From Dehalococcoidia bacterium (GTDB taxonomy: Bacteria > Chloroflexota > Dehalococcoidia > GIF9 > AB-539-J10), in NCBI GenBank assembly GCA_030610855.1, contig JAUWQY010000001.1:65628-129627 (forward strand): a stretch of DNA of 64,000 nucleotides, read 5' to 3'. Shown piece by piece: positions 1-64,000 of this stretch. A program made the translations under genes and the position numbers. The notes beneath the pieces were generated by a model that did no database searches, had not been told where the DNA came from, and saw nothing but the letters and a program-made list of their open reading frames with translations. Positions within the stretch are counted from its first letter, which is position 1. Each line of letters begins with the position of its first letter.

Positions 1-453
1 CTGAGCTAACTCTTTCTGCTTCTTGTTGGTCTCAGTAGTTGCTGTCCAGACAGTTATTCCCTGGCCGATCTGCGCAGGCATATTAGGTGCAGCCCTCACT
101 ACAGAGGAGTGATTCAAGTCCTGACATAGCTTGGATAGAGTGCCGCCAGCTAGTATGGATAGCACTAACTGCTCGGGCGATGGCGCCCTTATCTCTTCCG
201 CGACCTGGCGCAGATTCTGAGGCTTCACTGCCAGAACAATCAGGTCAGCATTTTCCATAGCCTTTCGATTATCAGCTAGAGTGCTCACTCCATATTCCTT
301 GTTTAATAATTCGCGCCGTATGGGACTAACGTCGCTAACCACCACATCTTGAGGTACAGCTACTTTCTTGGTCAGAATGCCTCTGATCATCGCCTCACCC
401 ATAGCCCCACCGCCGATAAATGCTATCTTTGCTCTTCTTTCAAGCTTCGCCAT
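1..453 (-). CDS. proC: Pyrroline-5-carboxylate reductase, N-terminal part (cut by window edge)
   Basis: Cytosolic NAD(P)H enzyme for the last step of proline synthesis. Translating the minus strand from the ATG at 451-453 gives an open frame to base 1 (151 codons; the family has about 270). The N-terminus carries a Rossmann dinucleotide motif, AFIGGGAMGEAMIRG, followed by VSDVSPIRRELL and the family stretch VLAVKPQNL. An AGGAG ribosome site lies just before the ATG, inside the end of leuS, so the two genes are very probably co-transcribed and coupled. It is missing from the ORF track only because its stop lies outside the window. Identification is by recognised family motifs and is firm. Confidence 0.93.
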   Translation of the reverse strand, partial: MAKLERRAKIAFIGGGAMGEAMIRGILTKKVAVPQDVVVSDVSPIRRELLNKEYGVSTLADNRKAMENADLIVLAVKPQNLRQVAEEIRAPSPEQLVLSILAGGTLSKLCQDLNHSSVVRAAPNMPAQIGQGITVWTATTETNKKQKELAQ

Positions 454-463
454 ATTCTCCTTA

Positions 464-2917
464 CTACGCTAACACAATGTTCACCACCCGTTTCGGGACA
501 TAGATGACATTGCTTAGCTTCTTGCCATCGATAAGAGTCTTCACTCGCTCTCGACCTAATGCCAGTTCCTTAGCCTCGACTTCGCTTATGGATGCGGGCA
601 CAAGCACTTTGTCGCGGAGCTTGCCGTTTACCTGAATGACCAGCACAATCTCTTCTTCCTGGGCAAGCTCTTCGTTGTACTCCGGCCATGTCTGGGTGTG
701 AATACTATAGGGATGTCCGGTTCTGGTCCACAACTCCTCGGTAAGATGAGGGGCGGTGGGGGCAAGGAGAAGCAGAAAACTGCTGATTGCTTCGCGCCAC
801 AATGAATCGGAGACCGTCCCGCCCGCCTTGACCTTCAATAGATAGTTCGTGAATTCCATAAGGCTGGCCAGCATGGTGTTAAAGCGGAATTTTTCCAGGT
901 CCTCAGTCACCTTCTTAATGGTTTTATGGATCATGTGGAGGAGCTCTTTCTCATCCTCTGTATTAACTGCGTCCCGATAACTCGGAACATAGTCGGTCGT
1001 CACCAGGCTCCATACCCGGTTGAGCCAGCGACTGATGCCTACAAGGCCGCTATCGTTCCATTCTCCGCCCAGTTCCCAGGGACCAATAAACATGAGATAG
1101 CCACGAACAGCATCAGCTCCAGATTCAGCCACATATTCGTCGGGGGCAATCACATTGCCTCTCGATTTGCTCATCTTGCCACCACCGTAAACGATCGTCC
1201 CCTGATTGAACAGACGAGCAAAAGGCTCGTCAAAGCCGACCAGACCCATGTCCCTCAATGCCTTTGTGAAGAAACGGGCGTAGAGGAGATGCATAACTGC
1301 GTGCTCAGCACCCCCGGTGTACAGATCGACAGGCAACCAGTATTTGACTCTGGCATCATCGAAGGGAGCATCCCTGGTTTCCGGATTCGTGTATCTCAAG
1401 AAGTACCAGGATGAACAGACAAAGGTATCCATAGTATCAGTTTCCCTTTGTGCCGGCCGGGAGCACTGGGGACAGGTGGTATTGACGAAGCTCGAGGAGT
1501 ATTTGAGAGGAGATTCCCCGGTAGGTTTGAATTCGGCATCGGGAGGGAGCAGGACAGGCAAGTCCGTCTCGGGTACCGGAACTATGCCGCATTCAGCACA
1601 ATGAACCATAGGTATGGGCGCTCCCCAATATCTCTGCCTGGAGATAAGCCAGTCACGAAGGCGATAGATGACCGTCCGCTTGCCCCATCCCTTTTCCTCC
1701 AGTAAGGCGCAGATTGCCTCATATCCTCGGTCGCTCGTCAAACCGCTGAAGCTGCCGGAATTCACCATTGTTCCCGACCCGGTGTAGGCCTCTGTCAATT
1801 CCTCACCTGACCAACCCGGAGGAGCAATGACCGTTCGCACCGGTAGCTTAAACTTCCGGGCAAACTCAAAATCCCGTTCATCGTGAGCAGGAACTGCCAT
1901 TACTGCTCCGGTGCCGTACGTCGGCAGCACATAATCAGTGATCCAGACAGGCACTTGCTCGCCGCTCACCGGATTGATAACGTGGCTGCCCAAGAAGACC
2001 CCTGTCTTTTCCCTGCCCAGCGCCAGCCGGTCATACTCGGTTTGCTGTTGACACCAGGCAATATACTCGTCCACTTCAGCTTTACGCTCAGGGGCAGTCA
2101 ACTGAGGAACTAGAGGATGCTCCGGAGCCAGGAGAAAGAAGGTCACCCCAAAAATGGTATCGGGGCGAGTGGTAAATACCCTAATCTCTTGCTGCGCTAC
2201 CCCTTCATGCTCCAGTCGGAAGGACACTTCAGCGCCGTCACTTTTGCCCACCCAGTTCCTCTGCATTATCTTTACGCGTTCCGGCCAATCCAGGTGACTA
2301 TGGTCGAGGAGCTCCTCAGCGTACTTAGTAATCCTGAAGAACCATTGCTCAAGAGCTTTCTTGGCGACCGGCGTGCTGCATCTATCACAGGAACCCTCCC
2401 CCACGACTTGCTCATTAGCCAGCACTGTCTGGCATCTAGGGCACCAGTTGACCGCTGCCTTAGCCCGATACGCGAGACCGGCGTGGTAGAACTTAAGGAA
2501 AAACCACTGGGTCCATCTGTAATACTCCGGCAGGCACGTAACGACTTCACGGTTCCAGTCATACATGGCCCCCATGCTTCTCAGTTGCCGGCGCATATTC
2601 TCGATGTTCTTCATTGTCCACTCATGAGGATGAATCCCGTGGCTGATAGCAGCGTTTTCCGCCGGCAGGCCAAAGGCATCAAAGCCCATAGGATGAAGCA
2701 CATTGTAGCCCTGCATTCTTTTGAATCTGGCATAGACGTCTGAAGGCGCCATGATATACCAATGGCCGATGTGAAGGTCTCCGGAGGTATAAGGAAACAT
2801 GGTGAGGGCATAGAATTGCGGGCGACCGCTATCCTCCTTTACCTCATACATGTGGTCAGCCGCCCACCTTTGCTGCCATTTCCTCTCGATTTCCCGGGGA
2901 GCGTATTGCCGTGCCAT
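464..2917 (-). CDS. leuS: Leucyl-tRNA synthetase
   Basis: Class I aminoacyl-tRNA synthetase that charges tRNA-Leu. The 817-aa length fits bacterial LeuRS. The HIGH-type signature PYTSGDLHIGHW lies near residue 45 and the KMSKS loop (GGGKMSKSRGN) near residue 575. Between them lies the CP1 editing domain with the threonine-rich TTRPDTIFG segment, and zinc-binding-like cysteine pairs (CPRC, CDRC) follow the first catalytic part. The C-terminal anticodon-binding domain ends in the typical VQVNGKLRDK region. The start follows the family (MARQYAPREIERKWQQRW). It is first in a leuS-proC unit. The plus-strand ORFs overlapping it are shadows. Confidence 0.98.
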   Translation of the reverse strand: MARQYAPREIERKWQQRWAADHMYEVKEDSGRPQFYALTMFPYTSGDLHIGHWYIMAPSDVYARFKRMQGYNVLHPMGFDAFGLPAENAAISHGIHPHEWTMKNIENMRRQLRSMGAMYDWNREVVTCLPEYYRWTQWFFLKFYHAGLAYRAKAAVNWCPRCQTVLANEQVVGEGSCDRCSTPVAKKALEQWFFRITKYAEELLDHSHLDWPERVKIMQRNWVGKSDGAEVSFRLEHEGVAQQEIRVFTTRPDTIFGVTFFLLAPEHPLVPQLTAPERKAEVDEYIAWCQQQTEYDRLALGREKTGVFLGSHVINPVSGEQVPVWITDYVLPTYGTGAVMAVPAHDERDFEFARKFKLPVRTVIAPPGWSGEELTEAYTGSGTMVNSGSFSGLTSDRGYEAICALLEEKGWGKRTVIYRLRDWLISRQRYWGAPIPMVHCAECGIVPVPETDLPVLLPPDAEFKPTGESPLKYSSSFVNTTCPQCSRPAQRETDTMDTFVCSSWYFLRYTNPETRDAPFDDARVKYWLPVDLYTGGAEHAVMHLLYARFFTKALRDMGLVGFDEPFARLFNQGTIVYGGGKMSKSRGNVIAPDEYVAESGADAVRGYLMFIGPWELGGEWNDSGLVGISRWLNRVWSLVTTDYVPSYRDAVNTEDEKELLHMIHKTIKKVTEDLEKFRFNTMLASLMEFTNYLLKVKAGGTVSDSLWREAISSFLLLLAPTAPHLTEELWTRTGHPYSIHTQTWPEYNEELAQEEEIVLVIQVNGKLRDKVLVPASISEVEAKELALGRERVKTLIDGKKLSNVIYVPKRVVNIVLA

Positions 2918-3230
2918 ATGTACTGAAGTTTACCTTAATCTCGAGTGAATTGAAAGGCCTTTGGTATCGAAAGAGAGAATCCCGCCGGGGACTTGATTGC
3001 TCCCACTGCTGGCCGAACGCGAAGACAGTCCCGAAGGGTATATGAACGTGTCGCGGAACCTTCTGCCTGTCCTTTTTGAGGCAATCCCCCAAAAAGGCAT
3101 CAGCGCCCCGCGGGATGAAGATCCCGTAGAACTTAGGCCCACACGCCTGTGGATTTCACCCAAATCTGAGGAGCGTCACTGACAGGGTGCGGCTCCTCTC
3201 AAGACGCGGTGACAACTCAACTATGGATGC
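2918..3230 (-). other. Long leader upstream of leuS with a strong hairpin
   Basis: About 310 bases separate leuS from the next gene upstream. The stretch contains a perfect 8-bp inverted repeat (CCTTTTTG / CAAAAAGG, 11-nt loop) at 3071-3097. I looked for a T-box, as is common before aminoacyl-tRNA synthetase genes, but found no clear T-box antiterminator sequence. The minus-strand ORFs here (2856-3092 and 2930-3163) resemble no known protein and lack good ribosome sites. The region may be a regulated leader or simply spacer. Confidence 0.35.
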
Positions 3231-3374
3231 TTAGGCTCTACCTATTCTGAATACCTTGGTGCTGCAGACCGGGCAGACACCTTGCGTTGCCGGTCTGCCG
3301 TTCTTGAGTGTGACGCGGCTCGGGTTTCTGATTTCCACCTTTTTTCTGCACTTCATACAATAAGCTGTCGCCAT
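3231..3374 (-). CDS. Small zinc-ribbon protein, DUF5679 type
   Basis: A 47-aa protein beginning MATAYCMKCRKKVEI and ending CPVCSTKVFRIGRA. It has two CxxC pairs spaced as a zinc ribbon, with the family's RPATQGVCPVC signature. The track shows only a different frame here; this frame starts at the ATG at 3372-3374 behind a strong AAAGGAGGGC ribosome site. The family is known as DUF5679 and is frequent in Chloroflexota and Actinobacteria. The cellular role is unknown; nucleic-acid binding is plausible from the fold. It appears to be a single-gene unit. Confidence 0.85.
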   Translation of the reverse strand: MATAYCMKCRKKVEIRNPSRVTLKNGRPATQGVCPVCSTKVFRIGRA

Positions 3375-3544
3375 CGTGCCCTCCTTTCGGTTTCGTTATG
3401 CTTATATTGTTACTACAAGCCGCGAATCTTGTCAATACCCTTCGGGCTTCCGAAGCAAAGATTGCGAGTTTTTCACCGCCCTGGCAGGCTAGACAGGGAA
3501 CAGAAACGTTCAAGGGGCGCTCAAAGGAATATGTGGCATGGCAG

Positions 3545-5035
3545 TTAGCATAGGTTGGATAGCAGCTGCAGGGCCGTATTTAATCGTTTCAGGCATTTCT
3601 CCTTTCCCAGTATCGCCATGGTCTGAAAAAGGGGTGGGGCCGCCGTGCGTCCTGTAACAGCTACCCTCAGCAAACCGAAGAATTCCCTTGTGCCTGAGCT
3701 TAGCTCGCCGGCGAGGGGGCGCAGGATATTCTCGAGGTCGGTGGCATTCCAGTTCATCACTCCTTCTAGGTATTGCAGAGCAGTCGTAACAGCTTTAGCG
3801 GTCGATTGGGCATCCAGTTTTCCGCACAAAAGCAGGCCCGTATCATACTGCAGTTCATCAAGAAAGAAGAAGCTAGCAAGCTGAGGGGCCTGCGCTAAAG
3901 TCCTGGCCCGTTCTTGAATGAGCGAGAGAACCCGGCTTACGTAACTGCTATCCAACGGACGTTTCACCGATTCCGGCAAATCTCTATCTAGGAACGGCAT
4001 GGCTCGCTGAGCAAATTCGTCCGGGCTTAGTTTGCGCAAATAGACCCCATTCATCCACTCTAGCTTATCCTTGTTGAAGATGGCCGCCGCCTTTCCTACC
4101 CTTTCCAGAGAGAAGTGTTTTATCAGTTCTTCTCGGGATAGTAATTCAGTTCGGTCATCGAGCGACCAACCCAGAAGCGCCAGAAAATTGGCCATCGCAT
4201 CTGGGAGGTATCCTTGCTTCTGATATTCAGTTATAGAAGTAGCACCGTGTCTCTTGGAGAGCCTGGCGCGGTCAGGTCCCAGGATTATAGGCAAATGAGC
4301 GAATTGGGGAGCCTGCCAGTTTAGAGCCTGGTAAAGCAGAACGTGGCGGGGAGTGCTGGAAAGCCACTCATCGGCCCTGAGGACGTGCGAAATAGCCATT
4401 AAATGGTCGTCTACTACAACAGCCAGGTGATATGTGGGATAACCATCTGATTTCAGCAGGACGAAGTCGTCCAGGGTATCGTGCTTGAAAGTTATCGGGC
4501 CATGAATCAAGTCGCAGATAGTGGTTTCGCCATCAAGAGGTGTTCTGAAGCGAATCACGGGAGTAACGCCTGTTGCCTCCATCTGTGCCCTTTCCTGCTG
4601 TGTCAAATCTCGACAACGGCGGTCATATTTCGGCGGCTGCTTGCGTTTTGCCTGTTCCTGGCGCATCGTCTGTAATCGCTCTGGAGAGCAGTAGCACGAA
4701 TATACATGGCCCTTCTGAAGCAAGCTCTGGGTGATTTCGTGGTAGATGGGTAGTCGTTGTGACTGGAAGTAAGGCCCTTCATCCCAGTCTAATCCCAGCC
4801 ACCGCAAGCTATCCAGTATCGCCTCCACCGCGCCTTCGACCTTACGGGCAACATCAGTATCTTCGATTCGTAAGATAAACTTGCCGCCGTGATGGCGGGC
4901 AAAAAGCCAGTTGAATAGAACGGTCCTGATGTTGCCTAGATGTGGATACCCTGTGGGGCTGGGTGCAAACCGAAGTCTAACCGATGTTTCCAATTCAGAC
5001 TGCATTGCGCTGTATTCTTGTGTGGGTTCACTCAC
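3545..5035 (-). CDS. gltX: Glutamyl-tRNA synthetase
   Basis: Class I synthetase of 496 aa. The HIGH-type motif is RFAPSPTGYPHLGNIRT near residue 23 and the KLSKR-type motif is RLSKRHG near residue 260, both in the usual places. There is no clear CxC zinc knuckle apart from a CYCSPERL stretch near residue 115. It starts at a GTG (5033-5035) that overlaps the stop of the upstream coiled-coil gene, so translation is coupled; an internal ATG near residue 11 is an alternative start. Whether it is discriminating or charges both tRNA-Glu and tRNA-Gln cannot be told from the window. Confidence 0.97.
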   Translation of the reverse strand: MSEPTQEYSAMQSELETSVRLRFAPSPTGYPHLGNIRTVLFNWLFARHHGGKFILRIEDTDVARKVEGAVEAILDSLRWLGLDWDEGPYFQSQRLPIYHEITQSLLQKGHVYSCYCSPERLQTMRQEQAKRKQPPKYDRRCRDLTQQERAQMEATGVTPVIRFRTPLDGETTICDLIHGPITFKHDTLDDFVLLKSDGYPTYHLAVVVDDHLMAISHVLRADEWLSSTPRHVLLYQALNWQAPQFAHLPIILGPDRARLSKRHGATSITEYQKQGYLPDAMANFLALLGWSLDDRTELLSREELIKHFSLERVGKAAAIFNKDKLEWMNGVYLRKLSPDEFAQRAMPFLDRDLPESVKRPLDSSYVSRVLSLIQERARTLAQAPQLASFFFLDELQYDTGLLLCGKLDAQSTAKAVTTALQYLEGVMNWNATDLENILRPLAGELSSGTREFFGLLRVAVTGRTAAPPLFQTMAILGKEKCLKRLNTALQLLSNLC

Positions 5036-5292
5036 TTGGAGAGGACTTGATGCAGCTTTTTCAGGCGCTCCAGATGTTTCCTGAGCCTTTGGACAAGTTG
5101 CTCAGTCTGATTCAAGGCGGCTTGAGTATCTTCTATCTCCGTCGTTATCTTGAACAGGGTTGCACTGTGCCGCTCGCTCAGTTCAGTCTCAAGACCAGCC
5201 AATTCCTCTATCCCGACCTCTGCCATCAACTTGGACAGGAGACTGTCTTCTCTGTTTGCTTGCTCTTTAGAGAGTTCGTCATAGGATTTCAT
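5032..5292 (-). CDS. Small coiled-coil protein of unknown function
   Basis: An 86-aa, highly charged protein that looks mostly helical, with heptad-like leucines through its second half (EDTQAALNQTEQLVQRLRKH). It has no signal peptide or membrane segment. Its stop overlaps the GTG start of gltX, so the two form one translational unit. I do not recognise the family. Position and overlap argue that it is a real gene rather than a shadow. Confidence 0.6.
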   Translation of the reverse strand: MKSYDELSKEQANREDSLLSKLMAEVGIEELAGLETELSERHSATLFKITTEIEDTQAALNQTEQLVQRLRKHLERLKKLHQVLSK

Positions 5293-5421
5293 GTCATTAG
5301 TTCCCTTTCTTTCATCTCTCTTGAGGATAGGTGAATTCTAGCACACCACAATGTCGCAAACAAGATGGCGGACTTGGCGTCCTGTGAAGCTACACACGGC
5401 TCAAGGCCCGGAGTTCTGCAA

Positions 5422-6555
5422 TTACCCCCGCTTTCCCCACAGCAAAGCTGTGCTGGCAATGGCAACAGCGAGCATGACAATCGACACGCCGGACAGCGTG
5501 ATGAAGAACTGGTAGCTATCAATGAGGCGGCCGAGCAGGAACGTTATCGCCGGTCCGCCGCGGCTGACCATATAATAGAGGCCGAGCACGGTGGCACGTT
5601 TCTGCGGCGAAACGTGGCTAATTATATAGGACTCCACCACCGGCATGCCCACATGCATAGCGGTGCCCATGAGTAGCAGGACGGCATAGAGGCTCACGTT
5701 CAGGGACACGTGATTGAGAAGGTAAATCGCGGGCCCGGAGACAAGGCCAACGGCGATTATGACTGGAATCGGCCCCAGACGGTCAGACAGGAGACCTCCC
5801 AGAGGGCCGGCCCAGATGCCCCCAAAATAGGCGATTGACAGCAGAGCTGCGCCCTGTTCCTCACTGGCGCCGAGCACATCAACCGCGTAGAGGGGGGTGA
5901 GCTTGAGCGTGGACTGAAGTAGCACCATGCTGGCGATGCCAATGGCGATAAACGCGGACAGGCGGCGCATGTCGCCAGGCTCGGATGGCGCTGGTGCCGA
6001 AGCTTCCGCTCCCTTCCGCTGGGCACTGCCTGCATAACCCATCTTGCCCAGGAGCAGGTGAAATACGATGCCTAAGGACAGAGTCGGGATGGCTGTAGCG
6101 ATGAATGTGCCCCGCCAGCCCAGAGCACTGGCAATGCCTGCGGCGATGAGTGGTGCCAGGAAGAAGCTCACGGTGCCACCTATCTGATGGATTCCCAGAG
6201 CTCTTCCTCGATGCTCCGGCCTGACCGATGCTGGGACCAGGGGCGATGCTGAGGGATGGTAACCTCCGCCCGTCAACCCCATGACAACCAGCAGGAGTGC
6301 CATAACGAGGTAGTTCGGGGAAAGCCCGATCAGAAGGCCGGCAAGGGCTGCTCCCGCCACGCCGACGGTGAGCAGGGTCCTGGAGCCGATGCGGTCAGCG
6401 ACCAGGCCCGCGGGGAACTGGCTGATGCCATAGGCAATACTGTGGGCCGAGATCAGTCCGCCGGCTCGGGTGTACGAGAGAGAGAAATCACGGCGGATGA
6501 AGGGGAGAAGGGGAGGTAGCAACGCCATCATCAGATGATGGCCGAAGTGGGCCAC
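5422..6555 (-). CDS. Major facilitator superfamily transporter (N-terminus uncertain)
   Basis: Inner-membrane secondary transporter with about eleven hydrophobic segments visible in 377 aa. The loop GLVADRIGSRTLL after the second segment is the MFS A-type motif, repeated in the second half as GGLLSDRLGPIPVI. A central charged loop separates the two six-helix halves. The annotated GTG start at 6553-6555 leaves the first helix truncated. The frame stays open upstream and encodes a hydrophobic stretch (VVSSLTALLPLFT) that would complete helix 1, but I see no ATG, GTG or TTG there. Substrate unknown; the general layout recalls drug or metabolite exporters of the fosmidomycin-resistance type. Confidence 0.85.
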   Translation of the reverse strand: MAHFGHHLMMALLPPLLPFIRRDFSLSYTRAGGLISAHSIAYGISQFPAGLVADRIGSRTLLTVGVAGAALAGLLIGLSPNYLVMALLLVVMGLTGGGYHPSASPLVPASVRPEHRGRALGIHQIGGTVSFFLAPLIAAGIASALGWRGTFIATAIPTLSLGIVFHLLLGKMGYAGSAQRKGAEASAPAPSEPGDMRRLSAFIAIGIASMVLLQSTLKLTPLYAVDVLGASEEQGAALLSIAYFGGIWAGPLGGLLSDRLGPIPVIIAVGLVSGPAIYLLNHVSLNVSLYAVLLLMGTAMHVGMPVVESYIISHVSPQKRATVLGLYYMVSRGGPAITFLLGRLIDSYQFFITLSGVSIVMLAVAIASTALLWGKRG

Positions 6556-6855
6556 CGTGAATAGTGGTAGCAGGGCGGTTAGAGATGAAACGACCCCACT
6601 GCGCTTTTTGGTTATGGTTACCTTTCCGTACTGCTCCCGAGTTCTGCCACAACCAGAGCAGGATTATGTGTCTTTGGTCGCCTTGTTGTCAAGAACAGTC
6701 TGTTCCAAAGACAGATGAGAAGGGAAGAGCAGAGATGCCGGAGCGGGGATTACTCAAGTGCTTGTGGATCGGGCTGCTTGTTCACTGGATTAGGCAAAGT
6801 TAGCTGTTTCTAGTATATTTAGAGATGCTGTTTCTCATTGAGGTGAGTGCGCTCT

Positions 6856-8847
6856 ATGCCTCAGTTTAAGATAGTCTCCGATTTCGGTCTTACCGGCGAC
6901 CAGCCACAAGCGGTCAATAAGCTGGTTGAGGGTTTGGACAAGGGTCACCGGGAACAGACACTGCTTGGGGTTACCGGTAGCGGCAAGACCTTCACCATGG
7001 CCTGTGTAATCGAGAGAACACAAAGGCCGACCCTGGTCATCTGTCACAACAAGACTTTGGCCGCTCAGCTAGTAACGGAGTTCAAGGAGTTCTTTCCCGA
7101 GAATGCCGTGGAGTATTTTGTAAGTTACTACGACTATTATCAACCGGAGGCTTACATCCCCCGCACCGACCTCTATATTGAAAAAGAGACCGACATAAAT
7201 GAGGAAATCGAGAAACTGCGGCACGCCGCTACCAGGGCTCTCTTCACACGTCGAGATGTGGTCATTGTTGCCTCGGTTTCCTGCATCTATAGCCTGGGCG
7301 AACCTGAGGAATATCACAACTTCGCCCTTACTATTGAGAAGAACAAATACTATAAGCGAGACAGGCTTGTCCGCCGTTTGGTAGAGATGCAGTACGAACG
7401 AAACGATCATGATTTCACCAGAGGCAGATTTCGTATTCGAGGCGACACTCTGGAGATTCGGCCGGCCTATGAGGAGACGGCCCTCAGAATCGAGTTCTGG
7501 GGGGACGAGATTGAGCGCATTGTGGAGGTCTGTCCTCTGACCGGCGAGGTACTGGCTCATTGCGACCAGGTAGATATCTACCCCGCGAAGCACTTTGTTA
7601 CCTCCCGGGATAAGTTGGTGGCGGCGATTGAGGACGTCAGGGCTGAGCTAGAGGAAAGATTGGAGGAGCTAAAGAGCAAGGGAAAACTGCCGGAAGCTCA
7701 GAGGCTTGAGGCGCGGACCCATTACGATCTTGAAATGCTTCAAGAAGTGGGGTACTGCACAGGGGCGGAGAACTACTCCCGGCATCTTCAGCGGCGGGCG
7801 CCGGGAAGCAGCCCCTGGACCTTGCTGGATTACTTCACTCGTGACTTCTTGCTCTTCATCGATGAATCACACATGACCCTGCCCCAGATAAGAGGCATGT
7901 ATCATGGCGACACCTCGCGAAAGCAGACGCTCGTTGACTACGGCTTTCGTCTGCCATCAGCCCTCGATAATCGTCCGTTGAATTTTGAGGAGTTCAACAA
8001 GCACATCAACCAGGTCATCTATGTCTCTGCCACACCCAAGCCCTATGAATATGAGCGCAGCCAGCAAATAGCGGAGCAGTTAGTCCGCCCCACCGGTTTA
8101 CTGGAGCCTACCGTTGAGGTCAAGCCGGTTAGGGGGCAGATCGATGACCTTGTTCATCAGATAAAGGACAGAGTAGCTAAGGGCGAGCGTTGTTTGGTCA
8201 CTACCTTGACCAAGCGAATGGCAGAGGAACTCAGCGATTTCTTGAAAGAGATGGAGATTAAGACTCATTACCTGCATTCGGAGGTGCAGACATTGGAACG
8301 GGTGGAGATTCTCCGCGACCTCCGCCTCGGCGTTCACGATGTGGTAGTGGGGGTTAATCTCCTTCGCGAGGGGTTGGACCTGCCCGAAGTGAGCCTCGTA
8401 GCCATACTCGATGCTGATAAAGAAGGCTATCTCAGGTCAGAGGAAGCGCTCATCCAGACCATGGGGCGCGCTACCAGACACCTGAACGCTCATGTCATAA
8501 TGTATGCTGACACTACTACTAAGTCCATGCAGAGAGCCATAGACGAAATCGGTCGTCGCCGGCAGGTCCAGGAAGCCTACAATAAAGAGCACGGCATAAC
8601 TCCCCAGGGAATCAAGAAGGCAATCAGGGACATAACCGAGAGAATTCAAGCGGTGGCCGAGACAAGAAGTCCTTATGCGGTTACCTCTGTTTCCAGGGTG
8701 GAGATCAGCCGGCTCATCAAGCAACTGGAAGCTCAGATGAAAGCAGCGGCCAAGAATCTTGAGTTTGAAAGAGCTGCCATGATCCGCGACCGCATTATCG
8801 AATTGAGGAAAGACGAAGAGCTGATCTTGCCGATAGTAAAACGATGA
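6856..8847 (+). CDS. uvrB: Excinuclease ABC subunit B
   Basis: Damage-verifying helicase-like subunit of nucleotide excision repair. It has a Walker A motif [11 protein letters not shown] near residue 40, the beta-hairpin region [23 protein letters not shown] (shown here for context as [10 protein letters not shown]), a DESH box ([11 protein letters not shown]), motif VI with [11 protein letters not shown], and a C-terminal UVR domain that binds UvrC ([22 protein letters not shown] region). The track starts at a GTG (6847); the ATG at 6856, giving [17 protein letters not shown], matches the family and is preferred. No uvrA or uvrC is in the window. Confidence 0.97.
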
Positions 8848-9255
8848 AAGGGCATCTTGAACCTGGAGTTCAAGCCTGCTACCGAAACGAGTACAGATGG
8901 ATGCGGCGTCAAAGATATCACAGGAGTTGCTGTCGAGCTGCAGGACCAGGATGCTGAAGCGCCCTATCACGCAGCTGTGCAAGCGGGAAGATAAGCCGGA
9001 GCGTGGAAACAGGGCCTACCAGAGGCAGCTGAGGAAAATGCTTGCAGAGAAGTTCAGGACTCAAGCAGGTTTGCGACAGATTATAGATGGCTTCGCTTAA
9101 TACGGTCCAGCGACGTACAGTATTGGTGGGGAGGTCATCTTGACTCTGAAGCTTCGGGTGCCTTCCTTGCCATCCGAGACGAAATACTGTAGATTAACGA
9201 GGAAGCCAGCGTTAACAAGAAAGCCAACCAAGGCATATGGTTGCGGGAATCTAAT
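8848..9255 (+). other. Spacer between uvrB and the pilT-like gene
   Basis: About 400 bases. A 67-aa plus-strand ORF (8897-9100) is basic and glutamine/arginine-rich, but it has no convincing ribosome site and no recognisable family, so I do not call it a gene. No clear terminator, RNA gene or promoter was seen. Confidence 0.3.
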
Positions 9256-10332
9256 ATGCACATAGATGAGCTTCTCGCGCTGATGGTGAACAGAGGTGCT
9301 TCAGATTTGCACCTCACGGTGCCAAGCCCGCCGGTGCTCCGTGTTGACGGCGCACTGGTACCGCAGAGGGAGTTGCCACCCGTGACAGCTAAAGATGTTG
9401 AGCTCGCCTTGGAACAAGCTGCTAGCGAAGAGCAGAGGTCAGTTTTCGCTAGAGAATGGGAGCTGGATTTTGCCTACTCTGTTCCCGGGTTAGCCCGATT
9501 CCGGGTCAACGCATTGCGACAGAGAGGTGTGATCAGCCTGGTCTTCCGGTTTGTGCCATTTTATGTTCCGTCCATTGATGAGTTGGGACTACCCCAAATA
9601 TTCAAGGAGCTTGTACTTGGGCCAAGAGGAATTATCCTGATTACAGGTCCTTCTGGCAGCGGTAAGTCGACTACTCTAGCAGCGATGCTCAGGCATCTTA
9701 ATGAGAATGCAACGAAGAATGTTATTACTATTGAGGACCCTATTGAATTCTTATTCCGCAACAAAGAATGCCTCATCCACCAGCGAGACCTGGGGGATGA
9801 CACCAGATCGTTCGCCACCGCAGTAATACACGCCCTTCGCCACGATGCGGATGTAATCGTTATCGGGGAAATGCGCGACCTGGATACGATAGGTACAGCA
9901 ATCACAGCGGCTGAGACGGGACACCTGGTGCTTGGCACCCTGCATACCGTCGACGCTCCCCAGTCTATTGACCGCATCATCGACGTATTCCCTCATGGTC
10001 AGCAACAGCAGATTAGAGTACAATTGTCACAGGTAATAGAGGCGGTAATATCACAAGCTCTCCTCCCCCGCATTGATGGCGGGCGAATAGCCGCATTTGA
10101 AATAATGCTGGCCAGCCAAACGATCAGGAAATATATTCGTGACGAGAAGATCTTCGAGATACCTGTTACCATGGAGGTGAGTAGACCAGAGGGGATGCAG
10201 ACTCTGGATCAGGCGTTGACTGATTTGGTAAAGAGGAAGCTCGTAACGCTAGAAGACGCCTTGATCAAAAGCAGGGATCCGGCAAAAATGCAGCGGTCTC
10301 TTCAATCCCAGGGTGAAGCAGCCACATCGTGA
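9256..10332 (+). CDS. pilT: PilT-family type IV pilus retraction ATPase
   Basis: Hexameric secretion ATPase of the PilT/VirB11 superfamily. The N-terminal PAS-like domain opens with the PilT signature ASDLHLTVPSPPVLRVDG. The catalytic domain has Walker A GPSGSGKST near residue 130, an Asp box, the HALRHDADVIVIGEMRD Walker B region and LGTLHTVDAPQSIDRIIDVFP. The AIRNLIRE motif of classical PilT is recognisable only as the variant TIRKYIRDEKI. The track's TTG start (9241) is replaced by the ATG at 9256. No pilin, pilB, pilC or pilM-Q gene is nearby. The following genes are signalling proteins, so it may serve motility regulation or a remote pilus locus. Confidence 0.9.
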   Translation: MHIDELLALMVNRGASDLHLTVPSPPVLRVDGALVPQRELPPVTAKDVELALEQAASEEQRSVFAREWELDFAYSVPGLARFRVNALRQRGVISLVFRFVPFYVPSIDELGLPQIFKELVLGPRGIILITGPSGSGKSTTLAAMLRHLNENATKNVITIEDPIEFLFRNKECLIHQRDLGDDTRSFATAVIHALRHDADVIVIGEMRDLDTIGTAITAAETGHLVLGTLHTVDAPQSIDRIIDVFPHGQQQQIRVQLSQVIEAVISQALLPRIDGGRIAAFEIMLASQTIRKYIRDEKIFEIPVTMEVSRPEGMQTLDQALTDLVKRKLVTLEDALIKSRDPAKMQRSLQSQGEAATS

Positions 10333-10373
10333 AGAACTGCTGGTAGTACTGAGCAGGGCCAGGAGGGCGTTGA

Positions 10374-10748
10374 ATGGACAAGAAGAGAATACTCATAGCT
10401 GATGACGAGCCGAACATAAGATCAGTAGTAGCAAGGATGCTGGACAAAGACTATGTCGTCCTCGAAGCAACCAACGGTGAAGAAGCGGTGGATATTGCAG
10501 GACGAGAGAAACCAGACATCATCCTTATGGATCTTATGATGCCACAGATGGACGGTTACACTGCTTGCTCCCTGATTAAGGCCGATCAGGCGACGAAGAT
10601 GATCCCGATCATTATACTTACTGCCATCGACCATGAGTCCAACAGGAAGTTTGCCATGGAGATGGGCGCTGACGGATACATAACCAAACCGTTTACCCCG
10701 CAGGTGCTGGCAGACGCGATTGGCCCTCTACTGGATAAGGCACTTTAG
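10374..10748 (+). CDS. Single-domain response regulator (CheY-like)
   Basis: A 124-aa receiver domain with no output domain. The acidic pair is in IADDEP, the phosphoacceptor Asp is in PDIILMDLMMPQMDG, the Thr is in IILTA and the Lys is in GYITKPF. It is closely related in sequence to the regulator at 14617-15030, which suggests local duplication. It lies about 40 bases downstream of the pilT-like gene and probably shares its transcript, which suggests control of pilus retraction or gliding, but the partner kinase is not assigned. Confidence 0.93.
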   Translation: MDKKRILIADDEPNIRSVVARMLDKDYVVLEATNGEEAVDIAGREKPDIILMDLMMPQMDGYTACSLIKADQATKMIPIIILTAIDHESNRKFAMEMGADGYITKPFTPQVLADAIGPLLDKAL

Positions 10749-11217
10749 AGTCACGATTTTGCCACGGAGACTGTGGAGACCTGACTTCCTGAAGATGGCC
10801 ACAGTTAGGGAAGCCCTCAAGATAGAGGACTTACGATGCATCCGGCGAGTACCCGGACTGAGTGGCCGAGAACAAACCCGCTAGTTGAGTAGGCTCAACA
10901 AAAGGGCGCAAGGCACAACTCCAGTTACCCCGCAGCAAACTCTCAGGAAGATCAGACCTGAAACACAACAATCTCGTGTGCGACTTCCTGTTCACACTGC
11001 CCTCTCTGAGAACAAGGCGACCTCATTCCACCGGTGGCCAGTCGGAACAAAGGCCTGTAGATACAACGCCGTGCTCCGTATCACGTATCCAACGGATAAG
11101 AGCCGCCGGACGGGGCAGTACAAAAGTAACGGAACAGCCCGTACACATGGGTGATTGACGCTTCCCGAAACGGAGGGCATAGTATGGTATACCTGAATAG
11201 TCACAGAGGATAGGGAT
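10749..11217 (+). other. Non-coding stretch before the MerR-like gene
   Basis: About 470 bases with only short overlapping ORFs that look spurious. A TTGACG hexamer near 11155 could be a -35 element for the gene at 11218, but no well-spaced -10 was found. I compared the stretch by eye with c-di-GMP riboswitch patterns, because an HD-GYP gene follows, and saw no match I would defend. Confidence 0.3.
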
Positions 11218-11505
11218 ATGCCTGTTATTGTTGATGACCGGACTTATTACAGAACAGCCGAGGTTTGTCGATTGGTCGGCATCAGCAGAAATACCCTCTT
11301 CAGGTGGTTAAGAAACGGGATGTTCTCCGATGTCGAGTATCGGGACTGGCGTGGTTGGCGGCTGTTCACCCTGGCGCAAATTGAGACGATTAGAATTCGG
11401 ACTAGCCAAGTTACTGCGACCATCGGAGAAGGTAGGAGGGTGGACACAGGAGGTCAGTCGTCACAGGATTTTGCGGTAACAGAGGAATCGAGCAAGAACG
11501 AGTAA
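11218..11505 (+). CDS. MerR-type helix-turn-helix protein
   Basis: A 95-aa protein with a MerR/excisionase-like winged helix: YYRTAEVCRLVGISRNTLFR is the HTH, and WRLFTLAQIETIR is the wing and following helix. There is no effector-binding domain; the remaining C-terminal 30 residues look disordered. It directly precedes the membrane histidine kinase (16-base gap) and probably belongs to that operon as a local DNA-binding regulator. Not close to any member I can name. Confidence 0.8.
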   Translation: MPVIVDDRTYYRTAEVCRLVGISRNTLFRWLRNGMFSDVEYRDWRGWRLFTLAQIETIRIRTSQVTATIGEGRRVDTGGQSSQDFAVTEESSKNE

Positions 11506-11520
11506 GAAACCGGATTGCAT

Positions 11521-13500
11521 ATGAAAACACATGAGTCATCTGTAAGGAGGAGAGTTTTCTTGGGTGCGGTAGCCCTGTCTGCGGTTGTTACCTTTATTTT
11601 CGGGATGGATGCACTCAGGGCAGAGTTGGTTGGGCTTCAGGTGATTGACCTTTCAGTGTCTGTGATTTCGCTTGGCATTTTATGGGCAGCGTATAGGAGA
11701 CCGCATTCGACGGTTCCTAACTGGGTCTTTGTAGGCGTCATGGCCTCATTTCTCATATATCTGTTCGCCAGCGGCGGGCATGGCGGCACGGGACTTCTGT
11801 TTATGCTTCTCATCCCACTGGCGGCTCCCCTTTTCTTGGGCTGGAAGCACGGGATGGCCGTTGCACTCATTTCTATGCTGGTCTGTGTGGGACTAGTCGT
11901 CATTGGGGCGAACATTTCCTCGCCTCTTCCGGGCATTCCAGAAAACACATTATTAGCCAGAGCAGGCGCAATATATGTTGTTTCGCTGATTCTCTCCGGT
12001 TTGTATGATTTCGCGACGCAGAGAGCATATAGAGAAGAGACTCGGGCAAAGGAAGCACTGCGGCAGTCAGAGGAGAGATACCGCACCATTCTTGATGAGA
12101 CGGGCGATGGCTACTTCGAGACTGACCTCGCCGGCAATCTGACTCTTGCTAATGATGCCCAGATTCGTCTCTTAGGCTGTTCCAGAGAAGAGACAATCGG
12201 GATGAATTATAGAGCCTTTACACCTGCAGAACAGGTGAAAGCTGTTTCCGAGGCTTACGATCGCATGTATAGGACCGGCGAGCCATTGATCGACTTCTCC
12301 GGCGATATCATGCGGGAAGATGGGAGCCGCGGATTTGCCGAAATCTCGGCTTTCCCGATAAGAAGCGATAAGGGTGAGATCACCGGCTTCCGGGGAGTCT
12401 GTCGCGACATCACCGAGCGCAAGAGGATGGAAGAAGCGTTAACGCAGGCAGCCGAGGAATGGAGGGAGACCTTCGATTCCATCAGCGATGCTGTTTCTAT
12501 TCATAGTACGGACTGCCGGCTTCTGCGGGTGAATAAGGCATTTGCTGACATGTTTCACACGGAGCGTGGCAAGATCGTCGACAAGTACTGCTACGAGATT
12601 ATGCATGGTCTCAACGAACCTGTCTCAGGCTGCCCGCACCTAGAAACGCTGAAGACCGGTAAGCCTGCTGGAGCAGAGTTCTTTGAGCCCCACCTGGGCA
12701 TGCATCTTGAGCTGACCACATCACCCATCGTCGATGATAAAGGTGCGATCACGGGCACTGTTCACATTGCCAGAGACATTACGGAGCACAAGCGACAGGA
12801 GGAGCATTTGATGATGGCTGACCGGCTGGCTTCCATCGGCGAACTGGCAGCCGGCACTGCCCACGAGCTTAACAACCCGCTTACGAGCGTTATCGGTTTT
12901 TCGCGGTTGCTCATGGAGAAGGATGTTTCCGATGATATCCGTGAGGATCTGGGGATTATCTGTAGCGAGGCGCAGCGCGCCACCGAGGTGATTAAGCAGC
13001 TTCTTCAATTCGCCCATAAGCACCCGCCCGTGGAGGAGCCGAACCAGATAAACAGCGTTATTGAGCATGTGCTGAGATTGCGCGCCTACGAGCAGAGGGC
13101 GCACAACATCGAAGTCCGGAGAGATCTTGCCCCTGCCCTGCCCGAGATTATGGTTGACTATTTCCAGATGCAGCAGGTCTTACTCAACATAATCATCAAC
13201 GCCGAACAATCTATGGTGGAGGCTAACGAGAGGGGGACCCTGACTATTGCTACCGGAAGACGAGATAGCACCGTCGTGATCTCAGTCACCGACGACGGCC
13301 TGGGTATCTCACAGGAACATCTGGCCCAAATATTCAACCCCTTCTTCACCACCAAGAAGGCAGGCAAGGGAACCGGGCTTGGTTTGAGCATCTGCCAAAG
13401 GATAGTGGCCGAGCACAGCGGCCAAATATATGCCAGGAGCCGGCCGGGCGAAGGAGCCACCTTTTTTGTCGAACTGCCCGTCAACGGTGCCCGACCATAG
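11521..13500 (+). CDS. Membrane-bound PAS sensor histidine kinase
   Basis: About 659 aa. The N-terminal 170 residues hold five or six hydrophobic segments (for example LLFMLLIPLAAPLFLGW). A first PAS domain (YRTILDETGDGYFETDLAGN) with a PAC motif ending RDITERKRMEE follows, then a second PAS domain and the HisKA dimerisation helix with the phospho-His in GELAAGTAHELNNPLTSVIG. Last comes a HATPase domain with an N box (NIIINAEQS), G1 (VTDDGLGI) and GKGTGLGLS. The ATG at 11521 is preferred over the track's TTG. Its stop abuts the HD-GYP regulator gene, its likely partner. The sensed signal is unknown. Confidence 0.92.
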   Translation: MKTHESSVRRRVFLGAVALSAVVTFIFGMDALRAELVGLQVIDLSVSVISLGILWAAYRRPHSTVPNWVFVGVMASFLIYLFASGGHGGTGLLFMLLIPLAAPLFLGWKHGMAVALISMLVCVGLVVIGANISSPLPGIPENTLLARAGAIYVVSLILSGLYDFATQRAYREETRAKEALRQSEERYRTILDETGDGYFETDLAGNLTLANDAQIRLLGCSREETIGMNYRAFTPAEQVKAVSEAYDRMYRTGEPLIDFSGDIMREDGSRGFAEISAFPIRSDKGEITGFRGVCRDITERKRMEEALTQAAEEWRETFDSISDAVSIHSTDCRLLRVNKAFADMFHTERGKIVDKYCYEIMHGLNEPVSGCPHLETLKTGKPAGAEFFEPHLGMHLELTTSPIVDDKGAITGTVHIARDITEHKRQEEHLMMADRLASIGELAAGTAHELNNPLTSVIGFSRLLMEKDVSDDIREDLGIICSEAQRATEVIKQLLQFAHKHPPVEEPNQINSVIEHVLRLRAYEQRAHNIEVRRDLAPALPEIMVDYFQMQQVLLNIIINAEQSMVEANERGTLTIATGRRDSTVVISVTDDGLGISQEHLAQIFNPFFTTKKAGKGTGLGLSICQRIVAEHSGQIYARSRPGEGATFFVELPVNGARP

Positions 13501-13511
13501 TGAGGTATGCC

Positions 13512-14594
13512 ATGAAACAGACTGACGTCAACGAGAACAGCACTTCGCTGCGAGAGACATTGCTAACCGTCGATGATGAGCCAGGGATCAGGAAGCTCCT
13601 TCGCCGCAGATTATCACGAGAAGGCTACTGGTGCGAGGAAGCGGGTAGTGCTGAGCAAGCCCTGGACACCCTGGCAGCCACTCCGATATCTCTGGTCATC
13701 CTGGACATAAAGCTGCCCGGCAAGTCAGGAATCGAGCTGCTCCCGGAAATAAAGATGGACTACCCCGACACGGCGGTCGTCATGGTCACTGTTGTTTCTG
13801 AGATGAGTGCCGCCGTCCAGTGCCTGAGGCAGGGGGCTGATGACTACATCTGCAAGCCCTTTAACCTGGACGAAGTTTCCCTGAGCGTCCAGAGAGCTCT
13901 CGAGAGAAGAGATCTGCAGCTCAAGCTCAAGGGGTATCAGCACTACCTCGAGGAAAAGGTTGAGGAGCAGACGCTAGAGATTAGAAACGTGTCCCTTGGC
14001 GCCATTGAGTCGCTGGTATTCGCCCTCGAAGCTAAGGACAGGTATACTGGAGGACATTCCCGCCGGGTAGCTAACCTAGCGCTGGCATTAGGCAATGAAC
14101 TCGGTCTATCGACGGATGATATGGAGGACCTGCGATGGGGAAGTCTACTCCACGACATCGGGAAGATTGCGGTTGACCAGGATATCCAGAATAAGCCGGA
14201 CAGGTTGACAGACGAAGAGTACGAGCACATTATGAGCCATGCTCATGTCGGCGCCGGGATTGTTCGGCCGGTGGTCAATGATAGAGTGGTCAAGACGATC
14301 GAGCACCACCATGACCATTACGACGGCAGCGGGCTTCTTCATGCTTTAGCAGGCAATGATATACCGCTGGCAGCCAGGATCCTGGCTGTAGCGGATGCGT
14401 TTGATGCCATGACATCTGACCGGCCATATCGGCCGGCAATGTCCAGCAGGGAAGCTATGGATGAAATTCAGAGCTGTGCCGGCAACCAGTTCGACCCGGC
14501 TGTGGTTGCCGCACTACTTAGAACAACCGCAGCCGCAGTGGGTGCGACCAGGAGCGGGAATCTGCGAAGCCGTCCGGTTGATGGTCGTTGGTAG
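13512..14594 (+). CDS. Response regulator with HD-GYP output domain (variant GYP)
   Basis: Receiver domain (TVDDEPGIRKLL, Asp in LVILDIKLPGKSG, CKPFN lysine) joined by a helical linker to an HD-GYP c-di-GMP phosphodiesterase-type domain. The metal-binding pieces are present: GGHSRRVANLA, LLHDIGKIAV, HAHVGAG and HHHDHYDGSG. The GYP tripeptide is replaced by GLL, so c-di-GMP hydrolysis is not certain. ADAFDAMTSDRPYRPA is typical of the family. I chose the ATG at 13512 because a GAGG ribosome site precedes it; the GTG at 13500 overlaps the kinase stop. It probably forms a pair with the upstream kinase. Confidence 0.9.
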   Translation: MKQTDVNENSTSLRETLLTVDDEPGIRKLLRRRLSREGYWCEEAGSAEQALDTLAATPISLVILDIKLPGKSGIELLPEIKMDYPDTAVVMVTVVSEMSAAVQCLRQGADDYICKPFNLDEVSLSVQRALERRDLQLKLKGYQHYLEEKVEEQTLEIRNVSLGAIESLVFALEAKDRYTGGHSRRVANLALALGNELGLSTDDMEDLRWGSLLHDIGKIAVDQDIQNKPDRLTDEEYEHIMSHAHVGAGIVRPVVNDRVVKTIEHHHDHYDGSGLLHALAGNDIPLAARILAVADAFDAMTSDRPYRPAMSSREAMDEIQSCAGNQFDPAVVAALLRTTAAAVGATRSGNLRSRPVDGRW

Positions 14595-14616
14595 GAATAT
14601 GGAGGCTTGAATTCAC

Positions 14617-15030
14617 ATGGATGAAGACAACAGGAAGACGGTGCTTGTTGCGGACGACGAGCCAACGGTCAGGAAACTGGTATGTAGAATGCTGGATAAC
14701 GACTACAACGTAATCGAAGCACAGAATGGAAGAGAGGCGGTAAATCTGGCCTGCAGCCGCAGACCTGATATTGTCTTCATGGATATGATGATGCCGGACG
14801 TGGATGGACTCAGTGCTTGCTACGAGATTAAGGCAAACGAGAGTACCAGGGGAATCCCTGTGGTCATGCTCACGGCTATAAGCTATGCCCTTAATAAGAA
14901 GCTCAGCGAAGATGTCGCGGGTGCCGACGGGTACATAACTAAGCCGTTCACTCGCGAGTCCCTGCTGGAGGAAATGAGACGGCTGATTCCGTCAGGCGGC
15001 GATGATGCTGAATACATGCCTTACGAGTGA
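14617..15030 (+). CDS. Single-domain response regulator
   Basis: A 137-aa receiver domain: VADDEPTVRKLVCRML, phosphoacceptor in PDIVFMDMMMPDVDG, VVMLTA, and GYITKPF. It is a close relative of the 10374-10748 regulator, with the same order of residues around each motif. It lies 22 bases after the HD-GYP gene and is probably in the same transcript. It has no output domain and probably acts by protein contact. Confidence 0.92.
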   Translation: MDEDNRKTVLVADDEPTVRKLVCRMLDNDYNVIEAQNGREAVNLACSRRPDIVFMDMMMPDVDGLSACYEIKANESTRGIPVVMLTAISYALNKKLSEDVAGADGYITKPFTRESLLEEMRRLIPSGGDDAEYMPYE

Positions 15031-15142
15031 TCGGTAACAGGAAGGGCCGGATATGTGGGATGATCGAAGTAATGCTCATTCATTGGGCCCTTCTGTGGTC
15101 GATGGTGAGGGACGGATAGTAGATGACGGTATTTGAGACATC

Positions 15143-16288
15143 ATGAAGCAAATGTCGAAAACGAGCGAGCTGATTGCTAAGCCGGAAGTGATGGCAGGTG
15201 AGATCAAGCAATCGAGGGAACTGTTCCGGATCCTGTTCCATCGCTCACCAATCGGCACCTACATTATTCAGAATGGACACTTCCGACTTGTCAATCGCCA
15301 GCTCGCCTATATTCTAGGCTATGAGGAAGATGAACTGATAGGAAGGCCCTCTCTAGGTTTCGTTCTTGCAGAGGATAGGGATGCTGTGCGGGAAAACGCT
15401 GTAAGGATGCTGGAGGGAGGATGCTCTCTAGGGTACGAATTCAGGATTGTTACTAAGCAGGCAAAGATCAAATGGGTGATGGAGACAGTTGCTCCCGTCC
15501 ACTACCAGAGGAAACGAGCGACTCTTGGGAGTCTCATAGATGTGACTGAGCGCAAGCAAGTGGAGGAGAGGTTGAAGCAAATCACAGGCGAGATGCAGCG
15601 TTCTAACACTGAGCTGGAGCAATTCGCTTACGTGATTTCGCACGATCTGCAAGAGCCGCTGCGTATGGTCTCGAGCTATACCCAACTACTGGCTAAGCGC
15701 TACGGCAATAAGCTGGACTCCGATGCAGATGAGTTTATCGCTTATGCCGTAGATGGTGCCAAGAGGATGCAAACATTGCTTCACGGTCTTCTAGACTATT
15801 CCCGTGTCGGCACTCGTGGGAAGCCTTTTAGCCTGGTCAACTGTGAACATATCGTTGAACAAGCGATGGCCAACCTTAAGATAGCGATCGAAGAAAGTGG
15901 GGCATCGGTGAGCTATGATGTCCTGCCTACGGTAATGGGTGATGAGGGGCAGCTGGTGCAGTTGTTTCAGAACCTCATCGGCAATGCCATTAAGTTTCGT
16001 CGGGAGGAACCACTGCAAGTCCACATTTGGGCTGGAAGAAGGAACAGTGTAGTGACCTTCTCCGTTAACGATAATGGCATCGGCATTAATCCTCAACATA
16101 GCCAGAGTATCTTCGAGATTTTCAGACGTTTGCATACCAGGGAGGAGTATCCGGGAACGGGTATGGGCCTGGCTATCTGCAAGAAGATTGTAGAGCGACA
16201 TGGCGGGCATATCTCGGTGCAATCACAGCCTGGACAAGGCTCAACATTCCACTTCAGTGTCGACATGGCTGGAGGTGAATCTGAATGA
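15143..16288 (+). CDS. PAS-domain histidine kinase, bacteriophytochrome-type core
   Basis: A cytosolic 381-aa kinase. It has one PAS domain with a PAC end (LIDVTERKQVEE), a HisKA with FAYVISHDLQEPLRMVSSY (the EPLRMV form typical of phytochrome-like kinases), then a HATPase with NLIGNAIKFR, NDNGIGI and GTGMGLAICKKIVERHGG. There is no membrane segment, GAF or chromophore domain. Its end overlaps the start of the Rcp1-like regulator gene by four bases, which supports a kinase-regulator pair. Confidence 0.92.
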   Translation: MKQMSKTSELIAKPEVMAGEIKQSRELFRILFHRSPIGTYIIQNGHFRLVNRQLAYILGYEEDELIGRPSLGFVLAEDRDAVRENAVRMLEGGCSLGYEFRIVTKQAKIKWVMETVAPVHYQRKRATLGSLIDVTERKQVEERLKQITGEMQRSNTELEQFAYVISHDLQEPLRMVSSYTQLLAKRYGNKLDSDADEFIAYAVDGAKRMQTLLHGLLDYSRVGTRGKPFSLVNCEHIVEQAMANLKIAIEESGASVSYDVLPTVMGDEGQLVQLFQNLIGNAIKFRREEPLQVHIWAGRRNSVVTFSVNDNGIGINPQHSQSIFEIFRRLHTREEYPGTGMGLAICKKIVERHGGHISVQSQPGQGSTFHFSVDMAGGESE

Positions 16289-16737
16289 ACAGTCAGATAG
16301 CCGAACGACCTATGGAGATTCTCCTCGTTGACGATAACCCGGGAGACGTGCGGCTTACAGCGGAAGCTCTCAGAGATGGCGAAGTAGAGAACAGACTACA
16401 TACTGCGAAGGATGGTATGGAGGCAATGGCTTTCCTGCGCAGAAAAGGAAGGTATATCGATGCACCCCGCCCCGACCTCATTCTGCTTGACCTGAACATG
16501 CCTCGAATGAACGGCCGGCAGGTATTAGCGGAAATCAAAGAAGACTCGACGCTAAAACACATCCCCGTAGTCATACTTACGGGCTCACGAGAAATGGACG
16601 ACATTGTCAAGACGTACGACCTGCATGCGAATTGCTATGTCACCAAGCCAATTGACTTCGAACAGTTCATCATGATGATGAAGTCCATCACCGACTTTTG
16701 GTTGAGCATCGTGAAACTTCCATCGGAGGAAAACTAG
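16285..16737 (+). CDS. Rcp1-type response regulator
   Basis: A 150-aa receiver: LLVDDNPGDVRLTAEAL, phosphoacceptor in PDLILLDLNMPRMNG, VVILTGS, and CYVTKPIDFEQF. The DNPGDVRL opening and the LNMP variant are typical of regulators paired with phytochrome-like kinases. It overlaps the preceding kinase gene, its likely phosphodonor. No output domain. Confidence 0.93.
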   Translation: MNSQIAERPMEILLVDDNPGDVRLTAEALRDGEVENRLHTAKDGMEAMAFLRRKGRYIDAPRPDLILLDLNMPRMNGRQVLAEIKEDSTLKHIPVVILTGSREMDDIVKTYDLHANCYVTKPIDFEQFIMMMKSITDFWLSIVKLPSEEN

Positions 16738-17865
16738 TTGACCGATAAACCTATCAGTATCCTGTTAATCGAGGACAACCCTGGTGATAGGCGCCTGATC
16801 CGCGAGATGCTGGCTGAGGCTGGCAATGTCACTTTCGATGTGCAGTATGCTGATCGGCTACAAGCGGCAACGGAGTACTTAGATCAGAATGGAGTTGAAG
16901 TGATTCTTCTGGACCTCGGCCTTCCCGATAGCCAGGGGCTAGAAACACTGAGGAAGGTTTACGCGCAAGTATCAGACATGCCAATTGTGGTGCTAACCGG
17001 CCTCAATGATGAGATGGTCGGAGTCCAAGCGATCAACGAAGGAGCCCAGGATTATCTGATCAAGGGGCAAGTAGACACGCAATTGCTGAGGCGTACCATA
17101 CGCTATGCCATCGAGCGCAAGCAGGCGGAGGAAAGAGAAAGACGACTTCAGCTACAACTGAATCTCTCCAACCGCCTGGCTTCACTAGGACTGATGGTGG
17201 AAGGCATTGCTCACGAGATAAACAATCCTCTTGCCAGTGTCATCGGTTTTGCTCAAATGCTGGCGTATGAGGATATTCCTGAGAATGCCAGGGAAGACGT
17301 TAAGACGATCGAAGATAATGCCCAGCGAGTTGTCGACATTATGACGAACCTGCTTGCGTTTGCCAGGCAGCAGAAACTGGAGCGAACGTATATCAATGTT
17401 AACGACATGGTAATGGCTGCTCTGAAGATGCGAGCCAGTCCGCTAGAGGGTAGTAACATAACGATAACTACCCGGCTTGACCCGGCACTGCCTTCGACCA
17501 TGGCCGACGCCACTCTACTGCAACAAGCATTTCTTAACCTGGTCATCAACGCTGAAACAGCGATGAAATTAGCTCATGGCAAAGGCAACCTCCTGATCAT
17601 GACAGAGTTTATAAGTGACACCATTCAAGTAGCATTTAACGATGACGGTCCGGGGATCGCCGAAGTGAATTTGATTCATCTGTTTGATCCTTTCTTCAGC
17701 ACCCGTGGCGTCGGCCAGGGGAGGGGTCTTGGCTTAAGCGTCTGTTACGGGATTATTACCGACCATAATGGCCGGATCGATGTCAGAAGCGAGCTCGGCA
17801 AGGGATCTGTCTTTACCGTAGAACTACCTGTCGTCCCTGAAGAGAGCGGTGTAGAAGTAAGCTGA
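16738..17865 (+). CDS. Hybrid receiver-histidine kinase
   Basis: An N-terminal receiver (LLIEDNPGDRRLIREML, Asp in VILLDLGLPDSQG, LIKGQVD) followed by a coiled linker, HisKA (GLMVEGIAHEINNPLASVIG) and HATPase (NLVINAETA, NDDGPGI, GRGLGLSVC). 375 aa, soluble. It starts at a TTG directly after the TAG of the upstream regulator, so translation is coupled. Its receiver may accept phosphate from the neighbouring cluster, which would make the set a local relay. The output gene is not visible. Confidence 0.9.
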   Translation: MTDKPISILLIEDNPGDRRLIREMLAEAGNVTFDVQYADRLQAATEYLDQNGVEVILLDLGLPDSQGLETLRKVYAQVSDMPIVVLTGLNDEMVGVQAINEGAQDYLIKGQVDTQLLRRTIRYAIERKQAEERERRLQLQLNLSNRLASLGLMVEGIAHEINNPLASVIGFAQMLAYEDIPENAREDVKTIEDNAQRVVDIMTNLLAFARQQKLERTYINVNDMVMAALKMRASPLEGSNITITTRLDPALPSTMADATLLQQAFLNLVINAETAMKLAHGKGNLLIMTEFISDTIQVAFNDDGPGIAEVNLIHLFDPFFSTRGVGQGRGLGLSVCYGIITDHNGRIDVRSELGKGSVFTVELPVVPEESGVEVS

Positions 17866-18012
17866 CTTATTGCCGACGGCATCCTGAAGCTTTCCAACCG
17901 CTCTCGTAGGTGCCTGTATTCCCGTTACTGCGTCTTCAACTGTCACGTAACCCCGAACTGTAGCTTCAGCATCTTGAGCCGTAAACTGACTCACGGTGAT
18001 AATTGTCATGTT

Positions 18013-18598
18013 ATGGCAGGCAGCCCGGATGGCGATGTGGAGAAGCTAAGGCAAAGCCTCAATACCTTACCTCAACCGCAGGTGAGGCCTCCGCTTATAG
18101 TGGTCAGCGGCCTGCCAGGCACGGGCCAAGTCGTTTTTCTGCCGTAAGCTGGCTGAGAGACTGCCCTTTCTCATCTTAGCCAGTGATACCAATCGGAGAA
18201 TCCTTTTTCCCTCCCCCAGGTACGAAGACAGTGAGAACAGGCGCCTCTTTTCTGCCTGCCATGCTCTTATCGAGGAGCTACTGAGGAAGGGAATGCCCGT
18301 CATTTTTGATGCCACAAACGTGACGGAGCACCATCGGGAATACCTGTACCGTGCCGCGGCAAGAACGCGGGCCAGGCTCATCCTGGTCTCCGTTGAAGCT
18401 CCTGCCGAAGTGGTGCGGCAACGCCTTCTGGCCCGAGAAGAAGCAGGTGTGCCTCAGGATGACTCGGAAGCCGGTTGCGCAGTGTATAACGGAATGAGAC
18501 CTCAAAGAGAGAAGGTTTCCCGCAATCATTTCGTTGTTGACACCTCGCAGGATATTACTGCCGTAATCCATAAGGTCGTGCGGGCGACAAAGAGATAA
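18013..18598 (+). pseudogene. P-loop AAA/zeta-like kinase, frameshifted in Walker A
   Basis: Translating from the ATG at 18013 gives a lead into PPLIVVSGLPGTG, then the frame breaks at 18126-18127, where one extra C (GGGCCAAG instead of GGGCAAG) destroys GKS. In the next frame the protein resumes as FFCRKLAERLPFLIL and runs to the stop at 18598, with VIFDATNVTEHHR typical of kinases of the Zeta/AAA_33 group. The ORF track shows only the second part (18293-18598). It is either a true loss-of-function mutation or an assembly error in one base. The rest of the reading frame looks intact, so the event is recent or artificial. Confidence 0.85.
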
Positions 18599-18615
18599 GT
18601 GCCGCGTTTTCTTTG

Positions 18616-18645
18616 TTGACCTCTTCAATTCTTCATCCAGATAAA
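18616..18645 (+). promoter_or_regulatory. Candidate promoter for pepA
   Basis: TTGACC at 18616-18621 and GATAAA at 18640-18645, separated by 18 bases, sit about 45 bases before the TTG start of pepA. The match to the housekeeping sigma consensus is moderate. Confidence 0.4.
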
Positions 18646-18689
18646 GTAAAATAGATGTTCTAAAATCGACATGTTCTAGGAGGCGGGTC

Positions 18690-20198
18690 TTGGAAATCAA
18701 AGTCATAACTGGAGATATAGCTCAGATCGAAGCCGATGCCATTGTGGTGAGTCTTTTTGAAGGGGTGGAAAAACCGGGTGGTGCTACTGCTGTCGTGGAC
18801 AGAGCTTTGGATGGAGTTATCAGTTCTCTCATTAGTCGACGCGAGCTTAAAGGCAAATTTGGAGAGGTCAGCATTGTCCATACGTTTGGGAAGCTACCCG
18901 GGAGGATGGTGGCTGTTGCCGGGCTGGGCAAGTCCCAGGACTTGAATGCGGATAGAATTCGTGGGGTAGCGGGGGAATTCTGCCGGGCATTGCGAAAACT
19001 GAATTGCCGTAAGATAGCTACAATACTCCATGGTGCTGGCGCAGGTGGTATTGAGCCTGTGGCCTCGGCTGAAGCAATAGCTGAGGGCGCTCTTCTCGGG
19101 CTCTATAGCTTCACCAAATATAAGAAGCCTGAATATGAAGATGTCAAAGAAATGCTCATAGTGGTGAAGGAGGAAGAGAGAGCCCCGAGCCTGGAGCGGG
19201 CCGTTGAGAAGGCAAGGGTAGTGGCTGAAGCTGCCAGCCTGGCTCGGACGATGGTTGATGAACCGGCTAACTATATGACACCGACCCGTATGGCTGAAGC
19301 AGCCAGGGAAATAGCCGGCAAATATGATTTGGAGTTCAAAGTCTTTGACAGAGAGGACATGGAGGCGATGGGCATGGGAGCGCTCCTGGGGGTGGCAAGA
19401 GGAAGTAACGAGCCGCCCAAACTAATGACTCTCAGCTATAGAGGAGACGGACGGTGTCAAGAAGCTCTTGGCTTCTTGGGCAAAGGCATAACCTTTGATT
19501 CTGGAGGAATCTCAATTAAGCCCTCGGAGGGGATGGGTGAGATGAAGGGTGACATGGCCGGTGCTGCTGCCGTTGTGACAGCGCTTGGTGCCATTGCTCA
19601 GCTGAAACCGCAGATTAATGTCACCGCCATAATTCCGGCAACCGAGAATCTGCCGAGCGGCACGGCCCTTAAACCGGGGGATATACTGAAGGCCATGAAC
19701 GGCAAGACCATAGAAGTGATAAGCACCGATGCCGAAGGAAGGCTTATCCTGGCTGATGCCCTGTGCTACGCTCAGAAGCTGGGGCTATCTCCCCTGATAG
19801 ATTTGGCCACTTTGACCGGAGCTTGCCGCATTGCTCTGGGCACCTTATATGGCGGCCTCTTCAGCAACAACCGGGACCTGGCGGAGAAGGTCCTCAAAGC
19901 TGGGGAAAGAGCTGGAGAGAGGATGTGGCAGATGCCCATGCCTGCAGAGTACAAGGAGCTAATCAAAAGCGAAATCGCCGATATTAAGAATAGCGGCAAC
20001 AGGCTTGGCGGGGCTATTACAGCCGCCCTCTTCCTGGCTGAATTTGCCGGTGATACCCCCTGGGTTCATGTCGATATAGCCGGCCCCGCTTCCTCGACCA
20101 AAGAGAGCGGCTATCTGGTAAAAGGAGCTACCGGATTCGGCGTAAGAACTCTGGTCGAATTCGCTTTGAGCGAAGCGGAGAGAGGGGAGACCAAATGA
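18690..20198 (+). CDS. pepA: Cytosol (leucyl) aminopeptidase, M17 family
   Basis: A 502-aa hexameric two-metal exopeptidase. The N-terminal macrodomain-like region (residues 1-170) is followed by the catalytic domain with KGITFDSGGISIKPSEGM, the MKGDMAGAA lysine/aspartate set and STDAEGRLILADAL, the family signature NTDAEGRL with Ser for Asn. LATLTGAC and the C-terminal GATGFGVRTL are typical. It starts at a TTG behind AGGAGGCGG. Its stop overlaps the ATG of the MBL-fold gene, so the pair is co-translated. Confidence 0.95.
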   Translation: MEIKVITGDIAQIEADAIVVSLFEGVEKPGGATAVVDRALDGVISSLISRRELKGKFGEVSIVHTFGKLPGRMVAVAGLGKSQDLNADRIRGVAGEFCRALRKLNCRKIATILHGAGAGGIEPVASAEAIAEGALLGLYSFTKYKKPEYEDVKEMLIVVKEEERAPSLERAVEKARVVAEAASLARTMVDEPANYMTPTRMAEAAREIAGKYDLEFKVFDREDMEAMGMGALLGVARGSNEPPKLMTLSYRGDGRCQEALGFLGKGITFDSGGISIKPSEGMGEMKGDMAGAAAVVTALGAIAQLKPQINVTAIIPATENLPSGTALKPGDILKAMNGKTIEVISTDAEGRLILADALCYAQKLGLSPLIDLATLTGACRIALGTLYGGLFSNNRDLAEKVLKAGERAGERMWQMPMPAEYKELIKSEIADIKNSGNRLGGAITAALFLAEFAGDTPWVHVDIAGPASSTKESGYLVKGATGFGVRTLVEFALSEAERGETK

Positions 20199-20860
20199 GG
20201 ATACGATGGTTGGGACATGCTTGCTTTCTGATTACCTCCAGTGATGGCGTGAGAGTGATTACCGACCCTTACGTTGTGGGTGGAGGGATTAAGTATTCTC
20301 CCGTTAGGGAAACTGCTGATGTCGTGGCGGTGAGCCATGACCATAGTGACCACAGTAACGTTTCCGCAGTACAGGGGAAGCCGGAAGTGGTTAAGGGCGG
20401 CGGTACAAGGACGGCCAGAGGCGTTGAGTTCAGGGGCATCGCCACTCAGCATGATGCCTCTCAGGGCCAACAAAGAGGAGCTAACACCGTCTTCTGTTTC
20501 ACCATAGACGACGTAAGGCTGTGTCACCTGGGTGACCTGGGACACGTGCTCACACCGGGGCAGATCGATGAAATCGGTGTCGTGGATATTCTGCTTGTTC
20601 CTGTAGGAGGCTTCTATACGATCGATGCACCTGGAGCCAGCCAGGTTTGCGGTCAACTGAAGCCGAGAATCATCATCCCAATGCATTTCAAGACGCCCGG
20701 GTGTGCCTTTCCCATAGCAGATGTCGAGGATTTCCTAAAGGAGAAAAAAGGTGTGCGCAGGGTAGGGGGCAGTGAAGTGGAGTTCGAGCGAGCAAAGCTT
20801 CCTGCTGCGACCGAAATCGTGCTCTTGCAGCCGGCTTTGTCCCCACTAGATCGGGATTGA
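20195..20860 (+). CDS. Metallo-beta-lactamase-fold hydrolase (UPF0173/UlaG-like)
   Basis: A 221-aa metal-dependent hydrolase. It opens with MRIRWLGHACFLI, typical of the UPF0173 group, followed by the metal motif SHDHSDHSN. Further ligands are in HLGDLGH and in PMHFKTPGC near the C-terminus. The substrate is unknown in this family; relatives include L-ascorbate-6-phosphate lactonase. It overlaps pepA by four bases. Confidence 0.9.
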   Translation: MRIRWLGHACFLITSSDGVRVITDPYVVGGGIKYSPVRETADVVAVSHDHSDHSNVSAVQGKPEVVKGGGTRTARGVEFRGIATQHDASQGQQRGANTVFCFTIDDVRLCHLGDLGHVLTPGQIDEIGVVDILLVPVGGFYTIDAPGASQVCGQLKPRIIIPMHFKTPGCAFPIADVEDFLKEKKGVRRVGGSEVEFERAKLPAATEIVLLQPALSPLDRD

Positions 20861-20883
20861 AATCGGGCACTGATATGTAATCA

Positions 20884-21633
20884 ATGATTGTCAAAGATTC
20901 CGAGTTTGCGTTTACTCCTCCCCCGCAGCTTTCGTGGGCAAGACGAGTTTTGATCAAACCTTGCGCCGGTTATCCGCTGCCATACCCTGCGACGACAAGT
21001 CCTGAACTGTTGAATAACATCATCAAAGGCATCAGGGAGATTAGCAATGCAGATATCCTCATTGCTGATGGGACTCCTAGCGGTGAATCGATCTATCCCA
21101 TCTATAGAGCTCTGGGCTATGACTTCCACCATGTCCTCATGCTGGATATCAGGGATTCCATTTTCATAGAGGTGGAGAATCCGTTGCCCCAATCCCATGC
21201 GGTGGATAGTTTCTGGGTACCCAACGTGGTGTTGCGTAGCGACTTCTTGATCAGCGTTAGCCCGTTCAAGGTTTGCGGCAATTCCGCCCGTTTCAGTGTG
21301 GCCAATCTCTTGAGTCTGTTGCCGGTGAGTAAATACCAGAGGGGCGAATCGAGTGGTTGGGGGACTCTCTTTGAACTGGGCATCGAGGGAGTCCTTGCCG
21401 ACCTCTACTTCACCCTGCCTTTTGATGTGGGCATCATCGAAGCCCGTCAGAAGTTGTTCTACTCTGATGATAGCGATCCCACGAAAGGGGAGGCGGAGGA
21501 TTACGGAAAAGTCCTCGTCGGTGAACCTCATGAAATCGATCTTGAGGCTTCTCAGATAACAGGCATTGACTCCGAGCATCTAAGACTGATTATCGAGGGA
21601 AGGGTTCAGCTCGAGGACCAGATGGGTTCCTGA
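20884..21633 (+). CDS. DUF362-like protein
   Basis: A 249-aa soluble protein. Segments such as RRVLIKPCAGYPLPYPATTS, then DILIADGTPSGESIY and VVLRSDFLISVSPFKV, match the general layout of DUF362 (KPN, DGD and D-x-I-xxPxxK-like steps). The C-terminal Fe-S cluster found in many members is absent. It follows the MBL-fold gene by 23 bases, in the same direction. Function unknown; the assignment rests on pattern resemblance only. Confidence 0.65.
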   Translation: MIVKDSEFAFTPPPQLSWARRVLIKPCAGYPLPYPATTSPELLNNIIKGIREISNADILIADGTPSGESIYPIYRALGYDFHHVLMLDIRDSIFIEVENPLPQSHAVDSFWVPNVVLRSDFLISVSPFKVCGNSARFSVANLLSLLPVSKYQRGESSGWGTLFELGIEGVLADLYFTLPFDVGIIEARQKLFYSDDSDPTKGEAEDYGKVLVGEPHEIDLEASQITGIDSEHLRLIIEGRVQLEDQMGS

Positions 21634-21679
21634 CTGACTTGACTCCTGATAGCCAGACCCTGAGTGAATCGCGGGCGTT

Positions 21680-21994
21680 TCATCGATATCTTATGCTGAA
21701 GTCGGTGAACTGGCCTGAGTAGGCCGACCAGGCTACTTCCACCTCTTTGACCCTGGCTCCAAGCGAACCTGCCTTAAGTTGCTCCAGCAGTTCGTTCAAC
21801 CGCGGCTTCTCTCCTTCAGCTTGAACTTCTACGGCACTGCCGCCGGCAAGGTTGCGGACGTAACCCTTAAGGCTCAGGTTGTTAGCTGCATTGCGGACGA
21901 AACGGCGAAAGTAAACTCCCTGCACCCGACCGTGAACCGTGACGGAAAGGTGTGCTGCGTCAACCAGGTCGTCAGTCCGCGGCACTGCTGTCAT
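21680..21994 (-). CDS. acyP: Acylphosphatase
   Basis: A 104-aa small enzyme hydrolysing carboxyl-phosphate bonds. The catalytic loop VHGRVQGVYFRRFVRNAA contains the conserved Arg, and GYVRNLAGGSAVEVQAEG holds the conserved Asn. It runs about 12 residues longer at the N-terminus than most members; a later start cannot be excluded. It lies downstream of the radical SAM gene (19-base gap) and is probably in the same operon. Confidence 0.93.
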   Translation of the reverse strand: MTAVPRTDDLVDAAHLSVTVHGRVQGVYFRRFVRNAANNLSLKGYVRNLAGGSAVEVQAEGEKPRLNELLEQLKAGSLGARVKEVEVAWSAYSGQFTDFSIRYR

Positions 21995-22013
21995 TGTCGA
22001 CTATCCTTGTCAT

Positions 22014-22976
22014 TCAGCGCCGCCATCGGTCATTCTTCGCCGCGATTTCATCGGGGCGAAGAATCTCTACGGGAGAAGCCCCGTCCAGGCGGCTCAGCCC
22101 TGCTTCCCGGGCCAGGGACGATGCTTCACGAAATTCCGTCGATGATATTGGCCGCGCTAAGCTGGGCGTTTGAAAAGCCCTGTGGCAGGGACGGTATTGG
22201 GCCATGATATTGACATAGGTACTGGGAGAAATCTCTTTGCTGAGGAAATCCACTATCCCCTTTGTCCCCGCCAGACCGTGTGGCAAGACGAGGTGGCGGA
22301 CCAGAAGCCCCCGCCGGGCCACCCCCTCTTCGTCTATCTCCAGGTCGCCTACCTGTCGATGCATTTCCTTGATTGCTGCCTTGTTTATCGCAGGATAGCT
22401 TTCGATGCCCGATAACTCTCCTGCAATCTCTTCATCGTCATACTTCATGTCGGGCATATAGATATCGACAATGCCTTCAAGCATCCTCAAGGTCTCCACC
22501 GAATCATAGCCACCGCTGTTGTATACCAGGGGGAGATACAGGCCCGACTCCACCGCTAGCTTCAGTGCCTCCAGGATTTGAGGAACCACATGGGTTGGGG
22601 AAACGAGGTTTATGTTGTGGCATCCTGTTGCCTGGAGCGAAAGCATGATATGGGCCAGCTCTTCTTTGCTCACTTTCTCGCCTCCACCTAGCTGGCTAAT
22701 GGAGTAGTTCTGGCAGAAGAGACATCCAAGGTTGCAGTTAGTGAAGAATATCGTACCCGAGCCACGTCTGCCCACTAACGGGGCTTCCTCCCCGAAGTGA
22801 GGTCCATAGCTGGACACCATTGCTTCGCGGGCCGTGCTGCATTTGCCTGCATCGCCAGCCAGACGATTGACACCGCAACCGCGAGGGCAAATGGAACAGC
22901 TTTCAAGCAAAGATACAGCCGCCTCTACCCGTTCCCCTAGCCTGCCGCTATGGCAAAGCTCCAAGTAAGCTGCCAA
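22014..22976 (-). CDS. Radical SAM protein, PflA-like (COG1313 type)
   Basis: A 320-aa radical SAM enzyme with the cluster motif CNLGCLFCQNY near residue 85, preceded by a second cysteine set (CSICPRGCGVNR and GDAGKC) typical of the group annotated as uncharacterised pyruvate-formate-lyase-activating-like proteins. VYNSGGYDSVETLRMLEG and IYMPDMKY are family landmarks. It starts at a TTG shortly after the small basic gene. The target protein is unknown, and no glycyl radical enzyme is in the window. Confidence 0.88.
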   Translation of the reverse strand: MAAYLELCHSGRLGERVEAAVSLLESCSICPRGCGVNRLAGDAGKCSTAREAMVSSYGPHFGEEAPLVGRRGSGTIFFTNCNLGCLFCQNYSISQLGGGEKVSKEELAHIMLSLQATGCHNINLVSPTHVVPQILEALKLAVESGLYLPLVYNSGGYDSVETLRMLEGIVDIYMPDMKYDDEEIAGELSGIESYPAINKAAIKEMHRQVGDLEIDEEGVARRGLLVRHLVLPHGLAGTKGIVDFLSKEISPSTYVNIMAQYRPCHRAFQTPSLARPISSTEFREASSLAREAGLSRLDGASPVEILRPDEIAAKNDRWRR

Positions 22977-22981
22977 ACCGT

Positions 22982-23128
22982 CTATTCCTCGGATTCCTCA
23001 GCCGGCTTCCTCTTTTTCTTGATTATCTCTGTCTGTGTCTGCGGCACGAGTTCCGAAATCGGCTTGCCCTTCTGAGCTCCTTTCTTGGGTTTCTTCGTCT
23101 CTCTATGCCTGTAATCGCGTCTGCCCAT
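22982..23128 (-). CDS. Small basic protein of unknown function
   Basis: A 48-aa lysine/arginine-rich protein starting MGRRDYRHRETKKPKKG and ending in an acidic tail. Its ATG (23126-23128) lies inside the 3' end of rnc and its stop is six bases before the radical SAM start, so it sits tightly within an operon. I believe small proteins of this shape occur widely next to rnc-type genes in Chloroflexota, but I cannot check this. Ribosome or RNA association is plausible from charge only. Confidence 0.6.
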   Translation of the reverse strand: MGRRDYRHRETKKPKKGAQKGKPISELVPQTQTEIIKKKRKPAEESEE

Positions 23129-23819
23129 GATTACACCTCGATTTCTCCCAGGCTGCTCTTGCTGCCTGGCTCTCAGCAGCTTTCTTACTCTTCCCTGTTC
23201 CTCTGCCCAGCGCTTCTCCTTCGACCAGGATTTCGGTGGTGAACTGCCTGTTATGGTCAGGACCGGTAGCTTCCACCAAGCGGTAGACCGGTGCCGGCCT
23301 CTTCTGCCCCTGGATAAGCTCCTGTAATAGAGCCTTGTAGTTCGGGGGTATCCTTCCTGCCTTTGTTTTCTCCAATTGCGGCTTGAGCTGCTTGAGGATG
23401 AATCTCCTGGCTCTGACCAGTCCTTGCTCCAAGTATAGGGCACCGATCAATGCTTCCATAGCGTTTGCTAAGTTGCTCGGCTTCGACCTCCCTCCGCTTG
23501 TTTCTTCACCCTGGCCCAACAAGAGCCAGTCACCTAGCTTGAGGGAAGAAGCCAAGTCTGCCAGAGTATCACGACAGACCAGAGAAGCACGAATCTCTGT
23601 TAGAGCCCCTTCGGGAAGATCGGGGAACTCTTCGTAGAGCCTTGCTGCCACAATGAAGTTAAGTACGGCATCACCGAGGAACTCTAGGCGCTCGTTGCTA
23701 GAAAGGGCAAAGGTGGGGTTTTCATTGAGATAGGAGCGGTGTACGAAGGCCTGTTCCAGCAAGGACTTCTGGCTGAAAGATACACCCAAACTGCTCTGGC
23801 AATCATCCCAATCGTTCAT
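23103..23819 (-). CDS. rnc: Ribonuclease III
   Basis: Double-strand RNA endonuclease. The signature NERLEFLGDAVLNFIVA lies near residue 45, and the second acidic set is in NAMEALIGALYLEQG. The C-terminal dsRNA-binding domain ends KKAAESQAARAAWEK. The track starts at a TTG (23843); the ATG at 23819 gives MNDWDDCQSSLG, close to usual RNase III starts, so I prefer it, though with moderate certainty. It is first in an rnc, small basic protein, radical SAM, acylphosphatase series. Confidence 0.93.
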   Translation of the reverse strand: MNDWDDCQSSLGVSFSQKSLLEQAFVHRSYLNENPTFALSSNERLEFLGDAVLNFIVAARLYEEFPDLPEGALTEIRASLVCRDTLADLASSLKLGDWLLLGQGEETSGGRSKPSNLANAMEALIGALYLEQGLVRARRFILKQLKPQLEKTKAGRIPPNYKALLQELIQGQKRPAPVYRLVEATGPDHNRQFTTEILVEGEALGRGTGKSKKAAESQAARAAWEKSRCNHGQTRLQA

Positions 23820-23843
23820 CTTCCGAATCAAGTATAGCAGCAA

Positions 23844-24270
23844 AGCCTAGCTAGCTCAACCTGTTTTTCTCCTGGGAATACCGATGTCTGCAGGCCGACA
23901 GAGGACTCAGACCTTCACTGTGCCTGCCTGGATGTTGAGCGCTTTTGCCCGTGTGCGATGCGTGGAAGGGATGCCAGCCCGTGGATAGAGGAGAATCCCC
24001 GCGGTCGGCAGAAAAGAATGCCCCGAGTAACCTCCCTCCTGCTGGTTTCCGCCCCTCTTCCTTTCAGGTTCCGCTTACTCAGTGCAGGTTCCTGGCCACC
24101 AACTTCCCGTTCGCCTACTCGGGACTGTTCAGTTCAACGCAGCCGCGAGGGTTTGTCAAATTCGATCACGGAATCCCCCGCGCATACTGCGCAGTCCCTG
24201 CCACATGGGAACGGGAACTGCATTGAGGCCCGGTCTCCAGAGCTCTTTGGGGCTTCCTCCCGCCCGATGC
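23844..24270 (+). other. Spacer between divergent rnc and pcrA
   Basis: About 430 bases. Three overlapping plus-strand ORFs (93, 105 and 67 aa) cover it, but none resembles a protein and none has a convincing ribosome site. Only the pcrA promoter at its right end is supported. Confidence 0.35.
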
Positions 24271-24276
24271 TATAAT
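24268..24276 (+). promoter_or_regulatory. Extended -10 promoter of pcrA
   Basis: TGCTATAAT is a perfect extended -10 element (TGn plus TATAAT). The predicted start point lies only about 9 bases before the ATG at 24292, so the mRNA would be nearly leaderless. No clear -35 is needed with an extended -10; a poor TTGGGG lies upstream. Confidence 0.6.
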
Positions 24277-24291
24277 GGTTTCTGAATCTTC

Positions 24292-26493
24292 ATGGATATC
24301 CTGGCCACGCTCAATCCCGCCCAGAGACAAGCTGTGGAAGCCATCCAGGGACCTGTACTTATCCTGGCTGGACCCGGCAGCGGCAAGACCAGAGTGATTA
24401 CCCATCGGGTCGCTTATCTGGTCAAACTCTGTGGCGTTCAGCCTCACCGCATCATGGCGGTTACCTTTACCAACAAGGCCGCGCGAGAGATGAGAGATAG
24501 ATTGGGACAACTCCTGGGCCAGGCAGCAGAGGCCTTGACTTTGGGCACCTTTCATGCCATCTGTGCCCGGATTCTCCGTCGCGAGGGTCAAGCCATAGGG
24601 CTTGACTCAGGCTTCGTTATCTACGATGCAGACGACCAGTTAACCCTGATGAAACAGGCCATGGAAGAACTGAATCTCGACCCCAAGCAATATGCTCCTC
24701 GTGCTCTGCTCTCCGCTATCGGGGCTGCCAAGAGCCGCCTCCTCAGCCCTGGAGGCTATGCCGAGTGGGTTAGCAGCTATTTTGACGAGATAGTTCATAG
24801 GGTTTATCAGCGCTATCAGGAACTGCTCAGCAAGGGGAAAGCGGTCGATTTCGACGACTTGTTGATGAAGACGGTGCAGATGTTCCAGGACCACCCTCAA
24901 ATCCTTAACAGATACCAGTCAAAGTACGCTCATATTCTGGTTGACGAATTCCAGGACACCAATATCGTCCAGTATATGCTGATGAAGCAGATGGCAGGAA
25001 AACATCGCAACCTGTGCGCGGTGGGCGACCCGGACCAGTCCATTTATTCCTGGAGATTTGCTGATTTGCGTAATATTCTGAGTTTTGAGAAGGATTATCC
25101 CGAAGCCAGAGTGGTGCTTTTGGCGCAGAACTATCGCTCCACCAAGACGATACTGGAGGTCGCCTCAGACGTCATCTCAGCCAATAAGCAGCGCAAGCCT
25201 AAAGAACTGTGGACGGAGAACGAAGACGGAGCTTCAGTGATGGTTATCGAAAGCTATAATGCCGAGGATGAGGCCCAGTCGGTGGTCAACGAGATAGAAA
25301 AACTCGTCGGTCAGGAGCAGATGTCGCTCAAAGATTGCGCCGTCATGTATCGGGTCAATGCCCAGTCACGAGCATTGGAGGAAACGTTCCTCAGGTATGG
25401 TGTGCCGTACAGGCTTGTTGGTGGCACGCGCTTCTACCAGCGGAGAGAAGTCAAGGATATCATTGCCTATCTCAGGCTCATCCACAACCGCCAGGATAAC
25501 GTCAGCTTCGCGCGGATTATAAACGTTCCTGCCAGAGGCATCGGACAGCGCAGTATGAGCCGGCTTCAATCCTGGGCAAAGGCTCGTGATATCTCACTTT
25601 TCGAGGCCCTGGAAGGGGTGGGGAGTAATGTCAGTGCCACGGAAGCGAAACAGGCTCTCAGTCCGCGCATTGGCCAAGCCATGGCCGGATTTGATGCTCT
25701 TATGAACGGACTTATTTCCCGGAGCCGTGAACTGAGTCTTTCTCGTCTACTGGATGAGATACTGGAGCGCAGTGGATATAGAGAGTACATTCTGAGCAAA
25801 GAGGACGGAGAGGAGAGATGGGAGAACGTAATGGAGCTGAAGAGCGTTGCTCGCGAATATGATGAACTGGATCCCGAAGAGGCTTTAATCACATTCTTGG
25901 AGAAGGTAAGCCTGGTAGCGGATATAGATGAACTGGATGAGAAAGCTGACGCCGTGACTCTGATCACCTTGCACCAGGCAAAGGGACTGGAATTCCCCGC
26001 TGTCTTCATTGTCGGTCTGGAGGAGGGCATTCTCCCGCACAGGAGGTCTTTCGACAGCCCGGAAGAAATGGAAGAAGAGCGTCGTCTTTGCTACGTGGGG
26101 ATCACCAGAGCCAGGAAGCGGCTCTATCTTCTACGCAGTTACCGTCGGAGCTTGTTCGGTGGCAGCACGGCAAATCCGCCTTCCCGCTTTCTGCAGGACA
26201 TCTCGCCCCACCTGATCAGTTCCAGAGGGTTATGGCAGGAGAGCCCGAGTCCTGCAGCCGGTCCCGATTTGGAACGGGCTTCCCCGCCTGCACTGCCACC
26301 TCTCGGCGGTCTGGCACTGAAGGTCGGTGATCACGTGCGCCACAGCAAATTCGGCGCCGGCATAGTGATGAATTGCAGCCCGACAAGGGAAGACCAGGAG
26401 CTGACCGTAGTCTTTGAAGAGGCAGGGGTTAAGAAGCTTCTGGCTAGCCTGGCGCCACTGGAAAGAATCGAGAGACCTCGATTCTCCTTATGA
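24292..26493 (+). CDS. pcrA: ATP-dependent DNA helicase UvrD/PcrA
   Basis: A 733-aa superfamily 1A 3'-5' helicase used in excision repair, mismatch repair and replication-conflict clearing. The Q motif is LNPAQRQAV, Walker A is AGPGSGKT, motif Ia is FTNKAAREMRDR, and motif II is LVDEFQDTN. GDPDQSIYSWRFAD is motif III, TLHQAKGLEF motif V and CYVGITRARKRLYL motif VI. The C-terminal Tudor-like segment (GDHVRHSKFGAGIV) binds RNA polymerase in relatives. It lies directly before mutL, whose promoter begins at its stop codon, which fits a repair gene pair. Confidence 0.96.
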   Translation: MDILATLNPAQRQAVEAIQGPVLILAGPGSGKTRVITHRVAYLVKLCGVQPHRIMAVTFTNKAAREMRDRLGQLLGQAAEALTLGTFHAICARILRREGQAIGLDSGFVIYDADDQLTLMKQAMEELNLDPKQYAPRALLSAIGAAKSRLLSPGGYAEWVSSYFDEIVHRVYQRYQELLSKGKAVDFDDLLMKTVQMFQDHPQILNRYQSKYAHILVDEFQDTNIVQYMLMKQMAGKHRNLCAVGDPDQSIYSWRFADLRNILSFEKDYPEARVVLLAQNYRSTKTILEVASDVISANKQRKPKELWTENEDGASVMVIESYNAEDEAQSVVNEIEKLVGQEQMSLKDCAVMYRVNAQSRALEETFLRYGVPYRLVGGTRFYQRREVKDIIAYLRLIHNRQDNVSFARIINVPARGIGQRSMSRLQSWAKARDISLFEALEGVGSNVSATEAKQALSPRIGQAMAGFDALMNGLISRSRELSLSRLLDEILERSGYREYILSKEDGEERWENVMELKSVAREYDELDPEEALITFLEKVSLVADIDELDEKADAVTLITLHQAKGLEFPAVFIVGLEEGILPHRRSFDSPEEMEEERRLCYVGITRARKRLYLLRSYRRSLFGGSTANPPSRFLQDISPHLISSRGLWQESPSPAAGPDLERASPPALPPLGGLALKVGDHVRHSKFGAGIVMNCSPTREDQELTVVFEEAGVKKLLASLAPLERIERPRFSL

Positions 26494-26496
26494 CTA

Positions 26497-26525
26497 TTGA
26501 CAATATACACGAAAACGTGTAAACT
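26497..26525 (+). promoter_or_regulatory. mutL promoter with internal palindrome
   Basis: A perfect TTGACA at 26497-26502 and TAAACT at 26520-26525, with an ideal 17-base spacer. Between them lies the inverted repeat ACACG-AAAA-CGTGT (26507-26520), a possible operator. The predicted start is about 3 bases before the mutL ATG at 26535, so the transcript would be leaderless or nearly so. The -35 begins just after the pcrA stop. Confidence 0.7.
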
Positions 26526-26534
26526 GAAACTGAT

Positions 26535-28208
26535 ATGACGATCAGGGTTTTGGCGCCCGACGTAGTCTCCAAGATCGCTGCCGGCGAGGTGATTGAGAGG
26601 CCGGCTTCGGTGGTGAAGGAACTGATAGAGAATTCCCTCGATGCCGGCGCCACCCAGATTGCCGTGGAAGCTCAGGGTGGGGGAGTAGAGCTAATCAAGG
26701 TGAGCGACAACGGGGCAGGTATCCCGGCATCGGAGCTAGAGCTTGCCTTTCGCAGATATGCTACGAGCAAGATCGGCGACCTGGACGACCTGGAGAGAAT
26801 CTCCAGCCTCGGCTTTCGGGGCGAAGCCCTGCCCAGCATCGCCGCTGTTGCCGAAGTGGAGATCGCCACCCAGACATCTTCCGACGCCGTCGGCAGCCAG
26901 GTGTGTTTCAGAAACCGGGAGGTAGTCCGTCGGGAGAGCCGGGCCAGACCGCAGGGTACTACCGTGACCGTGCGCCGATTGTTTCGCTATTTCCCGGCGC
27001 GACTTAAGTTCCTCAAATCGGTGACCACTGAGAACAGCCAGATCGCCCATTTGCTGAGCCAGTATGCTCTCGCTTTCCCCGAGGTCAGCTTCAGTCTGGT
27101 CCTTGACGGACGCACCACCCTGCGCACTGCGGGCAGTGGTAATCTGCGTGAGGTCGTAAATGAGGTCTATGGTTCAGAGCCGGCCCAGAGGATGCTAGAG
27201 GTGCGACAGGCGGACAGCCTGGTCAAAGTCTGCGGCCTGATAAGCCCGCCTTCGCTCGTTCGTTCTAATCGCAACTACCTGAGCTTCTTCGTCAATCGAA
27301 GGTGGGTGCGCAGTCCCCTGCTGGCGCGGGCAACCGAGGAAGCCTATCGTGGTCTGCTTATGGATGGACGGCATCCCATCGCGGTAATCAACATCTCCCT
27401 CCCCCCTCAAGAGCTCGACGTCAACATTCACCCGGCCAAGGCACAGGTCAAGTTCTGCCATGAACAGGCTGTCTTCGGCAGTGTACGGAAGGCCGTAGAG
27501 GAGACACTGGCCAGGACACCGGTAGCCCGTCCCAAGGCTATGACCTTCTCGCCTGGCTCAGGGCAATGGCAGAGCCCCCGCATGATTACCGATAACGAGC
27601 CGGTTTTTGTCGTTGCCCGGTTGCCGGCCCTGGAACTACCGCTTCTGAGGGTAGTGGGGCAGGTGGCCAACACCTACATCATTGCCGAGGGGCCAGACGG
27701 ACTCTATCTCATCGACCAGCACGCTGCCCATGAGCGTATACTCTATGACCGGATTATGACACAGTGGCTGCAGAAGGAAGTTGAGGTCCAGGGGTTACTC
27801 CAGCCGATAAACATAGAGCTTAGCCCCCGAGAGGAAGAAAGCATGAAGGCCGGCAATGAGCTTCTAGCTGCCTTCGGCTTTGCTGTCGAGCCTTTCGGAA
27901 ACAGAAGCTATCTCATACGTGCCGTACCGGCACTGATGGCCGGAGCCAATGTTATTGAGATGGTAAGTGCGTTGCTTGATGACCTGGCGGGAAAGGAAGG
28001 ACCCGGTCCCTGGGAGGAGAAGATAGCTCAATCGTTGGCCTGCCACGGCGCTGTCAGGGCCGGACAGCAGCTGGGCGGTGAGGAGATGCGGGAGTTGATA
28101 AAGCAGCTGGAGCAGACGAAGCAGCCGCGCACCTGTCCCCATGGCCGGTCAACCATGATTCATCTCAGTTCTCATCAACTGGAGAAAGAGTTCGGCAGGA
28201 TAAGCTGA
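26535..28208 (+). CDS. mutL: DNA mismatch repair protein MutL
   Basis: A 557-aa GHKL ATPase. N-terminal motifs: IAAGEVIERPASVVKELIEN, DNGAGIP and GFRGEALPSIAAV. The C-terminal dimerisation domain has QVANTYIIAEGPDGLYLIDQHAAHERI. The endonuclease metal motif seems absent: the DQHAAHERI segment carries only the DQHA(x)2E part, with the last residue not followed by the expected E. A CPHGRS motif near the end (TCPHGRSTMIHL) matches endonuclease-type MutL, so activity is likely conserved. The last bases of the gene are duplicated 4.8 kb downstream (see findings). Confidence 0.95.
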   Translation: MTIRVLAPDVVSKIAAGEVIERPASVVKELIENSLDAGATQIAVEAQGGGVELIKVSDNGAGIPASELELAFRRYATSKIGDLDDLERISSLGFRGEALPSIAAVAEVEIATQTSSDAVGSQVCFRNREVVRRESRARPQGTTVTVRRLFRYFPARLKFLKSVTTENSQIAHLLSQYALAFPEVSFSLVLDGRTTLRTAGSGNLREVVNEVYGSEPAQRMLEVRQADSLVKVCGLISPPSLVRSNRNYLSFFVNRRWVRSPLLARATEEAYRGLLMDGRHPIAVINISLPPQELDVNIHPAKAQVKFCHEQAVFGSVRKAVEETLARTPVARPKAMTFSPGSGQWQSPRMITDNEPVFVVARLPALELPLLRVVGQVANTYIIAEGPDGLYLIDQHAAHERILYDRIMTQWLQKEVEVQGLLQPINIELSPREEESMKAGNELLAAFGFAVEPFGNRSYLIRAVPALMAGANVIEMVSALLDDLAGKEGPGPWEEKIAQSLACHGAVRAGQQLGGEEMRELIKQLEQTKQPRTCPHGRSTMIHLSSHQLEKEFGRIS

Positions 28209-28213
28209 CCTGA
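28182..28213 (+). repeat. 32-bp direct repeat, copy 1 (mutL 3' end)
   Basis: The final bases of mutL plus its stop codon and a few following bases, beginning GAGAAAGAGTTCGGC and ending GCTGACCTGA, recur exactly at 33018-33049. The two copies bracket the accessory segment at 28214-33017 and look like the footprints of site-specific integration at the mutL 3' end. Confidence 0.8.
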
Positions 28214-29009
28214 CCTCCTACGCCTCCGTGTTCATCACTGATTCCACCGCAGCTCTCTGCAGCACAGGGCCACTTCATCGATTCAAGAGTGGATCGTGCC
28301 CGATCCGTAAAGGGCAGGTTGTCCGGATACTGCTTGAGAGGTTGTGCTCGTTTATCGGCTTGCTATTGAGGACGGTATAACACTCGCGGCTCAGCCCGCT
28401 GCACCTCCCTTTCGCCCGCATCGCCTCGACGCGAAAGGCAAAGAACGATTTCAGGTTTTTCCTTGTCGGCAACCCTTACTACTGCCCCAAATTCGAAGTG
28501 CTTCCATTTCAGTCAATCGTCCTTAGAGAAACCATGTATGTCAAAGAGGTGGCAGTCCATGGTTTTCTCTTCGTATCCGGGAACACACCTCCAGTGTAGA
28601 CACGCCGGTCTTAGGCAGACCGATCTCAGTCGGAACTATGTCGGCAGGTGATAGGACTTTTCGCCTATGACCATTTCCCAAGGAAACTGTTACTTTCGGG
28701 TGATTGTGTGATTAGCTGAAGAAAACTACACTTGAGACAGTTTAAGTACAGAGGAGATGAGAAAAATATGGAAAGTGGCGCACGAAGGGATGTCATGCTG
28801 ACAGCGAAGGAAGCAGCCTGGCTGCTCCATGAATCTGGAGTTGAAGGGCTTCAAGAATAGCCGAAAATGATACGGAAGAGCAGAATCAGACAGCCCTAAG
28901 AATCGCACAAAGGGGTGAAAATAGCGAGATGAAATTACGAAGATAAGACCTGGTTTGCTACGTATTACTGAAGCTAGATATCAAAGGAAAATGCATAAGG
29001 AGGTTAGAA
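28214..29009 (+). other. Degenerate stretch after mutL
   Basis: About 800 bases without a clear gene. A plus-strand frame from roughly 28432 to 28600 reads protein-like (LVGNPYYCPKFEVLPF) but has no start and I do not recognise it. A 30-codon ORF at 28768-28860, behind a GAGGAGATGA ribosome site, contains MLTAKEAAWLLHESG, which resembles the beginning of an excisionase-type HTH and may be a remnant. No integrase was found here. Confidence 0.35.
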
Positions 29010-30092
29010 TTGAACATAGGACTTAGTTTGAGGAGACACCATTACGTGAAAAGGGTTAGCATCTTTTTGATTGCTTTGGCCTTGATCGTGGGGGTCACGG
29101 GCTGTGGGCCTGCTCCTCTGCAGCACGCCCTAACCATCTCGAGCTCCGTGGGTGGCAACGTGATCACTCCCGGGGAGGGCACATTTACCATCGATTATGG
29201 CACGGTAGTAGGACTGGTGGCCGAACCCGACGACAATTTCCACTTCGTGCAGTGGACCGGTGACGTAGGCACCGTAGCCGATGCCGGGGCCGCCTTCACC
29301 ACCATCACCATAGAGGGCGACTATACCATCACCGCGCAATTTGGCATTGATCTCCAGGAGTTGATCGAGTACGAACTGACCATCTCCAGCACTGCTGGAG
29401 GCTCTGTAACGGTCCCCGGCGAGGGCGTGCTCGAATATGAAGAGGAAACGGTGGTTGACCTGGTGGCCGTGGCGGATGATTGTTACGAGTTCGTCGGATG
29501 GACGGGCGACGTGGAGGACATCGACGACCCCCTCTCTGCCACAACCACCATCACCGTGAACGATAACTGCTCTATCACCGCCAACTTTGAGTTCAAGGTC
29601 GACCCCATGATCGCCGCAGGTGGATATCACACGGTGGGGCTCAAGTCCAATGGCACCGTGGTCGCCGCTGGATCGAATGCCTCCGGGCAGTGCGATGTCG
29701 ATGACTGGGAGGACATCATCCAGGTCACCGCAGGAGTGTATCACACGGTGGGGCTTAAAGACGACGGCGCCGTGGCCGCCGCGGGATCGAATGACGCCGG
29801 CCAGTGCGATGTCGGTGACTGGGAGGGCATGTTCCAGGTGGCCGCAGGAGAGCAGCAGGAAGTTGGTGGCGATGGCGGGGATGTGTTTTGGCAGGATGCC
29901 CATGAGCGTCTCGCCGACCGCCCAGCAGATGCACACGCCGACGGCCAGCGCGACGGCGCCGGCTGGACGGACATCCTCCAGGTCGCACCAGGCGAAGATC
30001 ACACTGTGGGGCTTAAGGACGACGGCACCGTGGTTGCAGTGGGAGACAACGACCACTATCAGTGCGATGTTGATGATTGGAATCTGAATTAA
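29010..30092 (+). CDS. Lipoprotein with InlB-like and RCC1-like repeats
   Basis: A 360-aa secreted lipoprotein. The signal sequence VSIFLIALALIVGVTGC ends in a lipobox cysteine. Two InlB-type B-repeats follow (ALTISSSVGGNVITPGEG; ELTISSTAGGSVTVPGEG), then RCC1-like repeats (AAGGYHTVGLKSNGTVVAAG; TAGVYHTVGLKDDGAVAAAG). The third repeat is broken at about 29852-29962 by an unrelated segment. The TTG at 29010 has a good AAGGAGG ribosome site; a GTG at 29046 would also give a full signal peptide. Likely a surface-exposed binding protein. It ends before two strong hairpins. Confidence 0.75.
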   Translation: MNIGLSLRRHHYVKRVSIFLIALALIVGVTGCGPAPLQHALTISSSVGGNVITPGEGTFTIDYGTVVGLVAEPDDNFHFVQWTGDVGTVADAGAAFTTITIEGDYTITAQFGIDLQELIEYELTISSTAGGSVTVPGEGVLEYEEETVVDLVAVADDCYEFVGWTGDVEDIDDPLSATTTITVNDNCSITANFEFKVDPMIAAGGYHTVGLKSNGTVVAAGSNASGQCDVDDWEDIIQVTAGVYHTVGLKDDGAVAAAGSNDAGQCDVGDWEGMFQVAAGEQQEVGGDGGDVFWQDAHERLADRPADAHADGQRDGAGWTDILQVAPGEDHTVGLKDDGTVVAVGDNDHYQCDVDDWNLN

Positions 30093-30100
30093 GCTTTGCC

Positions 30101-30132
30101 CCTTACCTCCGCCCTTAAGGGCCGAGGTAAGG
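30101..30132 (+). terminator. Hairpin after the lipoprotein gene
   Basis: Nine-base arms CCTTACCTC / GAGGTAAGG enclose the inner palindrome CCCTTAAGGG. It lies nine bases after the stop. No T-run follows directly, so it may protect the mRNA end or work with the next hairpin. Confidence 0.55.
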
Positions 30133-30144
30133 TCATGTTGTATC

Positions 30145-30176
30145 ATTGCGGGTCCCGACTTCTCGGGGCCCGCAAT
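30145..30176 (+). terminator. Rho-independent terminator
   Basis: A 14-base stem with one mismatch (ATTGCGGGTCCCGA / TCGGGGCCCGCAAT) and a CTTC tetraloop, followed by CTCGTTT. It is the strongest terminator seen in the window and closes the lipoprotein gene. Confidence 0.75.
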
Positions 30177-30187
30177 CTCGTTTAGCC

Positions 30188-30370
30188 GGGTTCATGCATT
30201 CAGGCCTGAAGCCGATAGTAAGGCTCGGGCTGTTCGGGCGCCGTGACAATAAGCACCGCAGCCGTCAACACTATTGTGGGGAGTAGAGGGCCATAGTTGG
30301 CTTATTGGTGGTGGTTTCGGCCGCATTGACCATACGGGCAACGACGCGGCGAAGCAAAGGTACAGAGTAC
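30188..30370 (+). pseudogene. Relic of a CFI-box C-terminal sorting domain
   Basis: The sequence encodes HSGLKPIVRLGLF, then in another frame AVTISTAAVNTIVG, then back as IVGLLVVVSAALTI. This is the same order as the end of the intact protease gene (GLKPIVRAWLVPAVAMSTV, then GLLALVAVAVAVW). At least two frameshifts and no start make it a decayed copy of the C-terminal membrane anchor of a CFI-box protein. The conserved CFIATAAYG start of the domain is missing. Confidence 0.7.
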
Positions 30371-30663
30371 AGCTGCGCGTGAAACTGTACCTTAGCTTGT
30401 GTTGACTGAGGCGGTACCTGGCGGTATCCGCTTGACAGTGCCGAGGTCGATACAATATCAACTGGGAGCTTTGAACTGGTAGAGGCGCCGGGGCAAGCTA
30501 AACAGGTTTGCTGCTACCTATTACTATCGGCATCTTCTATTCGGCTGCCAGGCCGGAAAAGGATTCCCCCTAAGTACTGGAGCAGGCGAGGGATTCCCCT
30601 TTTTTTTGCGACTAACTATATGACGAAAGTAATAGCCCATTAGTCGTAGATGGAGGAGAAGAG

Positions 30664-33039
30664 ATGAGGAAAGAGATGAAGCTTCTATGGTTCCCGGCAC
30701 TAATTCTTGTTGCTGCGCTGCTTTTTCTTAACTCTCTCCCTGCTTCGGCTGGCCACAACCCTAGTCGTGGAAGGCCTCTATTGGAAGCCAGAATAGCCCT
30801 GGAATGGGAACTCTTGTCTCCCGCTGGAGCTGGCTTTGTCGGCATCGCCCATTCGGAAGCTGAGGGCGAAATTGTCGTCTTTGTCGAGGATGAACTGGCG
30901 AAGCGACGAGTGCCGCGCTCTTTTGAAGGCTACACGGTGTGGGGGGAGGTTACGGGGAGAATCGAAGGGCTTTCCAATCTGGTAGCGGAACCCGTAACCG
31001 GCGTCAGCGAGGATAGGCAAAATGAGGTCAGACCTCTGGTCGGCGGGACAAGCCTTTCAGCCTACGTCACGAAAGAGTCAGGGGTATACCGGTATGCCGG
31101 AACCTTGGGCATGGTCACATATGACAACAAGATTCTCTCTAATGCTCACGTTATTGGTATGAAGCCGGGTACCAATGAGTTTCTCAACACAGGAACACCC
31201 ATCATCCAGCCGGGAAGCTGCGATGGAGGGGGATGGGGCGATCGGGTGGGCGAACTCGAGGACTACATACCCGTTGACTTTGAGCCTAACGCGGAAAACT
31301 ACGCTGATGCTGCCATAGGCAGTGTTGATGCTGATGTTGGTGCGTCTCCTGGCGGGCAGTTTGACGAAGAAGGTAACTACTGGATTGAGGGATGGATCGA
31401 GGTCTCTAAGGGAGATAGCGTGCGAAAATCCGGGCGAACCACTGGCGTCACCACAGGTGAGATAGTTTACACTAATGCCTCTATCTGGGTTAGGTACGGC
31501 GACCAATCAGCTTATTTCGTGGACCAGATCTTAGTAGCTCAGGAGAACTGGTCGTTTGCAGCGCGGGGTGATTCGGGCTCGGCGGTCGACAAAGATGGGG
31601 AGTTCGTTGGGCTGGTTTTTGCTGGCTCTGATACGCTCGTGGTCATTAACAAGGCAGAGCACATTATTGCCGGACTTGGTATTGCTGTTGAGCTTCCGGA
31701 GGGTCGGTGTAGCCTCACGACCTCCAGCACTCCTGGCGGTTCAGTAGGCGAACCCGGCGAGGGGATGTTTATCTACGATGCCGGGACCGCCGTCGCCCTT
31801 GTTGCAGAGGCTGACGAAGACTACCAGTTTGTGAAATGGACTGGCAATGTGGATGCCATCGGCGACGTTTATGCCGCCACGACCGACATCACCATGAACG
31901 ACTCCTGCTCCGTCACAGCCGACTTTGAACTGAAAGAAGGTCGGTGTAGCCTCACCGTCTCCAGCACTCCTGGCGGTTCGGTGGTGGAACCCGGCGCGGG
32001 GATGTTTATCTACGATGCCGGGACCGCCGTCGCTCTTGTTGCAGAGGCTGACGAAGACTACCAGTTTGTGAAATGGACTGGCGATGTGGATGCCATCGGC
32101 GGTGTTTATGCCGCCGCGACCAATATCACCATGGATGGCTCCTGCTCCGTCACAGCCAACTTTGAACTGAAAGAAGGTCGGTGCAGCCTCACCATCTCCA
32201 GCACTCCTGGCGGTTCGGTGGTTGAACCCGGCGCGGGGATGTTTATCTACGATGCCGGGACCGCCGTCGCCCTTGTTACAGAGGCTGACGAAGACTACCA
32301 GTTTGTGAAATGGACTGGTGATGTGGATGCCATCGGCGATGTTTATGCCGCCGCGACCAATATCACCATGGATGGCTCCTACTCAATCACCGCCAATTTT
32401 GAGTCGTGGCATCCCGATCCCTTGGTGCTGTTGACGGTATCCAGCACCGGCGGTGGTTCTGTAACAGATGCTGGTGAAGGGATGTTCTTTTTTCCTCTCG
32501 GCACCGAGGTCAGCCTTGTGGCTAAGCCTGACGAAAGCTACCAGTTTATCGGCTGGTCGGGCAACGTGGACGCCATCGTCGATGTTAGCGTTGCCTCGAC
32601 CACCATCACCATGGACAGCTCCTACTCCGTTAGAGCTAATTTCGAGAGTGCTGGTGGGGGGTGCTTCATCGCCACCGCAGCCTATGGCACGCCGATGGCA
32701 GAGGAGATACAAATTCTGCGTGAGTTCAGGGATGGATACCTGCTCACCAACCCGGCGGGACGAGCTTTCGTAGATTTCTACTACACGGTCAGCCCGCCCA
32801 TAGCCGAGTTCATGAACCAGCATCCAGGACTGAAGCCGATAGTAAGGGCCTGGCTGGTGCCCGCTGTGGCCATGAGCACCGTAGCAGTAAGTACGGCTCC
32901 TGCCGAGAAGATGGCCATGGCAGGCTTGCTGGCGCTGGTTGCAGTGGCGGTGGCAGTATGGGTGTGGGAAGGGATTTGTTCGCCACCAGAGAGAGGCAGC
33001 ATGCAGAATGCCGGCCAGAGAAAGAGTTCGGCAGGATAA
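30664..33039 (+). CDS. Secreted trypsin-like serine protease with InlB-type repeats and CFI-box C-terminus
   Basis: 791 aa. It has an N-terminal signal peptide (LLWFPALILVAALLFLNSLP), then a chymotrypsin-fold protease: His in KILSNAHVIG, a candidate Asp in ENYADAAIG and Ser in RGDSGSAVD. Four InlB-type B-repeats follow (three almost identical). Next come the CFI box GGGCFIATAAYGTPMAEEI and a hydrophobic anchor (GLLALVAVAVAVWVW). The last 20 residues read into the 32-bp mutL-derived repeat, so the true C-terminus may have been altered by the insertion event. ATG behind GGAGGAGAAGAG. Probably a cell-surface protease; substrate unknown. Confidence 0.85.
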   Translation: MRKEMKLLWFPALILVAALLFLNSLPASAGHNPSRGRPLLEARIALEWELLSPAGAGFVGIAHSEAEGEIVVFVEDELAKRRVPRSFEGYTVWGEVTGRIEGLSNLVAEPVTGVSEDRQNEVRPLVGGTSLSAYVTKESGVYRYAGTLGMVTYDNKILSNAHVIGMKPGTNEFLNTGTPIIQPGSCDGGGWGDRVGELEDYIPVDFEPNAENYADAAIGSVDADVGASPGGQFDEEGNYWIEGWIEVSKGDSVRKSGRTTGVTTGEIVYTNASIWVRYGDQSAYFVDQILVAQENWSFAARGDSGSAVDKDGEFVGLVFAGSDTLVVINKAEHIIAGLGIAVELPEGRCSLTTSSTPGGSVGEPGEGMFIYDAGTAVALVAEADEDYQFVKWTGNVDAIGDVYAATTDITMNDSCSVTADFELKEGRCSLTVSSTPGGSVVEPGAGMFIYDAGTAVALVAEADEDYQFVKWTGDVDAIGGVYAAATNITMDGSCSVTANFELKEGRCSLTISSTPGGSVVEPGAGMFIYDAGTAVALVTEADEDYQFVKWTGDVDAIGDVYAAATNITMDGSYSITANFESWHPDPLVLLTVSSTGGGSVTDAGEGMFFFPLGTEVSLVAKPDESYQFIGWSGNVDAIVDVSVASTTITMDSSYSVRANFESAGGGCFIATAAYGTPMAEEIQILREFRDGYLLTNPAGRAFVDFYYTVSPPIAEFMNQHPGLKPIVRAWLVPAVAMSTVAVSTAPAEKMAMAGLLALVAVAVAVWVWEGICSPPERGSMQNAGQRKSSAG
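31702..32412 (+). repeat. Three tandem 237-bp coding repeats
   Basis: Units start at 31702, 31939 and 32176 with GGTCGGTGTAGCCTCAC or a one-base variant. Each encodes a 79-residue InlB-type unit (for example SSTPGGSVVEPGAGMF, then VALVAEADEDYQFVKWTG). The copies are nearly identical at the DNA level, which means recent duplication or gene conversion; a fourth, diverged unit follows. Confidence 0.9.
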
Positions 33040-33049
33040 GCTGACCTGA
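33018..33049 (+). repeat. 32-bp direct repeat, copy 2
   Basis: Exact copy of the mutL 3' end (28182-28213). Here it is read in a different frame as the end of the protease gene (RKSSAG, then stop). It marks the right boundary of the 4.8-kb accessory segment. Confidence 0.8.
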
Positions 33050-33208
33050 GTTCCCATGCATCTGCCTTTGTGATGGCTCAGCAACTGGGTGGTGGCTTTG
33101 GTGGTGTTGCCTGCTGAGTGATCAATCAATGCGGGCTCCGTGTCACATTCCCTCCCACTCAGGCCCTCCTCGGGATTCCCCCGCGGAACAGGGGTCTAGG
33201 CCTGGGTA

Positions 33209-34255
33209 CTAGGCAGTCATCCGTTCCTCGTATTTCTGCTTTGCCTGGCGGAAGTACCCGACCTGTTCGGCGAGCATTTCCTGGATGGGGAGGTGGTAAG
33301 GACACCTTTCTTCACAATCACCGCACTGGGTGCAGTTGGCCGCCTTCTCCACGGCATCGGCGAAAAACGCGGCAGTAAAGAGCCGTTCCGGTGGCATTCG
33401 TTTGATGGCGGTGTCGGCAGACATCATGAGCGATATCGGTATTTCTTGGGTGCAGGGTTGGCAGTAATCACAGCGACGGCAGAATCTGGTTCCCAGTTCG
33501 TCTCTCATCTTCTGCATCTCGCGTTGCTCTGCCGCGCTCATTTCTCGTGGTCCCTGCAACACGCGGACGATCTCCTCTATCTCACGGGGTTTTTCGATGC
33601 CGGGTATCGGCAATACGTCGCCGAATTGAAGGAGGTACTTGAAGGCAATGGTCACGTTATCCAGCGCCCCACCGGCCAGTGGTTTCATGGCTATGAAGCC
33701 GACGTTATGCTCCCGACACAAGGGCAGCAACTGGTCGGCGGGTTCGCAGGTGATGAAGTTGAAGGGGAACATCAGGCTCTCGAAGTGGTCTGATTTCACC
33801 GCTTCTTTGGCCACGTCGATCTGGTGCGAGGTAATGCCGATGTGTCTTATTATGCCTGCCTTCTTGGCCTCCTCTACCGCCGCCATTGGTCCTTTGGGGT
33901 CGAGGACTGTCTCCAACGATTTGAAGTCACTGATCCCGTGGAACTGGTAGAGATCGATGTAGTCGACCCCGAGACGTTCCAGACTCAGCTTGAGGTGATG
34001 CTCCAGGCCTTCACGGGTTCGAGAGCCGGACTTGGTGGCGATGATGACCTCTTGTCGGCGTCCCTTGATGGCTCTGCCTATGCGCGCCTCGCTGGTGGTA
34101 TAGGCGTTGGCCGTGTCGAGGAAGGTAACACCCAGGTCGAGGCACTTCCTGACCACAGCCACGGCCTCGTCATCAGAATCCCGCTGGATGGGAATGCCAC
34201 CAAAACCGAGCCGGGAAACCATCATACCGGTCCTGCCCAGCCTCATTCTATCCAT
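33209..34255 (-). CDS. Aldo/keto reductase with C-terminal 4Fe-4S domain
   Basis: About 348 aa. The AKR barrel carries LGRTGMMVSRLGFGGIP, FLDTANAYTTSEARIGRA (Asp and Tyr of the catalytic tetrad) and VIIATKSG (Lys). The C-terminal extension holds CRRCDYCQPC and CTQCGDCEERCPYHLP, typical of the ferredoxin-like AKR group in anaerobes. The ATG at 34255 with AAGGAGCGAG is preferred over the track's start eight codons earlier. Substrate unknown. It stands alone, between the mutL-linked segment and the toxin-antitoxin genes. Confidence 0.9.
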   Translation of the reverse strand: MDRMRLGRTGMMVSRLGFGGIPIQRDSDDEAVAVVRKCLDLGVTFLDTANAYTTSEARIGRAIKGRRQEVIIATKSGSRTREGLEHHLKLSLERLGVDYIDLYQFHGISDFKSLETVLDPKGPMAAVEEAKKAGIIRHIGITSHQIDVAKEAVKSDHFESLMFPFNFITCEPADQLLPLCREHNVGFIAMKPLAGGALDNVTIAFKYLLQFGDVLPIPGIEKPREIEEIVRVLQGPREMSAAEQREMQKMRDELGTRFCRRCDYCQPCTQEIPISLMMSADTAIKRMPPERLFTAAFFADAVEKAANCTQCGDCEERCPYHLPIQEMLAEQVGYFRQAKQKYEERMTA

Positions 34256-34291
34256 TTCTCGCTCCTTCCTCTCCGGCAATGTCGCTCATAA

Positions 34292-34597
34292 CCCGGCAGA
34301 ACTCCTCCACCTCTTCATTTAGTGATACTTCTCCACTGGACGCATGTCTTCACCGCCGCGCTTCGGATAACAAATGCGAGCCAGACCGGGCGGTCTTTCA
34401 CTTATGGCGCATAGCGCTCGGAACATTAGAATGGTAACGCCGGAGGAATATGCGTGTCAATCTTATCTACTGTCGGCAACCTGGTAACAGCGGGGGCACA
34501 TATCTGTTGCCTGATCCACACGGTCGGTCATAGTGGGGTGGGTCTGGCAATGGTATAAGTGCGTCATTACAGTGTTACACATATTGTAAAAACCCAC
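34292..34597 (+). other. Spacer before the higBA locus
   Basis: About 300 bases between the reductase and the toxin-antitoxin promoter. I see no gene; short ORFs here have no family resemblance. Confidence 0.3.
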
Positions 34598-34626
34598 TTG
34601 ACACCCCCTGGAGCGTTGTGTATACT
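34598..34626 (+). promoter_or_regulatory. Promoter of the higBA pair
   Basis: Perfect TTGACA (34598-34603) and TATACT (34621-34626) with a 17-base spacer. The -10 covers the upstream GTG-starting part of the track ORF, so translation must start at the ATG at 34636, within a few bases of the predicted transcript start. Confidence 0.8.
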
Positions 34627-34635
34627 GAGAAGCAG

Positions 34636-34935
34636 ATGGAGGTCCTATTTGATGATGACAGGCTTGACCGACTGGAAATCGACCCGGAATATGCAGCGGG
34701 CTGGTCTCAACCTGTTGTTAGGGCATATAGAAGAAGAATGCAGGTCATAAGGGCAGCACCGGACGAAAGAGATTTCTACAACTGGAAATCTCTACGGTTT
34801 GAGAAGCTCAAAGGCAAGAGGAAGCATCAACATTCGATGCGACTCAATGACCAATATCGTCTTATAGTGGAACTTATGAAAGATAATCCGCAAGGCACGG
34901 TTGTGAAGATAATAGGCATAGAGGACTATCATTGA
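34636..34935 (+). CDS. higB: HigB/RelE-type toxin
   Basis: A 99-aa RelE/ParE-superfamily mRNA interferase of the HigB type. WKSLRFEKLKGKRKHQHSMRL (read as two short motifs, RFEKLKGKR and HSMRLNDQYRLI) is the diagnostic pattern, followed by VKIIGIEDYH at the C-terminus. Toxin comes before antitoxin, as usual for higBA. The ATG at 34636 is chosen over the track GTG (34618), because the promoter -10 lies over the latter. Its stop overlaps the antitoxin ATG as TGATG. Confidence 0.88.
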   Translation: MEVLFDDDRLDRLEIDPEYAAGWSQPVVRAYRRRMQVIRAAPDERDFYNWKSLRFEKLKGKRKHQHSMRLNDQYRLIVELMKDNPQGTVVKIIGIEDYH

Positions 34936-36104
34936 TGGCCGGAGCAAAAGGAGGAGCAATGAGAGATAGGAAGCTTGCTGAAGTGTTTCCGCCCGGTGAG
35001 TTCATCAGGGAGGAGCTCGAGGCCAGAGGATGGACTCAAGATGACCTGGCAGCGATTCTCGGTCGCCCCTCACGTCTGGTAAGTGAACTGATTACAGCGA
35101 AGCGGGGGATCACTCCTGAGACCGCTAGAGGACTGGGAGGAGCTTTCGGTACCAGTGCCCAACTATGGATGAATCTTGAATCTACGTACCGACTATGGAA
35201 GAGCGATCCGGAACAGGACCTGGTTGAAAGGCGAGCCAGGCTGTACACGACAGCTCCGCTAAGGCTCATGATTAAGCGGGGATGGATCGAGGATTCGAGC
35301 AGTGTTGATGTTCTTGAGACAAGATTGAAGGACTTCTTCGGCCTCAGTGATGATCTCCGCGAGCCGCAGTTCTTTGCACATGTGGCAAGAAGATCGTCCT
35401 CTTGCCCCCAGCTTACACCACTACAGAATGCATGGCTATACAGAGCAGGCCACATGGCCAAGGCAGTCTCTGCTGGCGATTTCTCTGAGGCACGTCTTGC
35501 GGAGATGCTACAGCTACTGAAGCTGTTCCTGCCCAATCCGGAGGATCTAAGAAAGATCCCGAAGCTATTGGCCGAATTCGGCATTAGATTCATCGTCATT
35601 GAGCCGTTCCCACAATCAAAGATTGACGGTGCCACTTTTTGGTTGAACAATCATCATCCTGTCGTGGTGCTATCTCTTCGATATGATCGAATCGACTGGT
35701 TCTGGCATACGCTAGCACATGAACTCGCGCATGTGGAAAGCGGAGACGGGAAGAACAATGATAAGTTTGCATTGGATATAGACCTGGTTGGGGAGAGAAC
35801 CAAGTCATCAGACAACAGACCTCAATACGAAGTGAAAGCCGATGAACGTGCGACTGACTTCCTGCTACCACAGACAGAGCTTGATGATTTCATCATGCGT
35901 GTAAAGTCCCTGTATTCGAAGAAGAAGATAGCGGAGTTTGCAGATAGAATCAATGTTCACCCCGGCATCGTGGTCGGACAACTACAACACACAGGCGAAC
36001 TAAGCTATGCTCACAATCGTGAGATGCTTGTTAGGATACGCCATATCATCACAGACGTGGCCCTCACAGATGGCTGGGGCAGAAGCGTACCGTCGAGCCC
36101 GTGA
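34935..36104 (+). CDS. higA: HigA-like antitoxin fused to an ImmA/IrrE-type metalloprotease domain
   Basis: About 389 aa, roughly four times a plain HigA. The N-terminus (FPPGEFIREELEARGWTQDD to residue 90) is the XRE-type HigA DNA-binding domain, including the LWMNLESTYRLW hallmark. The C-terminal part has FWHTLAHELAHVESG, an HExxH zinc-protease motif of the ImmA/IrrE family, and DERATDFLLP typical of its third ligand region. The antitoxin may cut itself or another repressor in response to stress, as ImmA does. It starts within the higB stop. Confidence 0.85.
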   Translation: MAGAKGGAMRDRKLAEVFPPGEFIREELEARGWTQDDLAAILGRPSRLVSELITAKRGITPETARGLGGAFGTSAQLWMNLESTYRLWKSDPEQDLVERRARLYTTAPLRLMIKRGWIEDSSSVDVLETRLKDFFGLSDDLREPQFFAHVARRSSSCPQLTPLQNAWLYRAGHMAKAVSAGDFSEARLAEMLQLLKLFLPNPEDLRKIPKLLAEFGIRFIVIEPFPQSKIDGATFWLNNHHPVVVLSLRYDRIDWFWHTLAHELAHVESGDGKNNDKFALDIDLVGERTKSSDNRPQYEVKADERATDFLLPQTELDDFIMRVKSLYSKKKIAEFADRINVHPGIVVGQLQHTGELSYAHNREMLVRIRHIITDVALTDGWGRSVPSSP

Positions 36105-36347
36105 CGGAGGGATCAATTGGCAACTCGGCAGAACTGGAGAAGTCACTCAAGGTGGTGGTGACCTCCAGGCTGTAGTCCGTGTCAGGACAAACACAGCCCC
36201 TCCGGATTGTCATGTTGGGAAGCACTTGTCAGGGTCAGCGGTACCGTGCTAGCCTTATCGTAGCGGGTAAGTCCTGTGTTAAGTGTGTCACCGGAAGGTG
36301 GCATAAACTAGCTGTAAGCTAGTCGCTCGCAGGGACCGCTTTATCAT

Positions 36348-36572
36348 TCAAAGCTCCAAGAAATCTTCTACGCTTAACTCAGCTTGATGCAGAATAGCTC
36401 GTAGCGTGCCTTCAGGTAAGTCGCCAGGATGGTGAGGCACCGTAGTACGGGGACGGGTCTGAGGATTCCACCATATCTCGTGACTTCCTTTGGCCTGCCG
36501 ATCAAAGAAGAAACCTGCCCGCCTTAGCTTGCGAATAACCTCATCGGCACTAAAGCCAGCTAGCCTTCTCAT
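36348..36572 (-). CDS. hicA: HicA-type toxin
   Basis: A 74-aa mRNA interferase with the dsRBD-like HicA fold. The catalytic-His region is KGSHEIWWN, followed by TTVPHHPGDLPEGTLRAIL. It overlaps the antitoxin gene (TGATG), giving the antitoxin-first order. Confidence 0.9.
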   Translation of the reverse strand: MRRLAGFSADEVIRKLRRAGFFFDRQAKGSHEIWWNPQTRPRTTVPHHPGDLPEGTLRAILHQAELSVEDFLEL

Positions 36573-36817
36573 CAGGAAATGCTTATCGGGATATGGACTT
36601 CGCCACGTGCTGGAGCACCAACTTGTAGCTTGGGCGGGAGATCATCACCATGCTCCAAATAGGACTCAATGAGCTTACGAGCTACATCCTGTGCAATCTC
36701 CAGTGTTTCTGCAGCAGTCCGCCCTTGAGCTACCAGGCCGGGCAATTCTTCACTGGTAGCTAAAAACCCCCCCTCTGGTAAGGGCTCTAAGTGAATCCCC
36801 AACATTATTTCCTTCAT
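36572..36817 (-). CDS. hicB: HicB-type antitoxin
   Basis: An 81-aa RNase-H-like HicB domain: GGFLATSEELPGLVAQGRT, then ETLEIAQDVARKLIE. It has no obvious DNA-binding tail, so the operator-binding function may be weak or elsewhere. It pairs with the overlapping hicA and lies just upstream of the restriction-modification locus. Confidence 0.88.
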   Translation of the reverse strand: MKEIMLGIHLEPLPEGGFLATSEELPGLVAQGRTAAETLEIAQDVARKLIESYLEHGDDLPPKLQVGAPARGEVHIPISIS

Positions 36818-36993
36818 AATCCACTATCCTCTGCTAAGTGTCAGCTTAACTAGTATATCACACGGTCTATTTACGATGCCTTTACCATACGCAATTGCAT
36901 CTTATCTTTCTATAATCGATCTCGGCCTCGGCCGCATTGCCAGGGTTCCCTTGCGGAGGGCAACTTTCTTGTAATCACAAATTTCTTTATTAG

Positions 36994-39900
36994 CTACCTT
37001 GTCACCTCTTGCCAGAGCTGGTGGAGAAGGCGCTGGCGAAGTTTGGAGTCGAGGATAGAGCCGAGGTAATCCTCAAAGACTTCGTTTGCCTTTTGCTTCA
37101 AGCTCTCCAATTCAGGAACAATCTCCTTGAGGTAATCTTCATCTTTGGGCATCTTAACGCTGTCCAAACCAGCTTCAAGCCAAACCTTGAGGTAGCGGGC
37201 TTCCATTTCGGAAGTGCAATCTATGTGTTCTCTACCTGAAGAAAGACGCCAGCCAAATAGCTCCTGCTCCAATTTAACTTCACCCGAAACCCTAGGCAAG
37301 CTCCGGCTGCGCAAAGGCTTGTGGGTCAACATCTTCTCCCGATAGAATTTCCCTAAGGTATCATCGCCGAGCTTGTCCATTACCGTCTTCACCAAAAGGT
37401 CGATATCTATCCCTTCTTTAGTCTTTCGCCTCTTGCCAAAGCTCTTAGCTCTGTCAATTCGGGACTTCACTAAATCTATTACTGCTCGATAGACCTCAAG
37501 CTGCTCCTCATCGGTTAAGCCCAGAATTTCTCCCATCACAATTTTATCTAGCTCACGGCGGTCGGGCTTGACCTTGTCGAGGGAGACTTTGTCAGGTGAA
37601 GAAGCGCCCAGCTCTTCAAAGACGCTGCTTATAGCCCTAGTAGACAGCCTGTTTAGGACACTCTTGAGCTTATCGCTTAGCTTTGCAGATTCAGGAATCT
37701 GAGGTTGTATAACCAGCATGTTTGCTGCCTCATAGGTCGCAATCCATAAAATCCCTTCCCCTAGATTAACTCTTGCATTGAATTCAGCAGAGAGGAAGGT
37801 AAATGTTGAGTTTAGGGATGAGTTAATTAGCTCTGCATTCACATCTTCGAGATATGTTTCATACAACTGTTGATCTGAGTAACAAAAGAGATTGGTCAGT
37901 GGCGTGAAGTGTCGATCCCAGATACCTTTAATCCAAACTAGAGCTGGTTTTCCCCTCTCTCCTAAATCGTACCACCTCTCCCTTGAGGCACAAGTAGGGC
38001 GGAGATGGTAACCTTTGCTTTCACCTTCCCGAATATATTTGAGGATATTGGTTCCTCTCAAATCTTTCTTATCCTTGTGAATCATGAGCACCCGATATTT
38101 CAAGTCCCCAGGCTTGACTATGATTGATCTACATTCCCTGGGGCTTTTGATGACATAATTCGGCACCCAATTCTCATTCTCATCTTGGTGCATCCAGAAT
38201 TCTTGCTCGATTCCCCTGCGCTTTATTTCCTCCTCGGTTAGGTAGAAAAACTCATTGGCACCAGTAGTGAAACCACGTCTCACCTCGGCGATTTCCTTCA
38301 AGGGCACTAATTTCCCTTTGCCCTTCTCCAGAATCTTGAAGAATATCTCCGGCGCCCTCAGGTATTTGCCCCATTTAGCACCAACATATTTCCCACTCTC
38401 TTTATCAAATCCCTCTTGCCAAAGCTCAGCCTGGGATTTTGGAAAGATACGCAATTCCTCGTTCTGGTAAAACTGCGAATGAGCCATAATAGTCTTTATC
38501 AACTTGTCAATCTCGTTTAGCCTCTCAATTTGCTTTTGCCACATTTCTTGAGCCTGTGGGATGAAATAATCCAGGCGCTTGAAAAGATAGACAAAACGGA
38601 CCAGGTTTTCATCTCGTTCCTTTTTATCTTTGCACTTCTCCAGAATGACGATGCAGGTGTTGACATCAGCTTCTTCAAACCACCGCTCCACCTTGGACTC
38701 GATGATGGCGATGATTTTGTAGTGCTTGAGGAAGAATTCTTGAAGTCCTTTGCCATAGTCCACGTCCAGCCAGGAATTAGAAACGACAAATCCGAACCTA
38801 CCACCGTCTTGGAGAAATTTCGTTCCGTGGACAAAGAAGTAAGCGTGTATCCCGGCCCTTTTTGAGATTTCAGCAATCTTCCTTCCCTTAATATCCTTAA
38901 GAGCTTTGTCTATGAGTCCTTGCTTATATTCCCTCACTTCAGGAGCAATTCCAGCCATCTCCTCTTGGCGGGTATATGGGGGATTACCCACCACACAATG
39001 AAACCAGCGAGGATAGGTAACTTCTCTCTCCTTTACACCTAGAGTTTTTGCTCTAGCCCTTCGCCATTTGTCGGGTAAGTCAAAGCCGCCTTCGGTGCTC
39101 AGGAGCGTGAAGAAGTCTTCTTGAAGGATATTGGGATAGTTTTTATCCACACTTAAATCTCTGATGGCTAGGTTTATAGTAGAAAGATGGGCGGGGAATT
39201 TGGCGATGTCATTACCCCAGAGGCTATCCAGTATATCCTCATGTCTTAAGCGCTGGCTCATCAATTTCTTCTGTTGATATGCCCGCACCAAGAATGTCCC
39301 AGCGCCGCAGGCGGGGTCAAATACCTTATCGTCTTGTTGCTTCAGGCAGAACCTAAGAATGATGTCAACGACATAGTCATTGGTGAAATACTGTCCCAGA
39401 TTATGACGCTCATCCTGAGGGATGAGCCTCTCAAAGATTGGACCAATAATGTCGCCGAGCTTAGAGAAGTCGTATTGCCCAAGCACACCCACCAGATCTT
39501 TTATCTCTTTGACTACCTCCTTCTCGTCGGGAAAGGCTATGGCATCAATGAAATCCGTGGTGTAGATGGTCTCGTAGTCTATCTTTAGCACTTCGTCGAA
39601 GAAGCTCTGCAATATCTTTTGAAGCTGCGCTCCCTTGATTAAGCCTTCAGGTATTTCAAGAGGAGCAAGCTCATGTGGACGCTTGGCTTGGAGCACATCA
39701 TAAAAGAGTATTTTGTTCACCAGCAGGTAGGCAGTCTGCCTTGCTGCTTTATTAAAGTCTTGAGGCTGCCAGGCAAAGCTCCAGCACTGGGAAACAAACC
39801 ATTTGCCAAGTTCCGCGGCAAAGGTGCCATCTTTGTGACAGCGATTCTCAATTATTGTGGTGTAATATCTGGAGAGCCTTCTTATCTTGTCCTGAAGCCT

Positions 39901-40476
39901 ATAGATGAGGAATTCGTCGGTTGGCAATTTGGGCTCAGGCTCCTTGCCAGTATAGACGGCATAGAGTTTACTGAAGAAGATATCCAGTTGCTTTGTGATG
40001 CTTTCTCTATACCTTGTCCCCTCAATATTATCTAAATTCTCTATATCTGAAAGGCAATATCTATCAACAACTTGGTCCTCTTCATTTTTTTGCTCATTGA
40101 CCTTTTGGGTATTAAACCAAATCAACTCCTTGAAGTTGGTAGTGGCGAAGTACTTAGCTTTCCTGGCATTTGCTTTCTCCCAGGCAGGCTTTTTAAGGTT
40201 TTCATAGTCAAGAACATTAAAGTGGGGATGCTTGGCTTCTATGACACAGAGGATATTCTGGCTACGACGAGATTCATAGATTATGATGTCAGGAGATTTT
40301 CTATCTGCTCCAGAGGTATCTACATCGGGAAGCCCCAAATCGAGCTTTTTCTGCTCAATAATTTCCCTCATCCAATGCATAAGCACTGCCACTGCACTGC
40401 GCTCTGTCTTCCAGCTGGTAGCATCATAAGGGCTAGGGATTCTAGTTAGCTTGCCACCAAACTCAGATTTCTTCAT
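36994..40476 (-). CDS. Single-chain (type IIG-like) restriction-modification enzyme
   Basis: 1160 aa combining nuclease, methylase and specificity. The N-terminus has a PD-(D/E)xK-like centre, PDIIIYE followed by VIEAK. The methylase core has motif I VFDPACGAGTFLV near residue 385 and the N6-adenine motif NPPYTRQEEM near residue 500. The C-terminal half resembles an S-type target-recognition region (for example KLVPLKEIAEVRRGFTTG). Such enzymes cut and modify DNA at an asymmetric site. AT-rich codon use differs from flanking genes, consistent with transfer. Its start overlaps the end of the RadC-like gene by 14 bases. The recognition site cannot be read from sequence. Confidence 0.9.
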   Translation of the reverse strand: MKKSEFGGKLTRIPSPYDATSWKTERSAVAVLMHWMREIIEQKKLDLGLPDVDTSGADRKSPDIIIYESRRSQNILCVIEAKHPHFNVLDYENLKKPAWEKANARKAKYFATTNFKELIWFNTQKVNEQKNEEDQVVDRYCLSDIENLDNIEGTRYRESITKQLDIFFSKLYAVYTGKEPEPKLPTDEFLIYRLQDKIRRLSRYYTTIIENRCHKDGTFAAELGKWFVSQCWSFAWQPQDFNKAARQTAYLLVNKILFYDVLQAKRPHELAPLEIPEGLIKGAQLQKILQSFFDEVLKIDYETIYTTDFIDAIAFPDEKEVVKEIKDLVGVLGQYDFSKLGDIIGPIFERLIPQDERHNLGQYFTNDYVVDIILRFCLKQQDDKVFDPACGAGTFLVRAYQQKKLMSQRLRHEDILDSLWGNDIAKFPAHLSTINLAIRDLSVDKNYPNILQEDFFTLLSTEGGFDLPDKWRRARAKTLGVKEREVTYPRWFHCVVGNPPYTRQEEMAGIAPEVREYKQGLIDKALKDIKGRKIAEISKRAGIHAYFFVHGTKFLQDGGRFGFVVSNSWLDVDYGKGLQEFFLKHYKIIAIIESKVERWFEEADVNTCIVILEKCKDKKERDENLVRFVYLFKRLDYFIPQAQEMWQKQIERLNEIDKLIKTIMAHSQFYQNEELRIFPKSQAELWQEGFDKESGKYVGAKWGKYLRAPEIFFKILEKGKGKLVPLKEIAEVRRGFTTGANEFFYLTEEEIKRRGIEQEFWMHQDENENWVPNYVIKSPRECRSIIVKPGDLKYRVLMIHKDKKDLRGTNILKYIREGESKGYHLRPTCASRERWYDLGERGKPALVWIKGIWDRHFTPLTNLFCYSDQQLYETYLEDVNAELINSSLNSTFTFLSAEFNARVNLGEGILWIATYEAANMLVIQPQIPESAKLSDKLKSVLNRLSTRAISSVFEELGASSPDKVSLDKVKPDRRELDKIVMGEILGLTDEEQLEVYRAVIDLVKSRIDRAKSFGKRRKTKEGIDIDLLVKTVMDKLGDDTLGKFYREKMLTHKPLRSRSLPRVSGEVKLEQELFGWRLSSGREHIDCTSEMEARYLKVWLEAGLDSVKMPKDEDYLKEIVPELESLKQKANEVFEDYLGSILDSKLRQRLLHQLWQEVTR

Positions 40477-40771
40477 GCTCTTTTAACACCTCGTTTACGA
40501 TTCGTCGGGCGATTTCGAAGGCGGCGGCGATGCGAATGATTTTGGTATCTCCAAGCCCCCTTACATCCAAGAGCTTGTCTAGAGGCTGGTTAGCCATGCC
40601 CTTGAAGCCGCCAAACCGCTGCAAAATTTCCTCGGCAATCTTTTCCGCTGGTTTACCCGGGATGCCTGGGGCAATGAGAATGGAGAGTAGTTCGGCATCG
40701 GTCAATGTCTCCGCGCCCAGTTCCCTGAGCTTGCCGCCGGGGTGCTGCCATTTTGGTGGCTTGCTATTCAT
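40463..40771 (-). CDS. Lone RadC N-terminal (HhH) domain, coupled to the restriction enzyme
   Basis: A 102-aa protein matching only the N-terminal part of RadC/UPF0758: GGKLRELGAETLTDAELLSI, then helix-hairpin-helix LLDVRGLGDTKIIRIAAAFE. The JAB/MPN metalloprotease domain that makes up the rest of RadC is missing, and the stop lies within the start of the restriction gene, so the short form seems deliberate rather than truncated. It may guide DNA binding of the enzyme. Alternatively it is a remnant of a radC gene captured at the locus. Confidence 0.75.
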   Translation of the reverse strand: MNSKPPKWQHPGGKLRELGAETLTDAELLSILIAPGIPGKPAEKIAEEILQRFGGFKGMANQPLDKLLDVRGLGDTKIIRIAAAFEIARRIVNEVLKEHEEI

Positions 40772-41118
40772 GTTTCCACTCTCTCAGTGAAACACAATCT
40801 GATAAAGGCAAAGCCTGCTTGGAGGTATTTTACCATCATACAGAGGTATTTATCTCTAATAACGGTTCCGCCAGGTGCGCATATATGGTGGTAGCAATCC
40901 CATTTGGCGGGTCCGGGCCCGTGATGTCCAATGATCGCAGGAACTAAGCCCTCAGGGGGTTTTCATGCTTACTGAGGAAGAAGTATGGTTCTTGGTCGAA
41001 CACAGAGCGAGTTCCCGCTGCACAAACATATGGGTGGAGGGTCAATCCATAGCAAGAAAGGCCTGCTCTGCGCGACGTGCACAAGCGACAGGATGCTTTC
41101 CAGAGAATTGCTATGAAT
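40772..41118. other. Spacer between RadC-like gene and PH-domain gene
   Basis: About 350 bases. Short ORFs only (40753-40947, 40965-41258); none is convincing, and no RNA gene or repeat was recognised. Confidence 0.3.
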
Positions 41119-41730
41119 TTACCTTGCTAGCAGGGTCCTTAAGAGCGCCTGCTTCTTGCGCGGATCCGGTATGTCCCGCCACACGCATTCAACACCGGAT
41201 GTGCCCGCTGTTGTCAGGAAAATGTCGCCACAATTGTACACACGCTGCCTCAGGCTAATCTTCATCCTGATGTCCTGTACCTTGCTCAGGCGGTTCTCAA
41301 ATAAGTCCTTTGAAAGTATCCCCCTGAGCACAAGTATTCGACTTGTGGTGAGCGCGTAGACAACAGAGCGCCACTTCAGATAGCCTATGAGAGCTATGAT
41401 CAGTCCGGCAACAATGAGTATTGCACCAAAGATTGGCCATTTAGGAACGATCAACACGATGAGGCCACCTGCAAGAAAGAGGACAGCCGTTGCGATGTGG
41501 TTGAAAAACGTCCCCATTTTGCTTGGGTGCGTTTCATAGACAACCCTTTCATGCTTTTCCATCATGTCCAGAGGAATCATCCTGGGCATTTCGTAAGTAG
41601 GAACGTCTTCACGGTCTTCCTGCAAACGCGCATGAGTGCTCTCCGGCACGTCCTCTTCTATACGCGTTCCGCAATACTTGCAGTATTGACCGGATTCATC
41701 GATTTCCTTGCCGCATTTTGCACAATACAT
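41119..41730 (-). CDS. Zinc-ribbon and PH-domain membrane protein
   Basis: 203 aa. The N-terminal zinc ribbon has MYCAKCGKEI and YCKYCGTRI, then a linker and two membrane helices (HIATAVLFLAGGLIVLIV; IFGAILIVAGLIIALIGYL). The C-terminal bacterial PH-like (bPH2) domain has YALTTSRILVLRGIL and LSKVQDIRMKIS. Such proteins sit in the inner membrane facing the cytosol; function unknown. It is a single gene on the minus strand. Confidence 0.85.
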   Translation of the reverse strand: MYCAKCGKEIDESGQYCKYCGTRIEEDVPESTHARLQEDREDVPTYEMPRMIPLDMMEKHERVVYETHPSKMGTFFNHIATAVLFLAGGLIVLIVPKWPIFGAILIVAGLIIALIGYLKWRSVVYALTTSRILVLRGILSKDLFENRLSKVQDIRMKISLRQRVYNCGDIFLTTAGTSGVECVWRDIPDPRKKQALLRTLLAR

Positions 41731-41974
41731 GTCAGTACTCCTATGCGCTGGAAAGGCTAGAATGCCATATCTCCATAAGTCTATTCGTGTCCGCTATTTG
41801 TGTCAAGATAGATCATCTTCAGGAGATTTCACTGTGCGCAATCCGTAGAAGTTGGACCAGGCAGTCACGACACAGTGGAAGAGGTCTCTCCCGACAGATT
41901 GTGTACTGAGTCCAGGGCTGCGGCGCAAGCGACTGGCGCGACCGCGGGACGCGCTCAGTCTGGCTGACTCCCAT

Positions 41975-42703
41975 TCATGTCCTTTGTCCCCTTCTGAGCG
42001 ATTGAACCTGCCCGGGAGTGAGTTCACGGATTTCACCCTCCGGCAGTGCGCGCAGTCTGAGGCTACCGAATCTTATCCTTTTCAACTCCAGGACCCTGTA
42101 TCCCAGAGCGGCGAACATCCGGCGTACCTGACGTTTCTTGCCTTCATGAATGGTAATCGAGTAATTGAAGGGCGGATATTTCAGGGCCTTGACTCTGGCC
42201 GGGGACGTCTTGCCGTCGTCCAGATCGATTCCCTTTTCCAACTGCATTTTCTCTTCCGGCTTCAGGTCCTGTTCTATTCGGACCAGGTATTCCTTTTGCT
42301 GTTCAAAACGAGGATGCGTCAACCGAAAAGTCAGGTCGCCGTCGTTAGTCAGGAGAATCAGGCCTGTGGAATCTTTATCCAGACGACCCACCGGGTAGAG
42401 GCGGATGTGACGGTATTTCGCGGGGAGGATATCGATCACCGTTTTCGCTCCTCTTGTATCACCGGTGCTCGAGACAATACCCTTAGGCTTATTCAGCATG
42501 AGATAAAGAAGGGGCTCGGCTGTGGCTGAGACGAGTTTCCCATCGATCGTTATGACGTCCTTAACAGGGTCAACCGGCTCGTTGAAGCTCTGGATTATCT
42601 CGCCATTGACGGCTATGCCACCCCTCTTGATAACGGCAGCTACCTGTCTTCGCGAACCGACACCGGAGCCGGTGAGCAACTTGATTATTGGTTGTGATGC
42701 CAT
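41975..42703 (-). CDS. rluB: 23S rRNA pseudouridine synthase (RluB/RsuA family)
   Basis: 242 aa. The N-terminal S4 domain has IKLLTGSGVGSRRQVAAVIK, then the catalytic domain with YPVGRLDKDSTGLILLTNDG (the catalytic Asp in RLD) and GKKRQVRRMFAALG. The subfamily could be RluB, RluE or RsuA; S4 plus general layout favours RluB. It lies immediately left of the dnaN-linked cassette array and was probably the neighbour of dnaN before insertion. Confidence 0.93.
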   Translation of the reverse strand: MASQPIIKLLTGSGVGSRRQVAAVIKRGGIAVNGEIIQSFNEPVDPVKDVITIDGKLVSATAEPLLYLMLNKPKGIVSSTGDTRGAKTVIDILPAKYRHIRLYPVGRLDKDSTGLILLTNDGDLTFRLTHPRFEQQKEYLVRIEQDLKPEEKMQLEKGIDLDDGKTSPARVKALKYPPFNYSITIHEGKKRQVRRMFAALGYRVLELKRIRFGSLRLRALPEGEIRELTPGQVQSLRRGQRT

Positions 42704-42802
42704 TTGCGTGTCGTCAACGAAGGTCGGACAATCGGAGTCATCTGATGCACTAAAAGAGAACCCTTCTCGCAGACCATGCGGTGAAGTCCGGGTCTACAGT
42801 AA

Positions 42803-42833
42803 GAAGGCGCGTGATTCATCACCAGACGCCTTC
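42803..42833. terminator. Hairpin at the left edge of the cassette array
   Basis: Outer arms GAAGGCG / CGCCTTC with an inner GTGAT / ATCAC stem. On the plus strand it is followed by GCTTTTAC. It sits between the first attachment-like repeat and rluB. It could end transcription coming out of the array or from dnaN in the empty site. Confidence 0.45.
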
Positions 42834-42866
42834 GCTTTTACATCTCTTCAGCTTCGAGATTTATTA

Positions 42867-42907
42867 CCATTGGACAAACATCGGGATGTTTGCCCTTTCA
42901 CGCGTAT
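42867..42907 (+). repeat. Attachment-like repeat 1 (outer left junction)
   Basis: Arms GGACAAACATC and GATGTTTGCCC form an inverted repeat (10 of 11 positions) around a central GG (42883-42884), followed by the element-type arm CTTTCACGCGTAT. On the minus strand the left half reads as the DnaN tail P-M-F-V-Q-W plus stop, identical to the tail of the present dnaN. It looks like the chromosomal left junction of serial integration at the dnaN 3' end. Confidence 0.8.
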
Positions 42908-42920
42908 GTAACAGGATAGA

Positions 42921-43208
42921 TCATTCCGCGAGGTACGTATCACGAAGAGTGGCTAACAACGTTCTTCCATGTGCGACATGCCGGTCATTTCGCAAAACAG
43001 CGACCTCAAACCCTGGATAGCACTGCTTGAATCTCTGCTCTTTCCAATGATTAACGGACCAGCGGTTTCGAGCCATCTTAGCATAAGGATAAGATGTAAT
43101 ACCTTCGAGATTGTCGCGAACATTCCTGCCAGTTTGTCTGTCTGTGAACTGTACTCTAAACCCTTCACGTCGGAATATTTGTGTTTCGACTCTCTTTAAA
43201 GTTGGCAT
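42921..43208 (-). CDS. Cassette A: 95-aa protein of unknown function
   Basis: The only gene between repeats 1 and 2. It begins MPTLKRVETQIFRREGF behind a strong AAGGAGG ribosome site (the track start, ten codons earlier, ignores this). It contains NRWSVNHWKEQRFKQCYPGF, a tryptophan/aromatic-rich core, and VRDNLEGITSYPY. I cannot name the family, though proteins of this pattern seem to recur in mobile regions. No cysteine pairs, no signal peptide, basic. It could be a DNA-binding accessory or a very small effector. Confidence 0.65.
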   Translation of the reverse strand: MPTLKRVETQIFRREGFRVQFTDRQTGRNVRDNLEGITSYPYAKMARNRWSVNHWKEQRFKQCYPGFEVAVLRNDRHVAHGRTLLATLRDTYLAE

Positions 43209-43251
43209 ATAACCTCCTTCGAGCATTTGTATACTCAAGCACAGATTTGCT

Positions 43252-43295
43252 TATCAACTGGACAAACGTCGGCATGTCTGCCCTTCCACGCGTAT
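43252..43295 (+). repeat. Attachment-like repeat 2
   Basis: GGACAAACGTC - GG - CATGTCTGCCC, centre at 43271-43272, followed by TTCCACGCGTAT. It matches repeat 1 over about 40 bases with few differences. The minus-strand left half reads P-T-F-V-Q-L and continues without a prompt stop, unlike the other copies. Confidence 0.8.
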
Positions 43296-43313
43296 ATCGC
43301 GTCGAAGCGAATG

Positions 43314-44186
43314 TTACAAAGCATTGTTTAGGTCAATGTCCAAACCTGAGGCTTTCAATTCTTTGGCTAACGAGAGCCGCCAAGCTCCAGATGCATCAAG
43401 AGGTATGTATACGACTCCTTGAAAATCCGAGGGCAACTCGACACCCTCGGTATAAAGAGCGCATACTTTTTTTCTGCCGAGCAGTCCAATAAAAAAGCCT
43501 AACTCGAATACAACGTTCTGACGAGCTCGTGGCTTCAGTGTGGAAGTATCTGTGATTGGGGACGCTTTGTCATCAGGGGTAAGCAAGACGACCGAGAAAG
43601 CCACGGGTGACGTGCGTTCAAGCTTCTCGATTATCGTATCACCGAGGTTTGGTTGCTCATGTAAGATTATTGGGTTGAGGTTCAACTTCGTCAAGTAGCG
43701 TGCAACAGTCTCTTTGACACCATGGTCTGCCCCATGCACTAAAAAGACTTCTTTTATGGTCGGTGCGGCGTGCTCGGCTGGCGTAGGTGAGATAGCTCTT
43801 GGAAGTCCGGACGGTTCAGGGTAAAGAGGTAGACGTTCTTTTATTGACTCAAGCCTTGTTATGTGAGTAAGAATCTCCCCGGAAAGTGCTTCGATTTTCT
43901 CGCGTAAACTGGAGGCAGCGAAGGAAACGGCCCAAAAACTGTACTCTTGGGACAGCTCGTCAGAGTCAAACATTCTTCGCAGAAGCTCTATATTAAATTC
44001 GTGCCATAGCTTGTGGTTGTAGTCAACTCTTGCGTAATCTTGACTGGTGCTCATAGTCTTGGGAAGAAGGTCTTTTCCTGAGTCAATTCTGGATGCTAAT
44101 TGCTCAGCAGCTTTTGACCTAGATATTGTTAAATTAGGTGGCTGTGATTGTGTTTGCTGATTTGATATGGTGCGTTTTGGTGTCAT
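43314..44186 (-). CDS. Cassette B: TIR-like nucleotide-binding effector (PF10137 type)
   Basis: 290 aa. The C-terminal 145 residues match the predicted nucleotide-binding TIR-like family: VFLVHGADHGVKETVARYLT, then ILHEQPNLGDTIIEK, VVLLTPDD and RARQNVVFELGFFIG, where the Glu in FELGFF is the candidate NADase residue. The N-terminal 140 residues are helical and unassigned. Members of this family act in prokaryotic anti-phage defence, some as TIR effectors depleting NAD. It lies just inside repeat 2 and is AT-richer than core genes. Confidence 0.82.
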   Translation of the reverse strand: MTPKRTISNQQTQSQPPNLTISRSKAAEQLASRIDSGKDLLPKTMSTSQDYARVDYNHKLWHEFNIELLRRMFDSDELSQEYSFWAVSFAASSLREKIEALSGEILTHITRLESIKERLPLYPEPSGLPRAISPTPAEHAAPTIKEVFLVHGADHGVKETVARYLTKLNLNPIILHEQPNLGDTIIEKLERTSPVAFSVVLLTPDDKASPITDTSTLKPRARQNVVFELGFFIGLLGRKKVCALYTEGVELPSDFQGVVYIPLDASGAWRLSLAKELKASGLDIDLNNAL

Positions 44187-44351
44187 GGAATTATTCTATG
44201 TAGTCAATACAAGGAAGTCAAACAGATGGTAAGTTAATCGGAATTATTATCCAGCGATGCGTGTAAATATTCAATACCTTTTGCTTTTTCGATTTGATAT
44301 AAGTCGCTGACCGTACCTTAATAATGTTTGACATGAAGTCATGAGATGATG

Positions 44352-45188
44352 TTATTTTGCTTTAGACCAGTTCTTGTTGATAAGCTTGTAGTCACTAACT
44401 GGTAAAAAGGAGACTTTGCCATTATTGTTGAAGAATCTTGAAAACGCACCAATAACGTGGTGCTCAATCCTTCTTAATGAATGATGGTAATCTGGGTGGA
44501 TAATTTCATATCTGAAAATATCCCATCCAGGGATTTCCGGACGTCCGATTCTAACCCGATCGCCTAATGTCTCTGCACTTCCTATGTATATTTCCTTTTT
44601 TGTTTGATCAATCAGATAATATATTACATACCTTGCGTCCGCATGTTTCAATAGATCTGTAGACTTATACCATGGGGTTGACTTAGTAATAAGATAATCA
44701 CGGTTCGTTTTACTCAGCCACCCAAAAACATTCTCTTCAACTAAGCGTTTGAAAATGCTGTCATAGGGAGTGTTTATTTGGATGAACGTCTCCAGGTCAA
44801 TTTCGGTAGAATTAATGGGTTTGAATACTAGTACTTCTTGATTGCCTGCAAGTAAGTCAGTGATATAATATTTCCCTTCGATTTTGAATTGATAACTGCG
44901 GCTTTCGATTGCCAAATAACTCTGAATGAATTCCTTTTTAAGCTCAAGTAGAAGATCAGAGTTGCCATCCCATCGTAATTGGTAAGGTTGAGTAGCGTTC
45001 TTTATAGCAACATGGGTTAATTTGGCTTTGAAAGTCATATGTTTCTTAGGCCAATGGAGTTTTACATCACGAGATTCTCCTGATTTTAAAGGTTGCCCTT
45101 GAGTAAAATCGTTAACATATTCCTTTGGTATGGTTGTACCATAACGGAAAATGGATTTATCAATCTTTTTATAGAAGTTCATACGCAT
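44352..45188 (-). CDS. Cassette B: protein with C-terminal GIY-YIG domain
   Basis: 278 aa. The C-terminal 100 residues carry a GIY-YIG nuclease pattern: VIYYLIDQT, then IYIGSAETLGDRV and a following HH-rich helix. The first 170 residues (FRYGTTIPKEYVNDF, then FKAKLTHVAIKN) form an unrecognised, probably beta-rich domain that may recognise DNA. It is low in GC and lies directly inside repeat 3. With the TIR-like gene it makes a two-gene cassette in one orientation. A nuclease acting on foreign DNA is a reasonable inference only. Confidence 0.7.
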   Translation of the reverse strand: MRMNFYKKIDKSIFRYGTTIPKEYVNDFTQGQPLKSGESRDVKLHWPKKHMTFKAKLTHVAIKNATQPYQLRWDGNSDLLLELKKEFIQSYLAIESRSYQFKIEGKYYITDLLAGNQEVLVFKPINSTEIDLETFIQINTPYDSIFKRLVEENVFGWLSKTNRDYLITKSTPWYKSTDLLKHADARYVIYYLIDQTKKEIYIGSAETLGDRVRIGRPEIPGWDIFRYEIIHPDYHHSLRRIEHHVIGAFSRFFNNNGKVSFLPVSDYKLINKNWSKAK

Positions 45189-45222
45189 TAACCACTACTA
45201 AGTATTCGATATTCCTTTAATC

Positions 45223-45260
45223 TCGAACGAAGATCGGGATGTTTGCCTTTCATGGGTATA
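45223..45260 (+). repeat. Attachment-like repeat 3
   Basis: GAACGAAGATC - GG - GATGTTTGCC, centre at 45236-45237, followed by TTTCATGGGTAT. The right arm matches repeats 1 and 2 with one base missing; the left arm is more diverged. The minus-strand left half reads P-I-F-V-R-D plus stop, a third version of the DnaN tail. Confidence 0.7.
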
Positions 45261-45321
45261 TTTGGTTATTACCTTTCGATTTTACTGTTAGGTCGGTATA
45301 AACGTGTCTGATACCGGAAAA

Positions 45322-45984
45322 TCAAGCGGGGAACCTGGCGACGAAGTCTCGTATTCCTAGTAGTGCTACCTTAACTTGTTCATCAGTGTACTCAGTATAT
45401 TTACCGTGAGCCGCCTTGTTACGGAGGTCAAGCCAAGCAGTAATACTCTTTTGGTCTAGACGATTGTACACATTCGAATTGGTGAGGTCTGCATTCATCG
45501 CATCTGCCTTTTTGAAACGGTCATTTGTTTTGATGTTGATTGAGTTTTTCAGGCAAAGCTTCCTTAGATGTTCCTCTAAAACACCACCGCTAATAACAGC
45601 AGGGGGGTCTTTATAGCCTTCTTCCAATAGATACTCGCCCATGTCAAGGAAATCGGCGAATAGGTCAGCGCGTATCAATTCCTCAATCTGATGTAGGTAT
45701 CCAGATTCATATGCAGTTCTTAATGCTTCAACGATACCGACTAAAGTCGGAATGGCATAACGGCTATTAAGACCCTGCGTTTTTATGACAGCCTGCAAAC
45801 TTGTATAGTAGTATGTTCCAGTGGGGGCAAGACGTTCTATAGCTGCAACTAAAGATGTATATACCTCGGTTTGTTTAGCTGCTGAGCTACTAGGCAAAGT
45901 TTCAGAATCAGGGCCTCTGATTTCTTTGTATCTATCTAGTACTTGTTCAAGTTGCTGAATAGGTGATGGTTGGGTTACAGTCAT
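45322..45984 (-). CDS. Cassette C: HEPN-like protein
   Basis: 220 aa, soluble, mostly helical. The C-terminal half contains GGVLEEHLRKLCLKN, then ITAWLDLRNKAAHGKY, whose R-N-x3-H is the HEPN ribonuclease/nucleotidyl-binding motif. HEPN proteins act as RNases in abortive-infection and toxin systems, though many are inactive. It is divergent from the recombinase operon and has its own extended -10 promoter. No partner nucleotidyltransferase was found. Confidence 0.68.
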   Translation of the reverse strand: MTVTQPSPIQQLEQVLDRYKEIRGPDSETLPSSSAAKQTEVYTSLVAAIERLAPTGTYYYTSLQAVIKTQGLNSRYAIPTLVGIVEALRTAYESGYLHQIEELIRADLFADFLDMGEYLLEEGYKDPPAVISGGVLEEHLRKLCLKNSINIKTNDRFKKADAMNADLTNSNVYNRLDQKSITAWLDLRNKAAHGKYTEYTDEQVKVALLGIRDFVARFPA

Positions 45985-46035
45985 CTTAGTTAACTCCCGC
46001 TAGTTTGGCATTATTAACAGCTGAACTTCACATAA

Positions 46036-46044
46036 TTGATTATA
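46036..46044 (-). promoter_or_regulatory. Extended -10 promoter of the HEPN-like gene
   Basis: On the minus strand TGTTATAAT (TGn plus TATAAT) lies about 50 bases upstream of the ATG at 45984. The -10 hexamer covers 46039-46044. No good -35 is visible. Confidence 0.5.
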
Positions 46045-46093
46045 ACATAGCTTCAGGACAACAGCTTGCCTGGGTGCTAGAATAGCTCAAGGC

Positions 46094-46362
46094 ATGGAGA
46101 AGAACGGGGAATTAACAGAAGCTCTGAAAGCCATCAAGAATGTAGCGGAAAACAATTCATGGTTTAGAGACACTCCTCATTATTGGGCAGAAGCGTCGTT
46201 GCCTTTGGCTTATGCGGTGGCGTGTGTTGAAGTGGTTTCCGAAATGTCAGACAAAGCCGGCTACTCACTTGGTTGATGCGGCTATCGCTATGGGCGCAAA
46301 AATTGTGTCGGTTGATATTGGGAAAACTCCGGTATCCCGTAAAAAGGGTATTGACAAAGAAT
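46094..46362 (+). pseudogene. Small possibly frameshifted gene in cassette C
   Basis: A 60-codon ORF (MEKNGELTEALKAIKNVAEN) stops at 46276. The +1 frame around the stop then reads a protein-like 33-residue segment, PATHLVDAAIAMGAKIVSVD, ending at 46362. Joined by one frame change they would make a roughly 95-aa protein. I do not recognise either part. The -35 box of the next promoter overlaps the end. Confidence 0.4.
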
Positions 46363-46391
46363 GAAGATAGTAGTACTATATAGTAATACTA
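46351..46391 (+). promoter_or_regulatory. Promoter with overlapping 24-bp palindromic operator (cassette C operon)
   Basis: TTGACA (46351-46356), a 17-base spacer and TACTAT (46374-46379). A palindrome of 22 matching positions in 24 (half site TAGTAGTACTAT) covers 46368-46391, that is, the -10 and start point. It would drive the coiled-coil, HNH and recombinase genes. A dimeric repressor binding here would shut off recombinase production; none of the cassette genes is an obvious repressor. Confidence 0.7.
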
Positions 46392-46445
46392 TTAAGTATA
46401 TACGAGTGTAGTAATATTATTCGCAATAAAAGGGGGTGAATTTTT

Positions 46446-47051
46446 ATGGATAACACGCAATTAGCTAAGTGGAAGAGAGAGATGGAAATGCAATTGGCTG
46501 AAGTTGAGAAACAACTGACAGGGATAGAAAAGGAGCGAGCCGCACTTAAGGCGAAACTGGGAGCAGTTACAACACTACTTTCTCCAGCGGAAGAAATAAC
46601 TGCAATTGAAAATTATGAGGCAAGAGACCTTATAGGTGCGTTCATAGCAGATTTGAAAGTGAATGGCTGGTCTGTTGGGAAGCATGGAGGGAAAATTAGG
46701 AGCTATGACGCGAACCGAGGCGGTCAAAGTGTTGAACTGTGGATAATATTCAGTAAACTTCACGAAGTAAGCGAACGATATTGGTTTGGTGTGAATCCAG
46801 ACCATCTTGAAAATAGGAATGGCGGGGTTATCTTGCTACTCGGTACTCACAAGAAGTACATTTGCTTGCCGTTTACTAAACTACAGGAGATACTGGAAGG
46901 TTCAAAGAACACGAGAGCTGGCCACAAATTATTCCATGTAAGGCAGAAAAGCGGGCAAGTCGAGCTCCAGCCTGCAGGAATCGGCGGGAAATGGATAAAT
47001 GTTACCGCGTACTTAAATGGGGAAGGGCTAAAGAGAATTGGTATTAACTAA
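46446..47051 (+). CDS. Cassette C: coiled-coil protein of unknown function
   Basis: 201 aa. Residues 1-50 form a clear coiled coil (KREMEMQLAEVEKQLTGIEK), followed by a globular part with YWFGVNPDHLENRNGGVILL and ICLPFTKLQEILEG. It starts at ATG 46446 behind AAAGGGGGTGAA. It is first in the recombinase operon, so it may be a recombination-directionality or DNA-binding accessory, but that is only position-based. I do not know the family. Confidence 0.65.
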   Translation: MDNTQLAKWKREMEMQLAEVEKQLTGIEKERAALKAKLGAVTTLLSPAEEITAIENYEARDLIGAFIADLKVNGWSVGKHGGKIRSYDANRGGQSVELWIIFSKLHEVSERYWFGVNPDHLENRNGGVILLLGTHKKYICLPFTKLQEILEGSKNTRAGHKLFHVRQKSGQVELQPAGIGGKWINVTAYLNGEGLKRIGIN

Positions 47052-47075
47052 GACCAAGAAGGAAGTAAATAGAAA

Positions 47076-47156
47076 ATGATGAAAGTAGCTGTCTACTGCC
47101 GTGTGAGTACTGAAGGTCAAGAACGGGACGGAATAAGCCAAAATGGAAGGGGGTGA
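47076..47156 (+). pseudogene. Remnant of a second serine recombinase (first 20 codons)
   Basis: The 26-codon ORF begins MMKVAVYCRVSTEGQERDGI, matching the start of the full recombinase at 47625 (MKAAIYCRVSTEGQEQDGT), including the catalytic Ser. After IS the match ends and the frame stops at 47156. The DNA is about 80 percent identical over 60 bases. It is either the remnant of an earlier recombinase or the upstream piece left when the HNH gene inserted. Confidence 0.8.
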
Positions 47157-47160
47157 AGAG

Positions 47161-47610
47161 ATGAAACACTTGAAATTAGCGATAGAGCTCGTTCCAAAGA
47201 CATCCTGGTATAACAATCTCAGGAACAAGATGAGCAGTGATAATTGGAATTTCATCCGTGAACGTACATATGACTCATATGGAAATAAGTGTGGAATCTG
47301 TGATGCTAAGAATACTAGGCTTGAATGTCATGAAATATGGGAATATGACGATGAAAACCACATTCAGACTTTGAAAGGTTTCATTGCTCTCTGTCAGATG
47401 TGCCATCATGTTAAGCACATAGGATTAGCAGGTATATTAGCTGACGAAGGAAAATTAGATTATGACGCGGTAATAGAACATTTCATACGGGTAAACGGCT
47501 GTGATAAGAAGGATTTCCTAAACCATCGTGAGAAAGCCTATGAAATATGGGAGAAAAGGTCTAAGTATAATTGGACAATCGATTTAGGACAATTTCGAAA
47601 TCTTATTTAA
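47161..47610 (+). CDS. Cassette C: HNH endonuclease
   Basis: About 149 aa with an HNH/ββα-metal fold: KCGICDAKNTRLECHEIWEY holds the first Cys pair and the histidine, and FIALCQMCHHVKHIGLAG completes the zinc site. HNH proteins of this kind occur as homing or mobile-element nucleases. The gene lies exactly between a 20-codon recombinase fragment and the complete recombinase, and uses a GAAGGGGGTGAAG ribosome site. The ATG at 47161 is preferred over the track start at 47143. Confidence 0.82.
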   Translation: MKHLKLAIELVPKTSWYNNLRNKMSSDNWNFIRERTYDSYGNKCGICDAKNTRLECHEIWEYDDENHIQTLKGFIALCQMCHHVKHIGLAGILADEGKLDYDAVIEHFIRVNGCDKKDFLNHREKAYEIWEKRSKYNWTIDLGQFRNLI

Positions 47611-47624
47611 GGTGAGAAGTAACT

Positions 47625-49157
47625 ATGAAAGCCGCTATCTATTGTCGTGTGTCAACTGAAGGTCAAGAACAAGACGGGACAAGCCTGCAAACTCAGCTTG
47701 AAGCCTGTCGGAAGTATTGCGAAACTCGACGGTATGAAGTCGGGTATGAGCTTAGCGAAGCTTGGTCGGGACTGTCACTCGAACGTCCTAAGCTGAATGA
47801 GCTTAGGGATATGGTGCGCTCGGATCAGATAGACACGGTAGTTGTATACAGCCTTGACCGCTTCTCCCGTGACCCTGTGCATGGAGTCATTCTCATGCAG
47901 GAACTTGAAAAGCACGGAGTTACTTTGGAAGCGGCTACTGAAACCGTAGATAATTCGGAAGTCGGCAAGCTAGTGTTCTACATCAAGGGCTATGCGGCTA
48001 AGTTGGATGCTGAACGGCGGCGGGATGCTACTGGACGTGGTAAGCAAGCTATGTTAAAGAGTGGCAAGCTGCCACAAGGGACTGGCATAGGTATCTATGG
48101 CTATCAGTGGATTAAGGAATACAAGAAGCGCATACCATTGGAGCGAGAAGCTAGGGTAGTCAAGAGAATGTTTGAAATGGTTGTTAATGGCAATGGCTGT
48201 TTTAAGATAGCTCGGACTCTGAATGAGGAGGGTGTACCAACAAAGTCCGGTAAGAAATGGGAAGCTCGTACGGTAAGCAGGATAGTTCGTAACCCTGCGT
48301 ATATGGGCATAACATATTTCGGTCAAACTTCGGGCAAGAATCGCGAAAAGAAGCCTCAAGAATCCTGGTACGTTCTACCTGATGTAACTCCTGCCGTTAT
48401 CAGCAAAGAACTGTTTGAACGGGCACAGGCTGCTCTGGCTAAGTCAAAGGAACTGCATCCAGGCAAGGCAAAACATGAATACCCGCTAACTGGTTTTGCG
48501 GTCTGCGGGTATTGTGGAAGCCCGTTAGTGGGAAGTTGCCTGAGGGGCGACTATCGATACTATCATTGTCGTGGTACACACCCGACTGCGTCGCGACAAA
48601 AGATATGCGATGCTCGGTACATCCGGGCGGAATGGCTTGAAGGTGTGGTATGGGAAAAGGTGAAAAGTGTCTTGTGTTACCCTGAACTGCTCATGGGTGA
48701 AATAAGCAAGCAAAATGAAGTTGAACAAGCCTGGGTTTCAGATGGCACGATTGACCAGGAAATAAAGGCTCTCAATCGGAAGCTCAAACAATATGCTGGT
48801 CAGGAACGGCGGCTTATGCAAGCGTTCAAGCTCGGTTTTACGCCTGATGTGGTCATGGACGAAATGAACCAAACCAAGAAGGAAAAAGAATCTGACCAGG
48901 TGCGGCTGGCTTCTTTGATTCAGACTAAAGAGAACATTGCCAAGATGGGCGATTATGAAGGGAAGCTGAAGGAGTTATGCGCTAGAATAGTTCCTGATTT
49001 GGACAACTGCACAAACCAGGATAAAAAGGATGCCTACACCTACATGGACTTGAGCGTTACGGCTACGCCGGAAGGGGTGGACATCAAAGGATACCTTAAA
49101 CCAGACGTGATTCAGGCTGATTCGTACGTACTCACCACTGGACAAACATGGGCATGA
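47625..49157 (+). CDS. Large serine recombinase of the dnaN-integrated array
   Basis: 510 aa. The resolvase catalytic domain has YCRVSTEGQEQDG (nucleophile Ser), DTVVVYSLDRFSRDP and AERRRDATGRG. Next come the recombinase domain (IARTLNEEGVPTKSGKKWEA), a zinc ribbon (VCGYCGSPLVGSCLRGDY with a distant Cys set) and a long coiled coil (IDQEIKALNRKLKQYAGQER), the layout of large serine integrases. The last codons (TTGQTWA) are encoded by attachment repeat 4, and the TGA lies in the dnaN 3' end, so the gene converges with dnaN over 26 bases. It probably mobilises the flanking cassettes. Confidence 0.93.
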   Translation: MKAAIYCRVSTEGQEQDGTSLQTQLEACRKYCETRRYEVGYELSEAWSGLSLERPKLNELRDMVRSDQIDTVVVYSLDRFSRDPVHGVILMQELEKHGVTLEAATETVDNSEVGKLVFYIKGYAAKLDAERRRDATGRGKQAMLKSGKLPQGTGIGIYGYQWIKEYKKRIPLEREARVVKRMFEMVVNGNGCFKIARTLNEEGVPTKSGKKWEARTVSRIVRNPAYMGITYFGQTSGKNREKKPQESWYVLPDVTPAVISKELFERAQAALAKSKELHPGKAKHEYPLTGFAVCGYCGSPLVGSCLRGDYRYYHCRGTHPTASRQKICDARYIRAEWLEGVVWEKVKSVLCYPELLMGEISKQNEVEQAWVSDGTIDQEIKALNRKLKQYAGQERRLMQAFKLGFTPDVVMDEMNQTKKEKESDQVRLASLIQTKENIAKMGDYEGKLKELCARIVPDLDNCTNQDKKDAYTYMDLSVTATPEGVDIKGYLKPDVIQADSYVLTTGQTWA

Positions 49158-49158
49158 T
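49132..49158 (+). repeat. Attachment-like repeat 4, inside the dnaN 3' end
   Basis: GGACAAACATG - GG - CATG, centre at 49151-49152. The left half matches repeats 1 and 2; the right half is dnaN coding sequence. The centre falls in the Pro codon of the DnaN end IMPMFVQW. This is the junction between the array and the chromosome. Confidence 0.8.
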
Positions 49159-50265
49159 TACGTGAACATAGTTGTCCACGCCTATGGGGCGGATGGTGCC
49201 GGGGCTCGAGGGGGTAGTGACTTCCAGGGCGACCTGAGACTGGTGAAGGACAGATAAGACCTCGGAAAGGTATTTTACATTGAAGGCGATCTTCGCCTCT
49301 TCTCCGTCGACAAGAGCGTCGATTTCACCGACATTGTCGCCGATTTCCTCGGCCTGGGCAGAAACGGTTACCTTGCCGGGGGTTAGTTCAGCACCCGGCG
49401 TGATGACCAGGCGCACTATGCCGCTGGCGTCGCGAGCAAATACGGAGGAGATCTTGGCAACGCGCATAAACTCACTGATGTCCACTACAGCCCGCGTAGT
49501 GTAGCTTTGAGGAATAACCTGAGAGTAGTTGGGGAAGGAACCTTGAAGAAGCTGCGAGACTATCTCGGCATCCTTGAGGCGGAACAGCACCTGGCTCTTC
49601 TGTTCGTTTACGGTGATTTCCACGGGTTCCTCCTGCTCGCCGAGAAGTCGATTCACCTCATTGAGGACCCTGGCCGGGATGATTACCGAAGTCTCTGCAA
49701 TTACCGGCGAGCCCAGAGTCATCTTATGGACAGCCAGCCTGAAGCCATCGGCAGCCACCAGGTTGAGCTGGTCGCCAGCAAATTCAGTGTTAATGCCCGT
49801 CAGTACTGGGCGCGATTCCTCTGTGGCAGCAGCAAAGGCGACGTGTGCAATCCCTTCCCTGAGGCTGGCTGCTTCAATGGTAGTAGTCACACCGTCGCTT
49901 ATCTGAGGGATAGGCGGGAAGTCCGCGGCATCGATGCCGTTGATATGCGCCTGAAAACGGCCGCACTTAAGCTCCAGGATGCGACCGGTAGCGGGAAGGT
50001 TGATCTCAACTAAGTCATTGGGCAAGGAGTTAACAAAGTCGATGAGCAAGCGAGCAGGCACGGTTATGCTGCCTTCCTTTTTGACTTTTGCACCAACCCA
50101 GTAAGTGGTAGCCATTTCCAGGTTGGTGGCTGCCAGTTTGAGACGCGACTGCTCAGCGGACAGAAGGATATTCTGAGTGATAGGCAAGGTGGACCTTGCG
50201 GCTACGGCTCTCCCTACAGCGTTCAGTCCTCTATTCAGGTTCTCTTGAAGACAAGACAATTTCAT
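49132..50265 (-). CDS. dnaN: DNA polymerase III sliding clamp (beta subunit)
   Basis: 377 aa, three clamp domains. The start is MKLSCLQENLNRGLNAVGRA at the ATG 50263-50265 with GGGAGGTG; the track start, 14 codons earlier, overlaps the promoter region. The C-terminus IMPMFVQW corresponds to the MPM(R/L) end of clamps such as E. coli (VVMPMRL, by memory), which forms part of the protein-binding cleft. The last five codons and stop lie in the attachment repeat and are probably supplied by the integrated element. No dnaA or recF nearby. Confidence 0.96.
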   Translation of the reverse strand: MKLSCLQENLNRGLNAVGRAVAARSTLPITQNILLSAEQSRLKLAATNLEMATTYWVGAKVKKEGSITVPARLLIDFVNSLPNDLVEINLPATGRILELKCGRFQAHINGIDAADFPPIPQISDGVTTTIEAASLREGIAHVAFAAATEESRPVLTGINTEFAGDQLNLVAADGFRLAVHKMTLGSPVIAETSVIIPARVLNEVNRLLGEQEEPVEITVNEQKSQVLFRLKDAEIVSQLLQGSFPNYSQVIPQSYTTRAVVDISEFMRVAKISSVFARDASGIVRLVITPGAELTPGKVTVSAQAEEIGDNVGEIDALVDGEEAKIAFNVKYLSEVLSVLHQSQVALEVTTPSSPGTIRPIGVDNYVHVIMPMFVQW

Positions 50266-50294
50266 GAAACACCTCCCGCCATGTATGTAGTGAA

Positions 50295-50323
50295 AGTATA
50301 CTATCAAGAACTGTAATAATCAA
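50295..50323 (-). promoter_or_regulatory. Promoter of dnaN
   Basis: On the minus strand TTGATT (50318-50323) and TATACT (50295-50300) are separated by exactly 17 bases, about 30 bases upstream of the dnaN ATG. The rest of the spacer to 50573 contains no recognised feature. Confidence 0.65.
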
Positions 50324-50573
50324 TGACTCGGCTTGACATAATACTAGCTTGACCAAAGGCATGCTAACAGCGACTATCATGGCCAGGTCGGATTGACCCT
50401 CTGACTATGCGGCCCGGTCACGGCTCCGGACGGTGGTATTGCGCCTGATGGGCTCTGAGGGTTAGAATCGCGGCGTCTTTGGTCCAGCTTTGCCCTGTGG
50501 TACTTGCGACGGGCCTGCAAAGGCTGCCCTGTCAGGACGGCGCTCGCGCAGATGCCCGGCCAACTGGCTGAGT

Positions 50574-51140
50574 CTAGAAGTGCGGCTTGCAGAGGATTTC
50601 TTTGACCCTGAGGTCGAAGAAGTCACGGAGATTCACCGGGCGGAGGACTACTGCGGTGTCGGCGCCCCTGCCCGTTCCGGCAATACAGATGACGTCCTCG
50701 TCAGTGCGAGCCAGCCCGGCGTCGGCAGCCATCATGGCTATCTCGCACACCACCTTCATCCCCTCCCCGAAAAGGCGTAGAGTGTTGGTCACCATCTCTT
50801 CGAAAACGGAGGTATTCCACTTCTGCTTCACGGCCCGGCTCAGCCCGAAGAATGCATGACTGGTAGTGAGCCGGATGCCGCCCATGTCTTCGAACCTCTT
50901 TATGTTCTCCGCGCTCCACTCGAAGGCGTTGGGCTCCTTGAATCCCACGTGGTGGGTGATGGCAACCACCCTTTTGCCCCCGAAAACGGCGGCCGCTTTC
51001 AGCGCGGTCGTCCCCTCTGTGGAAGCGACCAGCACCGTGTCGATGCCGAGCTCGTCCGCCCTTGCTTTGCAGATGCGCAGCACATCGTCGGTGTTGACCG
51101 CGCCAGCCCTGGCGAAATAGACTATCTTGCCTTCTATCAT
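50574..51140 (-). CDS. Pyruvate-kinase C-terminal (alpha/beta) domain protein
   Basis: About 188 aa corresponding only to the PK_C domain: YFARAGAVNTDDVLRICKAR, then TVLVASTEGTTALKAAAVFG, VVAITHHVGFKEP and a closing CIAGTGRGADTAVVLRP. Catalytic kinase domains are missing. Stand-alone proteins of this type are common in anaerobes and archaea; role unknown. The ATG at 51140 with AGGAGGTAC is preferred to the track start 23 codons earlier. Confidence 0.88.
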   Translation of the reverse strand: MIEGKIVYFARAGAVNTDDVLRICKARADELGIDTVLVASTEGTTALKAAAVFGGKRVVAITHHVGFKEPNAFEWSAENIKRFEDMGGIRLTTSHAFFGLSRAVKQKWNTSVFEEMVTNTLRLFGEGMKVVCEIAMMAADAGLARTDEDVICIAGTGRGADTAVVLRPVNLRDFFDLRVKEILCKPHF

Positions 51141-51384
51141 TCCTGTACCTCCTGACGTCAATTGCCCTTGGTGATGCCGTTTCGTAGCACTTGAGCTTTT
51201 GCGAGACACTAGCCTATGTCATCGCGGTGGGCACTGTCAAGCGGTTCTGCGAGCTATGCGCGATGGCTCACAACTGAAGCCACTTTCTGCCGGGCGGGAT
51301 GCCTGCTATAGTTGGACTGAGGAACCTCGCTTAGAGATTGCGGAGCCTGTTCCGAACCGCACGTGAGGAATCTCGCTCCTCGCA

Positions 51385-51897
51385 ATGACAAAAAAGAATT
51401 GTCACCAATCACCTGAACGAGTACACGCCTTTGCTCCACCTCTGCCCGCCGGGAAAAGCGGATATGACTGGGTGGTGGCTCCCTATTACGAGTTCATGTT
51501 GGGCGAGGAAGGATTCGCCCTTTATCAGGCTGAGATTGATGCCGGCAGACCTCTGGTGGTGTGTTTCAAGTACTGGAACCCGATAGACCTCGACATAGCG
51601 GTCTATGCCCCGGGAAGTGAAGAGATAGTAGTACATGTGTTTGCCTAGGGCGAACCAGCGGAAGGTTCTGAGGACCCTGAAGCGGAGTGGAATTGGTGGC
51701 AAGGAGGGGAAGGATATGAATGTATCGGTCACGCGGTCACCGGCGTGGGATATATTCTGAACTGGGATGCCGACGATTCGGGCCCAGCCGACTACGTTAT
51801 TGTACATGATAACTGGTCGAGCACTCCAAGCTACGTGGCCATACCATGGGCGCAATGGAATAGCATGCACACCGTTGACCCTGGCCCGGGAGTTTGA
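51385..51897 (+). pseudogene. Broken peptidase-like (C39-type) gene
   Basis: The 51385-51648 ORF ends at an in-frame TAG. Reading on in the same frame gives 82 more protein-like residues (ECIGHAVTGVGYILNWD, then YVIVHDNWSSTPSYVAIPW) to the TGA at 51895-51897. The pattern G-H-A-V-x-G-x-G-Y followed by D-N-W is that of C39-like papain-fold peptidases. The N-terminal catalytic-Cys region is absent. It is probably a decayed fragment. Confidence 0.6.
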
Positions 51898-52005
51898 CCC
51901 TCTCCGCTAGGCTGAGAGGTCGCTAACGACCTAGGAGCAGAGGCTTTTGCCTGGGTAGCGTCATGATGGCTAAACCGGAAGTACCGATAGGTGACGCCCC
52001 GCCCC

Positions 52006-53169
52006 CTACGTTGCCCTGCCCGAGACGCCGATATTACGGGCGATCACGATGCGCAGGATTTCTGACGTTCCCTCGCCGATCTCAAGAAGCCTCTGATCCC
52101 GGTATAATCTCTCTACCTCGTAATCCTTCATCAATCCGTACCCCCCGTGAAGTTGCACGGCATGGTGGACACAACGACGCATAACCTCGGAACAAAACAG
52201 TTTCGCCATGGCCGCCTCCTTGGTAATGGGACGTCCATTCTCTCGCAGCCAGCACGCCTTGTAGAGCAGATTTCTGGCCAGCTCGATCTCCAGAGCCATG
52301 TCAGCTAGCTTGAAAGCGTTGACCTGAAAGGAACCGATTGGCCGCCCGAACTGGATACGCGAATTGGCGTACTCCAGGGCCAACTCGAAAGCTGCCTGAG
52401 AGCCACCCAGCCCCATGGCGCCGATGCTGAGCCGTCCGCCGTCCAGCGTCGCAAGCATTTGATGGAAGCCCTCCCCTCTTTTGCCGACGAGGTTTTCCTT
52501 CGGCACGATGCAATCATCGAAAAAGAGTTCACCAGTGTTGGATGCGCGCCACATCATCTTGTTCTTCATCTCCTTAGCCGTCAAGCCAGGTGTTCTGCTC
52601 GGAACGATCAGGCAGCTAATCTCGGGCTTGCCGTCCTCACGTTTACCGCTGACAGCCTGAACAACAATCACGCTCGTCAACGAGCACGCCGAGTTAGTGA
52701 TGAAGATCTTCTGACCGTTGATGGTCCAAGAGTCCCCTTTGAGCGTTGCGGTGGTTCGAGAGCTCCCGGCGTCGGAGCCGGCATCAGGCTCCGTCAAACC
52801 GAACGCAGCCAGACACTCTCCCGAACAGAGCTTGGGAAGCCATTCCTGCTTTTGTTTTTCATTACCGAAATAGTAGATGGGGCCTATTCCCAGGGAGTTA
52901 CCGGCGGCAATGGTAGCGGCCTGGGAAGCATCCACTCTGGCCAATTCCTCAACAGCAATTGCATATGAGATATAACCCATGTTGGATCCGCCGTATTTCT
53001 CGGGAACAAAGCATCCCAGCAGCCCCAAGCCGGCCATCTTCCGCGTCAGCCCGACAGAGAATTCCTCCTTTTCGTCCAGCTCTCGGGCGACCGGGCGTAT
53101 CTCGCTTTCAGCGAAGGCCCGAATCGCCCGGCGCGTCAGATTCTGTTCCTCACTCAAATCAAAATCCAT
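52006..53169 (-). CDS. Acyl-CoA dehydrogenase
   Basis: 387-aa flavoenzyme of beta-oxidation. It has FGLTEPDAGSDAGSSRTTAT, WTINGQKIFITNS, and the C-terminal signature QLHGGYGLMKDYEVERLYRD followed by EIGEGTSEILRIVIARN, whose Glu in EGTSE is the usual catalytic base. Substrate length cannot be told. It follows the acetoacetyl-CoA synthetase operon after a 140-base gap and probably belongs to the same pathway. Confidence 0.93.
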   Translation of the reverse strand: MDFDLSEEQNLTRRAIRAFAESEIRPVARELDEKEEFSVGLTRKMAGLGLLGCFVPEKYGGSNMGYISYAIAVEELARVDASQAATIAAGNSLGIGPIYYFGNEKQKQEWLPKLCSGECLAAFGLTEPDAGSDAGSSRTTATLKGDSWTINGQKIFITNSACSLTSVIVVQAVSGKREDGKPEISCLIVPSRTPGLTAKEMKNKMMWRASNTGELFFDDCIVPKENLVGKRGEGFHQMLATLDGGRLSIGAMGLGGSQAAFELALEYANSRIQFGRPIGSFQVNAFKLADMALEIELARNLLYKACWLRENGRPITKEAAMAKLFCSEVMRRCVHHAVQLHGGYGLMKDYEVERLYRDQRLLEIGEGTSEILRIVIARNIGVSGRAT

Positions 53170-53309
53170 TTGTCATCTCCTCCAGCGATACTCTCTCTTG
53201 TGTGGCCGCAAGATACGGCACTTAAGAACTCACCGCTTCAACGGAGAGTATCTCAGATCGGTAATATAAGCACCGGCTCTGGCTGCCCCTGGTTTCCTAG
53301 TTCCTCTCA

Positions 53310-55286
53310 CTACGTGAGAGTGAACTGGGACTTGAGCACCCCTTTTCTAACGAGTTCCTCGTAGTAGTCCAGCGATTGGGGATTGACCAGGGCATCCCTG
53401 TTGAGCACTGGTCTTCCATGTACCAGATTGGTCACTGCGCTCTCTACCTTCTTCATGTTCATGGTGTAGGGAATGTCAGGCACCTCGATGATTCTCGCCG
53501 GGACGTGTCTCGGAGAAGCTTTCTCGCGGAGACTTCTCCTGACCTTATTTTGCAGTTCTTCCGTCAACTGAAAGCCTTCAGCCAGCTTGACAAACAGGAG
53601 AACGCGCTGGTCTCCTTCCCAGATTTGCCCTATCGCCAGACTATCAGCAACCTCCGGCAACCCTTCCACCACATTGTATATTTCGGCAGTACCTATGCGA
53701 ACACCAGACGGTTTCAGTACGGAGTCAGACCGACCGTAGAAAGTAGCCCCGCCAGTATCACTGTGGATTACGATGTAGTCCCCGTGACGCCATACGCCCG
53801 GGTAAACGTCGAAATAGGCCTCTCTGTACTTCTTATCATCCGGGTCATTCCAGAAGTGAAGCGGCATAGACGGGGCAGCCGCTTCGCACACGAGTTCGCC
53901 CTGCCTGTCGAATACCGGCCGACCACTTTCGTCATATGCCTTCACTTTCATCGCCAAACCCGGGCCCTGCAATTCACCCGCGTATACCGGCTGAACCGGA
54001 CTTCCGGTGAAGAAGCAACCGTTGATGTCCGTACCTCCTGCACTGGAGTTGAAATGCAGGTCTCTCTTGATCTCCCGATACACATACTCAAACCCTTCCG
54101 CCGAGAGAGGCGAACCCGTCTGCCAAATCTGTTTCAACGATGACAAGTCGTAGTCTTGGGCTGGCTTGAAACCTTCACTCCTGAGATAGTTGATATAGCT
54201 GGCGCTGCAGCCAAACACAGTCACTTTTTCATCTTGAATCAACTCCCAAACGGCCCCCGGCCCGGGATAGACGGGATTACCGTCATACAGGATTATGGTG
54301 TTACCTGTGGCCAAAGAAGTCAGCATCCAGTTCCACATCATCCAGCTACAGGTTGTGATAAAGAAGTGAACATCATCTCGCTTCAGATCCGCGTGGATTA
54401 CAAGTTCCTTCAGTTGGTTGACCAGAATTCCGGCGGCTCCTTGAACCAGGCACTTCGGCTTGCCGGTCGTCCCCGAAGAAAACATGATAAACACGGGATG
54501 GTCTGCCGGCAGTTGTTCAAATCGAATCTCAGGCATCCCACCCGACAAGAAGTCGACATAATGCACAGAGTCGCGAATATGGCTGATGTCGGGCTCCTCC
54601 TCCTTGTAACCAGCCACTATGACCTTCTCAATAGAAGGTATCACCTCTGCGATTTCGGCAGCGTTGGCAAGGGAGTTGAAAGGCTTCCCTTTGTAGAAAT
54701 AGCCGTCGACGGTGAACAGGACCCTTGGCTCGATTTGACCAAAGCGCTCGACAGCCGCTCCGGCACCAATATCCGTGGCACAGGAAGCCCAGACAGCACC
54801 AATGCTAGTACTGGCAAGCATAGCCACAGCCGTCTCTATCATGTTGGGCATGTAGGCGGCTACCCGGTCGCCGGGCTTGAGCCCCATATCCCGCAGAGAT
54901 CTCGCAAGGCGCGCTACAGACCCGTACAGCTCAGCATGACTCATCCTGGTAGTTCTTTGGGTCTCGCCCCTGAATACGAAGGCGGTTTGCTCATCCCGGT
55001 ATCGCAAAAGATTCTCGGCAAAATTCAGTTTTGCGCCGATGAACCATCTTGCTCCCGGCATCCTTGTCACATCGTCAACCACCACTTCATACCCTCGGGA
55101 AGCTTTCACCCCGACGAAATCCCACACTGCGGCCCAGAACTGCGGTATATTGGCTACGGACCAGTCATAGAGCCCACCATAAGAAGAGAATCTCGCCCCG
55201 TGTCGCTCATTGACCAGAGCCATGAACCTGGTCATAGCGGCGTTCTTCTTCCGCTCCTCTGATGGCTGCCAGAGAGGCACCTTCAT
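53310..55286 (-). CDS. Acetoacetyl-CoA synthetase
   Basis: 658-aa adenylate-forming ligase. The P-loop motif FIMFSSGTTGKPKCLVQG lies near residue 270, then SSAGGTDINGCFFTGSP and the hinge GRSDSVLKPSGVRIGTAEIY. The N-terminal WxP(S/T)xE-type opening (MKVPLWQPSEERKKNAAMTR) and the length match acetoacetate-CoA ligases; related long-chain acids are possible. It is fifth in an operon with two thiolase-like and two DUF35 proteins, which fits ketone-body or branched acid metabolism. Confidence 0.9.
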   Translation of the reverse strand: MKVPLWQPSEERKKNAAMTRFMALVNERHGARFSSYGGLYDWSVANIPQFWAAVWDFVGVKASRGYEVVVDDVTRMPGARWFIGAKLNFAENLLRYRDEQTAFVFRGETQRTTRMSHAELYGSVARLARSLRDMGLKPGDRVAAYMPNMIETAVAMLASTSIGAVWASCATDIGAGAAVERFGQIEPRVLFTVDGYFYKGKPFNSLANAAEIAEVIPSIEKVIVAGYKEEEPDISHIRDSVHYVDFLSGGMPEIRFEQLPADHPVFIMFSSGTTGKPKCLVQGAAGILVNQLKELVIHADLKRDDVHFFITTCSWMMWNWMLTSLATGNTIILYDGNPVYPGPGAVWELIQDEKVTVFGCSASYINYLRSEGFKPAQDYDLSSLKQIWQTGSPLSAEGFEYVYREIKRDLHFNSSAGGTDINGCFFTGSPVQPVYAGELQGPGLAMKVKAYDESGRPVFDRQGELVCEAAAPSMPLHFWNDPDDKKYREAYFDVYPGVWRHGDYIVIHSDTGGATFYGRSDSVLKPSGVRIGTAEIYNVVEGLPEVADSLAIGQIWEGDQRVLLFVKLAEGFQLTEELQNKVRRSLREKASPRHVPARIIEVPDIPYTMNMKKVESAVTNLVHGRPVLNRDALVNPQSLDYYEELVRKGVLKSQFTLT

Positions 55287-55293
55287 GGTGTTC

Positions 55294-55770
55294 TTACGCC
55301 CGAATCGGCTTGAAGTAGTCTATGTCCAGTATTGAACCGGTTCGCTTCGCCTTTGGTTTGAGCATCATCTCAACCGCCATACCAATAGTTACCTTATCAG
55401 GTTCGACTTCACCCAAGCGGTGAACGAGGCCGCCATAAACACCGTCGAACTTGACCAGAGCTACAACTATCGGCTCCTCTAACCGGTTACCATCTAAGTC
55501 AGCATGAGCGACAGTGAAAGTATGCACTACGCCACGGTTAGGTATTTCCAGCCATTTCGCTAACTCGCCAAAACAGCGCTCACAGTAAATACGGGGCGGC
55601 ACGTAGACCAGGTTACACTCCGCGCATTTCGCCCCCATGATGCGACCTTTGTCTTTGATATCCCGGAAAAACCTCTCCCCCGCAATGCCGAAAGTATACT
55701 GGCCGTACACCGGAATACTGCCGTGCCACGGCTTAGTCTGGGCAACTTGAGTAACTTTATCTAAGGGCAT
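55294..55770 (-). CDS. DUF35 zinc-ribbon/OB-fold protein (second)
   Basis: 158 aa. A rubredoxin-like zinc ribbon (CAECNLVYVPPRIYCERC) is followed by an OB fold (VHTFTVAHADLDGNRLEEPI, then VTIGMAVEMMLKPK). DUF35 proteins bind thiolases and bridge them to partner enzymes in archaea and in BbsA/BbsB. It starts nine bases after the first DUF35 gene, and only seven bases separate it from the synthetase. Confidence 0.9.
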   Translation of the reverse strand: MPLDKVTQVAQTKPWHGSIPVYGQYTFGIAGERFFRDIKDKGRIMGAKCAECNLVYVPPRIYCERCFGELAKWLEIPNRGVVHTFTVAHADLDGNRLEEPIVVALVKFDGVYGGLVHRLGEVEPDKVTIGMAVEMMLKPKAKRTGSILDIDYFKPIRA

Positions 55771-55779
55771 TTCAACCTC

Positions 55780-56283
55780 CTAAATTGGCTTCCAGTATGC
55801 GATATCAGTGATGGCTCCTTCACGCTCCTGCTCCGGTTTCCACACTGCTCTAACCCTCATTCCCATCTTCACTTTCCACGGGTCAACTTCGCTTATCAGG
55901 TGCATAATGGCCACACCACCCGAACCATCGATTTCAATCAGGGCGGGAATTAGCGGTTCCTTCAATCGTTCAGCTGCGGTGCCAGTGTAAGCAACAGAGA
56001 AAGTATTCACGGTTCCCGTATCCTGGAGATGGACCCACGCATCTACCGTTCGAAAGCACCACTCACAGAAAACGCGGGCAGGCAACAACACGCGACGACA
56101 CTTGTCACACCTTGTGCCCACTATCCTGCCCTTCTTAAGTTCGGCGAAGTACCTGCCATAACCAATGCCGGCATCCCAGGCATATTTGAGGTTGGGTTGC
56201 CATTCAGTGACGAGGATTCTCTTCTCTTTTATGTCCTTTTCACTCAAAGGAGTCCCTGGCCAAACTTTGATGTTCTCAGTCAT
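55780..56283 (-). CDS. DUF35 zinc-ribbon/OB-fold protein (first)
   Basis: 167 aa. The zinc ribbon is CDKCRRVLLPARVFCEWC and the OB fold contains VNTFSVAYTGTAAERLKEPL and VKMGMRVRAVWKPEQ. It is a paralogue of the next gene, perhaps one for each of the two thiolase-like proteins upstream. It is separated by nine bases from its neighbour on each side. Confidence 0.9.
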   Translation of the reverse strand: MTENIKVWPGTPLSEKDIKEKRILVTEWQPNLKYAWDAGIGYGRYFAELKKGRIVGTRCDKCRRVLLPARVFCEWCFRTVDAWVHLQDTGTVNTFSVAYTGTAAERLKEPLIPALIEIDGSGGVAIMHLISEVDPWKVKMGMRVRAVWKPEQEREGAITDIAYWKPI

Positions 56284-56292
56284 AGTTCCTCC

Positions 56293-57450
56293 TCATACTC
56301 CTAATACGATAACCGTGCCCACCTGCATTTCGTCCCCCCAAGCTTGAGCCACTCCTCTCCTCGGTTTTCCCGGCACCTGTCTCTTGCCGGCTTCGCCCCG
56401 CAACTGCCAGAAGAGCTCTGCCACCTTCATCATTCCAGTAGCGGCTATGGCATTGCCTACCCCTAGTGCGCCTCCCGACGGGCACCAGGGCTGGCGGCCC
56501 GTCCTTTGAGTCTCCCCATCAACCAGAAGTCTCGCCGCTTCCCCCTTGTCACAAAGAAGAAGTCCCTCCGCATTGTGAAGCTCCTTATAGCTGAATGGGT
56601 CATAAGGTTCAGCAATATCTATTTCCTTGCGGGGCTCTTTAATTCCAGCCATATCGTAAGCCATGCGAGCCGCATATTCCACGTACTTAGGATAGTAAAG
56701 GTCTCTCTGTCCAATATACATGGTATCCACACACCAGCCTACCCCCTGAACCCAGACCGGCCTGTCGGTAATCCTCTTAGCAACATCTTCAGCCGCAAAG
56801 ACCAGAGCCACAGCCCCGTCACTGGTGGGGCTGACATCGAGTCGTTTCACCGGCCAGGCCATCATCTCCGAACCCATAACATCGTCAACAGTAATATCTG
56901 CCGATAGCTGAGCACAGGGATGGTCAAGAGCGTTCTTCTTGTTTTTGACAGATACCAGCGCTATCTCCCGCTCAGTGATACCATGGGCAGTCATATAGCG
57001 GTTCATTTCCCAGGCAAAGAACCAAAGAAGGCTTGTTCCCAGAGGGCTCTCGGTAAACTGGTCCCAGCAGGTAACAAAGGCTCCTTGAGGATGAGGCAGG
57101 CAAGAGGACATCTTTTCCTCCGTTATAGCTAGGCAGACATCAAAAAGCCCAGAGGCCACATGGTACCAAGCTTGATTGGCGGTGAAGACACCTGTACCGC
57201 CACCAAGAAAGCCTCTCATATAAGGCTTGCGCCAGGCACCAGCGCCGTCGCTAAGGTATTCAGATTTCATGTGTATCATATCAAAAGCATCAGGAGCTGT
57301 GCCCATAACCACACAATCAACGTCCTTTATGGTTAGTTCACAGGAGTCCAGAGCCATCTTGGCTGTTTCCCAGGCAAGCTCCTTCCCTGTTTCTTGTGCC
57401 CGGCGCATGAATTTGGTCATGCCAGCGCCAACAACAGCAACCTTGCGCAT
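56293..57450 (-). CDS. Thiolase-like (SCP2-thiolase type) protein, apparently without catalytic Cys
   Basis: 385 aa of thiolase fold (MRKVAVVGAGMTKFMRR start, SGGALGVGNAIAATGMMKVA end). At the usual nucleophile position there is GGGTGVFTANQAWYHVASG with no Cys; the GHPxGATG His is replaced in ALGVGNAIAATG, and the C-terminal CxG is replaced by MQVGTVIVLG. It is probably a non-condensing or scaffold partner. It stands next to a second thiolase-like gene and DUF35 genes, like thiolase-DUF35 complexes. Confidence 0.85.
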   Translation of the reverse strand: MRKVAVVGAGMTKFMRRAQETGKELAWETAKMALDSCELTIKDVDCVVMGTAPDAFDMIHMKSEYLSDGAGAWRKPYMRGFLGGGTGVFTANQAWYHVASGLFDVCLAITEEKMSSCLPHPQGAFVTCWDQFTESPLGTSLLWFFAWEMNRYMTAHGITEREIALVSVKNKKNALDHPCAQLSADITVDDVMGSEMMAWPVKRLDVSPTSDGAVALVFAAEDVAKRITDRPVWVQGVGWCVDTMYIGQRDLYYPKYVEYAARMAYDMAGIKEPRKEIDIAEPYDPFSYKELHNAEGLLLCDKGEAARLLVDGETQRTGRQPWCPSGGALGVGNAIAATGMMKVAELFWQLRGEAGKRQVPGKPRRGVAQAWGDEMQVGTVIVLGV

Positions 57451-57461
57451 TTTTCCTCCTT

Positions 57462-58616
57462 TTACTCGTTACTTAAAATCGCCACTGCTCCGCTATTAGC
57501 CGGAAGACCTCGCCACGATTGAGCCAGGCCAACCTTGATATTGGGCAACTGTCTCTTTCCTGCTTCGCCGCGAAGCTGGAGCACCACTTCCAAAACCTTC
57601 TGCAGGCCGGTAGCTTCATCCAGCCGGCCGACACCAAGGCTGCCTCCGGAAACGTTCACCGGAAACTCCCCTTCCCTTTTAGTAGCCCCTTCTTCCACCA
57701 TGAACCCAGCCTGCCCCGAGCGGCACAGTTTCAGAGCTTCCAGATGCTGAAGCTCTTTATAGGAAAAGCTATCATCCACCTCAGCGAAATCCACCTCTTT
57801 TCTCGGATGCTCTATTCCGGCCAATCTGTACGCCATCTCACCGGCTAACCGGGCGTAGACTGCTTCGCCCCACTCCCTTGTCTCAAGACTCGGTGCATCG
57901 GAACACCAGCCAACGCCTCTTACCCATATCGGCTTATCACACAAGATCCTAGCCTTCTCCTCGCAAGCCAGCACCAGAACAATGCCGCCATCAGCCGGAG
58001 AACTCATATCCAGACGACTCAAGGGCCAGAACATCATCTCCGAGTTAAGAACATCGTCTACGCTTATCCGATCACCGTAGGCAGCTTCGGGATTAAGCAA
58101 GGCATTTGCCTTGTTTTTAACTGAGACTAAAGCACACTGCTCCTTGGTCACGCCTCTCTCATGCATATAACGGTTCATCTCCATGCCGGCAATGAAATAA
58201 GGATTGTAACTAAGTGGCTTGTTATAAACCGGGTCCATAGCATGGGCAATCAGATAGTTGGGGGTTAGCATGTTTGAGGCTTTGCTGTGAGATTCCACCG
58301 CCATAACATCCACCAGACCTGTGTTTATCAGCATATACGCATCAGCCAAACCGTAAAGACTCTCGGCAGGAAGAGTATGAATGCGCTTAAGGACAGCGCC
58401 TATGTTGTCTGGAGTGTGGATATTGAAAATGCTCCTTCCATGGGTGAAGTCCTCTTCGCATGTCACAAAAGCGTCAATGTCATGGCGAGGACAGACACCA
58501 GCATCTTCATAAGCCTTTTGCGCTGCTTCAAACATCATCTCCTTGAAGGACAAATCTGGTGATATCGGCCGGAACGGGGTATACCCTATTCCAATGACGG
58601 CTACCCTGCGTTGCAT
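57462..58616 (-). CDS. Thiolase-like (SCP2-thiolase type) protein, apparently without catalytic Cys
   Basis: 384 aa, first gene of the operon, opening MQRRVAVIGIGYTPFRPISP behind AAAGGAGGTC. The nucleophile position reads HTLPAESLYGLADAYM (Ser instead of Cys). The end has SGGSLGVGRLDEATGLQKV and no closing Cys-x-Gly. It shares the EMNRYMHERGVTKEQCALVS pattern with its neighbour, so the two arose by duplication and may be a heteromer. Confidence 0.85.
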   Translation of the reverse strand: MQRRVAVIGIGYTPFRPISPDLSFKEMMFEAAQKAYEDAGVCPRHDIDAFVTCEEDFTHGRSIFNIHTPDNIGAVLKRIHTLPAESLYGLADAYMLINTGLVDVMAVESHSKASNMLTPNYLIAHAMDPVYNKPLSYNPYFIAGMEMNRYMHERGVTKEQCALVSVKNKANALLNPEAAYGDRISVDDVLNSEMMFWPLSRLDMSSPADGGIVLVLACEEKARILCDKPIWVRGVGWCSDAPSLETREWGEAVYARLAGEMAYRLAGIEHPRKEVDFAEVDDSFSYKELQHLEALKLCRSGQAGFMVEEGATKREGEFPVNVSGGSLGVGRLDEATGLQKVLEVVLQLRGEAGKRQLPNIKVGLAQSWRGLPANSGAVAILSNE

Positions 58617-58999
58617 ACTCTTACGACCTCCTTTCTAACGATAGGCACTATAATTGTCATTTCCCGTTCAATTGTGGCATTCTGGAGGCCTTTCGCCTCC
58701 GAGCTGTTTGTCGTTCCCTATTCTGTCGGGCTTGTGCATGACCCCAGCCGGATGACCCGGTTGCCCAACAAATCGGGCAACTTACCGCTCACAAGTATGG
58801 CATAGTTCACTCCTCCCTGGCAAGGGGTTAACCAAGGCGAACAGTGCTCAATAGTTCTCACTTAGCAGTGGTAATGCTCAGCAGTTGCGATCTTATCGGA
58901 GTGAGACGGCTGCAAGCACTCCCATTCCATCCCAGCTATCACGGGGTTGGGAAATGGCGTATCATAGGAAGTGAGGGGCCAAGGACACGAGGCAAAGCC
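58617..58999. other. Divergent spacer between the thiolase operon and polX
   Basis: About 380 bases. A hairpin GGAGGC-CTTTC-GCCTCC lies at 58684-58700. The in-frame extension of polX upstream of 59000 is open but has no family resemblance. No clear promoter was assigned in either direction. Confidence 0.3.
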
Positions 59000-60724
59000 A
59001 TGAAAAACAGCGAAGTGGCCAAGGTGTTTCAGGATATCGCTGACCTTCTGGAGCTTAAGGGCGAGAATGTCTTTAAGATACGCGCCTATCAGAGGGCAGC
59101 CAGGGCTATCGAGCACTACCCCAAAGAGCTGAAGATTATGATTGAAGAAGGGGAGGGATTACAGAGCATTCCCGGGGTGGGGGAAGCCATAGCCAAGAAG
59201 ACCACCGAACTCGTGACCACCGGGAAGCTGGGATATTATGAGAACCTGAAGACCGAGTTTCCCCAAGGAATAGTCAGTCTTCTAGCCATACCTGGGATTG
59301 GGCCTAAGACGGCCAACAAGCTTTGCAGTGAATTGAGGGTAAGCTCGGTCGACGGACTGGAACGAGCAATCAACGAGGGGTGGGTGGCCGAACTCTTCCG
59401 TCTTGGCGACAAGGCCGCCCACAATATGCTTCATCAAATCCGAGCATTGCGTCGCAAAGATCAGCGCATCCCGATCGGCGAGGCCCTTCCAGTTGTCGAG
59501 GAGATCATGGTTGCCCTCAGTGCCATCCCCGGCCTGAGGAATCTCACTCCAGCCGGCAGCCTACGTCGTTTTCGGGAAACAGTAGGCGATATTGACCTTA
59601 TGGGCAGTGCCGATAACCCCACGGAGGTCATAGATACTTTTGTTGCTCTGCCTCAGATGGGACAGGTGCTGGCTCATGGCTCAACCAGGGGCAGTGCTAT
59701 TGTCAGCGGCGGCTTGCAGGTGGACTTGAGGATGGTTGAGCATCACTCTTTTGGTTCCTTGCTTCAATACTTCACCGGTAGTAAACAGCACAACATATCG
59801 CTGAGAGAAAGAGGGCGAAAACAGGGGTTGAAGCTCAGCGAGTATGGTATAACTGTTGTTACGGCAGACAAGTTGGAGAGGTTTTCTGTGGAGGAGGAGT
59901 TCTATCATCGGTTGGGGCTCCAGCATATTCCACCAGAACTCAGAGAAGCCCAGGGCGAGGTGGAGAAGGCTGAGCAGCGAGCTGTGCCGAAGCTCGTGGA
60001 GTTATCGGACATCAAGGGAGACCTTCACACACATACTCAATGGAGCGACGGTCACGATTCTATAGAGGAACTGGCTCTCGCGGCTAAGGATATGGGCTAT
60101 CAATATATGGCGATTACGGAGCACTCTGCCGGAAGGGGCATTGCTCACGGGCTCAGTGGGGAGAGACTGAGAAACCAAGTTGCCGAGATCAAAGCACTCA
60201 ATGAGCGTTTAACCGGCATTCATGTACTGAGTGGCATTGAGGTTGATATTCGCGCGAACGGCACCCTGGATTTGCCCCACGAAATCCTATCTGAACTGGA
60301 TGTAGTGATTGCTGCCGTGCACTCCGCCATGTACCAAGGCGAAGAAACGATGACCAAGAGGGTAATAGGTGCCATAGAAAACCCCGATGTCGATATAATC
60401 GCCCACCCTACCTGCCGCCTCATTGGAGAGCGTGAGCCCGTGAACATAGACTTAGAGGCCGTCTTCCAGGCAGCAGCTAAGAACAACAAGATCATGGAGA
60501 TTAACGCCATGCCTGATCGTCTCGATTTGAAGGATATTCATGCTTGCCGTGCTAGGGATCTGGGAGTTAAGCTCGCCATCGGGACCGATGCTCACAGTAT
60601 CGCCCATCTCGGCTTCATGCGGTTCGGGGTCGGCGTTGCCCGGCGCGCCTGGTGTGAGCCGCACCATATACTAAACACCTTGCCCCTAGCAGAGCTGCTT
60701 GCCGTTCTAAATAGGAATAGATGA
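59000..60724 (+). CDS. polX: DNA polymerase/3'-5' exonuclease PolX
   Basis: 574-aa family X polymerase with a C-terminal PHP exonuclease, used in base-excision repair. The N-terminal 8-kDa domain has MKNSEVAKVFQDIADLLELK, HhH SIPGVGEAIAKKT and IPGIGPKTANKL. The catalytic pair is in RRFRETVGDIDLMGS with QVDLRMVE. The PHP domain has GDLHTHTQWSDGHDSIEELA and IGTDAHSI. The track start lies 52 codons earlier; the ATG at 59000 matches the family. Confidence 0.94.
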   Translation: MKNSEVAKVFQDIADLLELKGENVFKIRAYQRAARAIEHYPKELKIMIEEGEGLQSIPGVGEAIAKKTTELVTTGKLGYYENLKTEFPQGIVSLLAIPGIGPKTANKLCSELRVSSVDGLERAINEGWVAELFRLGDKAAHNMLHQIRALRRKDQRIPIGEALPVVEEIMVALSAIPGLRNLTPAGSLRRFRETVGDIDLMGSADNPTEVIDTFVALPQMGQVLAHGSTRGSAIVSGGLQVDLRMVEHHSFGSLLQYFTGSKQHNISLRERGRKQGLKLSEYGITVVTADKLERFSVEEEFYHRLGLQHIPPELREAQGEVEKAEQRAVPKLVELSDIKGDLHTHTQWSDGHDSIEELALAAKDMGYQYMAITEHSAGRGIAHGLSGERLRNQVAEIKALNERLTGIHVLSGIEVDIRANGTLDLPHEILSELDVVIAAVHSAMYQGEETMTKRVIGAIENPDVDIIAHPTCRLIGEREPVNIDLEAVFQAAAKNNKIMEINAMPDRLDLKDIHACRARDLGVKLAIGTDAHSIAHLGFMRFGVGVARRAWCEPHHILNTLPLAELLAVLNRNR

Positions 60725-60781
60725 TTGGGGCTGTGACCTTTCTGACCCAGATGGCACTTTGCCCCTCATCGCGGAACGCCG

Positions 60782-61888
60782 TCATTGTTTGATTTGTTGC
60801 ATGGCTGACATCAAAGACAATCTAAGTTCACGCTGGTTCTGCGGCGGCACCAGTGCCCCTTTTCTTAACTCCAGTTTCAGTGCCCCCGTAGGGCAGACCG
60901 ATATGCAGAGCCCACATCCGATGCAGCGCTCGGCCTTTCGAACCACCGAATCTCCGTTCAGTGAAAGAGCCTCCATCTGGCATCTATCGACGCATAAGCC
61001 GCATCCGCTGCACTCATCCTCGTCTACCATTACCATAAAGCTGGAAACTGCTCCCATGGGGATTATGCCACTCTTGATGCTCCGGATGATGCCGCAGTGA
61101 CATTGACAGCAGTTACAGATAAAACTGACGTAGCCGCCGGTATTGCTGGAGCAATGTATGAGCCCTGCCTGCTCAGAGCGATCCAGAACCTGTTTTGCCT
61201 CTTCCTTCGATATCAGTCTGCCAAAGCCGCGCTCTGCCACATATTCGGCTTGCGGACCGAACGTCATACATACATCCTTGGGCTTGTCACATGGATCATT
61301 CAATAGCTCACCATGATGACGGCAATAGCAGACGCTGACAGCAATATGCTCAGCGTCATCAATATATGTCGAAACCTTGTCATATGGATGCACTTCGACG
61401 TCAGTCGGAATCTCTTGCTCTATAGTTATGACTCTGGCAAACGGAAATCCAGCACCGCCTCCAGGAGCAGGTTTCACCTGCCTCTTCATCATTTCACCGG
61501 CCACCGCAAAATATTCATCAAACAGGCGAGCCAGGTTCCTGGCACGTTCACTGACCTCCCCCTTCATAAACTGCATCTCAAACATACCGGGGATAATCTG
61601 CATCAGCGTGTAAACCCTTACGCCACTCCTCTCAATAGTGAAGACAATCCCTTTGTCTGCCATAGCTTCCAGGATATTCCTCACTTTCTCCGTATCACTG
61701 CCTACGACTTCTCCGGCAAGGGCCTCTGCAGTAACCGGGCCGATGGGCATCTTAGTTGCCAGTTCAGCCTCTTCTGGAGCAAAAAGCTCCTCCAGCAGAG
61801 CAAAGAACTCCTTGCATTTCAATACAGGCAGCGTCCCACCTCTCACACTCAAGGCATCAGCTAACCGATCATAGACAGATCCAATCAT
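60782..61888 (-). CDS. Winged-helix and ferredoxin-type 4Fe-4S protein
   Basis: 368 aa. The N-terminal part (VTAEALAGEVVGSDTEKVRNILEA) looks like a winged helix. A middle cysteine-rich region (VCYCRHHGELLNDPCDKPKD, then CNCCQCHCG) precedes two 4Fe-4S motifs, CSGCGLCVDRC and CIGCGLCISVCPTGAL. Proteins of this build are frequent in anaerobes of this group; probable electron transfer or redox sensing. It is third in the hypB-hypA operon (24-base gap). Confidence 0.88.
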   Translation of the reverse strand: MIGSVYDRLADALSVRGGTLPVLKCKEFFALLEELFAPEEAELATKMPIGPVTAEALAGEVVGSDTEKVRNILEAMADKGIVFTIERSGVRVYTLMQIIPGMFEMQFMKGEVSERARNLARLFDEYFAVAGEMMKRQVKPAPGGGAGFPFARVITIEQEIPTDVEVHPYDKVSTYIDDAEHIAVSVCYCRHHGELLNDPCDKPKDVCMTFGPQAEYVAERGFGRLISKEEAKQVLDRSEQAGLIHCSSNTGGYVSFICNCCQCHCGIIRSIKSGIIPMGAVSSFMVMVDEDECSGCGLCVDRCQMEALSLNGDSVVRKAERCIGCGLCISVCPTGALKLELRKGALVPPQNQRELRLSLMSAMQQIKQ

Positions 61889-61911
61889 AGGTTCAATCTC
61901 CTTTCGCGGTG

Positions 61912-62253
61912 TTACTCGACCTCGATGTCTCTCACTCTAAGCTCTGTGCCACTAACCACCTCAACGTCTTGTCCCTGGCATCTCGGACAAATGTAGCTGT
62001 AGTCTTTCACAGCAAAATCCTCTTGGCACGTTTTGCATCTGGCCATTAGCGGCGTAGTCTCCAGGCTGAGATGGGATCCGCTAGCAATGGTATTCTCCGA
62101 CATGAGACCAAAACAGAGAATGAGTTGCGCCGGTATTATTCCCCTTAGCTCACCTGCCAGCACATTGACCCTGATGATTCTTCTGGCGTTCTCCTTCTCG
62201 GCTGCTGCAACAGCAATATCGACGATACTGCGCGCGATTGCCATCTCATGCAC
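61912..62253 (-). CDS. hypA: Hydrogenase nickel incorporation protein HypA
   Basis: 113-aa metallochaperone inserting nickel into [NiFe]-hydrogenase or urease. The N-terminal MHEMAIARSIVDI contains the Ni-binding His2 and Glu3. The zinc motif is CKTCQEDF with CPRCQG. Its start overlaps the hypB stop by eight bases. No hydrogenase structural genes lie in the window. Confidence 0.93.
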   Translation of the reverse strand: MHEMAIARSIVDIAVAAAEKENARRIIRVNVLAGELRGIIPAQLILCFGLMSENTIASGSHLSLETTPLMARCKTCQEDFAVKDYSYICPRCQGQDVEVVSGTELRVRDIEVE

Positions 62254-62917
62254 GTGACTTAGCCCCGAACTTCTTCTGGTAGCACCGAGAAAGCCACGCC
62301 GTCCACTCAGAGATCCCCTCGCCGGTTATGCACGACATATCCATAATCTCAATATCCGGATGGACCTTCCTGGCGTTTGCTTTCGCCTCTTCCAGACTGA
62401 AATTGGTGTATCTCAGCAAATCAACCTTGTTAATCAAGAGCAGTGACGACTCCCTGAACATAAGCGGGTATTTAAGAGGCTTTTCGTCGCCTTCGGTCAC
62501 GCTCAGAATCATGATCTTGAAATCCTCCCCCACCTTGAATTCGGCAGGGCACACGAGGTTACCTACGTTTTCGATAACGAGTACATCGATATTCGTCAGA
62601 TCGACGTGGGGCAGCGCGGAGGCAATCATGTTGGCGTCAAGATGACAGGCGCTGCCTGTGTTCAACTGCACCACGGGAAGACCATACTTCTCCAGTCTCT
62701 CTTTGTCTCGCGCGGTCTCAATGTCGCCCACAATCACCCCAAGACGTAGCTTGCCCTTCAGTGCCTCAGCGGTCTTCTCCAGCAAGATGGTCTTGCCTGC
62801 TCCTGGCGAACTCATCAGATTGAGCACCAGATTCCTGTGTCTGTCAAAGACCTGCCTGTTCACGGCCGCGATACGGTCATTTGCCTCAAGTATGTCAGTC
62901 ATTACGTTGATTTTCAT
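62246..62917 (-). CDS. hypB: Hydrogenase/urease accessory GTPase HypB
   Basis: 223-aa nickel-delivery GTPase. P-loop SSPGAGKTILLEK, metal-site stretch QLNTGSACHLDANMI, switch ENVGNLVCPAEF, specificity NKVDLL. The His-rich N-terminal nickel store of some members is absent. It is the first gene of the hypB, hypA, Fe-S protein unit. Confidence 0.95.
   Translation of the reverse strand: MKINVMTDILEANDRIAAVNRQVFDRHRNLVLNLMSSPGAGKTILLEKTAEALKGKLRLGVIVGDIETARDKERLEKYGLPVVQLNTGSACHLDANMIASALPHVDLTNIDVLVIENVGNLVCPAEFKVGEDFKIMILSVTEGDEKPLKYPLMFRESSLLLINKVDLLRYTNFSLEEAKANARKVHPDIEIMDMSCITGEGISEWTAWLSRCYQKKFGAKSRA

Positions 62918-64000
<1,083 letters not shown>

Follow-up and report, generated by a model that had tools for sequence, protein, structure and literature searches.

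The segment from 46351 to 46419 of the window (the whole 64,000-nt stretch of DNA that was analyzed; Dehalococcoidia bacterium GCA_030610855.1, JAUWQY010000001.1, 65,628-129,627 forward, from a genome here called G000) is likely to be the promoter of ORF1 with a built-in three-site operator for a dimeric repressor. The palindromes in this promoter very probably form a real repressor site, one that serves ORF1 rather than the recombinase gene further downstream. Three 11-bp sites of the form TAGTnnnACTA (S1, S2, and S3) span the -10 element, the start site, and the leader, and we infer that they are bound by a protein that represses transcription. In the proposed mechanism, a dimeric DNA-binding repressor would fill S1 and S2 jointly and thereby occlude RNA polymerase, with S3 in the leader contributing cooperativity or acting as a road-block, and the recombinase would be affected only indirectly, by read-through.

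The promoter and its palindromic sites

A promoter scan of positions 45000 to 49400 returned TTGACA-17-TACTAT as the top sigma-70-like match (10 of 12), pairing TTGACA with a TATAAT-like hexamer at a distance within the 16 to 18 bp of sigma-70 promoters. The 17-bp spacing is invariant across the three ORF1 promoters, that of the window and those of two related genomes (G019 and G039). The palindrome over the -10, TAGTAGTACTAT/ATAGTAATACTA, is symmetric in 11 of its 12 pairs, that is, in 22 of 24 positions, and one further A:T pair extends it to 46367-46392 (24 of 26). A previous sequence-only reading had described this promoter and the overlapping 22/24 palindrome, and direct inspection of the letters agrees with it in both respects. 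Transcription is predicted to start near 46385-46387, within S2.

Features of the ORF1 promoter region in the window, with counterparts in related genomes
Feature	Position	Strand	Remarks
-35 hexamer TTGACA	46351..46356	+	Invariant in all three ORF1 promoters
24-bp near-perfect palindrome (S1 + TA + S2)	46368..46391		Overlies the -10; core TACTATATAGT invariant
S1 TAGTAGTACTA	46368..46378		Counterparts TAGTATTACTA (G019), TAGATGTACTA (G039)
-10 hexamer TACTAT	46374..46379	+	In left half of palindrome; invariant in all three ORF1 promoters
S2 TAGTAATACTA	46381..46391		Counterparts TAGTAGCGCTA (G019), TAGTTATGCTA (G039); S1-S2 13 bp in all three
S3 TAGTAATATTA	46409..46419		In the leader; counterparts TAGTAATACTA (G019), TAGTTATACTA (G039)
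ORF1	46446..47051	+	201 aa; N-terminal coiled coil and globular domain; sole gene common to all operator loci
HNH endonuclease gene	47143..47610	+	phrog_5200, E 4e-39; between ORF1 and recombinase; possible downstream transcript member
Large serine recombinase, 510 aa	47625..49157	+	PF00239, PF07508, PF13408; possible downstream transcript member

Two 24-bp palindromes with at most one bad pair occur in the 64-kb window, the second, at 30105, being G+C-rich. Of 20 first-order Markov versions of the window, 2 held such a palindrome, as did 4 of 400 Markov versions of the local AT-rich 2.5 kb; a chance origin is unlikely at the promoter spot itself and possible somewhere in 64 kb. As the window holds more than one palindrome this good, conservation was needed as a test of chance. 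The only others of comparable quality in the window are two strong G+C-rich inverted repeats lying close together at 30101-30176 (30105-30128 and 30147-30174) and one at 22035.

The palindrome is better split into two 11-bp palindromes TAGTnnnACTA (TAGTANTACTA), the second starting 13 bp after the first. The sequence-only reading had missed a further, imperfect 11-bp copy in the leader, S3. The three sites stand before ORF1 in identical order in all three genomes, with S1-S2/S2-S3 spacings of 13/28 bp in G000 and G019 and 13/26 bp in G039. Across the nine sites (three in each genome), pairs 1/11, 2/10, and 3/9 are symmetric in nine, nine, and eight cases, respectively, and the outer TAG and CTA bases show one variant in 54 cells, the inner positions being freer. 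TAGTANTACTA has two occurrences in the entire 1.63-Mb G000 genome, both at the ORF1 promoter. Markov versions of the leader reached as many exact TAGN5CTA sites as observed in 0.1% of cases for the window and in 0 of 20,000 for G019 and G039; with one mismatch allowed, the excess over Markov leaders is weak (3-9%).

S2 and S3 could pair as RNA, as would be expected if the leader transcript contained a hairpin or riboswitch-like element. We regard such an element as extremely improbable, given that the predicted start lies inside S2, which would then not be fully transcribed, that the leader folds no better than its shuffled versions (z 0.18), and that no Rfam match was found for it. The lack of both an RNA fold and an Rfam match favors a signal at the DNA level.

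Conservation of the operator with ORF1

Among 84 genomes of the order, ORF1 has two relatives, one in the same genus (G019, 89% identical) and one in another family (G039, 42% identical). Scanning GTDB at one genome per species returned the same two only, recorded as Chloroflexi and Dehalococcoidia metagenome bins, and none beyond these was found in viral contigs, phages, plasmids, or 400 genomes of the phylum. The comparison of the window with G019 is uninformative on conservation because the palindrome (20 of 24, or 83%) matches to nearly the same degree as the decayed DNA upstream (184 of 218, or 84%), and G039 is the sole deep comparison. Between G000 and G039, whose upstream DNA is unrelated, the -35 is identical at 6 of 6 positions and the palindrome at 20 of 24, against 2 of 11 in the spacer, so that in this single deep comparison a palindrome lying over a promoter is kept beyond the neutral background. 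G039 retains TTGACA, the 17-bp spacing, TACTATATAGT, and the TAG and CTA at the outer ends, together with each of the three sites. The sequence-only reading had placed a repressor site on the -10 and suggested a search for the palindrome in related arrays; its persistence beside an ORF1 of 42% identity and a diverged spacer is a distant phylogenetic footprint that gives the proposed repressor site good support. The full 24-bp symmetry is lower in the relatives (9 of 12 pairs in G019 and 8 of 12 in G039).

Invariant columns concentrate at the -35, TAG, TACTATATAGT, CTAT, S3, and the ribosome-binding site. The -10 falls within the most conserved core, TACTATATAG is AT-rich, and the whole window yields a second palindrome of equal symmetry, all of which would suit a merely strong AT-rich sigma-70 promoter in which a TATA-rich -10 would produce the palindrome incidentally and the conservation would be that of the promoter alone. 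However, conservation extends beyond the hexamers to TAG at 46368-46370, to the AGT that follows the -10, to CTA at 46389-46391, and to S3, which lies ∼30 bases 3' of the -10, and exact TAGN5CTA counts like those observed are rare in Markov leaders. A promoter without an operator is therefore distinctly unlikely.

In the class, 3 of 393 genomes have the pattern TTGACA-16/18-TACTATATAGTNNNNCTA, invariably upstream of ORF1, and none has its reversed control; a single viral match lay inside coding sequence and was taken as chance. Two TAGTnnnACTA sites within 30 bp occurred, among the 84 genomes of the order, only at the ORF1 promoters of G000 and G019, with the reversed control giving three genomes, which is the chance level. 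No regulon of the tandem site was visible in the G000 genome or in the 84 genomes of the order, and this points to a dedicated regulator.

The description of this region as a recombinase operon promoter was misleading, since the operator follows ORF1. No recombinase was found within the 16 kb examined near the operator of G039, that of G019 is an N-terminal fragment of ∼50 residues next to a retained operator, and intact recombinase relatives in related genomes have no operator upstream, which together argue that the promoter and operator belong to ORF1 and not to the recombinase. The HNH endonuclease gene was likewise not found at the G019 or G039 locus. The plus strand showed no terminator-like site from ORF1 to the end of the recombinase gene, so a transcript that runs on into the HNH gene and the recombinase gene is a plausible prediction.

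The same loci bear on the idea that the operator is a recombination or resolution site (res- or att-like) at which the serine recombinase would also repress its own gene. Tn3-type resolvases repress themselves through res sites overlapping promoters, and a serine recombinase gene does lie downstream in the window. The operator nevertheless occurs with no recombinase within 16 kb in G039 and with only a fragment in G019, it is missing upstream of the intact relatives, and the attachment-like repeats of the island (42874, 43262, and 45227) differ from it in both sequence and place. As the site neither accompanies the recombinase nor resembles the element ends, we consider a recombination site very improbable.

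Between G000 and G019, dS is 0.156 for ORF1 (dN 0.056) versus 0.74 for dnaN (49132-50307), a difference suggesting that the ORF1 module is probably younger than the host split and has been exchanged laterally within the genus. Just upstream of the promoter, both genomes carry a decayed, frameshifted coding remnant (window 46094-46330 and L025 of G019 9353-9569; 84% identical), and the -35 sits at its end.

The surroundings resemble an array of serine-recombinase cassettes located at the 3' end of dnaN. Direct repeats around ACAAACATCGGGATGTTTGCCC (window 42874-42907, 43262-43295, and 45227-45259) separate minus-strand defense-like genes (TIR, GIY-YIG-like, and HEPN) and resemble the recombinase 3' end at 49134-49157 beside dnaN; similar repeats are present in relatives (L025 7208 and 8263; L029 11465 and 14345). 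The recombinase gene 5' end is also repeated, flanking a single gene, at 47079-47139 and 47625-47685 with the HNH gene between them, and at L025 10288-10333 and 11007-11052 in G019 with an unrelated gene between them. That the same repeats enclose different cargo suggests that genes have been inserted or exchanged at the 5' end of the recombinase gene itself. Recombinase fragments beside dnaN or cassette repeats (L025 11007-11148 in G019; L027 215-394 and L029 10978-11193 in G003 and G017) appear to be remains of older insertions in the genus. The recombinase itself is CcrB-like by NCBIfam, at 135 bits against a cut-off of 900, and showed no viral match.

The candidate regulator

Our leading candidate for the repressor, held tentatively, is ORF1 itself. 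Autorepression would be the simplest reading because no gene other than ORF1 was found at all three loci and the site shows no regulon, with the operator present at 3 of 3 ORF1 loci and nowhere else in the genomes searched. The sequence-only reading had named a HEPN-like and a coiled-coil protein among the possible repressors; the first is not found at the G019 and G039 loci, and only the coiled-coil protein, ORF1, is present at all three. It had seen no obvious repressor gene in the array, whose proteins match TIR, GIY-YIG-like, HEPN, HNH, and recombinase families, none of them a repressor. The small ORFs of the island have no DNA-binding domain match either.

ORF1 gave no match to an HTH, RHH, or other DNA-binding domain in Pfam, NCBIfam, PHROGs, or PADLOC. 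Its structure models are poor (pLDDT 52 and 56), with no Foldseek match at an E of <0.001. A nuclease-like fold (weak hits to I-Ssp6803I and Hjc; best E 0.04, full-length model) was discarded when the model of the globular domain did not repeat it.

The absence of a known DNA-binding match in ORF1 favors a repressor or activator that is encoded elsewhere in the host chromosome and binds the same operator, and element promoters are often silenced by host factors. Against such a regulator, no second target of the tandem site was found in the genome or order, the four other TAGTnnnACTA sites of G000 lie in or beside genes without an evident repressor (among them the body of a NusG-like gene and the start of a transposase-like gene), and the host lexA promoter has GTTCTATAGAAC instead. 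We judge a host-encoded regulator to be somewhat unlikely and retain ORF1 as the favored candidate.

A TIR-type gene lies near ORF1 in the window and in G039 and was not found at the G019 locus. In G039 (L042 2348-3340), this TIR-domain gene (PF10137, PADLOC candidate PDC-S35) is divergent to ORF1. Another member of its family stands at 43314-44186 in the window array, and a functional pairing of the TIR gene with ORF1 is possible.

The ORF1 operator would represent a modest, real, and new operator on a rare cargo gene, and our search of the literature on serine-recombinase cassette arrays and Dehalococcoides regulators returned nothing on it. The way in which uncultured Chloroflexota regulate defense cargo and serine recombinases has received little attention, and an operator this short and well delimited, with a single candidate regulator, lends itself to direct testing in Escherichia coli. 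If ORF1 is the repressor, an orphan protein family would gain a function; if not, the site can serve as bait for the regulator. A bolder proposal, which we consider unlikely, is that ORF1 is the first member of a new coiled-coil autorepressor family that lacks any known DNA-binding domain and belongs to the cargo of serine-recombinase defense islands in Dehalococcoidia, and that it sets the expression of the island recombinase via read-through. The surrounding recombinase island may merit more attention than the operator.

Relation to known systems

As in staphylococcal cassette chromosome (SCC) elements with Ccr recombinases, a large serine recombinase is found here at the 3' end of a housekeeping gene (dnaN) together with defense cargo. 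The low score of the recombinase to CcrB sets the two apart, and the likeness concerns the setting and not the operator.

The LexA box is, like the ORF1 operator, a palindromic repressor site on a promoter, and the operator sequence resembles the LexA box of Xanthomonadaceae, TTAGTAGTAATACTACTAA. The promoters of the lexA-like genes carry GTTCTATAGAAC in G000 and GAACAAATGTTC in G039, which are GTTC/GAAC palindromes with no TAGN5CTA, and the ORF1 site is not one common to the host lexA promoter and SOS genes. LexA was rejected as the regulator on account of this other motif and of the tandem site having no visible regulon.

C-boxes, the sites of the controller (C) proteins of type II restriction-modification systems, are similar to the ORF1 operator in layout and setting, in that a short operon linked to defense has a pair of palindromic dimer sites at its promoter or close by. 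C.Kpn2I binds 3' of the transcription start, where it forms a road-block, and the EcoRV C-box has also been described (PMC6237814). The C.Kpn2I road-block offers a possible parallel for S3. C proteins are, however, small HTH proteins encoded directly downstream, whereas the gene directly downstream here, ORF1, has no HTH match; C-box half-sites also differ from those of the ORF1 operator, and ORF1 has no methylase as a partner.

Autorepressed promoters of toxin-antitoxin and phage-immunity modules likewise have tandem operators over the -10 and start, although ORF1 matches no toxin-antitoxin or repressor family. In those modules, the first gene of the operon is the regulator, as we propose for ORF1, and by this analogy the ORF1 operator would behave like many autorepressed promoters.
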